Origin: a virus
Strand: one strand, 5' to 3'
DNA length: 34,168 nt
IMG/VR virus record: IMGVR_UViG_3300045885_000260
Location: 1 to 34,168 of that record
Position 1 is the first letter of the stretch; each line of letters begins with the position of its first letter. The notes beneath the pieces were generated by a model. The model saw only the letters and a list, made by a program, of their open reading frames with translations. It had not been told where the DNA came from and ran no database searches. Of the stretch, positions 1 through 34,168 are shown one piece after another. The position numbers and the translations under genes were made by a program.

Positions 1-353
1 GTCCCGGCGAGATCGCGGTTGGAGGTCGCGACCTCCCCCCCGAGCCTGCGGCCCCCGATGGGCCAGCCATCGACGCCAATGACAGGGCGCGGTGTTTGGC
101 CCTGGTCGGCCATGCTCTTGAGCCGGTGACACTCGGGGTGGATGGCCTGCAGGTTGGCAAGGGCATCGGTCCCACCCTTGGCCTTGGGCACGATGTGGTC
201 AACCTCTCGAGCCAGGCGGATGCGGCCGCTTTGCCTGCACTCTTGGCACTGGCAGGTGTATCCATCCCGCTTGAGCACCAGCAGGCGCAGGCGCAGCCAG
301 GCATTGCCGTACCCACGCTCGTGGCGTGAGCCACGGCCAGCCCAGGAGTCCAC
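1..353 (-). CDS. HNH endonuclease, 3' end cut by window edge
   Basis: Phage HNH nuclease of the kind encoded next to terminase genes, where it helps the terminase cut packaging (cos) ends. Visible features are RGYG then WLRLRLLVLKRDGYTC, a C-x-C-x2-C cluster, the EVDHIVPKAKGGTD core with the catalytic His, then NLQ and a final CH pair. The frame is closed upstream by a TAG at 354-356, so the only sensible start is the GTG at 351-353. It has no Shine-Dalgarno and sits in the U-tract of the preceding terminator, which is odd. The C-terminus runs off the left edge. Family call is firm; the start is less sure. Confidence 0.85.
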   Translation of the reverse strand, partial: MDSWAGRGSRHERGYGNAWLRLRLLVLKRDGYTCQCQECRQSGRIRLAREVDHIVPKAKGGTDALANLQAIHPECHRLKSMADQGQTPRPVIGVDGWPIGGRRLGGEVATSNRDLAG

Positions 354-355
354 CT

Positions 356-382
356 AAGAAAAGCCCCGGCGGGAGCCGGGGC
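356..382 (-). terminator. Rho-independent terminator before the HNH gene
   Basis: A perfect 8-bp GC stem (GCCCCGGC/GCCGGGGC, 363-370 and 375-382) with a 4-nt loop is followed on the minus strand by TTTTCTT. It would stop leftward transcripts from the integrase side just before the HNH/terminase operon, so that operon needs its own promoter or antitermination. Confidence 0.8.
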
Positions 383-520
383 GAAAGAGATACCAGGGAG
401 GAGTTAGAACCCTGGCAATGAAGCGCGAGACTAGCTCATGGGATGAGCCATCCATGCGCGCCGATAGTAAGCGCTTCCATTCCAAAACGCAACAGGATGT
501 GCCACGTGGAACATCGATTA
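383..520. other. Intergenic region with clustered stem-loops
   Basis: This gap between the small gene ending at 521 and the terminator holds two further perfect inverted repeats: CCAGGG/CCCTGG (393-398 and 410-415, 11-nt loop) and GCTCAT/ATGAGC (434-439 and 443-448, 3-nt loop). A third, AACATC/GATGTT (510-515 and 524-529), spans the stop codon of the upstream gene. No convincing ORF or promoter was found. It may be leader RNA or an antiterminator loading site for the late operon (inference). Confidence 0.4.
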
Positions 521-757
521 CTAGATGTTGTGGAATGAACGGCAGGCCGGGCAGAACGCGGGGGCGCGGGCCAGCTCGAGCCCGTCGGCCATGTCAGGCG
601 CCGGGCACCGGGCGCCGTGCTCGCACACCACCCATCGGCCATCAGTCAGCACCACCAGGGCTGAGGCCGTCCCGTAGCGGTTGCGGTAACTGACCTTGAT
701 GACAGATTCGAGCTCAGGCCCGAGCGGGAAGGGCAGGGCGAGGCCGGTGTCGGCCAT
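521..757 (-). CDS. Small cysteine-rich phage protein, unknown function
   Basis: A 78-aa protein I do not recognise by family. It has a Cys/His cluster (CEHGARC, about residues 45-51, and CPAC, about 69-72) that could bind zinc. The start ATG lies three bases after the stop of the upstream gene (761..991), as in an operon. It is the last gene before the terminator that precedes the HNH/terminase genes, the place where lambdoid phages keep late-gene antiterminators. A regulator role is possible but not shown. The overlapping frames (436..642 minus, 418..693 plus) look like shadows. Confidence 0.6.
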   Translation of the reverse strand: MADTGLALPFPLGPELESVIKVSYRNRYGTASALVVLTDGRWVVCEHGARCPAPDMADGLELARAPAFCPACRSFHNI

Positions 758-760
758 CGG

Positions 761-991
761 TCACAGGGTTTCGAGCTCGGTGATGCGGACCCCGAAATAC
801 TCCTCGAATTCCCGGCAGACAATGACCATGGCGGCGCGCTGCTCCTCGCCCACCTCGCGGTCGATGGCCTCGAAGGCGGCCTGTAGGTCGATGAGCCGGC
901 GCGGGTGAATGAATTGCTCGGCGGCGCGCTGGTGCAGCGCACCCTCACAATGGGGTGCAATTGTGAGGGTGGATTTCAACCGACCACCCAT
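761..991 (-). CDS. Small phage protein, unknown function
   Basis: A 76-aa hydrophilic, mostly helical protein with the acidic stretch AAFEAIDREVGEEQRAA and a C-terminal EFEEYFGVRITELETL. I recognise no domain. It overlaps the end of the upstream winged-helix-like gene by 16 bases and is followed three bases later by the next gene, so the three small genes at 521-1314 form one transcription unit downstream of the integrase. Its position suggests a late regulatory or accessory role; nothing in the sequence proves it. Confidence 0.55.
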   Translation of the reverse strand: MGGRLKSTLTIAPHCEGALHQRAAEQFIHPRRLIDLQAAFEAIDREVGEEQRAAMVIVCREFEEYFGVRITELETL

Positions 992-1314
992 AGCGGCGAG
1001 CGCCGGGCATGCGAGCTCAAGGCGGTCATCTGCCCACTGCGGCCGGTATCGCGCAGCCGGCCCGCCTTGACCAGCCCGCTCGTGAGTCCACCCCAGGCAT
1101 TGCTGTGCTTGGGTAGCGGCAGCCCGTGGCCGAGCAGGCGGTCGCGAATCTGCTCGCCGATCACCTCCTCGCCGGGGCGAAAGGCGCTAGCGAATAGTTC
1201 CTGCGCCTGCTGGCGCCAGGTGTCATTGTGATCGTTGACCTTGGCAATGCCCTCGTCGCGCGCCTCGCGGGAGCGCTCGAGGTCGAACAGGCTAAGCTGT
1301 TGACGTCTTTTCAT
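976..1314 (-). CDS. Phage protein with winged-helix-like layout
   Basis: A 112-aa protein starting MKRRQQLSLFDLERSREA. It has the layout of a common phage family: an N-terminal LFD-type segment, RDEGIAKV followed by N/D-rich residues and W, then a region about residues 45-90 that resembles a winged helix (IGEQIRDRL ... AWGGLTSGLVKAGRLRDTGR). Such proteins are often near recombination or replication genes. It is the first gene after the 232-base gap following the integrase. DNA binding is inferred from the helix pattern only. Confidence 0.65.
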   Translation of the reverse strand: MKRRQQLSLFDLERSREARDEGIAKVNDHNDTWRQQAQELFASAFRPGEEVIGEQIRDRLLGHGLPLPKHSNAWGGLTSGLVKAGRLRDTGRSGQMTALSSHARRSPLWVVG

Positions 1315-1546
1315 CGGTCCCTAACCCGCGGCCGTCATAGGGGGACGACCTGTCAATCAGGGGTTACAGGAGGGGGACCGATCAGGCTATAAGGCCATGA
1401 TTTACAGGGCGTTTGCCCTGAAATTGGCAAGCATTGGATGGCCTTTAGAATCATGGGCTTACAGCGGAAAAATAAGGGACCGTCCCTAACTCCCGAGTTA
1501 TCCACAGTCTGCACGTTACCTCCAGAGATTACTTTTCAAGTGGAGG
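1315..1546. other. Probable attP/control region beside integrase
   Basis: A non-coding gap between the integrase and the 976..1314 gene, and relatively AT-rich for this window. It holds repeated motifs: CGGTCCC at 1315-1321, GGGACCG at 1374-1380 and 1476-1482, and GTCCCTAAC at 1317-1325 and 1482-1490. It also has an inverted repeat CAGGGC-GTTT-GCCCTG near 1405-1421, a TTGACA hexamer on the minus strand at 1351-1356 without a clear -10, and a perfect DnaA box TTATCCACA at 1498-1506. Repeats next to a tyrosine recombinase gene are what an attP arm region would show, but no att core can be named without the host junction. Confidence 0.4.
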
Positions 1547-2539
1547 TCAGGCGACCGGGTCGACCTTGGGGCCCTTGCGATAGAAGGCCGCCGTCGTCGA
1601 CGAAAGACGGTGCCCAAGCAACTCCTGGGCGTGCTCCAGCGATTGCGCATCGCTCGCGGCTTGCCGGCGCAGGGCTCGGAATTCAAACCATACGCCCGCG
1701 GCTTTCCTGGCCGCCGTGAACCGTTCCTTCAGCATGGGGTAGCTCACCCGCTGGCCGGCATCGGTCTGCACGATCCAGGGCCCGGTGGCCTTGCGCGGTC
1801 TGGTCAGGCAGTCTTGGATCACCTCGCCAAATCGGCCCGTTATCCGGATCCGCAGCGCCACCCCGGTCTTGCGCCGCTGGGTCTCAAGATAGCCATCCTT
1901 GATCTGCGTGCGGCGCCAGCCCAGCACAACACCCACATCCTGGCCGCCCAGCACCAGCAGGTCCAGCACATCCTTGAGCACCTGATCGGCGCGGGCATAC
2001 ACGGCCGCGAAGGCCTCGGGCGCCACGCCGGCCAGAACGGGTTTCTTGCCCTTCGGATGCGTGCGCAGTGTCACGCCAAAGCGAGGGTTCGCTTGATGCG
2101 TCAAGCCCTCCTCGAGCGCCCAACTCCACACCGCAGAAAATGCGCTCAGGTCATTCTTGGCGCGGGTCTTGGCGGTGCTTCCGGCCATGTAGAGTTTGAG
2201 CTTTTGGGCGTCGAAATCCTCAAACCGCGCCTCACCCCACACGCTGGTCAAGCGGCGCATGGATAGCCTGTAGCCGTATGCGGTGCCGGGTGCGAGCGAC
2301 TTGAAATCCTCGCTCGCCAGATAGAGCGCGAAAATTTGATGCATCAATGAATCGGGGCCGGCGGCCTGTGCCCTGGCCGCGATGCCTTGATAGCGCTGCA
2401 GGGCATCCTGCAGGGCGGCCCCGAGTGGCTCCTCGCGCCCGCCGGGGTGGCGGTAGTAGTAGCGGACCTTGCTCTTTAGCTGGCGGGCCTTGAGGCGCGG
2501 ATACTCGGCCAGGGCCACGTTCTTAGTCCTTGGTCTCAT
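1547..2539 (-). CDS. int: Tyrosine recombinase / phage integrase with altered active site
   Basis: Tyrosine recombinase of 330 aa that would integrate and excise the phage at att sites. The N-terminal part has an arm-binding-like region (residues 1-60) and a SAM-like core-binding domain (about 62-150); the catalytic domain is about 165-320. Visible active-site residues are K224 (QRRKTG), R291/R292 (FRALRR), H310 (LLGH) and Y320 (AFYRK). The box I position, usually Arg in a TGxRxGD context, reads GGQDVG with D201. Either the alignment is shifted or the enzyme has lost its first catalytic Arg. The ATG overlaps the stop of the DUF4224 gene (ATGA). It is the last gene of the early operon. Confidence 0.9.
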   Translation of the reverse strand: MRPRTKNVALAEYPRLKARQLKSKVRYYYRHPGGREEPLGAALQDALQRYQGIAARAQAAGPDSLMHQIFALYLASEDFKSLAPGTAYGYRLSMRRLTSVWGEARFEDFDAQKLKLYMAGSTAKTRAKNDLSAFSAVWSWALEEGLTHQANPRFGVTLRTHPKGKKPVLAGVAPEAFAAVYARADQVLKDVLDLLVLGGQDVGVVLGWRRTQIKDGYLETQRRKTGVALRIRITGRFGEVIQDCLTRPRKATGPWIVQTDAGQRVSYPMLKERFTAARKAAGVWFEFRALRRQAASDAQSLEHAQELLGHRLSSTTAAFYRKGPKVDPVA

Positions 2540-2751
2540 GTCAAGGCACTCCAGTTGAACGGGTCGCGGCGTTGCTTGCCGCGCTCGTGGCCCTCCACGG
2601 CCACGCGCGTGACTATAACCCTGCGGTCACGCAGATAAAAAGGAATGCCAAGTTTTCGCAGCACGCCAGCCTGGGCCTGGCCACGCTTGCGCCCGGTGAG
2701 CTCGATCAGCTCCTCGGCGGTGAGAAACAGGCGCTCGGTCACAGCATCCAT
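2536..2751 (-). CDS. DUF4224 family protein, integrase partner
   Basis: A 71-aa protein with the DUF4224 pattern: FLTAEELIELTGRKR, then Q-A-x-VLRKLGIPFYLRDRR, then VIVTRVAVEGH. The family is short, typical of prophages and commonly encoded directly upstream of integrase, where an excisionase or accessory DNA-binding role is suspected but not established. Here its stop overlaps the integrase start by ATGA, fixing the same arrangement. The ATG at 2749-2751 lies inside the end of the upstream membrane-protein gene, so translation is coupled on both sides. Confidence 0.8.
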   Translation of the reverse strand: MDAVTERLFLTAEELIELTGRKRGQAQAGVLRKLGIPFYLRDRRVIVTRVAVEGHERGKQRRDPFNWSALT

Positions 2752-2915
2752 TCCCAGCCCAGCAGAAACGCACGGGTGAGCAGGCGCACCAAGAGGCCCA
2801 GCAGCACCGCGCCGGCGAGCGCCGAGACCATCATCACCGCCACCCCGACCAGGCGGATGCCGAAGGCGCGCAGGCGCCGGGCGTCGGCCTCGCGCCGGTA
2901 GGGATGGGCGCTCAC
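2739..2915 (-). CDS. Small single-span membrane protein
   Basis: A 58-aa protein. I start it at the GTG at 2913-2915, which overlaps the stop of the preceding gene as GTGA, rather than at the far upstream ATG whose extension would overlap that gene entirely. After a basic N-terminus (HPYRREADARRLR) there is a long hydrophobic stretch at about residues 21-45 (VGVAVMMVSALAGAVLLGLL), then a basic and aromatic tail ending LLGWEWML. Function unknown. It lies between the DUF7210-like and DUF4224 genes in the early operon. Confidence 0.6.
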   Translation of the reverse strand: MSAHPYRREADARRLRAFGIRLVGVAVMMVSALAGAVLLGLLVRLLTRAFLLGWEWML

Positions 2916-3097
2916 GCGGCCACCTTTTCGGCCGGCGGCAGGTGCTCTGGCTGGCGCACTCGTTTCAGGCACCCGCTGCGGCGCAGCCGCTGCCACTGCG
3001 CCTCGCTCACCTCGAGCACGGTGCCCGCTCGATACCACTTCCCACCGATGGGAAGCCCGCGTGTGACCTTGACTCTCACCCCGTCCATTGTGCGCAC
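2912..3097 (-). CDS. DUF7210-like small phage protein
   Basis: A 61-aa protein with the pattern VRVKVTRGLPIGGKWYRAGTV-LEVSEAQWQRLRRSG, that is a short beta strand, G-K-x-Y-x-x-G, then a helix ending in a Gly. This resembles a small beta-rich phage family (DUF7210 in my recollection) of unknown function. A second protein of similar build is encoded at 30214..30420 in the head operon. It is followed by the membrane-protein gene through a GTGA overlap and preceded 13 bases away by ERF. Confidence 0.6.
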   Translation of the reverse strand: MRTMDGVRVKVTRGLPIGGKWYRAGTVLEVSEAQWQRLRRSGCLKRVRQPEHLPPAEKVAA

Positions 3098-3109
3098 CTA
3101 ATGTGCCAT

Positions 3110-3838
3110 TCAGGCCTGGGTGGCCGTTTCGGTGTCATGCTGCGCTGCGGTGGCCCAGAGGCGCTCTTTCTCCTCCTCGCTGAACAGCGCCCGCTGAGCC
3201 GGGCTGAACAGCGCCCAGGTACGCTCGAGCATATGCACTCCGCGCTTGGCCTTTTCCTCGAGTCGCTTGGTCAGGTTGTCGCGCTGGCCTTCGACATCGG
3301 CCGGCGGCTTGGCGCCTTCGGGCCGGCGCTGGTGGCGCACGCTCACCTGCATCCCGTCGGTGTCTTCGCCATGCGCCTGCATGCCTAGCGCGGCGAGCAG
3401 CGAGATGCGCTTGACGTAGCTCACGGCCGCCCCCAGCGCCTGCCAATCGCTCAGGCCACCAGGCAGGCGCGCCGAACCGGTGCACAGCTCGACCATTGCG
3501 CCGCTTTCATGCAGCACGCGGGTGTGCACAATGATGCGGTCCGGCTCTTCGAGGTCGACCGGCTGCATGACCATGAGGTTTTGCTCGCCCATGGCCGGCT
3601 GCACCACGTCGTAGACGTCGGCCAAGTCGGCATAGGCATATTCAAAGCTGCTGCCGGTCCGCGCCGAGGTCACCCGCGCCAGCCGCGACTTGGAGAGCGT
3701 GGCCATGCTGTGGCGGGCGCGCACCAGGCCCGCGGCCACCAGCGGGTCGAGCTGCATGACGGTTGGCGGGCGCGGGGCGGTAACCCATTCGGGCCAGGTG
3801 CCAGGCGTGCGGTCTGTACTGTTATCGGTATCGCTCAT
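3110..3838 (-). CDS. erf: ERF-family single-strand annealing protein
   Basis: A 242-aa recombinase that would bind and anneal single-stranded DNA during phage recombination and replication. The ERF core is clear: YAYADLADVYDVVQPAM, then the -hxxhh-TRVLHESGAMVE segment, then QALGAAVSYVKRISLLAALGM and EDTDG (about residues 65-160). The C-terminal third is charged and helical. No RecE/exo or SSB gene is recognisable beside it. The only purine-rich candidate RBS before the ATG (AAGGACAAGGGC) is the constant head of repeat A, so the repeat seems to double as its ribosome binding site. Confidence 0.88.
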   Translation of the reverse strand: MSDTDNSTDRTPGTWPEWVTAPRPPTVMQLDPLVAAGLVRARHSMATLSKSRLARVTSARTGSSFEYAYADLADVYDVVQPAMGEQNLMVMQPVDLEEPDRIIVHTRVLHESGAMVELCTGSARLPGGLSDWQALGAAVSYVKRISLLAALGMQAHGEDTDGMQVSVRHQRRPEGAKPPADVEGQRDNLTKRLEEKAKRGVHMLERTWALFSPAQRALFSEEEKERLWATAAQHDTETATQA

Positions 3839-3843
3839 CGTGT

Positions 3844-3934
3844 TGCCCTTGTCCTTGCCTGGCCGGGCCGGGCCGCGCCCCGCCTAGCCATGCCTTGCCC
3901 GGCCAAACCAGGGCTGGCCTCGCCATGCCAGGCC
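3844..3934. repeat. Composite repeat A: constant head plus 15 pentamers
   Basis: The 16-bp head TGCCCTTGTCCTTGCC (3844-3859) is followed by 15 units of 5 bp ending in GCC or close to it (3860-3934). The last three bases of each unit are nearly constant and the first two vary. On the transcribed (minus) strand this reads GGCNN repeats ending in GGCAAGGACAAGGGCA just before the ERF start codon. It fills almost the whole gap between ERF and the stop codon of the gene upstream. Confidence 0.85.
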
Positions 3935-3937
3935 GGT

Positions 3938-4468
3938 TCAATGCATCCTCTGCACCGTCTCGCGCGCCAGCGCGAGCGCCTGCGCGACGATGGTGAGTTG
4001 TTCCACCCGCGTCGGATCATCGCCGTTGCTGGCGATGCGCTTCGCGTCAGCAAGGGCTGCCTCAGTGCTTTGCAGGCGCCGCGTGAGCTCTTGTATTACC
4101 GCCATCCACTCCAGCGGGTTGTCGCGTGCGACGCGGGCGCTTTGGTAATAGTCCTGGGCCTCCTCTTCGTTGGCCGCCTCGAGGTGCACATGCATGTAGG
4201 CCGGCTCATCTTCGCCAGACTCATCGGTGTACAGCCGCACGGAGCGCACCAGCTCGCGCGCCTCGCGCAAGCGATGCAGATGGGCCGCGCGCGCATCGTC
4301 CCAGGTAAAGGCCGGATGCAGCGGCGCTTCCTCGGGTTGCGCACCCTCGAGCACGCCCTCGGTGGTCAAGCGCCCGTCATTGGCGGCGCGGATGCGCTCG
4401 AGCTCCTCGCCACAGGTCTGGGCGTCGAGCCCCGGAACGGTTCTACCGCGATAACGATAACGCATCAT
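3938..4468 (-). CDS. Conserved-looking phage protein, unknown function
   Basis: A 176-aa acidic protein. Start ATG at 4466-4468 with a good Shine-Dalgarno (GAGGAG) about 10 bases upstream; a second ATG follows directly. Features are an N-terminal YRYRGRTVPGLDAQTCGEEL, a central APLHPAFTWDDARAAH followed by an Arg-rich helix, and a C-terminal helical half that looks able to form a coiled coil. I recall similar hypothetical proteins in phages but no function. It stands alone between composite repeats A and B, with an early-operon position beside ERF suggesting a DNA metabolism role (inference). Confidence 0.7.
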   Translation of the reverse strand: MMRYRYRGRTVPGLDAQTCGEELERIRAANDGRLTTEGVLEGAQPEEAPLHPAFTWDDARAAHLHRLREARELVRSVRLYTDESGEDEPAYMHVHLEAANEEEAQDYYQSARVARDNPLEWMAVIQELTRRLQSTEAALADAKRIASNGDDPTRVEQLTIVAQALALARETVQRMH

Positions 4469-4496
4469 TTGTTGCTTACTCCTCTGTCAGACAAAA

Positions 4497-4582
4497 TGCC
4501 CTTGTCCTTGCCTGGCCGCGCCAGGCCGCGCCTAACCCGACCGTGCCAGGCCGCGCCAGGCCCCGCCTTGCCATGCCGGGCC
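4497..4582. repeat. Composite repeat B: head plus 14 pentamers
   Basis: Head TGCCCTTGTCCTTGCC at 4497-4512, then 14 consecutive 5-bp units (4513-4582) of form NNGCC, with two units reading NNACC. It starts 28 bases upstream of the 4468 gene start. A 39-base spacer containing CAATTTTTTCTCC separates it from repeat C. Confidence 0.85.
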
Positions 4583-4621
4583 ACTTGGTACAATTTTTTC
4601 TCCGCCCCGCCAACATGGTGC

Positions 4622-4699
4622 TGCCCTTGTCCTTGCCTCGCCAGGCCCAGCCTCGCCCAACCTCTACCTTGCCCAAGCGCGGCCAGACCCCGCCCCGCA
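4622..4699. repeat. Composite repeat C: head plus degenerate pentamers
   Basis: Head at 4622-4637, identical to the other copies. The following pentamers are regular to 4662 and then drift in phase (TCTACC, CAAGCGC). It is the least regular of the six. A spacer at 4700-4728 with AAGAAAATTGATCTCGCCCC separates it from repeat D. Confidence 0.75.
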
Positions 4700-4728
4700 T
4701 TAAGAAAATTGATCTCGCCCCATTGTGC

Positions 4729-4844
4729 TGCCCTTGTCCTTGCCAAGCCGTGCCACGCCAAGCCCCGCCGCGCCGTGCCGCACCGCACCGCGCCGTGCTT
4801 GGCCGCGCCGGGCCAGGCCCAGCCTTGCCACGCCGTGCCCGCCT
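4729..4844. repeat. Composite repeat D: head plus about 20 pentamers
   Basis: Head at 4729-4744, then about 20 pentamers in one phase (4745-4844), reaching to within six bases of the stop codon of the gene at 4850. With B and C it makes up nearly all of the 381-base gap between two early genes, which otherwise holds no ORF on the transcribed strand and no tRNA. Confidence 0.85.
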
Positions 4845-4849
4845 CGCCG

Positions 4850-5518
4850 CTACAACACCCTAAACAATCCAAATCCAATACCCGCCGAGCTCTCGGAAAA
4901 CGGCCGACCCTGCCCGATGCCCACCTGCTCGCCCACGCGCTGCACCAGTTGCACGATTTCCTCGAACGTGATCTTGCTCGCGTCGTAGCGGATGTGCGGC
5001 TTGAGGTGCCAGGTGCGGAACAAGGTCCGCGCGCGCAGGTCGACACTGCGCTGGCGCCCGGCGTTGCGCACGCTGGAGATGAATTTTTCCGGGGTGCCGT
5101 GCACGCGCATGATGGGCCAGGCGGTGAGCGCGTCGAATCCATCCGGCACCACGAAAAACAGCATCTTTGCCAATGTCATTTTCAAAGTCGTGAGCCGGCA
5201 GGCGTCGATGCACGCCTTGCGCAGACTGTTGACGTTGATGCCCGGCCAGGCGTCAGGCGCTGGCGCGTAGTAGCACGATTCCCGGTACTCGCGCTCGAAG
5301 TCGCGCGGCGGGCGCGGCATCTTGGCCGCTTTCGATTTTTCGGCCTCGTTGAGCGCGTCGCCCCGTTCCATCTTGCGCATCATGGTCTCGATTTCTGTGG
5401 GGCCCATGCGGCACACGCACAGGGGCGCGGTGCCCTCCAGTTCCATCGTCAGGAATTGAAAAGACGACTCGCTTTTCTTGACCGGCGCCGATTCGCCTTT
5501 CTTGCCGCTCATTGCCAT
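4850..5518 (-). CDS. Conserved phage protein of the early region, unknown function
   Basis: A 222-aa protein with a strong RBS (GGAGGAG) 7-13 bases before the ATG. The layout matches a family seen often in phage early regions: an N-terminal strand MELEGTAPLCVCRMG, a KMPRPPRDFEREYRESCYY segment, INVNSLRKACIDACR, a central RVHGTPEKFISSVRNAGRQR, and a glycine-rich C-terminus (VGIGQGRPFSES, then AGIGFGLFRV). The Gly-rich end after an alpha/beta fold faintly recalls RAMP-like RNA-binding proteins; this is only an impression. Neighbour genes (ERF, DUF1376) suggest a role with nucleic acid. Confidence 0.75.
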   Translation of the reverse strand: MAMSGKKGESAPVKKSESSFQFLTMELEGTAPLCVCRMGPTEIETMMRKMERGDALNEAEKSKAAKMPRPPRDFEREYRESCYYAPAPDAWPGINVNSLRKACIDACRLTTLKMTLAKMLFFVVPDGFDALTAWPIMRVHGTPEKFISSVRNAGRQRSVDLRARTLFRTWHLKPHIRYDASKITFEEIVQLVQRVGEQVGIGQGRPFSESSAGIGFGLFRVL

Positions 5519-5550
5519 GGGTGGTCTCCTCCGCTAACTTGCTTAGATAA

Positions 5551-5632
5551 TGCCCTTGTCCTTGCCTTAGCCATGCCTTGCCCTGCCAGGCCTCACCGCG
5601 CCACGCCTCGCCCTGCCAGGCCCTGCCGGGCC
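5551..5632. repeat. Composite repeat E: head plus 13 units
   Basis: Head at 5551-5566, a 6-bp unit, then 12 pentamers to 5632. It begins 32 bases upstream of the start of the 5518 gene. Spacer 5633-5670 to repeat F contains AAAATCCTTTC and ends like the B-C spacer. Confidence 0.85.
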
Positions 5633-5670
5633 AGCAAAATCCTTTCACCCGCCCCGCCCTCATGTATTGC

Positions 5671-5772
5671 TGCCCTTGTCCTTGCCTGGCCTGGCCCTAC
5701 CCCGCCTGGCCGTACCCAACCACGCCCCGCTCCGCCTCGCCATACCTCGCCCACGCCCCGCCACGCCTTGCC
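5671..5772. repeat. Composite repeat F: head plus 17 units
   Basis: Head at 5671-5686, then 17 units, one of them 6 bp, to 5772. The array stops two bases before the stop codon of the gene at 5775. Same constant GCC and variable first two bases as the other copies. Confidence 0.85.
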
Positions 5773-5774
5773 AG

Positions 5775-6062
5775 CTATACACCTGTGAACAACAACTCAA
5801 GCTGCTCGACCCTTCTCTGCTCCTCCTCCACCCGCCCATGCACCCGCGCGCTCACGTAGCGGCGCAGCGAGCCGGTCTCGCAGCCGGCCATCGTGGCCAC
5901 CTGCTTGAGCGCCTTGGTGTAGGACTCGGTTGTGCTCTTGGCCAGGATGCACAGATTGGTGAGCTCGGGCAGGCGCTCGCGCAGCAGGGTGACGTTGATG
6001 AGCGAGGCGCTGCTGACGATGGCCTGCACGGCGGAATCGCTCATGATGACGTTGTCGTTCAT
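5775..6062 (-). CDS. Small phage protein, unknown function
   Basis: A 95-aa protein. The start chosen is the ATG at 6060-6062, which overlaps the upstream stop as ATGA; an in-frame ATG 21 bases earlier lies inside the upstream gene. It is all-helical in appearance: VQAIVSSASLINVTLLRERL, LTNLCILAKSTTESYTKALK, then GCETGSLRRYVSARV and a Glu/Arg-rich end (EEEQRRVEQLELLF). The GCETGSLRRYV segment could be the second half of a helix-turn-helix, so a regulator is possible. Not recognised as a named family. Confidence 0.65.
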   Translation of the reverse strand: MNDNVIMSDSAVQAIVSSASLINVTLLRERLPELTNLCILAKSTTESYTKALKQVATMAGCETGSLRRYVSARVHGRVEEEQRRVEQLELLFTGV

Positions 6063-6271
6063 TGCCAGGTCCTCCCAAGCCACCCTTCCTTGACCTCGGG
6101 CGCATCGTCGGGCATGGGCACTATCGGCCCGTACAGGCCAGCTGGCAGCTTGGCGCGCACGTCATCCAAGTCGACCCCGATGCGGCACTCGCCGGTCTCG
6201 CGCCAGTTCTCCAGGCGCCGCGCCTCATAGCCAAAGGGGCGCTCATACACAAACCACCAGATGCAGCTCAT
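6059..6271 (-). CDS. Small phage protein, unknown function
   Basis: A 70-aa protein beginning MSCIWWFVYERPFGYEARRL. The ATG at 6269-6271 has a purine-rich AAGGGAAG about 8 bases upstream and overlaps the stop of the gene before it (ATGA), which excludes the longer frame from 6433. There is an acidic middle (GVDLDDVRAKLPAG) and a Trp near the end (GWLGRTWQ). No domain recognised. Coupled to both neighbours in the early operon. Confidence 0.6.
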   Translation of the reverse strand: MSCIWWFVYERPFGYEARRLENWRETGECRIGVDLDDVRAKLPAGLYGPIVPMPDDAPEVKEGWLGRTWQ

Positions 6272-6450
6272 CGTGTGATCTTCCCTTGCGGTCGGTCGAG
6301 CAGATAGCCGCGGCGCGATTCGGTGCGCAGCCACTGCACCTGCGCGATGCGGTCGCGCCGTTCCGGGGGCGCGTTTTGGGGCGCCGGTGGGCGCCGTGCG
6401 GTGGATTCGTTGGCCGCCGGTTTCCACCACCATCGCAGTCGCTCAAGCAT
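6268..6450 (-). CDS. Small basic phage protein
   Basis: A 60-aa protein starting MLERLRWWWKP, with a Pro/Arg-rich middle (RRPPAPQNAPPERRDR) and a C-terminal QVQWLRTESRRGYLLDRP. I chose the ATG at 6448-6450 because it overlaps the end of the DUF1376 gene and its stop overlaps the next start (ATGA); the longer frame to 6570 would lie inside that gene. Function unknown. The overlap pattern is the main support. Confidence 0.5.
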   Translation of the reverse strand: MLERLRWWWKPAANESTARRPPAPQNAPPERRDRIAQVQWLRTESRRGYLLDRPQGKITR

Positions 6451-7153
6451 GGCGTTTCCTCCTCGCTCTGGCGGTGCGCCAGAGCTTGCGTACTCGGTCG
6501 CCGAACGCAGGCTCGCTCTCGCCGGGGTAGGCTTCCGTGCCGAGCGCCTTTGCGACCCTCTCGAGCTCATCGGAGGTCACGGGCGCACGGCGCGGCAGGC
6601 GAACCGCGGTTTTTTCTAAGGGGGTAGGGGGTTTAAAAAAAGGATCTTGGGGTTGAACACGCGCGCGAGCGCGTTCTATATGCAGTGCGCGCTGCTCATT
6701 TTTTAGGCTATGCGGATGCAATGCATCCGCATGCGTGAGCGGCGCAGCATTCCAGCGCGTGGCGGCGGCGTTTCGCGAAGCGGCGCGGCGCCGCACACTC
6801 GCCTTGATCTCGCGCACCATGCGCCGGTTGACGTAGCCGGCCTCGGTCTGCGTGAAGTATTGCGCGAGCACCCGGCGCACCGTGTTCTGCTCGGCGCGCG
6901 TGGTCGCATGCACGCATTGGTAGAGGGCGTGGCGGTCAAGCGGGAGCGCTCCCAGGCGCCACTGCTGCATCAGCATCATGCAATACGCCCCATGCTCGGT
7001 GAGCGTGAGCCCGGCGGTGTCGAGCAGGTAGCGCTCGACGTCGAAATGCAGCGGCGGCAACGTGGTGCTTTGCACAATCGTGGCCTCAGAGCTCGTCGCG
7101 AGGTCCAACACTTGCAGTGTGGAAAACTCATTGTCGTCGTGGAGCCACGGCAC
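6443..7153 (-). CDS. DUF1376 phage replication-type protein
   Basis: A protein of up to 236 aa with the DUF1376 (YdaU-like) signature HFDVERYLLDTAGLTLTEHG, then AYCMMLMQQWRLG, LPLD and a following helical segment ending in RRMVREI. The family sits in phage replication modules and is thought to act in initiation, often beside helicase-loader genes. Here the rest is a basic linker and a C-terminal RRAPVTSDELERVAKALGTE region. The listed start is a GTG at 7151-7153 with weak RBS; a GTG at about 7075, nearer the conserved domain, is an alternative. No helicase or primase is visible in the window. Confidence 0.75.
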   Translation of the reverse strand: MPWLHDDNEFSTLQVLDLATSSEATIVQSTTLPPLHFDVERYLLDTAGLTLTEHGAYCMMLMQQWRLGALPLDRHALYQCVHATTRAEQNTVRRVLAQYFTQTEAGYVNRRMVREIKASVRRRAASRNAAATRWNAAPLTHADALHPHSLKNEQRALHIERARARVQPQDPFFKPPTPLEKTAVRLPRRAPVTSDELERVAKALGTEAYPGESEPAFGDRVRKLWRTARARRKRHA

Positions 7154-7156
7154 ATT

Positions 7157-7504
7157 TCAGCCCCGCGGCGGATACGGAAAGGGCCGCAGCTCGGCCTGCG
7201 CGCGCGCTTTCAGCCAGCGCTTGAGCTCGCGGCGCAGGATGAGCGGCTTGCTCTCGATGTGGAACACCTCGGGCCCGCGCCCGGCCTTGATCAGCTTGCG
7301 CAGGGTCGACAGTCCGATGCCGGCGGCGCGCGCCGCGGCGGCCAGGCTATAGGCCTCGATGGATTCGGGCCCGGCTTTATCCGGCTTGACCGGGGTGACC
7401 TTGATGGCGTCGACGGTCTCGCGCAAGCCCATGTATTTGCCGCTCGTGGCCTCGCCATACACCAGGCTTGGGACAAGAGAGAGATTCGGCCTGTCGCGCT
7501 GCAT
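7157..7504 (-). CDS. Helix-turn-helix DNA-binding protein
   Basis: A 115-aa protein with a MerR/excisionase-like HTH at about residues 53-95: YSLAAAARAAGIGLSTLRKL, then IKAGRGP, a beta wing with HIESKPLILRRELKRWL. I start it at the second ATG (7502-7504) because a strong AGGGAGG lies 6 bases upstream; the first ATG at 7522 has none. A promoter and palindrome lie directly upstream at 7533-7562. It is the first gene of the replication block and probably regulates it or acts as an initiator or loading factor (inference). Confidence 0.7.
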   Translation of the reverse strand: MQRDRPNLSLVPSLVYGEATSGKYMGLRETVDAIKVTPVKPDKAGPESIEAYSLAAAARAAGIGLSTLRKLIKAGRGPEVFHIESKPLILRRELKRWLKARAQAELRPFPYPPRG

Positions 7505-7532
7505 GACACCTCCCTGTCGCATTTGAGCGCCG

Positions 7533-7562
7533 AACGTATCAGGCTCACGCGAGTGAGCGCAA
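7533..7562 (-). promoter_or_regulatory. Promoter with operator palindrome for the HTH gene
   Basis: On the minus strand: -35 TTGCGC (7557-7562), 18-bp spacer, -10 TACGTT (7533-7538) preceded by TG. The spacer holds a perfect palindrome GCTCAC-GCGA-GTGAGC (7543-7558). A start near 7526 would give a leader of about 20 bases carrying the AGGGAGG site. A protein bound to the palindrome would block this promoter. Sequence reading only. Confidence 0.5.
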
Positions 7563-7568
7563 GCGCGC

Positions 7569-7595
7569 CGAAACTACGCAATTTGGATAGTTTCG
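7569..7595. repeat. 8-bp inverted repeat, possible operator
   Basis: Perfect CGAAACTA / TAGTTTCG (7569-7576 and 7588-7595) with an 11-base AT-rich spacer, just upstream of the 7533-7562 promoter. Symmetry and position fit a regulator binding site. Confidence 0.5.
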
Positions 7596-7640
7596 CGCGC
7601 GCCTGAGGCGCGTTGTGCTGGTGCGCGCGCGCATCGGCGC

Positions 7641-7700
7641 GTGCTCTGGGACGCTCTAGGGCGCTCTGGAGCGCTCTGGAGCGCTCTGGAGCGATTCGAC
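7641..7700. repeat. 10-bp tandem repeats, iteron-like
   Basis: Three perfect GCGCTCTGGA units (7661-7690) are flanked by two degenerate units before (GTGCTCTGGG, ACGCTCTAGG) and a partial one after. The period of 10 bp puts all copies on one DNA face, as in iterons or cooperative regulator sites. Each junction contains the palindrome GAGCGCTC. They lie in the gap between two HTH genes. Confidence 0.65.
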
Positions 7701-7739
7701 ATCCAGGTTGACAGGTGCTCACCGCTTGAGCAGCCCCCG

Positions 7740-8162
7740 TCAACCCTTGCCCCCGCCGAGCAGGCGCAGCGCATCGGGCGAGGGTCCCTCGGCCTGCTCG
7801 AGCTCGTGCAGGCGCTTGCGCACGTAGCTCACGCTCAAGCCGGCGTGCTCGGCGGTGCGTTTGACCGCCTCGGCGCGCGAGATGCCGTGGCCGTCCATCA
7901 GCGAGCGGGCGTAACTGCCAGGATGCCGGCGCGCCTCGGGAAAATGCACCTTGATGTTGTCGAAGTAGTCGGCGAGCAGGCGCATCGCGGAATCGAAACG
8001 CCGCTGCGCCTGGCTCACCTGCTGGTGGGCGGCCTCCCAGGCCTCGCGCATATCGCGCGCCCGGCGGTACAGGATCACCTCCTGCTCGCGCAGCTCGATG
8101 TAGGCCTCCCACTCGCGCAGCACGTCGGCCACGCGGCGCGCGTTCTCGTCCAACAGGGCCAT
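7740..8162 (-). CDS. Phage regulator candidate with C-terminal HTH
   Basis: A 140-aa protein, first gene of the leftward early operon. I start at ATG 8160-8162 (MALLDENARRVADVLREW); the frame is open to 8306 but that part is GC-rich leader. The N-terminal two thirds is a long helical region (about 1-95) rich in Arg and Gln. At about 97-128 is a helix-turn-helix-like stretch: ISRAEAVKRTAEHAGLSVSY followed by VRKRLHELE. It probably binds DNA and controls early transcription. No CI-like repressor is found elsewhere, so this and the ribbon-helix-helix gene are the switch candidates. Confidence 0.65.
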   Translation of the reverse strand: MALLDENARRVADVLREWEAYIELREQEVILYRRARDMREAWEAAHQQVSQAQRRFDSAMRLLADYFDNIKVHFPEARRHPGSYARSLMDGHGISRAEAVKRTAEHAGLSVSYVRKRLHELEQAEGPSPDALRLLGGGKG

Positions 8163-8296
8163 CGGGCGCCTCGTCGGAAAGTATAAACACTCCCTCTGCA
8201 CTTGCGCCGCGCGGCCCTCTTTCCCGTCTGCGGCACAAACCGACCCACGGCGCCAGGTGTGCGGCTGCGCTGGCCGACCCTCGCGTTTCTGCCGGC

Positions 8297-8305
8297 AGTG
8301 TAGCA
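8297..8305 (-). promoter_or_regulatory. Extended -10 promoter for the leftward early operon
   Basis: TGCTACACT on the minus strand (TG-N-TACACT). The same nine bases occur facing the other way at 8404-8412. The expected start near 8290 gives a leader of about 128 bases before the 8162 start codon. Its upstream (-35) side is covered by the 8311-8338 palindrome. Confidence 0.5.
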
Positions 8306-8310
8306 TGGCG

Positions 8311-8338
8311 GTGACAAGTTACTTTGGTAACTTGTCAC
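8311..8338. promoter_or_regulatory. Perfect 12-bp palindromic operator
   Basis: GTGACAAGTTAC (8311-8322), TTTG, GTAACTTGTCAC (8327-8338): every base of the arms matches. It lies at about -21 to -48 of the predicted leftward promoter, so a bound dimer or tetramer would cover its -35 region. Its regulator is unknown; the adjacent ribbon-helix-helix or HTH proteins are candidates. Confidence 0.75.
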
Positions 8339-8380
8339 TTAGGTGCCGACGTGGAGATGGTTTTCGGCGTAGAATTCCAT

Positions 8381-8412
8381 TTGACCAGACCCCTTGGCGC
8401 TTTTGCTACACT
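8381..8412 (+). promoter_or_regulatory. Promoter of the ribbon-helix-helix gene, probably leaderless
   Basis: TTGACC (8381-8386) and an extended -10 TGCTACACT (8404-8412). The hexamer spacing is 20 bp, so the extended -10 is likely the main determinant. Start would fall at about 8418-8420, at or beside the ATG at 8420; there is no Shine-Dalgarno, so the mRNA is probably leaderless, as for lambda cI from PRM. Confidence 0.5.
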
Positions 8413-8419
8413 TGGCGCC

Positions 8420-8608
8420 ATGGCAAACGAAGAGCGCAAGGCATTGAAAATATCGAAGGAATTGCATCGCCGGCTGAAGCGCCGGGCGGTGGATAACGGC
8501 GAAACCATGACTGCCCTGGCCGAACGGTTACTGCGGGCCGGCCTGGTGTCGGAGTCCAAGCGCTTGGCCGGCAAGGGAAAGCCCAAGGCGCCGGATAAGG
8601 GCGGCTGA
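8420..8608 (+). CDS. Ribbon-helix-helix DNA-binding protein, candidate repressor
   Basis: A 62-aa protein with a CopG/Arc-type ribbon-helix-helix: strand KALKISKEL, helix HRRLKRRAVDNG, turn, helix TMTALAERLLRAGLV, then a basic tail GKGKPKAPDKGG. Such dimers bind palindromic operators in the DNA major groove. It is divergent from the leftward early operon with a perfect palindrome between them. I start at ATG 8420 (MANEERKALK); the upstream in-frame extension covers the promoter. It is the best candidate for the lysogeny repressor, since no CI-type repressor is visible. Confidence 0.75.
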   Translation: MANEERKALKISKELHRRLKRRAVDNGETMTALAERLLRAGLVSESKRLAGKGKPKAPDKGG

Positions 8609-8685
8609 GTCGCTGCGCCGTTCTGGTATGCCTGTTGCAGATGGGCGGGGGCGTCTTTAAACCTATCACTTTGGGAGATTCCCCC

Positions 8686-9000
8686 ATGACTACCACCTAC
8701 AACGGCCCCACCGCCGATAGCCTTCCTCCGCGCGCCCAGGGCGGCGCGTTCTGGCCTTTTAACGACATGCTGCGCATCGCCAAGATTCTATGGTGGATGG
8801 CCGGCGTGGGCGGTCTGCTGCTCGCCTGTGGCCTGCTGGTGGTCTCGCCGGTGTATGGTCTGCTGGCCCCCGGCCTGTGCCTGCTGGTCGGTGCAGTGGC
8901 GTGCACCGCGGTGGGCCTGATTCGCCTGCAAGAGCAGAGTATCGAGGTGCAGCGCCAGCAGCTCGCCACGCTCAAGACCGTGTTCAAGAGGGCGCTATAA
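8686..9000 (+). CDS. Two-span membrane protein, unknown function
   Basis: A 104-aa protein. Start ATG 8686 with GGGAG 9 bases upstream. After a polar N-terminus (about 1-28) come two hydrophobic segments, about 37-55 (WWMAGVGGLLLACGLLVV) and 60-78 (LLAPGLCLLVGAVACTAVGL), then a Gln-rich cytoplasmic-type helix (LQEQSIEVQRQQLATLKTVF). It is in the plus-strand block after the repressor candidate, a typical place for lysogeny-expressed genes. Superinfection exclusion is one possibility, a holin another; neither is shown. Confidence 0.65.
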   Translation: MTTTYNGPTADSLPPRAQGGAFWPFNDMLRIAKILWWMAGVGGLLLACGLLVVSPVYGLLAPGLCLLVGAVACTAVGLIRLQEQSIEVQRQQLATLKTVFKRAL

Positions 9001-9007
9001 TCGCGCG

Positions 9008-9066
9008 GCGTCAGGCCTAGGGTCTGCAGCCCGAACGCCGGTTTTCTCCCCCGGCTGGTCTGACGC
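9008..9066 (+). ncRNA. Possible structured 5' leader with three-way junction
   Basis: A 10-bp stem with one G-U pair (GCGTCAGGCC at 9008-9017 with GGTCTGACGC at 9057-9066) encloses a weak GGG/CCC hairpin (9020-9022/9030-9032) and a GCCGG/CCGGC hairpin (9037-9041/9051-9055). It lies in the 110-base gap before the lipoprotein gene. No family recognised; folding by eye only. Confidence 0.35.
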
Positions 9067-9084
9067 ACATCATCCGCGGAGAAC

Positions 9085-9109
9085 GACGTTCTTTATAGGA
9101 GAAAACGTC
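9085..9109 (+). promoter_or_regulatory. Hairpin presenting the RBS of the lipoprotein gene
   Basis: GACGTT (9085-9090) can pair with AACGTC (9104-9109). The 13-base loop contains TAGGAGA, the Shine-Dalgarno of the gene starting at 9111. Such a hairpin can tune ribosome access. Confidence 0.4.
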
Positions 9110-9110
9110 A

Positions 9111-9287
9111 ATGATCCGAATCACACTAGCTTGGTGGGCCATCGTCGCAATCGTGGCCCTGCTGGCCGGCTGCGCCGGCGCCGAGCACCGCCCGGCTCCG
9201 CGCGTGGTGTTCTCGTCCGCCAAGGGCATCGCGCTACAGTCGAGCCCCGGCGGGGCGGTGCATTACTACCAATTCAAGCGCCGCTGA
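9111..9287 (+). CDS. Small lipoprotein
   Basis: A 58-aa protein: a short N-terminus MIRITLAWWAIVAIVA, then the lipobox LLAGC (lipid-modified Cys at about residue 20), then a mature peptide of about 39 residues ending VHYYQFKRR. Shine-Dalgarno AGGAGA 9 bases upstream. It would be exported and anchored in a membrane. A cell-surface role during lysogeny (for example exclusion) fits the plus-strand location; an outer-membrane spanin is an alternative but there is no overlapping Rz-like partner. A strong terminator follows 28 bases after the stop. Confidence 0.7.
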   Translation: MIRITLAWWAIVAIVALLAGCAGAEHRPAPRVVFSSAKGIALQSSPGGAVHYYQFKRR

Positions 9288-9315
9288 TAACGGCGCGGTT
9301 TTGCTCGCCCGTTAA

Positions 9316-9344
9316 GCCCGCCCCACCCGGCGGGCTTTTTTGTT
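9316..9344 (+). terminator. Rho-independent terminator of the plus-strand block
   Basis: GCCCGCC (9316-9322), 6-base loop, GGCGGGC (9329-9335), then six T and GTTT. It ends the rightward transcript and abuts the stop codon of the convergent minus-strand gene at 9345; on that strand the U-tract is too short to be convincing. Confidence 0.9.
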
Positions 9345-9575
9345 TCAATGCCCCCGGTCACCGCTCAACGCGCGAGCGGCGCGGTGGGCCTCGCCGCACG
9401 ATTTCATCATCTCCAGCATCTGCATGCGCTCGAGGTGGTGGCGGTCGTCCTGGCGGCTCAGGAACCACACGGCGGCGACAATCATGAACACGTTGAGCAG
9501 CACGATTACCAGCAGTGTGGGGGCGGCCGACAGGCTGGCGGCCACCTTGTTAGCCGCGCTGGTCAGATTTTCCAC
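9345..9575 (-). CDS. Single-span membrane protein of the lysis region
   Basis: A 76-aa protein with a GTG start at 9573-9575, one base after the stop of the lipoprotein gene. Residues 1-18 are amphipathic, about 19-42 form a membrane span (APTLLVIVLLNVFMIVAAVW), and the rest is a charged His/Arg/Met-rich helix (RQDDRHHLERMQMLEMMKSC). I recall similar small proteins at the end of phage lysis cassettes, but no defined function. Holin or inner-membrane spanin subunit are the likely options; it is last on the leftward late transcript before the convergent terminator. Confidence 0.65.
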   Translation of the reverse strand: MENLTSAANKVAASLSAAPTLLVIVLLNVFMIVAAVWFLSRQDDRHHLERMQMLEMMKSCGEAHRAARALSGDRGH

Positions 9576-9576
9576 A

Positions 9577-9741
9577 CTAGTTGCGCCCGCCCCCTAACAC
9601 CGGGTGGAGCACGTCGACGTGGTCGTGGGGGTTCAGGCAGGTGGTCTCTACCACGATCACCTCTTTGCGCGTGCATTGGCCGTGCAGGTGCGCGCAGCCG
9701 GCCAGGAGGGCCAGTAGCAGACTAGCCAGCCGGCGGCGCAC
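9577..9741 (-). CDS. Small lipoprotein, possible outer spanin (Rz1-like)
   Basis: A 54-aa protein starting at GTG 9739-9741 inside the end of the beta-helix gene (20-base overlap). VRRRLASLLLALLAGC is a lipoprotein signal with lipobox LAGC and Cys16; the mature part is about 39 residues with two further Cys and several His, ending LHPVLGGGRN. Rz1-type outer spanins are short lipoproteins in lysis cassettes that overlap a neighbour gene, though they are usually proline-rich, and this one is not. Other lipoprotein roles are possible. Confidence 0.65.
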   Translation of the reverse strand: MRRRLASLLLALLAGCAHLHGQCTRKEVIVVETTCLNPHDHVDVLHPVLGGGRN

Positions 9742-11050
9742 GCGGCTTCCTGCGGCTGAAGACGAACCACGCGATCATGAGCAGGATCACGCCCGCGAGC
9801 ACGACAACGAGCGCGGTCAGTAACCGATTGGCTCTGATTCCGTACTGCTGATCCGGCGGCGTGTCGGGACAGGTGAAGCCTTTCCACACAACCGGCTTGA
9901 TCGTTGCGCCTGCAATCTTGTTGTCACTCTCCGTGACGTTGCACCCGTTCACGTTGTAGGCGTAGAGGCCATATTTGTAGGTGCGCTCGATGACGTTGTT
10001 GGTCACGCTGACGTTGTCCAGACGCCATGCCTTGCTCGGCGTGTAGAGGTGGATTCCAGCCTGCCCCGTCTTCGTCGTGCACTTGCTCTCCGGGTCCCAG
10101 CGCGCCGGGTCGAGTTGAATGTCCTTGATCGTGTTGTTGTAGACGGTCACGTCATCTACGCTTGCGCTTCCGTAATTGCTGTCGCCTGCGATGATGATGC
10201 CGGCGTTTTTGCACATCTGCTGAATATAGTTGTCATGAATCCTGATGTGCGCCCCGCCGATGATGGCCACGCCGCGCCCCTGCTGAGAGTTGCGAATGTC
10301 GTTGTAAGCAATTTCAAAGTCGCTGATGTCAGGCGGCGCGCCCGGAGGGCTGACATAGTTCACGACTGCGATGCCGTCATCGCCCGCCTCTCTGACGAGG
10401 TTGCACACAAAGCGACCGTCATGCGCCCCCTGCGTCGCGTGCATCGCGTCCGCCCACGAGCGCTCGATGACGTTGCGCGCCACCAGGAAATTGCTCGCAA
10501 GACGCGCAAAGATTCCGCCCATCGTGTACTGCATCAGGTTGTCGATGGCAAATACCCCGTCGCCGATCAGGTGGATGGCACTGTTGTCGGCATTGCCGCC
10601 GGTGCGCCCGCCGATGTTGGAGGTGAGCCGCACGCCGAGCACGCCCGAGCCCTGGCCTTCCACCCGCACCGCTTGCCGGTAGTTATTGTTCGAGGCGACG
10701 AAGCCGGGCGGCACATACAGGAACAAGGTCGCACCGTACCCCCAGATGCGCGTATTGGGCTTGCGCATATAAAGTAGATTGCTCTTGCGATAGGTCTTGC
10801 CGGTAGCAAGCTGCAGCGTGCCCCCGGCGGTCAGGCTGTCGAGCGCCCGCTGCAGCGCGGCCGTGTCATCGGTCACGCCATCGCCCACCGCGCCGAATTG
10901 CTCGGGCGTGATCAGGGGCGCGGTCTTGCGGGTATCGAACACTTCCGGGCACCCCTGCACGGGCTGCGCCTGGGTCTGGTAGGGATAGATGAATTGAGCG
11001 CCCGCGGGCGCCGAGGCCAGGCACAGCAGCAGGCAGACAAACCAGCGCAT
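9722..11050 (-). CDS. Secreted, membrane-anchored right-handed beta-helix protein
   Basis: A 442-aa pectate-lyase-like protein. It begins with a signal peptide (MRWFVCLLLCLASAPAGAQ, likely cleaved near residue 19), followed by the pectate-lyase-3 type opening ITPEQFGAVGDGVTDDTAAL (about 47-67). Residues about 100-385 are beta-helix coils with repeated N-x-I / hxhxxN patterns (YNNTIKDI, VTNNVIERT). About 408-431 is a C-terminal membrane span (LLTALVVVLAGVILLMIAWF) ending in SRRKPRAPPAG. Phage beta-helix depolymerases are normally tail spikes with no signal peptide or anchor. A good RBS (GGAGG) precedes the ATG. Polysaccharide cleavage at the host surface is inferred; no catalytic residues can be named. 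Confidence 0.8.
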   Translation of the reverse strand: MRWFVCLLLCLASAPAGAQFIYPYQTQAQPVQGCPEVFDTRKTAPLITPEQFGAVGDGVTDDTAALQRALDSLTAGGTLQLATGKTYRKSNLLYMRKPNTRIWGYGATLFLYVPPGFVASNNNYRQAVRVEGQGSGVLGVRLTSNIGGRTGGNADNSAIHLIGDGVFAIDNLMQYTMGGIFARLASNFLVARNVIERSWADAMHATQGAHDGRFVCNLVREAGDDGIAVVNYVSPPGAPPDISDFEIAYNDIRNSQQGRGVAIIGGAHIRIHDNYIQQMCKNAGIIIAGDSNYGSASVDDVTVYNNTIKDIQLDPARWDPESKCTTKTGQAGIHLYTPSKAWRLDNVSVTNNVIERTYKYGLYAYNVNGCNVTESDNKIAGATIKPVVWKGFTCPDTPPDQQYGIRANRLLTALVVVLAGVILLMIAWFVFSRRKPRAPPAG

Positions 11051-11063
11051 GGGAGCGCCTCCG

Positions 11064-11216
11064 TTATACAGGCACCAGCCAGGTCACCGCGAAGGCGGCG
11101 GCAAAGCAGGCGAGCCCGATGCCGAGGAGGTTAACTTTCGGGGTCGCGACACCAACGGCGTGCAGGATGAAACAGACCACCGCGAGGATGATGAGGATCA
11201 ATTTGAGCAGTGCCAT
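11064..11216 (-). CDS. Two-span small membrane protein, holin candidate
   Basis: A 50-aa protein with an excellent RBS (GGAGGTG, 5 bases before the ATG at 11214-11216); the longer frame to 11342 overlaps the next gene and is rejected. Two spans: about 2-21 (ALLKLILIILAVVCFILHAV) and 30-47 (NLLGIGLACFAAAFAVTW), joined by a short GVATPKV loop. This protein type is common in phage late regions and usually annotated only as membrane protein. Size and position between tail fibre and the beta-helix/lipoprotein genes fit a small holin, unproven. Confidence 0.7.
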   Translation of the reverse strand: MALLKLILIILAVVCFILHAVGVATPKVNLLGIGLACFAAAFAVTWLVPV

Positions 11217-11230
11217 AGCACACCTCCAAT

Positions 11231-11566
11231 TCAGGCGGGTTGCGAAATGCCAAAAGCAGCCAGGATTTTGGGCCACTGCTCGGCCACTGCGGCGAGCAGC
11301 GCGCCCTCGGTCACCGCATTGTTGGCCTTGATGGTGTCCCACGGATCCGGCACGGCGATCACGGCATTTTTGACGCTGGGGTCCACAGTGATAATCTCAA
11401 AGGCCCCGCTGATGGTGCCCGGTCCGTTATTGACCAGCCATTGATTGGCCTGTTGATTGGCCGGGGTGATGGTGCCCGCGTGCCCGGTCATGACGATATG
11501 CACGCGCTTTTGCCACTCGCGGTCAAAGGCAAGCTGGGATAGTTTCTCGCTCTCTTCCATGCTCAT
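11231..11566 (-). CDS. Phage protein downstream of the tail fibre, unknown function
   Basis: A 111-aa protein whose ATG (11564-11566) overlaps the stop of the S74 fibre gene as ATGA. N-terminal helix EESEKLSQLAFDREWQKRVH, a middle rich in small and polar residues (TITPANQQANQWLVNN), then AFEIITVDPSVKNAVIAV and a helical end. I recognise no domain. Tight coupling to the fibre suggests a fibre chaperone or accessory virion protein, as these are often encoded just after fibres (inference). Confidence 0.7.
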   Translation of the reverse strand: MSMEESEKLSQLAFDREWQKRVHIVMTGHAGTITPANQQANQWLVNNGPGTISGAFEIITVDPSVKNAVIAVPDPWDTIKANNAVTEGALLAAVAEQWPKILAAFGISQPA

Positions 11567-13713
11567 GCTCCTTTCATCAAGCGCGCCTCGAGTTGAGCGA
11601 TGCGCGCGTCCTGCTCCTTGATGGCCTCGATCAGCAGGCCCACCAGGTTGCCGTAGGCCACCCCCAGGCCGTGCTCGGTGTCGTGTACCACCTCGGGCAC
11701 CACCTCGGCTACATCCTGGGCGATGAGCCCCATGTGATAGCCGGGAATGTCGGTGCGCTCGAAGTTGACGCCTCGCAGTCGGCGCACTTTGTCGAGCGCC
11801 CCGCTGATCGGCTCGATGTTGCGCTTGAATTTGCGGTCCGAAAGGTCGATGACGTCGGCGGCGGTGATGGTTTTGGTAATCGTGACGTCGCCGCTCGAAT
11901 TATCAATGGACAACGCAACCTCTTGGAACACGCCGGACGTGTTGTAGCGCAAGACGTTAAGGTTACTGGTCGACGAACTGGAACTCTGGATCGCCCAACG
12001 GGCGCCCCCGCCGACACTCAGGAACAGATTCGCATCGGTCGCGCCCGTCGCGTTCAAATAGAATTGCGGAGTCGCCTTGACAATCTGAGTATCTCCGGTC
12101 AGCAGCCCGCCCGCCAGCGGCAGATAGCTCCCGCTCACGTACGACTCGGTCGCGAGCTTCGCGCTGTTTGAATACGCCCCCGTCGTATCCGCGACGAACG
12201 TCTGCGTGAATGTCGGAGTAGTTCCAACGGTAGCGCCCGAGTAGGAATACGAAGTGAACTGCCCCGTAGTCGTAAGATTGATGTATCCGCCCGCCGTCTG
12301 CTCGGCGACAAAGGCTCCGGCGGCATCAGTCTTCACGCCGCTGGTAATATTCAGCCCGCCGCCGGTCCCCATGAAAGCACGCCCGATGCGCCCGCTCCCG
12401 CCTCGCTGAATGCTGATCGCGCTGCCATCCCCGCCGTAGTTCGCCTTCACCTCCTGCGTCCACGTCGCCGCCGCGCTGCGCATCCACACCGGCAGCGGCT
12501 CGTCATAAGGCTGCGCCGCGCCGCCCTCGACCAGCTGCACCAGCTCAAGGCGGAAATCGCCGGTGGTCAACGAAGCGACGTTTACCTGCGCGCTGGTTGA
12601 CACCGCATTGCTGCTGGCGATCCACGTATTGGTCGAGGCGGTGACGTAGGACGAGCCCGCCATCAGGCACCAGACAAGCTGCCAATCCGCGGTCCACGTG
12701 CCCGTGATGTCGACCGGGATGACGATGGTCTTCTGCTCCCAGGTGCTCGCGCTCGAGATGGTGTACGGCGAGACATACACGCGCGCAGTACCCGTGCGCA
12801 GCGTGAATCCATAGGTGCCGGTCTGCAGCGAGCGCACCCAGAACGACACCGTCACGTAGCGGCCCGCCGAGCCGCCGCCCGCGCCCAGGTCTTTCATCGC
12901 CGCAACCGGGATGGTGTGGGTGATGACGGTGTAGTCGGTCGCGGCAACCGTAGCATCCCCCGCGGTGCAATCGACTTGCAGCGAGTGCGTGGCCCCATAG
13001 CCGGAATTATCGAAGGTGGGCACATCGGCCACCTTGATGATGTTGAAGGTGGCCGCCGAGGTCGTGCTCACCGTCCAGCGGCCATCCAGGCTGACCGAGG
13101 CGCTCGAGCTGCACGCTGCGGGCGTGCCGCACGCCCAGGCATTGGTGGTGAAATCCCCGCCGTCGACGCGATTGAGCGTGGCAGGCGCAAACGCCCATTT
13201 CACTCCGTTTGTGCTGGCCGCATCGGCGGTCAGCACCTGCCCATCCGAGCCCACCGCCAGGCGCGCATCGGCACTGCTGCTGCGCGTGTAGATGTCGCCC
13301 TTTGTCGTCAGCGGCGAGGTGCTGCCGCCGCCGCCGCTGGCCCCGCCTTTGGTGCGCCAATCCTCGTAGGAGGTGACCGTGGTGCCCCCGGTCACGATCT
13401 TGTACAGCGGGATGTTTCCGCTTGAGGTGAACGCGGTCGTGTTCTTGGTGACCACGCCGGTCGACAGGTCAGCTTCCACATAGTTTGTCGCGCTCGCGGT
13501 GAGCGCCACCGTACCGTTGGCGATGAGCACGCGCGCGGTTGGGCTGGCCTGGAACGTGCCGCCGTAGTAGCCCCAGGTCAGGCCCGAGGTGGTCGACGCG
13601 CGCCGCCCGTACAGCGCCCCTGGCGACATGGCGTCGTACAGCGCGTTGGCGGTGACCTCTTTCTGCGCCTGCGATTGCTGGATGGTGTCGAGGATGGTTG
13701 TGCTGTCTGCCAT
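11563..13713 (-). CDS. Tail fibre with C-terminal S74 self-cleaving chaperone domain
   Basis: A 716-aa fibre or spike that would recognise the host surface. The N-terminus (LDTIQQSQAQKEVTANALYD) resembles the DUF2793-type virion attachment segment. The middle is Ser/Thr/Gly-rich, beta-structured, with a carbohydrate-binding-like stretch at about 190-400. The C-terminus is a peptidase S74 intramolecular chaperone: LSDRKFKRNIEPI, with S625 and K630 spaced like the known Ser-Lys dyad, then GLIAQDVAEVVPEV and a coiled-coil end (EAIKEQDARIAQLEARL). The chaperone trimerises the fibre and then cuts itself off after folding. It follows the tail-tip gene by 14 bases. Confidence 0.9.
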   Translation of the reverse strand: MADSTTILDTIQQSQAQKEVTANALYDAMSPGALYGRRASTTSGLTWGYYGGTFQASPTARVLIANGTVALTASATNYVEADLSTGVVTKNTTAFTSSGNIPLYKIVTGGTTVTSYEDWRTKGGASGGGGSTSPLTTKGDIYTRSSSADARLAVGSDGQVLTADAASTNGVKWAFAPATLNRVDGGDFTTNAWACGTPAACSSSASVSLDGRWTVSTTSAATFNIIKVADVPTFDNSGYGATHSLQVDCTAGDATVAATDYTVITHTIPVAAMKDLGAGGGSAGRYVTVSFWVRSLQTGTYGFTLRTGTARVYVSPYTISSASTWEQKTIVIPVDITGTWTADWQLVWCLMAGSSYVTASTNTWIASSNAVSTSAQVNVASLTTGDFRLELVQLVEGGAAQPYDEPLPVWMRSAAATWTQEVKANYGGDGSAISIQRGGSGRIGRAFMGTGGGLNITSGVKTDAAGAFVAEQTAGGYINLTTTGQFTSYSYSGATVGTTPTFTQTFVADTTGAYSNSAKLATESYVSGSYLPLAGGLLTGDTQIVKATPQFYLNATGATDANLFLSVGGGARWAIQSSSSSTSNLNVLRYNTSGVFQEVALSIDNSSGDVTITKTITAADVIDLSDRKFKRNIEPISGALDKVRRLRGVNFERTDIPGYHMGLIAQDVAEVVPEVVHDTEHGLGVAYGNLVGLLIEAIKEQDARIAQLEARLMKGA

Positions 13714-13727
13714 GGCGAATCCTTGTC

Positions 13728-16700
13728 TTACGTCGGCGCCACCGAGGGCAGCGTGGCGACGCCGGGATAGCCGCGCCCGGTCACGCTGGAGAGTTGATAG
13801 ACGCGCACCGAGACGGTGCTCTGCGCGGAGCCGAAATCGGTCACCTGCTGCGCGCTGGTATAGGTCACGCTCTGGGTGCTCGAGGTGAGCGTGCGCTTGA
13901 CCGTGGCGCCGCTCATGATGTCGACCTCGTAGCTTTCGGTGGTCTCACCCAGGGGCGCGTCAATCAGGTCCTGCCAGCCATCGGAGAGGCGCGTGCGCCG
14001 CTTCCAGGTGATCTGCCAGTCGTTGGTGACCTGGCGCCCGCCGCCCAGGTCGTGCGGGGCGTAGGGCTCGTGGCGCACGCCGTTGTTGGCGAAATCGGTC
14101 TGCGTTCCGCTCTCGAAGGACATGCCGAAGGTCACCGCGTTGTAGCGGCGCGTCAGGGTGATCTCGCTTTGCGCCTGGGTGGCGTTGCGCAGATTGGCAT
14201 TGAGCAGCACCGCGCGGTCGTTGAGAGTGTGCGTGCCGTTGGCCCACTCCGTGCCCAGCCGGCCGCGCAGCAGGCCAGAAAGCCGATAGGTGGCGGTGTC
14301 GATCAGCTCGGCCACCTTGAACTGCACCACCTCCGTGCCGATCAGCATGTGGTTGGCGCCGTTGAGCACCGCGAGCTCGGTGGTGGAGGTGAGCTCGCCA
14401 TTGACTTGCACGTCCACCGTGTTGGTCTCGTCGAAGATGTTGTGGACCTGCTGCCAGTCGCCGAGCAGCGTGAGCGTGATGCCGAATGTGGCCGGCGCGG
14501 TGATGGCCTGGTAAGCGCCGAAGGTGGCCCCGCTGTCGCTGCTCTTATAAATCTGCGTGCCCGGCCAGCCCTCGGTGGGCGTGCCGTTGGCGGCCAGGTA
14601 AAAGCCCGGCGTATCGTCCACATCGCGCAGCAGCGGGATGTCCAGATAGAGCGCGGTGGTGGGAATCGGCACCGGCGGGGTCTGGTCGCCCGCGTCCGTG
14701 CTCGCGCCGGGCCAGGTCTGGAGATAGATTTGGCTCGCGTCGTTGACCCCCTCCCAGCGCAACAACAAGCCCTCCTCGGTACGCTTGTTGATGCGCACCG
14801 TCATGCCGTGCAGGCTGACCAGGTCGGTGGGCTCGAGCGCGGCATACTTCACCCCGGTGGCGAACGAGACGCGCTGGCGTTCCACCCAGGCGTTGTACAA
14901 CCAGGCCTCGGCGATGGTCTTGGCCTCGTCGGCATCGAGTGCCACCGGCACCTCCACCGACAGGTCGGCGTCGGAAAAGCCGGCGAAGCGCCGCGCATAC
15001 TGCGTGCCCTGCTGGTAGTCGCGATCTGGCTCGTAGTAATTGCAGTTGACCGTGCGCGGCAGGTCCACATCCTGGGCGCGCTCGATGCCCAGGCGCGGGG
15101 CCTGCGAGCCATCGTCAGCCAGGTCGGCATCCGGGATGGTGAGCACCACATCGCCGCCGCGCCTCACAAACTTGATCTTGTCGGCGCTCTCCAGCCCGTC
15201 GAAAAAGTAGGCCGAGGCCAACGGCTCGATGGCCTGGCGCGCCGAGCACTGGCGCGCGAGCAGGGTGCCCTTGATGTCCTGGTCGGCGAGCGCGGTCAGG
15301 TCGCGCTCACTCGCCTCCACGCCCACCCGGTCGAGATAGCCGGCCACCACCGCATCGAGCCCCACGCCTTGCGTGGCCATCGTCTCGGTGTCGACCTGGT
15401 AGAGAGTATTGGTGCTGCCAAACCAGTTGACCCCGAAAATGCGATGCGTGAGCGGATCACGCCCCCAGGCGGTGACGTTGATCGGCGTGTCGGTGACATC
15501 ATGCGATGACGAGACCGCAAAGGATGCGATGTCCACGAGCTGCATCATCTTGGGGTTGGTCTGCGAGCGGCCATACGCATTGCCCACGTGGACAAACTTG
15601 GTCCCGCTCTCGTTGAGGGTGAGAAAAGCCCACTGATTGGTGCGCGCCGGCGAGTAGGTGAGCCGTGCCACCCGCGTCATGGAAACCGGGTCCCACTGGT
15701 CTATGCCGATTCCAATTACCGAGACATACACATAGCCTTGATGAAAAAGCAGGTTGTAGGACTCGCCCGCGTCCGGCGAGTAAACATCGGCCTGCACCAG
15801 CATGTTGGCCGTGCTCAATTTGATCAGCCGGTAGCGGTCGGTCATCGCGCCGGCGCCATACCCCATCACCGTGACGTAGTAGGACGTCCCATCCGTGGCG
15901 CCGTTGACCGGGTAGTCGCTTTGCAGCAAGAGGCTGGTGCCGTCTTTTCCAATGGATGGGCCGATGACGGTGCCCGAAAGCAGCGCGTTGCCGCGATAGA
16001 TCAGCCGGTGCGGGATCACCTCATTGGTCCCGCTGGAGATGAGCGCCAGCATGTCGGACCCGAGGGCGCATTGCTGCTTTGGAATGCCGAAAAAGCTGGA
16101 GCCGGCGGCGGTGACCTTGGAAAAGGTGCGCAGCACCGGGTCCATGATGAACAGCGTGAACACCGGCACCCCGGGCCCTGGGTCGCTCGGTCTGCCGAGC
16201 GCCCAGAATTTGCCGTCACTGGTGGGCATGATTGGCGTGCCGCCCTGCGAGCCGTAGGCCCAGGTCGAGATGAGCGCGCCGGTGGCGGGGTCCATCCGGT
16301 GCACTTCACCGTTGATGCCCTCGTTGGGCGCGGCGAAAATCGCATACAGCTGCCCGTTGGAGGTGAACCAGGCGTAACGGCGGCGCACCGTCTCGGTGCC
16401 GGCGAACGCATAGCGGGCGGTCACCTCCGTGGTGATCGTGGCGGCCTCCACCACCTCGAAAAACAACTGCGGGATCTGGTTGCCGAACGGGCCCACCGGG
16501 AGATGCGAAAAGACCACGTAGCACTGGCCGCGATAGGCCGGCACGTTGCCCGCGCCCTCGAAGCTTTCCATCGTGGGGTCGGGCATTTGCGTCTCGCTGC
16601 CCGGATAGAAGGTCCAAGCGGTGTAACCCTTGGAATCCGCGGTCGCGTCGTACCACAGGCGCCCGTTGGCCCAGATGCGCCGCACCGCACCCATCTCGCC

Positions 16701-17045
16701 CTCGCACAAACTCACCGCGAAGTTTGCGAAGTAAGAGTATTGCGTCACCTCGGTGGTGGGGCCGCCCTTGCCGCCCACCTCCTCGGTCGAGCTCTCTTCC
16801 TGCAGGTCGGTGGACCAAATGACATTGCCGCTCACCCCCATGGTGCCGCGCACGATGGGCAGCATCACGCCGTAGGCCGACACCTGCACGCGCTTGTCGT
16901 GCAGGCGCGGGCCCTCGGCGGTCTGCTTGTTCAGCTGCTGGTCGACATACGAGCCAATCGCCGAGCCGATCAGGAAGCCCAGCTGCGGCATCCCGACGAA
17001 AGAGCCCACCACACCGCCGACCACACCCAGGGCGAGACTAGCCAT
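13728..17045 (-). CDS. Tail tip/hub protein (GTA-like, phage-tail_3) with beta-propeller-like insert
   Basis: A 1105-aa central tail-tip protein, counterpart of lambda J and of GTA hub proteins. Residues 1-60 are Gly/Ala-rich with a membrane-like stretch; about 60-205 form the N-terminal tail domain (LPIVRGTMGVSGNVIW, YSYFANFAVSLCEGEMG, RIWANGRLWYD). About 222-555 looks like a repeat-based beta-propeller (WFTSNGQLYAIF, EVHRMDPATGALISTW, YQVDTETMATQG). After it come a phage-tail_3-like region (CSARQAIEPLASAYFFDGLE) and FN3-like C-terminal parts. It ends 14 bases before the fibre gene. The insert is unusual for this family. Confidence 0.85.
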   Translation of the reverse strand: MASLALGVVGGVVGSFVGMPQLGFLIGSAIGSYVDQQLNKQTAEGPRLHDKRVQVSAYGVMLPIVRGTMGVSGNVIWSTDLQEESSTEEVGGKGGPTTEVTQYSYFANFAVSLCEGEMGAVRRIWANGRLWYDATADSKGYTAWTFYPGSETQMPDPTMESFEGAGNVPAYRGQCYVVFSHLPVGPFGNQIPQLFFEVVEAATITTEVTARYAFAGTETVRRRYAWFTSNGQLYAIFAAPNEGINGEVHRMDPATGALISTWAYGSQGGTPIMPTSDGKFWALGRPSDPGPGVPVFTLFIMDPVLRTFSKVTAAGSSFFGIPKQQCALGSDMLALISSGTNEVIPHRLIYRGNALLSGTVIGPSIGKDGTSLLLQSDYPVNGATDGTSYYVTVMGYGAGAMTDRYRLIKLSTANMLVQADVYSPDAGESYNLLFHQGYVYVSVIGIGIDQWDPVSMTRVARLTYSPARTNQWAFLTLNESGTKFVHVGNAYGRSQTNPKMMQLVDIASFAVSSSHDVTDTPINVTAWGRDPLTHRIFGVNWFGSTNTLYQVDTETMATQGVGLDAVVAGYLDRVGVEASERDLTALADQDIKGTLLARQCSARQAIEPLASAYFFDGLESADKIKFVRRGGDVVLTIPDADLADDGSQAPRLGIERAQDVDLPRTVNCNYYEPDRDYQQGTQYARRFAGFSDADLSVEVPVALDADEAKTIAEAWLYNAWVERQRVSFATGVKYAALEPTDLVSLHGMTVRINKRTEEGLLLRWEGVNDASQIYLQTWPGASTDAGDQTPPVPIPTTALYLDIPLLRDVDDTPGFYLAANGTPTEGWPGTQIYKSSDSGATFGAYQAITAPATFGITLTLLGDWQQVHNIFDETNTVDVQVNGELTSTTELAVLNGANHMLIGTEVVQFKVAELIDTATYRLSGLLRGRLGTEWANGTHTLNDRAVLLNANLRNATQAQSEITLTRRYNAVTFGMSFESGTQTDFANNGVRHEPYAPHDLGGGRQVTNDWQITWKRRTRLSDGWQDLIDAPLGETTESYEVDIMSGATVKRTLTSSTQSVTYTSAQQVTDFGSAQSTVSVRVYQLSSVTGRGYPGVATLPSVAPT

Positions 17046-17462
17046 CTAATCCACGCCCCGATACGAATACACCGCGCTCACAAACCGCTGCCAGCGCGCA
17101 TCGAATTGATGCTCGACACAGGCGCGCGCCTGGGCAAGCACATGAACGATGGTGCCCTCGCCGGTCAGGATGGCCAGGTGCTGGTCCTGCACATCGAAGG
17201 CGAACAGCAGGATGTTGCCGCCCCGCCGCTCGTCACAGGGCCGCGCCGCGAGCAGCGCATCGCATAGCGTGCGCATCTCCGGGCCGTTGGGCCGGCGCCC
17301 GTACACGGGCGCTGCGGCATAGTCCATTAAGCCCAGCGCCTTGCCCACGCCCAGGATCAGGCCTCCGCAGTCCACCCCCACCCCGCGCAGGCGCCCCTGG
17401 TGGTGAAAGGGCGTGCCGAGCCAGGTGCGCGCCTCGGCCACGATCTGCTCGCGCAATGTCAC
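17046..17462 (-). CDS. NlpC/P60 tail-tip peptidase
   Basis: A 138-aa NlpC/P60 cysteine peptidase of the GTA/lambda K type, carried at the tail tip to cut peptidoglycan stem peptides during DNA entry. Start GTG 17460-17462, overlapping the upstream stop as GTGA; the longer frame from 17555 lies inside DUF2163. Catalytic residues visible: C32 in VDCGGLIL, H95 in QHLAIL, and H107 in TIVHVLA as the third polar residue. ARTWLGTPFHHQGRLRGVGV precedes the Cys as in the family. The gene order DUF2460, DUF2163, NlpC/P60, tip protein is the GTA-like tail order. Confidence 0.9.
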   Translation of the reverse strand: MTLREQIVAEARTWLGTPFHHQGRLRGVGVDCGGLILGVGKALGLMDYAAAPVYGRRPNGPEMRTLCDALLAARPCDERRGGNILLFAFDVQDQHLAILTGEGTIVHVLAQARACVEHQFDARWQRFVSAVYSYRGVD

Positions 17463-18301
17463 CCCGCCCTCGTGGGCGTCTGCATGACCTTGTTCATGCC
17501 CGGCAGGTGCGGCTCGCCTCGAAAATTGATAAGGTTGTCGAATTTGGTCAGGCAATCCTCTTGCGCGCGCTTGGTGCAGCCGGCCACCGCCGTGAACGTA
17601 TCGCCCACGCTGGGCGCCCAGCTCGGCGGCAATTGCAGCGTGACGCTACCGGGCGCGCTGGTTTTCACCTCCCCCTTCAGGCCGTTGTTGGGGCCCGAGG
17701 TCCAGGTGAGCTCGCCGGCGGCGAAATAGTCGGCCGCCTGGGTGAGCGCCGGGGCGGTCAACGTGCGCCCGTCCGCACTGACCGCCGTGAGGGTGGCGGC
17801 AAAGGTCACGCTGGCCTTGTCGAATTTGCACTTGTCATCTCCGAAATCGGCCCGGCACCCGGGCTGGTACACCTGGCCGATGCTCTGCTGCAATTGCTGC
17901 ATCAGGCCGCGAATCTCGGCATGAAAGCCCGCGCCGCTCGCGCTCACCTGGCCCAGGCGCCCGGTGCGCAGGATCTGCTTGCCGCCCGCGGGGTCGCGCC
18001 AGTTGAACAGGAAAATTTCCACCGCCGCGTGATCCCAGCGCCCGGCCAGCAGCTCGTCCTCGGTGATGCTGGGCGATTCGAGCAGGGAATCGAGCTCGAG
18101 GTTGTCGACATTGAGCGCCGCACTAGTCTCGATGGCGCTGGCGGTGTAGCCGGTGCGCGCCACGTAGGTCACCCCGTCGATGGTGACGTCCACGTCATGG
18201 TCGGTGAAGCCCAGCACCGTGCCGTCCATCAGCGTGACGGTCCAGGCGCGCGCGAGCGACAGATACTGTTCGCCGATGCCTGGCAGGGTGGCGCGGGTCA
18301 C
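17459..18301 (-). CDS. DUF2163 / phage BR0599-type tail protein
   Basis: A 280-aa tail-tip or baseplate component. Start GTG 18299-18301 with GTGA overlap to the transporter gene; the frame beyond to 18391 is inside that gene. Signature parts: LARAWTVTLMDGTVLGFTDH, then D-x-DVTIDGVTY, ALNVDNLELDSLLESPSI, AVEIFLFNWRDPAGGKQIL, and a C-terminal region with Cys pairs (YQPGCRADFGDDKCKF; AGCTKRAQEDC) that bind metal in related proteins, followed by FDNLINFRGEPHLPG. Downstream is NlpC/P60 as usual for the module. Confidence 0.9.
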   Translation of the reverse strand: MTRATLPGIGEQYLSLARAWTVTLMDGTVLGFTDHDVDVTIDGVTYVARTGYTASAIETSAALNVDNLELDSLLESPSITEDELLAGRWDHAAVEIFLFNWRDPAGGKQILRTGRLGQVSASGAGFHAEIRGLMQQLQQSIGQVYQPGCRADFGDDKCKFDKASVTFAATLTAVSADGRTLTAPALTQAADYFAAGELTWTSGPNNGLKGEVKTSAPGSVTLQLPPSWAPSVGDTFTAVAGCTKRAQEDCLTKFDNLINFRGEPHLPGMNKVMQTPTRAG

Positions 18302-18756
18302 GCCAGCACCTCGCGCCCGCGCGTGCGCAGCCACGCCCATATGACCACCGCCACGCCCATCTTGGCGACCGTCATGGTCAGCCAACCCCATGGCGTGAAA
18401 AACCCCGCCAGCCCCAGGAATACCGCGCTATCCAGCGGCGTGCTTACCGCGCTGGACAACAGAATTCGATCCGCCCACCGGCGGCGCGTCCAGGTGTACA
18501 CCGCCCAATCGGCAAACTCGGAAACCGCGAAGGCCGCCGCCGAGGCGAAGGCAACCACCGGGCTCGCGAGCAGGTAACTCAGCACAATGGCCACGAGCAT
18601 CGCGGCCACCACCCAATGGCCCACGCTGCGCTGGGCCTGGTCACGGAGAACGAACACCGCGCCCACCGCCAGGTTGAGCCACAGGCTCGGCCCCAGGGTC
18701 GCGAATGCCCAATTGATCGCAGCAATCGCGCCCACATAAACGATCACGCTCAACAT
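18298..18756 (-). CDS. VUT-family transporter (YhhQ-like, queuosine precursor)
   Basis: A 152-aa membrane protein of the VUT/YhhQ family, which in bacteria imports preQ0 or preQ1. Hydrophobic segments: about 1-20 (MLSVIVYVGAIAAINWAFAT), 25-40, 53-72 (VVAAMLVAIVLSYLLAS), 75-92 and 115-145. The family motifs VLRDQAQR, ASAAAFAVSEFADWAVYTWT and LDSAVFL are present. It is shorter than chromosomal YhhQ (about 220 aa in E. coli). The ATG overlaps the stop of the DpdA-like gene by 7 bases, and the stop overlaps DUF2163 (GTGA), so it is fully inside the tail operon. Import of a 7-deazaguanine base for DNA modification is inferred. Confidence 0.85.
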   Translation of the reverse strand: MLSVIVYVGAIAAINWAFATLGPSLWLNLAVGAVFVLRDQAQRSVGHWVVAAMLVAIVLSYLLASPVVAFASAAAFAVSEFADWAVYTWTRRRWADRILLSSAVSTPLDSAVFLGLAGFFTPWGWLTMTVAKMGVAVVIWAWLRTRGREVLA

Positions 18757-19427
18757 AGCGGCATCTGCTCCGGGAATTGCGTTCGCCGCGGCGCCCGCAT
18801 CCGCCCCGCGAGCGCGGCGGCCTTGCATTCGGCACAGCCGGTGTCGCGCTTGTAGTTTTGCGCCAGCCCGGCGCTGTCCACGCTGGCGAGCGGCCAGCCA
18901 TCCAGCCCTTGGCCCAGCATGCGCAGGCCATGCAACCACGGCAACCACCGGCGCGAGCGCGCGAGCGCGTTGCAAGCCAGCGCCATGCGTTTCTGCCAGG
19001 CTGGCGCGCCAACCTGCCAGAATTGCGCGCTCGAGCCCAGGCAAACGCGCGGCCAATGGTCGGCGAGCTCGAGCAGCCAATCGAGCGGCAGGCCAAGATG
19101 CCACACCGGCGCGCTCAATTCCTTGGGATAAGGCCAGCGCGCGAGCGCAGCGCGCTGCGCCTCGACCGGCCCGCCGATTACGTCGGGCACCACGGCCCAA
19201 TGCGGCGGCACAAGCATCGGCTCCACCCATGCGCAATAGCCGGCCTCATCGAAAGGCGCGCCGCGAGTGAAAGCGGAAAAGGCGCCGTTGTCGAACATCA
19301 CCGCGGAGCCAATGCGCAGGCACGCTCCGCTGTCCCGCGAGTCCGAAAACGGCACACAGAACGCACGCCCGGCCATGCGCTCGAGCTGCGCGCGCGGCGT
19401 GATGGGCGTGCCGTGGTAGTGAATCAC
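18750..19427 (-). CDS. dpdA: DpdA-like deazaguanine DNA transglycosylase (TGT fold)
   Basis: A 225-aa protein that looks like a phage member of the TGT/DpdA group, which swaps guanine in DNA for a 7-deazaguanine base. Visible motifs: FDNGAFSAFTRG, VVPDVIGGP with a likely active-site Asp, HLGLPLDWLLELAD, CLGSSAQFWQVG, LHGLRMLGQG, SVDSAGLAQN, and a C-terminal GCAEC pair that may contribute to a metal site. It is shorter than tRNA TGT (about 370 aa). The coupled VUT transporter supports the 7-deazaguanine link. No folE/queD/queE/queC genes are seen, so the base would have to come from the host or medium. ATGA overlap to the gene before. Confidence 0.75.
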   Translation of the reverse strand: MIHYHGTPITPRAQLERMAGRAFCVPFSDSRDSGACLRIGSAVMFDNGAFSAFTRGAPFDEAGYCAWVEPMLVPPHWAVVPDVIGGPVEAQRAALARWPYPKELSAPVWHLGLPLDWLLELADHWPRVCLGSSAQFWQVGAPAWQKRMALACNALARSRRWLPWLHGLRMLGQGLDGWPLASVDSAGLAQNYKRDTGCAECKAAALAGRMRAPRRTQFPEQMPLC

Positions 19428-20008
19428 GCCAGCCGCCCGGCCGGCGGAATCTCGCGCACCGGCACGTTGTCGACGATGAATTCGGCGTTACGGATGGTGA
19501 TGCTCGCCGAGCCGGTCGACACCGACACCATCAGCTTGTAGGTGGCATCCACCGTCCCGAAGTCTTTCCCGGCCCAATGCAGGCTCACGGATTTTGTCGG
19601 CCCCTCACAGGTCGACTCGGTCTGCTTGCCTGGCAGCGCGGCGTTGTTCTTGTAGAACTGGAATATCACCTCGGTGCCCTGCGGGCCTTCCACGATGCCG
19701 TTCAACGACAGGTTGCATGTCATGCCGGCCACCGCCCCCAGGGTGCGCGAGATGGTGCCCGCCGCCGGGTTGGCGTCGGCCTCGGGCGGATAGGACGAGA
19801 TGATGCTGTCGAAGGGCAGGGTGGCGGGCGTGGTGGTGAGATTCACCGATTTGCTCACGATGCCCAGGCCGCCATACATGGGCGTGAACGTGTCGAGAAA
19901 ATCCACCAGCATGTTGCGCACGTGCGAGGGCCGGATGGCCTCCTCGTTGTTGTCGGGCAGCGTGGCGAGCGCCTGGGCGACCAGCTCTTGAACCGTTCTG
20001 CGTGTCAT
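19424..20008 (-). CDS. Fibre-like virion protein, unknown exact role
   Basis: A 194-aa protein. The N-terminus RTVQELVAQALATLPDNNEE, IRPSHVRNMLVDFLDTF and PMYGGLG resembles the start of many phage minor tail and fibre proteins (short helix pair before a beta domain). The remaining 130 residues are beta-rich: NLSLNGIVEGPQGTEVIFQF and SITIRNAEFIVDNVPV, a jelly-roll-like pattern. Its start overlaps DUF2460 by ATGA and its stop overlaps dpdA by ATGA. Probably a tail-tip decoration or receptor-binding accessory protein; not assignable further. Confidence 0.7.
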   Translation of the reverse strand: MTRRTVQELVAQALATLPDNNEEAIRPSHVRNMLVDFLDTFTPMYGGLGIVSKSVNLTTTPATLPFDSIISSYPPEADANPAAGTISRTLGAVAGMTCNLSLNGIVEGPQGTEVIFQFYKNNAALPGKQTESTCEGPTKSVSLHWAGKDFGTVDATYKLMVSVSTGSASITIRNAEFIVDNVPVREIPPAGRLA

Positions 20009-20961
20009 GCGAACCCCTCGTCAAAGCCTGCGGAAAACCCGCTCATGCCTTCCTCTTCACCGCCGCCCCCGTCGTCGATGACCGTATCGTCGATGCGAAT
20101 CTCTATGATCGGTATCGCCTGCCAGACAATCAGCAGCTCGCCCTCGCCGCCCTGGCGGTCGATCATGTCCACGCGCATCTGGTCGGTGTCGAAGCGCGCC
20201 GGCACATCGAATTCGCCCGTCCAGGTCCACGACTCGCTGGCCTGCGGATAGCGCGCCGCGGTGGCGGTGCCGGTAAAGGTCCCGTAACTCGTGGTGTCCT
20301 CGCCGAGCTGGAAGGTGGTGGACGTCACCCCGGCGATGGTGAACGCGCGGTCATTTACTTCCGTCATGCCGGCCACGCCCGACAGGTAGATCACCTGGCC
20401 GTTGCTGAAACCATGCGCCGCGCTGGTGGTGGCCACGCCGGGGTTGGCCTTGGTGATGGCATTGACCGTAGCGGTGGCGAGCGCCGAGAAGGTCACCACC
20501 CCGGTGGTGGAATCGAGCGCCCAGCCGGTGGCCGCCGCCACGCCATCCTTCTGCAGCGCCACGGTGGCGGCGATGGGCTTGGTGATGGCCCGGTCCCGAT
20601 ACACCCCGGTCAGCACCTGATAGCGCTTGAACAGTTGCGCGGTGGGCTCGCCGGTGGGGTGCCCGTCCGCGTTCACGTAGCCGCTGCCATCTGCGCTGTT
20701 GGCCTCGAAGTCGGTCCAATCCTTGAAGCGGAAACCGTGCAGGCGCCCGGCCATGGCGTGGAAGAAGTCGCGCAATTGCTGCCACTCGCTCTTGGGCTTG
20801 GCCACATGGCCCACCTCCCACTGCGCGCGCGAATAGCGCCACACCTCCGAGCGCTGCTCGTAGCCCGAGGCCACCGATACGAGCTCGGTGAAATAGGTGG
20901 GCCCACCCTGCGCGCCGAAGGCGTAGCAGTCGGGGAAGCGCGGCGATTCATAGAAGCTCAT
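20005..20961 (-). CDS. DUF2460 tail protein with FCCH-like insert
   Basis: A 318-aa distal tail protein of the DUF2460 (GTA/TIGR02217) family. The N-terminal core has RYSRAQWEVGHVAKPKSEWQ, LRDFFHAMAGRLHGFRFKDW and D-x-E; the C-terminal core has FDVPARFDTDQMRVDM and EIRIDDTVIDD. Between them (about 165-240) is a short beta domain, AAHGFSNGQVIYLSGVAGM ending near TTFQLGEDTTSYG, of the FCCH-like type; the tail tube protein has a similar one. The acidic Gly-rich end with GFSAGFDEGFA is common in phage tail proteins. Start and stop overlap neighbours by ATGA. Confidence 0.88.
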   Translation of the reverse strand: MSFYESPRFPDCYAFGAQGGPTYFTELVSVASGYEQRSEVWRYSRAQWEVGHVAKPKSEWQQLRDFFHAMAGRLHGFRFKDWTDFEANSADGSGYVNADGHPTGEPTAQLFKRYQVLTGVYRDRAITKPIAATVALQKDGVAAATGWALDSTTGVVTFSALATATVNAITKANPGVATTSAAHGFSNGQVIYLSGVAGMTEVNDRAFTIAGVTSTTFQLGEDTTSYGTFTGTATAARYPQASESWTWTGEFDVPARFDTDQMRVDMIDRQGGEGELLIVWQAIPIIEIRIDDTVIDDGGGGEEEGMSGFSAGFDEGFA

Positions 20962-21038
20962 AGCGTGGTGAGCACCATGACGATGACAAAAACCAGGACC
21001 ACGGCAAGCGCCCCGATGACATACCAGTCGGCGTTCAT
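20958..21038 (-). CDS. 26-aa membrane peptide between tape measure and DUF2460
   Basis: A 26-residue ORF, MNADWYVIGALAVVLVFVIV then MVLTTL. It is one hydrophobic span with a short polar N-terminus. Its ATG overlaps the tape measure stop as ATGA and its stop overlaps the DUF2460 ATG as ATGA, so it fits exactly the coupling used by its neighbours. It leaves no gap to fill, which supports it being real despite its size. Function unknown; a membrane peptide among tail genes could aid DNA injection or lysis. Confidence 0.65.
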   Translation of the reverse strand: MNADWYVIGALAVVLVFVIVMVLTTL

Positions 21039-22816
21039 TGGTTGCGCCTCATGGCCCTTCCCACCTGCGCCCCCACCTGCGCGGCGATCTGGGTGGCGGA
21101 TCTACGCTCGGTGGTGGCGGGCACGTTGACCGAAATGGACACGTTGTTGGTGGCCCCGGCGGCCTGAGCCGCGGGCACCACCTGGCTGTTGCGCATCGGC
21201 ATGATGTACTCGGGCCCGCGCTCGCCCACCCGCACCACCTCGCCCGCGTAGGCCGGGCCGCCGAAGGCGCGGGCGCCGCCGAACACGGAGCCGAGGATGC
21301 CTTTGAAGAAATCGCCGGTGGCGCTGCCGCCGCCCTGGCGCGTGCCGAAAATGGACTCGGCCACGCCCTGCGCGGCGATGCGCACCAGGCTCTGGCTGAT
21401 GGCGGCGGCCATATCCTTGAACGCGTCGGCCACGCTCTTGGTCCCGGTGACGATGTCGGTCACGCTGTCGGCGAAATTGTTGGTAAAGATTTCGGTGAAC
21501 TGCGCCGAGGCCGCCTCGGCCTGCGCGGCGCGGTCGACGTACCACTGCCGCTCGGCCTCGAGGATGCCCTTGAGCAGCTCTTTTTCTTTGTCGTAGCCGT
21601 CCAGCATCGCCTGCAGATTTGCCTTCGAGGCTTCCAGCCTGATGCGCGCGCCCTCGCGCGCGTTGTCCTCCTGCACCTTGAGCAGGTCGCGCTCGGCATC
21701 ATCGATTGCTTTCTGCGCTGCTTTGACGTCCTGCACGCGCTGCTTTTCGGCGGCGCCTTCCTTGCGCCATTCATCGAGCCAGAACTGCAAGCGCTCCTGC
21801 GAGGCGCGCTCGGCGACTTTTTTCCCTTCCTCTGCGTTCTTCTTGGCCAGCGCATCCAAGCTGTCCCGCGCGGCCTGCACCGCCGGATCCGTCGATGGCT
21901 CGAAGGTCAAGCCCCGGTCGCGGCCCTCGCGCCCCGCGTCTGGGGCCTTGGGCGCGGTGGCCTCGGTGTAGAGTCCCACCTTGGCGAGCAGCAAATCGAG
22001 CTCGCGCTTGGCGCCCTTGCTCGCCTGGCTCGCGTCGGTCAGCCCCTTGACGAATGCGGTAATCTTGGGCACCGCCGGCTCGAAAAATTCGAATATCAAG
22101 CCCTTTCCGGATGCTTTCAAATCCTGCAGCGCCTTGTCGGTCTCGCTCAGCTTGCCAATGAGAGATTCCGACATCACCCCGCCCAATTCCTTGATGCGCG
22201 CTTCCTGCTCCTCGAGGTCGCCGGTGAGCGTGGTGACCCATTTCACCCCGCTCTTGCCGAACAGCTCGATGGCGAGCGCGGTCTTGTCGATGCTGGCCGG
22301 CATCGCCGCGAAGGCCTTGGCCACCTCGCGCAGCACCTGCTCGGTGCTCGCGCCCGAGCCGCGCAGGGCTTCCACGTCCACGCCCAGCTTGGCGAAGGCC
22401 GCACTGGCCGCCTTGCCGCCCTCGGCTGCGTCGATGAATTTCTGCTGCAGGGTGGTGATGCCCTTGGCGAACTGCTCGGTGCTCGCGCCCGAGCGCGCCG
22501 CGAGCTGCTGGAAAGTCTGTAGCGCGGTGGTGCCGAGGTTGAGCTGCTCGGCCATGTCGGCGACGTCATCGCCCATCTGGATGAGGCGGCCCACGCCCTG
22601 CACCGCCGCGGTCACCCCCAGGCCCACCCCGAAGACCCCGGCCACGCTCTTGACCATCCCGCCGATGCGCGAGAACGAGCGCTGCATGTCGGCCACCTGC
22701 CGATCCATGCGGCCGAAAAACCCGTCCATCTGATGCGCAGCGCGCCCCACGTCGGAGCGCATCTGCGTCATGTCCAGGCCGAGCCGGACGACTAAATCAC
22801 CGAGCGCGCCGGGCAT
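21035..22816 (-). CDS. Tail length tape measure protein
   Basis: A 593-aa tape measure protein that sets tail length and is ejected during infection. N-terminal helical region LVVRLGLDMTQMRSDVGRAA, then AHQMDGFFGRMDRQVADMQ; a hydrophobic stretch at about 52-75 (MVKSVAGVFGVGLGVTAAVQ); central coiled coil with many Lys/Glu (about 300-430: AQKAIDDAERDLLKVQEDNA). The end carries GGARAFGGPAYAGEVVRVGE and RGPEYIMPM, the usual C-terminal tape measure motif. At about 0.15 nm per residue it predicts a tail near 90 nm. Start ATG 22814-22816 lies within the end of the frameshifted chaperone frame. Confidence 0.92.
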   Translation of the reverse strand: MPGALGDLVVRLGLDMTQMRSDVGRAAHQMDGFFGRMDRQVADMQRSFSRIGGMVKSVAGVFGVGLGVTAAVQGVGRLIQMGDDVADMAEQLNLGTTALQTFQQLAARSGASTEQFAKGITTLQQKFIDAAEGGKAASAAFAKLGVDVEALRGSGASTEQVLREVAKAFAAMPASIDKTALAIELFGKSGVKWVTTLTGDLEEQEARIKELGGVMSESLIGKLSETDKALQDLKASGKGLIFEFFEPAVPKITAFVKGLTDASQASKGAKRELDLLLAKVGLYTEATAPKAPDAGREGRDRGLTFEPSTDPAVQAARDSLDALAKKNAEEGKKVAERASQERLQFWLDEWRKEGAAEKQRVQDVKAAQKAIDDAERDLLKVQEDNAREGARIRLEASKANLQAMLDGYDKEKELLKGILEAERQWYVDRAAQAEAASAQFTEIFTNNFADSVTDIVTGTKSVADAFKDMAAAISQSLVRIAAQGVAESIFGTRQGGGSATGDFFKGILGSVFGGARAFGGPAYAGEVVRVGERGPEYIMPMRNSQVVPAAQAAGATNNVSISVNVPATTERRSATQIAAQVGAQVGRAMRRNQ

Positions 22817-23506
22817 TGTGCTTTTCCTTGAAGGCCTGGAAGCGCTCGCGGATGCGGCGCGCCTGGGCTATTTCCGGGGGCTCGTCGATCTCGGCCTGCG
22901 TGCGCCAGCCCCAGCGCACCATGAATTCGCGAAACTTGCGCGGCGCATTGGCGAAGCAGGCGAGCGCGTGGCCGAAGTGGATGTCCAGGCGCGCATCGCC
23001 CCACGGTTCCCGCTGGTAGAAGGCCCACCATTCGAGAAACTCGCTTTCGAGCATGCGGGCGTCCAATTCCTGCACCGTCATCCCCAGCGCCAAGGCCAGC
23101 CGAAACTTGAACAGGCGCCGGCCGTGGCGCCCGATCAGTTTTTTTCGAGGTCCTCCTGGGTGGCGGTGAGGCCAGACAAGCGCCGGGCCGCCTCCCAGAT
23201 GCGCAACAGCGGCTCGACGGCGTGCTCCTGCTTGAGCTGCTCGACGGCGGCGGGTGTCAACAGGCGCTTGCCGGCCTCGTCCACGATGCACAGGGCGCAC
23301 AGGTCGCAGATGTGCCGGTACATCCACACCTCGTCGACCTTTTCCACACCTTGCCGCAGGGCGGACAAAGTCTCATGGTCGCCCACCGACAGGCCGCGCA
23401 CGCGCACCTGCCTCAGCTCGCCGTTGCTCCACTCGGGCACGTCCACCAGCTCGGTCTTAAGGTCCCTTGCCGCCAGGATCTCGTCGAGCGTCAGCGGCAG
23501 GGCCAT
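22797..23506 (-). CDS. Tail assembly chaperone, -1 frameshift (G-T type) product
   Basis: Frameshift product of about 236 aa made by a -1 slip at 23138-23144. The first part is the 123-aa chaperone; after the slip reading continues as LIGRHGRRLFKFRLALALGM, MLESEFLEWWAFYQREPWG, and a basic end KEKHNARRAR, stopping at 22797. This mirrors lambda gpG/gpGT, which coat the tape measure protein and recruit tail tube subunits. The length with one re-read base is an exact multiple of three. The downstream frame has no RBS or start near the junction, which supports frameshifting. It overlaps the tape measure start by 20 bases. Confidence 0.8.
23135..23506 (-). CDS. Tail assembly chaperone, unshifted (G-type) product
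   Basis: A 123-aa protein starting at ATG 23504-23506 (MALPLTLDEILAARDLKTEL), overlapping the tail tube stop by one base (TGATG). Content fits a short tail assembly chaperone: VDVPEWSNGELRQVRVRGLS, then WMYRHICDLCALCIVDEAGK and a helical end finishing in QEDLEKN and TGA. The final codons are the slippery site. Location between tail tube and tape measure is the standard place for this gene. Confidence 0.85.
   Translation of the reverse strand: MALPLTLDEILAARDLKTELVDVPEWSNGELRQVRVRGLSVGDHETLSALRQGVEKVDEVWMYRHICDLCALCIVDEAGKRLLTPAAVEQLKQEHAVEPLLRIWEAARRLSGLTATQEDLEKN
23138..23144 (-). promoter_or_regulatory. Slippery heptamer A AAA AAC for -1 frameshifting
   Basis: On the minus strand the last codons read GAA AAA AAC TGA; the heptamer A-AAA-AAC is a canonical -1 site, three bases before the stop codon. 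The next bases (GGGCGCCACGGCCGGCGCC) are GC-rich and could form a stimulatory hairpin (GGCGCC also self-pairs). Confidence 0.85.
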
Positions 23507-24186
23507 CAGCACCCCGCCGTCTGAATCTCGCCCGAGAGCGTGAGATTGGCGCTGCCCTCCCACGCCCCGGCAGTCGCGCCGCTGCGCGTGGTGGACGCCA
23601 CATAGGCCTGGAAGGCATCGGCCACCGCCGCGTCATCGCCCTCGAATACCGGATACTGGAGCTTGAACCAGCGCATCTGCCGGTCGGCCTGCGCGCTCTT
23701 GAGCTCGCGGATGGCCGGGTCGCACGGATCGTGGTTGTAGGTAAAATTCGCCGTGCCTTCGCCGGCCAGGCCTTGCACGTATTGCTTTTTGGTCGAGCAG
23801 GAGGTGGTTACCTCGATGCGGTCGGCTTCCTCGTCGGTCTGGTTGAAATCCTTGACGCACAGCTCGTGGTAGCCGATGCCGGTGGCGTTGCCGCCGGTGG
23901 GCGTGCCGGTGACCGCGCTGGAGTCCACCAGCAGCATCACCTCGGTAGCGCTCACCACCTCCACGGGGCCCGACAGGTCGTTGAAGCCGGTGGCGCCGGT
24001 GACGCCGCTGATGGTGATGACGTCGCCGTTGCTCAGGCCGTGCGCGGCGCTGAAGGTGATGGGCGTGGGATCGCCGGGGGCGATGGTGGAGATGGCCTTG
24101 GCGCTGGGCGCGGGCGAGACCGCGGGCGCGGCGATGTCCTGCACGTACAGATGGGTGCCTACAAACGCTACAGCGCGATCAGTCAT
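23506..24186 (-). CDS. Major tail tube protein with FCCH-like insert
   Basis: A 226-aa tail tube protein. The N-terminus AVAFVGTHLYVQDIAAP is followed by a FCCH-like beta insert at about 29-100 (AAHGLSNGDVITISGVTGAT, GFNDLSGPVEVVSATEVML). The tube fold continues with YHELCVKDFNQTDEEADRIE, VTTSCSTKKQYVQGLAGEGT, ANFTYNHDP and EGSANLTLSGEIQ. The pattern E-x-T-T-x-C-S-T and the closing SGEI strand are typical of siphophage tube proteins. Strong RBS (AGGAGG) 5 bases upstream of the ATG, as expected for a highly expressed protein. Confidence 0.85.
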   Translation of the reverse strand: MTDRAVAFVGTHLYVQDIAAPAVSPAPSAKAISTIAPGDPTPITFSAAHGLSNGDVITISGVTGATGFNDLSGPVEVVSATEVMLLVDSSAVTGTPTGGNATGIGYHELCVKDFNQTDEEADRIEVTTSCSTKKQYVQGLAGEGTANFTYNHDPCDPAIRELKSAQADRQMRWFKLQYPVFEGDDAAVADAFQAYVASTTRSGATAGAWEGSANLTLSGEIQTAGC

Positions 24187-24253
24187 ACGTCCTCCTGCTT
24201 GTCAGAGTTGCTCAAAGTCGATCACGGGCGCGCCATCACGCGCCTTTCCCGGA

Positions 24254-24625
24254 TCAGTCGAAATCGCTGCCTCTCCAAAAGCGGTAGTCCAGCAAATAGC
24301 GGTAGGCCTTCTCTTCGAAGTCCGGGAAATCGGCCATGGTCAGGCGAATTCCGCCGATGGCATCCATGGCGTGCGCGGAGTCGATTGCCTTGCCGCGCGC
24401 GGCCTGGTAGGTCTTGGCGTACACGTCCACCTGCACGCGCACCTCGTGCAAATCGCTGATGCCGCAAGCGGTGGTGCCGGCCTGCCAGTCGTCCGACACC
24501 ATGGTGATGACCGCCGCGGGCAGCAGCGGTGCCGCGTTGGGCATGTCCACCTGGCGGCGGCGCACCGGGTGCACCTCGCCCGCAAATATGGGGCTCAATG
24601 CGCTCACCAGGTCCTCGAGGATCAT
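24254..24625 (-). CDS. Tail completion/terminator protein (DUF3168-like)
   Basis: A 123-aa protein starting MILEDLVSALSPIFAGEVHP. It has the DUF3168/tail terminator layout: N-terminal helix, PAAVITMVSDD strand after the P-x-x-P region, HEVRVQVDVYAKTYQAARGK in the middle, and the end LLDYRFWRGSDFD. These proteins cap the tail tube and join it to the head. The ATG at 24623-24625 overlaps the gp10-like stop (ATGA). A 67-base gap with the tube RBS follows. The longer frame to 25603 is mostly a shadow of the methyltransferase. Confidence 0.8.
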   Translation of the reverse strand: MILEDLVSALSPIFAGEVHPVRRRQVDMPNAAPLLPAAVITMVSDDWQAGTTACGISDLHEVRVQVDVYAKTYQAARGKAIDSAHAMDAIGGIRLTMADFPDFEEKAYRYLLDYRFWRGSDFD

Positions 24626-25122
24626 TGCGCCTCGCCCTGGGTGTCGACGATGCTCTTGCGCAGGGTGTCGACCATCACGCGGTTGGCCGCGTGTTTCTGC
24701 GCCTCGAAAGCCGGGCGCAGGAAAGGCTGCGCGGCCATCTTGCGGGTGCCGAATTCGAGCATGAACCAGTAGTAACCGGGATAGGCCGCCCGGATCTGCC
24801 CCCCCGGTCCACGCCGCAGCCTGCGCGCCGCCCGGCGCTTTTTCTTGGAGCCGCGGATGCGCACGCCGACATCCATCTCGGCCTCGATGCCGCGCGTGCG
24901 TTTCTTCGGCTTGAACTGGATGATGTTCTTTCGGACCGTGCCCTCGCTGTAGCCTTGCCGGAATACGGCGTTGCGGATGGCCTCGTCGCGTATCAGCTCG
25001 GCGCCCTTGGCGGTGGCGCGCCAGCCCAATTTGGTGGCGACTTTCTTGGGCAGGTTGGCGAGCTTGCGGTCGAGCTCGCGCAGCCCTTCCACCTTGATCG
25101 TGCTGTAGCTGGTGGTGCTCAC
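24622..25122 (-). CDS. HK97 gp10-like head-tail/tail protein
   Basis: A 166-aa protein of the HK97 gp10 family: VEGLRELDRKLANLPKKVAT with a conserved Leu-rich helix, AKGAELIRDEAIRNA, a very basic loop (RGSKKKRRAARRLRR, about 90-104), then YYWFMLEFGTRKMAAQPFLR, PAFEAQKHAAN. The EFGT-x(3-6)-PFLRPA motif is diagnostic. It acts in joining tail to head. ATGA overlaps at both ends. The basic loop is longer than in many relatives. Confidence 0.88.
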   Translation of the reverse strand: MSTTSYSTIKVEGLRELDRKLANLPKKVATKLGWRATAKGAELIRDEAIRNAVFRQGYSEGTVRKNIIQFKPKKRTRGIEAEMDVGVRIRGSKKKRRAARRLRRGPGGQIRAAYPGYYWFMLEFGTRKMAAQPFLRPAFEAQKHAANRVMVDTLRKSIVDTQGEAQ

Positions 25123-26303
25123 AGCGCCAGCCCCATGGTGACCTTGGTGCGGGTGTCGGCCAGCTCGCGATAAGCTGGATTGAGCTCGCAGCCCAGGTGG
25201 TGGCGTCCCAGGCGCGTGGCCACGCGGGCCACCGTGCCGCTACCCATGAACGGGTCGAGCACGACGGCGGGCACTGGATCAAGATTGCAGGCGCAGGCAG
25301 GTTGCCAATCGATGGTATTGCTGCGCGTCGTGCCGCGCGGGAAACCTTGCCACCCGTTGGATGCATCCATTGGCTTTTGGTCGAATGCGCCACGCTGCCC
25401 GCGCTCGCGTGACACATCGGATTGCGGAATGAATGCGCGTTCCTGCTGGCGTTCCCATCCTTTCCCACATGCCGGACAATGCCCGCGCGCACTCGTGCCC
25501 GCCAGCACACACGGCTCGACCAGCGCCTCGGGAAAGGTGGCGAAATGTGCGTCGCTGTATGGCTGGGTGGCAATTTCCCAGACGGTGCGACGGTTGCGGG
25601 CATAGTCCTGATAAATTGCGCCGCTTTGATCGTGGCCGCGCTCTACCGATTCGCAGGCCGTACCCGCACTTCTCCACATTGCCGAACTCGCGGCTTTGCG
25701 ATTCGTGCGGCTTTGCCCATTCGGGTTTAATCGGTAAACCGCGCCCGGCTCCCGTATCGCCGCCGCATCGTAGTAATACCGCTCGCGCTTCGCCAGCAGG
25801 AACAGATACTCGTGTGCCTTGGTCGGGCGGTCCGTCACACTCTCGGGCATCGGGTTAGGCTTCGACCAAATGATGTCCGAACGCAGATACCATCCATCGG
25901 CCTGCAAGGCGAAGGCTACGCGCCAGGGAATGCCGACTAGGTCTTTGGGCTTGAGGCCTGGCAATTTGAGCCGGTTTGGCGGCGTCATCACGCCACGCAG
26001 GCGCCAGCTCTCGCCCTGCTTGCCACCGCCGGGGCACTCGCCCTCGCCGCCGGCGCCGGTCGCATAGCTGTCCCCCAAATTCAACCACAGCGTCCCATCC
26101 TCGGCGAGCACCTCGCGCACCAACGCGAACACTTCCACCATGTTCGCGATGTATTCCTCTGGCGTGGATTCGAGGCCGATCTGACCGGATACGCCGAAAT
26201 CCCGCAAGCCCCAATATGGCGGGCTTGTCACGCACGTCTGCGCCTTGACGCCGCCCGCAATCCAGCGCCGCATGATGTCGCGGCAGTCGCCCGTCTCGAT
26301 CAT
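25119..26303 (-). CDS. DNA methyltransferase, beta class, probable N4-cytosine or N6-adenine
   Basis: A 394-aa methyltransferase. Start ATG 26301-26303 (MIETGDCRDIMRRWIAGGVK), overlapping the upstream stop (ATGA). Motif IV comes first, TSPPYWGLRDFG (residues 26-37), and motif I (LDPFMGSGTVA, about 349-359) near the end, so it is a beta-class enzyme. A Ser before PPY is more common in N4-cytosine enzymes, which is only a guide. The middle has IGLESTPEEYIANMVEVF, SDIIWSKPNPMPESVTDRP and EYLFLLAKRERYYYD, and a CPAC zinc-ribbon-like insert near 295. No cognate restriction gene is nearby. It sits inside the tail completion operon, presumably to modify phage DNA. Confidence 0.9.
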   Translation of the reverse strand: MIETGDCRDIMRRWIAGGVKAQTCVTSPPYWGLRDFGVSGQIGLESTPEEYIANMVEVFALVREVLAEDGTLWLNLGDSYATGAGGEGECPGGGKQGESWRLRGVMTPPNRLKLPGLKPKDLVGIPWRVAFALQADGWYLRSDIIWSKPNPMPESVTDRPTKAHEYLFLLAKRERYYYDAAAIREPGAVYRLNPNGQSRTNRKAASSAMWRSAGTACESVERGHDQSGAIYQDYARNRRTVWEIATQPYSDAHFATFPEALVEPCVLAGTSARGHCPACGKGWERQQERAFIPQSDVSRERGQRGAFDQKPMDASNGWQGFPRGTTRSNTIDWQPACACNLDPVPAVVLDPFMGSGTVARVATRLGRHHLGCELNPAYRELADTRTKVTMGLAL

Positions 26304-26809
26304 GCCTTTGGCACCGCCTCGCCCACCGGGGTGATGACACCGCTCACCGCCTCGCCGCCCACCACGGTGACGTCGAGCAAGGTGACAATCTCGCGCACCC
26401 CGGTGCCCAGGTCGGCGTCGGCCTTCGCGCTCACCTGGCAGTTGCCCACCGCCGTGCCGGGCACCAGCCACACCACCGAGGCCACGCCGGGCGCGGGGGT
26501 GCTGGTGGAGGGCTCGATGGCGGCGATGGCCGGGTTGGACGAATCCCACTGCACGGCGCCCTCCACACTGGCCGGGTTGCCGTTGGCGTCGACGTAGGAA
26601 ATGGCGAGCTCGACTTTCTTGTCAGCCGCTAAGGTGTAGGCCATGGATGCTCCCTCCGATAGGTTGAACGTTGCGGATGTGGTGAATACGGCGGTGAAGC
26701 CCTCGCAGGTCGCGGCCAGGCGCACCCGCGGCACACCGAGCAGCGCGAAACTGAGCAGCGCATCGACTTTCACCTGCGCGCCGGGACCGGCCAAGCTCAG
26801 GGTGAACAT
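26300..26809 (-). CDS. Ig-like virion protein with a strong internal start
   Basis: A protein of 169 aa if begun at ATG 26807-26809, or 114 aa from the internal ATG at 26642-26644 (MAYTLAADKKVELAISYVDA), which has the stronger RBS (GGAGGGA, 6 bases upstream). The internal part is one bacterial Ig-like (BIG2-type) domain: VEGAVQWDSSNPAIAAIEPS, TSTPAPGVASVVWLVPG. The upstream 55 codons have GC-rich third positions like real coding sequence and leave no gap to the previous gene. Two isoforms are possible. Ig domains on phage virions often bind host surfaces or carbohydrates loosely. Confidence 0.75.
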   Translation of the reverse strand: MFTLSLAGPGAQVKVDALLSFALLGVPRVRLAATCEGFTAVFTTSATFNLSEGASMAYTLAADKKVELAISYVDANGNPASVEGAVQWDSSNPAIAAIEPSTSTPAPGVASVVWLVPGTAVGNCQVSAKADADLGTGVREIVTLLDVTVVGGEAVSGVITPVGEAVPKA

Positions 26810-26812
26810 TCA

Positions 26813-27013
26813 CTAGTCGTCTTCGTCCAGCGGTAGCGCCGGCCCGCCGTGCGCGCGCTCGAGCGCAACCACGCATTTCTCCATCCAGTCGAGCATGGCG
26901 CGCACGTTGTCGACCGCGCCCAGACCGGGGTTGCGCTTGTAGTCGTCCAGCGCGCCCAGCAGCTCGTTGACGGCGGCGTCGAGCTCGCTCTGGGCGGTGC
27001 GCAGGTCGCTCAC
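26813..27013 (-). CDS. Small acidic phage protein
   Basis: A 66-aa protein with start GTG 27011-27013, overlapping the previous stop as GTGA. The longer frame to 27184 is a shadow. It is helical: RTAQSELDAAVNELLGALDD, then AVDNVRAMLDWMEKCVVALE, ending in LPLDEDD. No family recognised. The head-to-tail junction position suggests a small structural or scaffolding role. Confidence 0.6.
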   Translation of the reverse strand: MSDLRTAQSELDAAVNELLGALDDYKRNPGLGAVDNVRAMLDWMEKCVVALERAHGGPALPLDEDD

Positions 27014-27300
27014 AGCTCCCACCGCAGCGAGGTCGGCGCCGGCAGGTTGGGCAGGTCCACCACCACCTGGTTGCTCAACGCCGAGAATTCGCCCTGTACG
27101 TCCCTTGCGCGCACCGCGCAATACATCCGCCCCTTGCTCAGGTCCAGATCCGCCTGCACGGTTGCTCCCACCGCCTCGAACCACACGGTGTAAGTCCTCG
27201 ATACATAGCCGCAGGCCAACCGATACCCCACCGCCCCGACCACCGCATCCCAGGCGAAGGTGACCAAGACCAGCAAGCCCACAAGCGCGTGCCTATCCAT
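27010..27300 (-). CDS. FN3-like protein in head-tail module
   Basis: A 96-aa protein matching one fibronectin type III domain: TFAWDAVVGAVGYRLACGYV, TVWFEAVGATVQADLDL, then GRMYCAVRARDVQGEFSALS followed by NQVVV. The A-V-R-A-x-D-x-x-G-x-x-S-x-x-S-N core is typical FN3. The first ten residues (HALVGLLVLV) are hydrophobic, either a strand or a weak signal. The stop overlaps the next gene by GTGA. Probably decorates the virion. Confidence 0.7.
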   Translation of the reverse strand: MDRHALVGLLVLVTFAWDAVVGAVGYRLACGYVSRTYTVWFEAVGATVQADLDLSKGRMYCAVRARDVQGEFSALSNQVVVDLPNLPAPTSLRWEL

Positions 27301-27634
27301 CGCTCACCCCCTGGCTCACCAGCAGGTGCATTTCCTGGTGGCGGTCGAGCAGGTCGATCACCGCTTGAATCTCATAGGGCACCCCGTCGACCACCGCGCG
27401 CATTTTCGGGCTCACCCCCGGCAGGTAGCGGATGCGAATCCGCCCGTTGGTCTCGCTCACCAGCTCCTGCTCGGTGACAAACTCGCGGCCGCGCTCGGGC
27501 TCGAGCGCGCACCACACCTCGGCGAACAGCGGCCAGGGCTCGACCGGCACCGGGTCGCCGGTGTCATCGTCGACCTCCTCGCGCACCTCGATGCGGCAGC
27601 GGCGGTTGAGCGTGCCGGCCCGAATGGGTTTCAT
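27293..27634 (-). CDS. Head closure / head-tail adaptor protein
   Basis: A 113-aa protein starting at ATG 27632-27634 (MKPIRAGTLNRRCRIEVREE), overlapping the connector stop by ATGA. It has the phage head-tail joining (SPP1 gp16-like, PF05521) pattern: G-x-L-x-x-R-x-x-I, WPLFAEVWCALEPERGREFV, NGRIRIRYLPGVSP, VVDGVPYEIQAVIDLLDRHQ, then a final EMHLLVS strand. It closes the portal channel after packaging. The longer open frame to 27742 is a shadow of the connector gene. Confidence 0.85.
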   Translation of the reverse strand: MKPIRAGTLNRRCRIEVREEVDDDTGDPVPVEPWPLFAEVWCALEPERGREFVTEQELVSETNGRIRIRYLPGVSPKMRAVVDGVPYEIQAVIDLLDRHQEMHLLVSQGVSDG

Positions 27635-28215
27635 GCAAAGCCCCGGCGCACGCGGTGGAAGTCGAGCAGCGCGCGCACCGCCACCGGCAGGGTGCCGCCC
27701 ACGGTGGTGCCCACCACCGCGTTCTCGCGGTGCTCGTACCAATCGCCGATCAGCAGTTGCATGGCCTGCTTGATGCCGGCGGGCACGTTGGCGGCCAGGT
27801 CGGGCGGGTCGGCCTCGTTGGGCGGGAAGCCGGCCACGTAGGTCACCACAAAGGGCGCGGTGTCGCCCTCCACCCCGGTCACCTCCTGCACCGGCCCGAA
27901 GGGCAGCAGCGCGCTAGCATTGGGCGCATCCGCCGGCCAGGCGGCCATGGTGGCGGTGCGCGTCTGGGTGACGAACGACAAGCCGGTGTAGGCCTCGCAG
28001 TAGTCGGTGGCGGCCTGGATGAGCGCGGTGATATAGCTATCCTCGGTCGCCCCGTCGATGCGGTGCGCGAGTTTCACCTCCTCGAGCGTCAGCGGCGGCA
28101 CGGCCGGCGGCACGGTGACCGCGGTGTCGAGCACCAGGCCCGCGCCCATGCCCGGCATCGCAGCCCACCCATACGGCCATTCCGGCTGGCAGCGGCACAC
28201 GCCCAGGTAGAGCAT
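27631..28215 (-). CDS. Head-tail connector (HK97 gp6-like)
   Basis: A 194-aa adaptor protein. The gp6-like core starts at about residue 40: PPLTLEEVKLAHRIDGATED, SYITALIQAATDYCEAYTGL, a strand region, then VPAGIKQAMQLLIGDWYEHR, NAVVG. It joins portal to head closure protein. The extra N-terminal 35 residues (MLYLGVCRCQPEWPYGW) are unusual. The ATG at 28213-28215 directly follows the stop of the collagen-like gene; a start at MPGMGAGLV (residue 20) is an alternative. Confidence 0.85.
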   Translation of the reverse strand: MLYLGVCRCQPEWPYGWAAMPGMGAGLVLDTAVTVPPAVPPLTLEEVKLAHRIDGATEDSYITALIQAATDYCEAYTGLSFVTQTRTATMAAWPADAPNASALLPFGPVQEVTGVEGDTAPFVVTYVAGFPPNEADPPDLAANVPAGIKQAMQLLIGDWYEHRENAVVGTTVGGTLPVAVRALLDFHRVRRGFA

Positions 28216-28821
28216 TCAGCGCCCTCCGTTCTTGGCGTCGCGCCCGTGGCGCACCGCCAGGGTCCAAACAGGCGCGCCGATGTCTGGCCGCTCGCTGGTG
28301 GGCAGGTTGCAGTGATAGAGCTGCCCGGCATAGGTCACCGTGTCGCCCGGCTCGTAGTCGCCGGGGGTGAACACGCCGCGATAGATCAGCATCGGCCAAT
28401 GCAGCGCATGGGTGTCGGCGGCGCCGTCGGTCAGGGTGAGTTTGACGGTCGACACCCGGCCTTCGAGGCCGAATGCGATGTCGTCCACACCGCGCACCAC
28501 CACCTGCCAGCCGGCGCGCTCGAGCGCGCCGCCCTCGGGCAGCGGCTCGGTCTGGCGTACCGCGCGCACCAGGCCGCCGCGGCAGCACGCCCAGGTGCCG
28601 CGCGCATAGCTGCGCTCCGGGTGAATCGCGTCGAGCACCTCGAGCGCGGCGGCGTCGCGTCCGGCCTCGCCATCCTTGCCGTCGCGCCCGTCGCGTCCGT
28701 CCTTGGGCACCGGCTGCGCCGCCATGCGCTGCGCATAGGCGGCCATGCGCCGGTCAATCTCGCCCGCGCAGTAGACCTTGACGGCGGCAAACAAATCTTC
28801 GGCGAGCACCTCAGGCTGCAT
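28216..28821 (-). CDS. Collagen-like/carbohydrate-binding head-region protein
   Basis: A 201-aa protein starting at ATG 28819-28821 (MQPEVLAEDLFAAVKVYCAG), overlapping the portal end by 11 bases. After an N-terminal helix there is a short collagen-like stretch (PKDGRDGRDGKDGEAGRD, about 39-56), then beta-rich residues and a C-terminal small module at about 155-190 (GVFTPGDYEPGDTVTYAGQL, then YHCNL) that resembles carbohydrate-binding type 5/12 modules. Such proteins decorate virions or bind sugars. Genes like this often follow portal in related phages. Exact role unknown. Confidence 0.7.
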   Translation of the reverse strand: MQPEVLAEDLFAAVKVYCAGEIDRRMAAYAQRMAAQPVPKDGRDGRDGKDGEAGRDAAALEVLDAIHPERSYARGTWACCRGGLVRAVRQTEPLPEGGALERAGWQVVVRGVDDIAFGLEGRVSTVKLTLTDGAADTHALHWPMLIYRGVFTPGDYEPGDTVTYAGQLYHCNLPTSERPDIGAPVWTLAVRHGRDAKNGGR

Positions 28822-30217
28822 GCGCGGCCTCCTGTAGAAAGCGCGCGGTGGCCGCACGCATGAACGCCTTGGCCGCATCCTCTGCAGGCGCGGGCGCCGG
28901 CTGCACGCTGGGCTTGGGCTCGGCTTCGGGCGGCGGGCGCGTGTCGAGCGCGGCGAGCGACCAATTCTGCTGCTGCATGTATGGCGTCTGGCCCCCCGTC
29001 ACCGGCGAGAGATTGACCCTCGCGCGCGCCTCGTTGGGCGCCAGATAGCCGGCGCGCGTTTCTTGCTCGTTGACCTGCGCCATGGTCAGCGGGTCCATGC
29101 GCAGGATGCCCTCCAGGTCGAGCTCGGTGCCCAGGTTGGCGTTGGGTGTGACACCCAGGCCCAGGCCCTCGTCCAGCAGCAGCTCGATGTCCTCGATGAG
29201 TTTCTGCAGGGTCTGCGTGTAATAGTCTTGATTCAGGGCGGTGATGTTGTTGAGCGTGGGCTGGCCCTGGTTGACCTTGTGCAGCGGCACATGGAAACAG
29301 CGCGCCACGTCCTCGACGGTCCAGCGCAACTGCTCGATCAACTGAGCCGATTGCGCCGGCATGGTCACGCTCTCGAATTTGGCCCCGCCGCTCAACACCG
29401 CGGTGCTGCCGAGCTGGCCGCTGCCGTAGTTGGCCTGCCAGTATTCGCGATACTTCTTGAGCTGCTCGTCGGTCACCTCGGGCGGGAAGGTGAGCACGCC
29501 GGCCGGAATGCTCAGGTTGCCGAAAAAGCGCTCGCTGTTGGCCTGGATGCGGATGCCCTGCGTGGCGCTCGAGCCGGCCGCCACCAGCGGCGGGATGCCC
29601 ACCAGCGGGTGAAACAAGGTCATGCAGCGGTCATGGATGATGTCGCGCGCCGGCACCATCACCTCAGTGTCATTGGCCCGGTCGGGCACCTGGGCGAGCT
29701 GGTCGCCGCGCAGCCGATACCACACCGCGCCCTCGGGAGTGACCATCGGCACCACGCGCGCGGGGTCGAGCACATGCAGGGCGGTCACGACCGGGCGCTG
29801 GTCGTACTCTTTCAGGATGTAGGTATTGCCCCACAGCAGCTTGGAGGTGATCCACTGCGAAATGAATTGAATCCGCGTCTGGTAGCCGTTGGGCTTGCGC
29901 AGCACCGGCGAAAAGGCGCTGCGCTCGGTTTCATGCCAGATGCCCTGGGCGTCCCTCTCCACCAGCTTGATGCGCAGCTTGGAGATGTCGTCCGAGATGA
30001 GCCCCACGCAGGCATACACCGCGGAGAATTTCAGAATGTTCTCGTTGCACTCGATGGCAACGTTGCGCTGCCAGGCGCCGGTGAACGGCTCGAGGATGCG
30101 CCCGAACAGGCCATAGCCCCAGCCGCTGCGCCCGCCCGGATACCAGGCCCCGGCCGGGCGCAGGTCGCGCGGTGCGGGAGCGCGCGCCTTGGTGATCTCG
30201 ATGCCCAGAATTTTCAT
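28811..30217 (-). CDS. Portal protein (HK97 family)
   Basis: A 468-aa portal that forms the dodecameric DNA channel. Family features: VAIECNENILKFSAVYACVG near residue 55, ISDDISKLRIKLVERD, LRKPNGYQTRIQFISQWITS, KLLWGNTYILKEYDQ, VVTALHVLDPARVVP, DIIHDRCMTLFHPLVGIPPL, FGNLSIPAGVLTFP, and DVARCFHVPLHKVN with TLNNITALNQDYYTQTL. The C-terminus is Pro/Ala-rich. It is positioned after the capsid gene rather than before the protease. Start ATG 30215-30217 overlaps the stop of the upstream small gene by ATGA. Confidence 0.95.
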   Translation of the reverse strand: MKILGIEITKARAPAPRDLRPAGAWYPGGRSGWGYGLFGRILEPFTGAWQRNVAIECNENILKFSAVYACVGLISDDISKLRIKLVERDAQGIWHETERSAFSPVLRKPNGYQTRIQFISQWITSKLLWGNTYILKEYDQRPVVTALHVLDPARVVPMVTPEGAVWYRLRGDQLAQVPDRANDTEVMVPARDIIHDRCMTLFHPLVGIPPLVAAGSSATQGIRIQANSERFFGNLSIPAGVLTFPPEVTDEQLKKYREYWQANYGSGQLGSTAVLSGGAKFESVTMPAQSAQLIEQLRWTVEDVARCFHVPLHKVNQGQPTLNNITALNQDYYTQTLQKLIEDIELLLDEGLGLGVTPNANLGTELDLEGILRMDPLTMAQVNEQETRAGYLAPNEARARVNLSPVTGGQTPYMQQQNWSLAALDTRPPPEAEPKPSVQPAPAPAEDAAKAFMRAATARFLQEAAHAA

Positions 30218-30420
30218 TCCTCGGCCTGCATGTCGCGGCGCTTGTAGCGGCGATGCACCGAGGGCGCGACTTTCACCGCGGCCTCGGTGCGGGCAAGGTT
30301 TCGACCCACCAATATCGACGCCTCAGTGCGATTCGCCTCGAAGCGATCACCGAGGCGATGCCAGCGCCCCGCGAACATATGCGGGACGATGGTCACCAGC
30401 TTGATGGGCCGCTCGCTCAC
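30214..30420 (-). CDS. Small DUF7210-like protein between capsid and portal
   Basis: A 68-aa protein starting at GTG 30418-30420 (GTGA overlap with the capsid stop). IKLVTIVPHMFAGRWHRLGD then RFEANRTEASILVGRNLA: a strand, G-x-W/Y-x-x-G-D, F-x-A/V and then an alpha helix with A-x-x-L-V, the same build as the 2912..3097 protein of the early operon. Ends in a basic segment HRRYKRRD. Function unknown. Confidence 0.65.
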   Translation of the reverse strand: MSERPIKLVTIVPHMFAGRWHRLGDRFEANRTEASILVGRNLARTEAAVKVAPSVHRRYKRRDMQAEE

Positions 30421-31766
30421 GGCGTTACATCGGCCATGTTGATGACCTGCACGGCCTGGGCGTTGCGCTTGCCCCAGTTGATGAAACGTTCCGCGCGGAT
30501 GCCCACCAGGTTGTGCTGCCACAGCGAGGTGTAGGCTGTGGTGCCGGCCACCGGGGCCGAATCCATCATCACGCTCGCCTCGCGGCTGACATCGATGTCG
30601 ACCCCGCCATCATCGGCCAGGTAGATCTCCGGCGCGCTAATGAGAATGAGCAGGTTGGCCGGGGCCGCGGCCGATGCAATCACCGGCAGGCCCTGCAAGG
30701 GATCGCCGGGTTGATTGAATCCGGGGAAGCCCTGCACGCTCTGGGTGGTGCGCAGGCCGGAGATTTGCACCGCCACGGCGGGCGTTGTAATCCAGTGTGT
30801 AGGTGTGAGGCCCACTGCAACCATGGCGTTGAACGCCTCGGTCATGGCCGCCTGGACACTGTCGACCGATACCGCCGCATCCAGGCCGATTTGCGTGACC
30901 CCATTGGTAATCGATGCGGGGTTGGTGCCGGCCACCGCCGCCACCGATGGCAGAACGAATTGCGTATCCAGAAACTGCTGCATGGCGCGGCGCAGGTCCT
31001 CGGTGATGGTGTCCTCCGCACCGGGTCTGGAGAAACGCGCGAGCTCCTCGGTGATCACCACGATGCCAGCGGCTTTGTAGAAGCCCAGCGTGGTTTCGCC
31101 GAAGGCCATCGCCGACACCGGCTTGGCCGCCCCCTCGCCCACCCAATTCACGCTGCTGCCCGTGGTGGTGGAGGCGATGCGGATATTGAACGGCACCCGC
31201 CGCAGCCCCGGATTCTGAATTCGCCCGATGATGGTGGTGGGGCGCAGCAGGTCGATAAACTCGCTCGCCATGGTTTCATACTCCACCAGCGGCCCGGCCC
31301 AGGTGCTGTGTGTGGTCGTGCCGGCCAGCACGGCGGCCTTGAGCGCCAGTTCCACCTGTGGGCTGGAGTCATGCCAGCGGGCTTTGGCAAACTCGGCCGC
31401 CTGCATGATGTTGCCCTTGCAATGCGCGATGGCCCCGACATAGCGGGCAAACGCCCAGCCCTTGGGCAAGGTGGGCGCGACCTTGACGGGCTCGCCGCTG
31501 CGCACGGCGGCGGCGCGCTCGGCACTCGCTCCGGCCTCGGGTGTGATGGGCGTGGCCTTGGCGTTCTGAATCGCCTGGTGGGTGCGCAGGCGCGCCAGGT
31601 GCACGTCCATCGATTTGACCTCGCCTTGCAGGGTGTCGTATTCCTCACTCTGCTCGGCGGTCAAGGTGGAGCCGGCCTCGCCGGCATCGCTCATGAGTTT
31701 TTCCATTGCCGCGACATGGGCGGCGCGCTTGGCCTCGAAGGCCGCAATCTGCTCGTCGGTTTTCAT
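30417..31766 (-). CDS. Major capsid protein (HK97 fold)
   Basis: A 449-aa capsid protein, start ATG 31764-31766 (MKTDEQIAAFEAKRAAHVAA), ATGA overlap with protease. Residues about 1-75 are a helical Glu/Lys-rich delta domain (scaffold, removed by the protease). The HK97 domains follow: GWAFARYVGAIAHCKGN, STWAGPLVEYETMASEFIDL, LRPTTIIGRIQNPGLRRVPF, KPVSAMAFGETTLGFYKAAG, IVVITEELARFSRP, then the A-domain. The C-terminus has MDSAPVAGTTAYTSLWQHNL and VGIRAERFINWGKR, the typical final strand. Shells would be about 370 residues after cleavage. Confidence 0.95.
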   Translation of the reverse strand: MKTDEQIAAFEAKRAAHVAAMEKLMSDAGEAGSTLTAEQSEEYDTLQGEVKSMDVHLARLRTHQAIQNAKATPITPEAGASAERAAAVRSGEPVKVAPTLPKGWAFARYVGAIAHCKGNIMQAAEFAKARWHDSSPQVELALKAAVLAGTTTHSTWAGPLVEYETMASEFIDLLRPTTIIGRIQNPGLRRVPFNIRIASTTTGSSVNWVGEGAAKPVSAMAFGETTLGFYKAAGIVVITEELARFSRPGAEDTITEDLRRAMQQFLDTQFVLPSVAAVAGTNPASITNGVTQIGLDAAVSVDSVQAAMTEAFNAMVAVGLTPTHWITTPAVAVQISGLRTTQSVQGFPGFNQPGDPLQGLPVIASAAAPANLLILISAPEIYLADDGGVDIDVSREASVMMDSAPVAGTTAYTSLWQHNLVGIRAERFINWGKRNAQAVQVINMADVTP

Positions 31767-32335
31767 AGTGGGTGAATGGTCCGAATCACAAACCCATTGG
31801 CGCCCACATCGGCGGGCTGATGAGAGCTCAAGCGCACCACCGGCAGCGGCGCATGGGTGCCGATCACGGCGCGCATCTGCTGCAGGTCGAATGCCTTGAT
31901 GCTCGAAATGCTTGCATCCTGGTTGGCCGCAATCGTCACAGCCGACAGCTCGAGCCATTCCCAGGATTTGAAGCGCCGCCCGAAATCGCTGCCCTCGATG
32001 GGCTCGGATTTAAGCGGCTTGAAACCGATAGACAGGCCGCGCACCAGCTCGCGCTCGATGAGTGCCCAAGCCTCGTCGATGTAGGCCACACCGCGGCCGA
32101 TGATGGCCTTGATGCCGATGCCGTGCTCGCTCACCTCGGCGGCGATCACCTTGCCGATGGGCCGTTCCGCGCGGTGCTGCCACAGCAGCGGCAAGGGCAA
32201 GGCAAACTTGGCGCCGGTGGGCTCGACAATGTCATCTTGCCGGTCGGTGATGGGCGTGGAAGCGATGCCCTCGATGAAGCGCTCGACCTCGTCCAGTTTC
32301 TTGAGCGTGAGGGTCGACCAGGCGCGCGTTATCAT
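31763..32335 (-). CDS. Prohead serine protease (HK97 gp4-like)
   Basis: A 190-aa S78-type protease that processes capsid precursor. Catalytic residues visible: H54 (LLWQHRAERPIGKV) and S102 (LVRGLSIGFKP); residues 85-100 contain YIDEAWALIERELVRG. EWLELSAVTIAANQDASI is the conserved core strand after the Ser. The C-terminal third would be clipped. RBS candidate AAGGAC about 12 bases before the ATG at 32333-32335; gap of 12 bases from the large terminase stop. Stop overlaps the capsid start (ATGA). Confidence 0.93.
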   Translation of the reverse strand: MITRAWSTLTLKKLDEVERFIEGIASTPITDRQDDIVEPTGAKFALPLPLLWQHRAERPIGKVIAAEVSEHGIGIKAIIGRGVAYIDEAWALIERELVRGLSIGFKPLKSEPIEGSDFGRRFKSWEWLELSAVTIAANQDASISSIKAFDLQQMRAVIGTHAPLPVVRLSSHQPADVGANGFVIRTIHPL

Positions 32336-32347
32336 ATGCTCATGTCC

Positions 32348-33898
32348 TTACCAGAACTGTAGCGAGGGCGTGCCCGCGGGCACCGTCGCCGGCTGCGAGC
32401 TCGCCACGCCCACCGCCATGGCGAGCGCCACCATGCCGTCGATGCGCCCGGTGGCGCGGTGTTTGATGAATTTGCGGTTTTCCGCTGGGTCTTGCGTGGT
32501 GGTGGCGTTGGCCGCGCACATCGCCAGCACCGGGTGCGCGGCGTGGCGCAGCTTCCGCGCGAGCAGGAGGGCCTCGAGCTCGCGGATGGCCGGCGACATG
32601 CTCTGAAAGCCCTGGCCGAACGGGACAAAGCGCGCCAGCATGGCCTCGCTGAATCCATCGCGCTCGAGCCACTGCTTGAGGTGGGGCCAGTTGTAGCGGT
32701 CGAAGGCGTAGGCCTGCACGTTGTATCGCTCGAAGGTGGCGCGCAGATGCTTGGCCACAAACGCATACTCGATGCTCGGGCCCGGCGTGGTGGCCAGGAA
32801 TCCCTGCTTGGCCCAGATGTCGTAGGGCACGCGGTCCAGGCGGGATTTTTCCGCGAGGCCCTCGGCCGGCAGCCAGAACGTGGGATGCACGCCATAGGCC
32901 TCGCCCTCGGCGGCGATCAGCACATCGGCGGTCAAGTCGGAAACGGTGGAGAGGTCGAGTCCGCCGAACACGCGCGCGCCCGCCGCGAGCGGGGCCGGCT
33001 CGGCGCCGTTCTCATCCCACACCAGGCGCGTGACAAAGGGGTTGTTGACCTCGACACGCTGATTCAGGATCAAGTTGCGGTAGGACGCCTCGCGCGCCGG
33101 CAGGCGCTTGGCGTCGGCGGCCTGGGCGCGCACCTCGGCTTTGTTCATGAACACGTTGAAATGCGGATTCGCCAGGCGAATGGCGTCGTCCCCGAAGGGG
33201 TCAAGAGGCGGCAGCCCTTCGGCCTGGCGCTCCGCATCGGTGGGCGCGGCGTACACCACGCACTTGGTCAGCGGGTCCGCGCCGGTCTGGGCGTCGTCGA
33301 TCAGCAGCGAGAGCAGGTCGCCTGCGTTGGGCGCCTGCGTGCTGATGATGATGGTGAGCGGCTCCTGCTGCGCCGCGCTGGCGGTCTCGAGCGCCTCGTA
33401 AAGCCCGTGGCGCGGCCCGCGCACCTGGCCCAGCTCATCGTGCACCGTGAACACCGGCGAGAGGCCGTGTGCGGTGGTGGCGTCCGCCGAGAGCGCCCGG
33501 TACAGGGTGCCCAGCTCCGGGCACTCGATATGTTTGGCCGTCTCGCGGATTACCAGCACATCGAGCAGTGCCCGATTCATGCGCACCATCTTGACCGCCA
33601 GGTTGAACACGATGGCGGCCTGGTCGCGCGAGAGCGCGGTGCTGTAGAGCTGGGAATTGGGGCGCGCCTCGGGCCCGACCGTGTGTAGGAGCAGCAGCAT
33701 GGCCGAGAACGCGGTTTTCGCGTTCTTGCGGCCCATGCTCAGCACAAAGCGGCGCGTGGGCGTGTCGTAGAGCATTCGCATCCAGCGCTTTTGCTCGCCG
33801 GTCAGGCGCACCGGGTTGCCCACCAGGCGGCCCTCGGGGATGCGCAGGTGCGTCTGGATCCAGCGGATATTGCGCGCGCTGCGGCTCAGCCTTGCCAT
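32348..33898 (-). CDS. terL: Terminase large subunit
   Basis: A 516-aa packaging motor and nuclease. Walker A MGRKNAKT at residues 55-62, Walker B VFTVHDE at about 149-155, coupling motif IIISTQAPN near 191-199, nuclease acidic residues at FGGLDLSTVSDLTAD (about 322-336), AFDRYNW (about 411) and RIDGMVA (about 491). It belongs to the terminase_1/HK97-like group, which commonly uses cos or site-specific packaging together with HNH. Start ATG 33896-33898 overlaps the small terminase end by 13 bases. Confidence 0.95.
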   Translation of the reverse strand: MARLSRSARNIRWIQTHLRIPEGRLVGNPVRLTGEQKRWMRMLYDTPTRRFVLSMGRKNAKTAFSAMLLLLHTVGPEARPNSQLYSTALSRDQAAIVFNLAVKMVRMNRALLDVLVIRETAKHIECPELGTLYRALSADATTAHGLSPVFTVHDELGQVRGPRHGLYEALETASAAQQEPLTIIISTQAPNAGDLLSLLIDDAQTGADPLTKCVVYAAPTDAERQAEGLPPLDPFGDDAIRLANPHFNVFMNKAEVRAQAADAKRLPAREASYRNLILNQRVEVNNPFVTRLVWDENGAEPAPLAAGARVFGGLDLSTVSDLTADVLIAAEGEAYGVHPTFWLPAEGLAEKSRLDRVPYDIWAKQGFLATTPGPSIEYAFVAKHLRATFERYNVQAYAFDRYNWPHLKQWLERDGFSEAMLARFVPFGQGFQSMSPAIRELEALLLARKLRHAAHPVLAMCAANATTTQDPAENRKFIKHRATGRIDGMVALAMAVGVASSQPATVPAGTPSLQFW

Positions 33899-34168
33899 GG
33901 TTTCTTGGCCTCGGGCACAAAGGCCTCTGTTTTCCGCCCGGCCACATCCTTATGCACCTGCGCCTGCTGGGTGATGCGCATGCGGGTGGCGAGCGCCGAG
34001 ACCGCGCGCGCCTCTTTCTCGCGCATGTGCAGCAGGCGCTGATAGCGGCGCAGCTTGTCCTCGCGCATGCCGGGGCTCGGTTTGATCTTGGCGAGAAGGG
34101 CCCCTATCTCGGCTGCATTGCACACGTGACCGCAATACAACGTCAGCAGCGGCACGTGCTCAACCGCG
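33886..34168 (-). CDS. terS: Terminase small subunit (P27-like), 5' end missing
   Basis: C-terminal part (about 93 residues) of a P27-type small terminase that recognises phage DNA for packaging. AVEHVPLLTLYCGHVCNAAE is the conserved middle segment, LLHMREKEARAVSALATRMR, ITQQAQVHKDVAGR and the ending EAKKPWQG match the family end. A GTG at 34153-34155 exists in frame but lies inside the conserved region, so it is not a real start; the gene runs off the right edge. The DNA-binding N-terminal part is absent from the window. Confidence 0.85.
   Translation of the reverse strand, partial: AVEHVPLLTLYCGHVCNAAEIGALLAKIKPSPGMREDKLRRYQRLLHMREKEARAVSALATRMRITQQAQVHKDVAGRKTEAFVPEAKKPWQG

Follow-up and report, generated by a model that had tools for sequence, protein, structure and literature searches.

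Six GGY/NN arrays in a temperate phage genome are very probably guide RNA genes of a VIPR system

Which kind of element occurs six times between 3.8 and 5.8 kb of a viral genome, each time as the same short head joined to an array of related pentamers? The question is raised by the window, i.e. the whole stretch of 34,168 bases analysed here (IMG/VR record IMGVR_UViG_3300045885_000260), where an exact match search confirmed that the 16-bp head TGCCCTTGTCCTTGCC is present in six identical copies, at 3844, 4497, 4622, 4729, 5551 and 5671, as a sequence-only reading had reported. No further match with up to two mismatches was found anywhere in the 34,168-base record, and dinucleotide shuffles with up to three mismatches allowed gave a mean of 0.5 head matches. 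On the minus strand, i.e. in the same direction as the surrounding genes, each array reads (GGY-NN)n and then the constant head; the constant 3' element on this strand, GGCAAGGACAAGGGCA, is identical in all six arrays.

Parsing of the minus strand agrees with the earlier statement that a GG falls every five bases on the transcribed strand and refines two others. Counted upstream from the head, the arrays comprise 16, 15, 12, 22, 14 and 18 units, so that the proposed range of 14-20 was slightly off, and the pentamer frame is kept as described, but the fixed triplet is not GGC only, since GGY starts 88 of the 92 five-base units (76 GGC, 12 GGT, 0 GGA, 0 GGG). The NN doublets use 15 of the 16 possible kinds. 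The longest exact GGY-phased run has 15 units in the window as compared to 3 outside the array region, and the maximum in 200 first-order Markov shuffles was 4 units. One-base phase slips are found in four arrays (heads 4622, 4729, 5551 and 5671), and the array at 4633-4694 is degenerate, with six units in unbroken phase. The position next to start and stop codons, also noticed before, holds: heads 3844, 4497 and 5551 precede an ATG codon by 5, 28 and 32 bases, respectively, and three arrays (with ends at 3934, 4848 and 5772) start 1-3 bases past a stop codon.

The sequence-only reading knew no named family for such arrays, a view superseded by a preprint of April 2026 on VIPR, a CRISPR-like phage system used against other phages (PMC13142463), beyond which our literature search found no VIPR paper. 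VIPR combines a small RAMP-like protein, Vipr, with tandem GGY/NN guide RNAs (vrRNAs), is carried mostly by phages and proviruses, and is able to silence any chosen gene, lysogeny regulators included (PMC13142463). A vrRNA consists of 9-16 GGY/NN pentamers (the figure for type II) and an invariable 3' tail, and its NN doublets read DNA as NNxNNx, passing over a single target base after each doublet, with targets expected in other mobile elements (PMC13142463). Type II, the group of the SUSP1 and P. fulva Vipr with vap1, is the VIPR system that has been studied experimentally (PMC13142463). We consider it very probable (about 95%) that the six arrays are vrRNA genes of a VIPR system in a temperate phage, with the following putative parts:

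3855-3934, minus strand: guide tract of vrRNA A, 16 GGY/NN units, one GCC exception
3844-3859, minus strand: constant 3' element GGCAAGGACAAGGGCA of vrRNA A (candidate tail)
4508-4582, minus strand: guide tract of vrRNA B, 15 units, unbroken
4497-4512, minus strand: constant 3' element of vrRNA B
4633-4694, minus strand: guide tract of vrRNA C, degenerate, about 12 units, two one-base slips
4622-4637, minus strand: constant 3' element of vrRNA C
4740-4848, minus strand: guide tract of vrRNA D, 22 units, one of 4 bases
4729-4744, minus strand: constant 3' element of vrRNA D
5562-5632, minus strand: guide tract of vrRNA E, 14 units, one of 6 bases
5551-5566, minus strand: constant 3' element of vrRNA E
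5682-5772, minus strand: guide tract of vrRNA F, 18 units, one of 6 bases; a DUF559-like nuclease gene in other phages is the predicted target
5671-5686, minus strand: constant 3' element of vrRNA F

The gene located between the arrays codes for a Vipr; its family, phrog_4652, is listed as function unknown in PHROG:

4850-5518, minus strand: vipr gene, 222 aa, phrog_4652, RAMP-like (HMM, PDB 36pp, AlphaFold2, Foldseek)

Iterated HMM searches, run over the ORFs of the loci fetched by then, reached the same 87 proteins whether they were seeded with the window ORF or with the SUSP1 Vipr. When the family members of array-bearing contigs were combined in a profile, this matched PDB 36pp, 'SUSP1 Vipr protein', with E=1.1e-39, the second-ranked match being a weak one to Csm5, and the single window sequence matched 36pp with E=0.0014. 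The AlphaFold2 model of the window Vipr (pLDDT 92.9) gave 29 Foldseek matches at E<=0.001, every one of them an entry for a CRISPR complex (Csm, Cmr or type VII), with modest TM-scores (0.34-0.52) of the order expected between distant relatives. The near-invariant family residues R164, W170, G196, G200, G202, R205 and G217 are kept in the window protein. A peptide-pattern search of viral contigs retrieved no close relative of it, and the array region had no BLASTN match in phages or plasmids. The hypothetical product of gene 19 of Gordonia phage ODay (MW534375, 10412-10906) is weakly related to the Vipr of the window (E=4e-3), and by this sequence match it is possible that VIPR occurs in an isolated actinophage.

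The arrays and the gene occur together. Among 120 viral contigs chosen only for (GGCNN)9, 85 contain the Vipr family, in contrast to none of 119 control contigs, for which the 16-bp head was the sole criterion. As a marker the head by itself was rejected, as the 119 head-bearing viral stretches contain neither a GGC-phased array upstream nor Vipr. The array anatomy recurs in many viral contigs, with NN content that differs from contig to contig. The selection on spacing that had been proposed from the window is half of the meaning: it captures the GGY frame, and the data agree with guide RNAs whose frame would be held by Vipr and whose NN would form a variable code.

Thirty of the 120 viral (GGCNN)9 loci, including L132, L146, L160, L171, L200 and L245, have NN-varied arrays and no detectable Vipr on the examined stretch (maximum HMM sensitivity, best E=0.11); such loci might represent orphan guide RNAs, truncated stretches or carriers of a divergent Vipr. 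Five loci (L137, L186, L191, L231 and L232) lack Vipr and consist of nearly uniform simple repeats in which one or two kinds of NN occur; they are false positives of the repeat search. In the 3376 units counted over Vipr loci (L126-L245), most NN doublets start with a purine (AA, GC, GA, AG, GT, AT) and CN is depleted, a bias that may reflect positions 1-2 of target codons or avoidance of GGCC self-pairing.

Two genes adjoin the arrays on the side of vrRNA A:

3938-4468, minus strand: candidate vipr-accessory gene, 176 aa, phrog_15946; in 27/87 Vipr loci, marks one Vipr clade
3110-3838, minus strand: Erf-type ssDNA annealing protein (PF04404 E=1.3e-14; phrog_2324)

Relatives of phrog_15946 are present in 27 of the 87 Vipr loci and relatives of SUSP1 vap1 in 17, and no locus has both. 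In the Vipr tree a branch with 100/98 support parts the two accessory families, with the window on the phrog_15946 side. Thus, 3938-4468 is likely to be a VIPR accessory gene; among the published vap families the comparison covered vap1, which is ruled out. The model of its product (pLDDT 89.7) has weak matches in the PDB, the best one being a transcriptional regulator (E=0.06), with FoxO winged helices lower down, and therefore the models give only a hint that the protein may bind DNA. The Erf gene is situated directly downstream of vrRNA A and is regarded as a neighbour outside the VIPR core. In 5 loci an Erf-type annealing gene lies no more than 4 kb from vipr, and in 7 a relative of lambda-type exonuclease does, i.e. 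VIPR sometimes sits in a phage recombination module. Integrase, Erf, DUF1376, portal and terminase genes of the window point to a temperate phage. On the other side of the arrays, ORF 5797-6105 is probably spurious and the likely gene is 5775-6062, which has no relatives among the array loci examined. A separate tandem array, of GCTCTGGAGC, is located at 7643-7693 (5.1 copies, 90% matches).

If the arrays encode guides, their NN doublets should point to targets. Guides A, B, D, E and F were searched in viral contigs with an 8-unit, skip-1 seed. The seed of guide F (head 5671) matched 16 viral contigs, and eight of these matches as well as the sole bacterial one fall, in codon frame, into one nuclease family at the motif x-[ILV]-x-[VI]-E-x-[ED]-GGVWTQGRH, relatives of which in Acinetobacter phages carry the annotation DUF559 or very-short-patch-repair endonuclease. 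In the best match, viral contig L329, 31 of the 34 NN bases of guide F agree under a one-base skip, again in codon frame; the nuclease gene is located upstream of a terminase gene, and its protein matches DUF559 with E=0.0035, just under the cut-off. Beyond the seed, guide F matches at 16/22 bases and the other guides at most at 8/18, 6/16, 11/30 and 7/14. For the upstream part (14/16 at a chance of 0.3 per base) we estimate p ~3e-6, and ~2e-4 over the 84 contigs examined with related family members counted once, both values being our own estimate and not a tool's. The match runs on past the one-base slip of guide F, with 6/8 bases on the far side, which weakly suggests that a 6-base unit may be tolerated. 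When guide F was searched in bacterial genomes, a pattern of 12 units gave no exact match, and one of 10 units gave a single exact match, in a gene of this nuclease family in Pleomorphovibrio. From these matches we predict that guide F is likely to be directed at a DUF559-like nuclease gene in other phages.

In the viral contigs, guides A, B, D and E had only chance-level matches, and tblastn with degenerate peptides for guides B, E and D yielded no target. The nuclease is absent from the window, where guides A, B, D, E and F also lack a good match. When skips of 0, 1, 2 and 3 bases were compared over 296 guides in array loci, skip 1 was favoured, most of the excess coming from contigs retrieved with skip-1 seeds, so that the comparison is not independent.

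The VIPR reading draws on the observed homology and fold of Vipr, on arrays with GGY/NN anatomy and a constant 3' element, and on one codon-phased near-match of a guide to a nuclease gene in other phages. By analogy with the published type II systems we assume that the RNAs are transcribed and processed, that a complex assembles, binds DNA and silences genes, and that the phrog_15946 protein has its role as accessory. Accordingly modelled, a minus-strand operon at 3.8-5.8 kb would be transcribed, giving vrRNAs and Vipr, and each GGY/NN tract together with the constant GGCAAGGACAAGGGCA element would become a short RNA. Vipr would assemble on the vrRNA such that GGY is held and NN presented, the doublets could pair with double-stranded DNA reading NNxNNx..., and this RNA-guided DNA binding may finally silence genes of rival phages or prophages. 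Several features count against the VIPR reading: two tracts have 18 and 22 units in the genomic parse as compared to the published 9-16, four of the six tracts contain slips and one is degenerate, guides A, B, D and E are without a convincing target, the constant element is short and unlike the structured SUSP1 tail, and in the Vipr tree a long branch leads to the protein of the window. A looser code than in type II might apply in this clade, with 6-base units that cause no shift of the target register, no need for a structured tail and the phrog_15946 protein as accessory, an idea that we regard as possible, if rather doubtful.

The vrRNAs might also act mainly on the phage's own or on host genes, e.g. 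in timing or lysogeny, instead of on rival phages. This would be in line with the ability of VIPR to silence lysogeny regulators (PMC13142463) and with the four tested guides for which no viral target was found, but guides A, B, D, E and F lack a good match in the window and guide F points at a nuclease gene of other phages, which makes such a main role improbable. It is even less probable that the G-rich pentamers are cis-acting spacing or leader elements for translation or transcription of the next gene, e.g. in ribosome loading or R-loop formation. Every array does lie in a gap, in a single orientation and beside start or stop codons, three heads being 5-32 bases ahead of ATG codons; however, arrays C, D and F precede another array and not a gene, the presence of arrays follows that of the Vipr gene from contig to contig, and the variable NN and the match of guide F would be left unexplained. 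Replication slippage or an assembly artefact, suggested by the pentamer periodicity and by Tandem Repeats Finder, which reports imperfect arrays, can be dismissed as main cause because the arrays recur together with Vipr, with differing NN content in many viral contigs and with GGY kept while NN is diverse, which had already led the sequence-only reading to reject simple slippage.

As this kind of system was first reported in April 2026, the present result is of value as independent confirmation and for offering a candidate accessory family together with a testable target. Approached from a raw sequence reading, an independent set of contigs confirms that VIPR arrays are common in phages, and the window extends the known cases beyond type II, the type studied experimentally, with phrog_15946 as a candidate accessory family that marks one Vipr clade. 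Functions are suggested for two PHROG families of unknown function, i.e. Vipr for 4652 and a candidate accessory protein for 15946. Moreover, the predicted target, a DUF559-like nuclease gene, is concrete, and phage-phage targeting is therefore directly testable.

How does the system relate to known ones? Repeat searches for CRISPR repeats and spacers show only pentamers in the array region, no cas families were found among the scanned part of the window genes, and an Rfam scan of the window had no match, so that no known ribozyme lies between the arrays. The RAMP subunits of class 1 CRISPR-Cas (Csm3/Csm5/Cmr, type VII) resemble Vipr in the fold of the model and in the weak Csm5 sequence match, and in both a guide RNA is held at regular intervals according to the published model, whereas the guide information of the window is split into doublets. 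In cyanophage Cy-LDV1 (BK059895), g33 and g34, both annotated hypothetical, are adjacent homologues of the two window proteins (36-37% identity) and are adjoined by GGY/NN arrays, which differ in the separator GGCAGGC and in NN content. In SUSP1 (L246, KT454805), GGY arrays flank the genes 28474-29061 and 28031-28471, which we take from the published layout as vipr and vap1, respectively. The window shares with this phage-borne type II system a RAMP-like Vipr homologue, GGY/NN tracts on both sides of vipr, a constant 3' element and, beside vipr, one accessory gene, a candidate in the case of the window. It differs in this gene (phrog_15946 instead of vap1), in a Vipr from another supported clade, in triplets that are mostly GGC instead of GGT, in a short constant element known from its sequence, where the SUSP1 tail is structured, and in tracts some of which exceed 16 units or contain slips. 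Judged by these sequence features, the system of the window is placed outside type II, the one published type compared.
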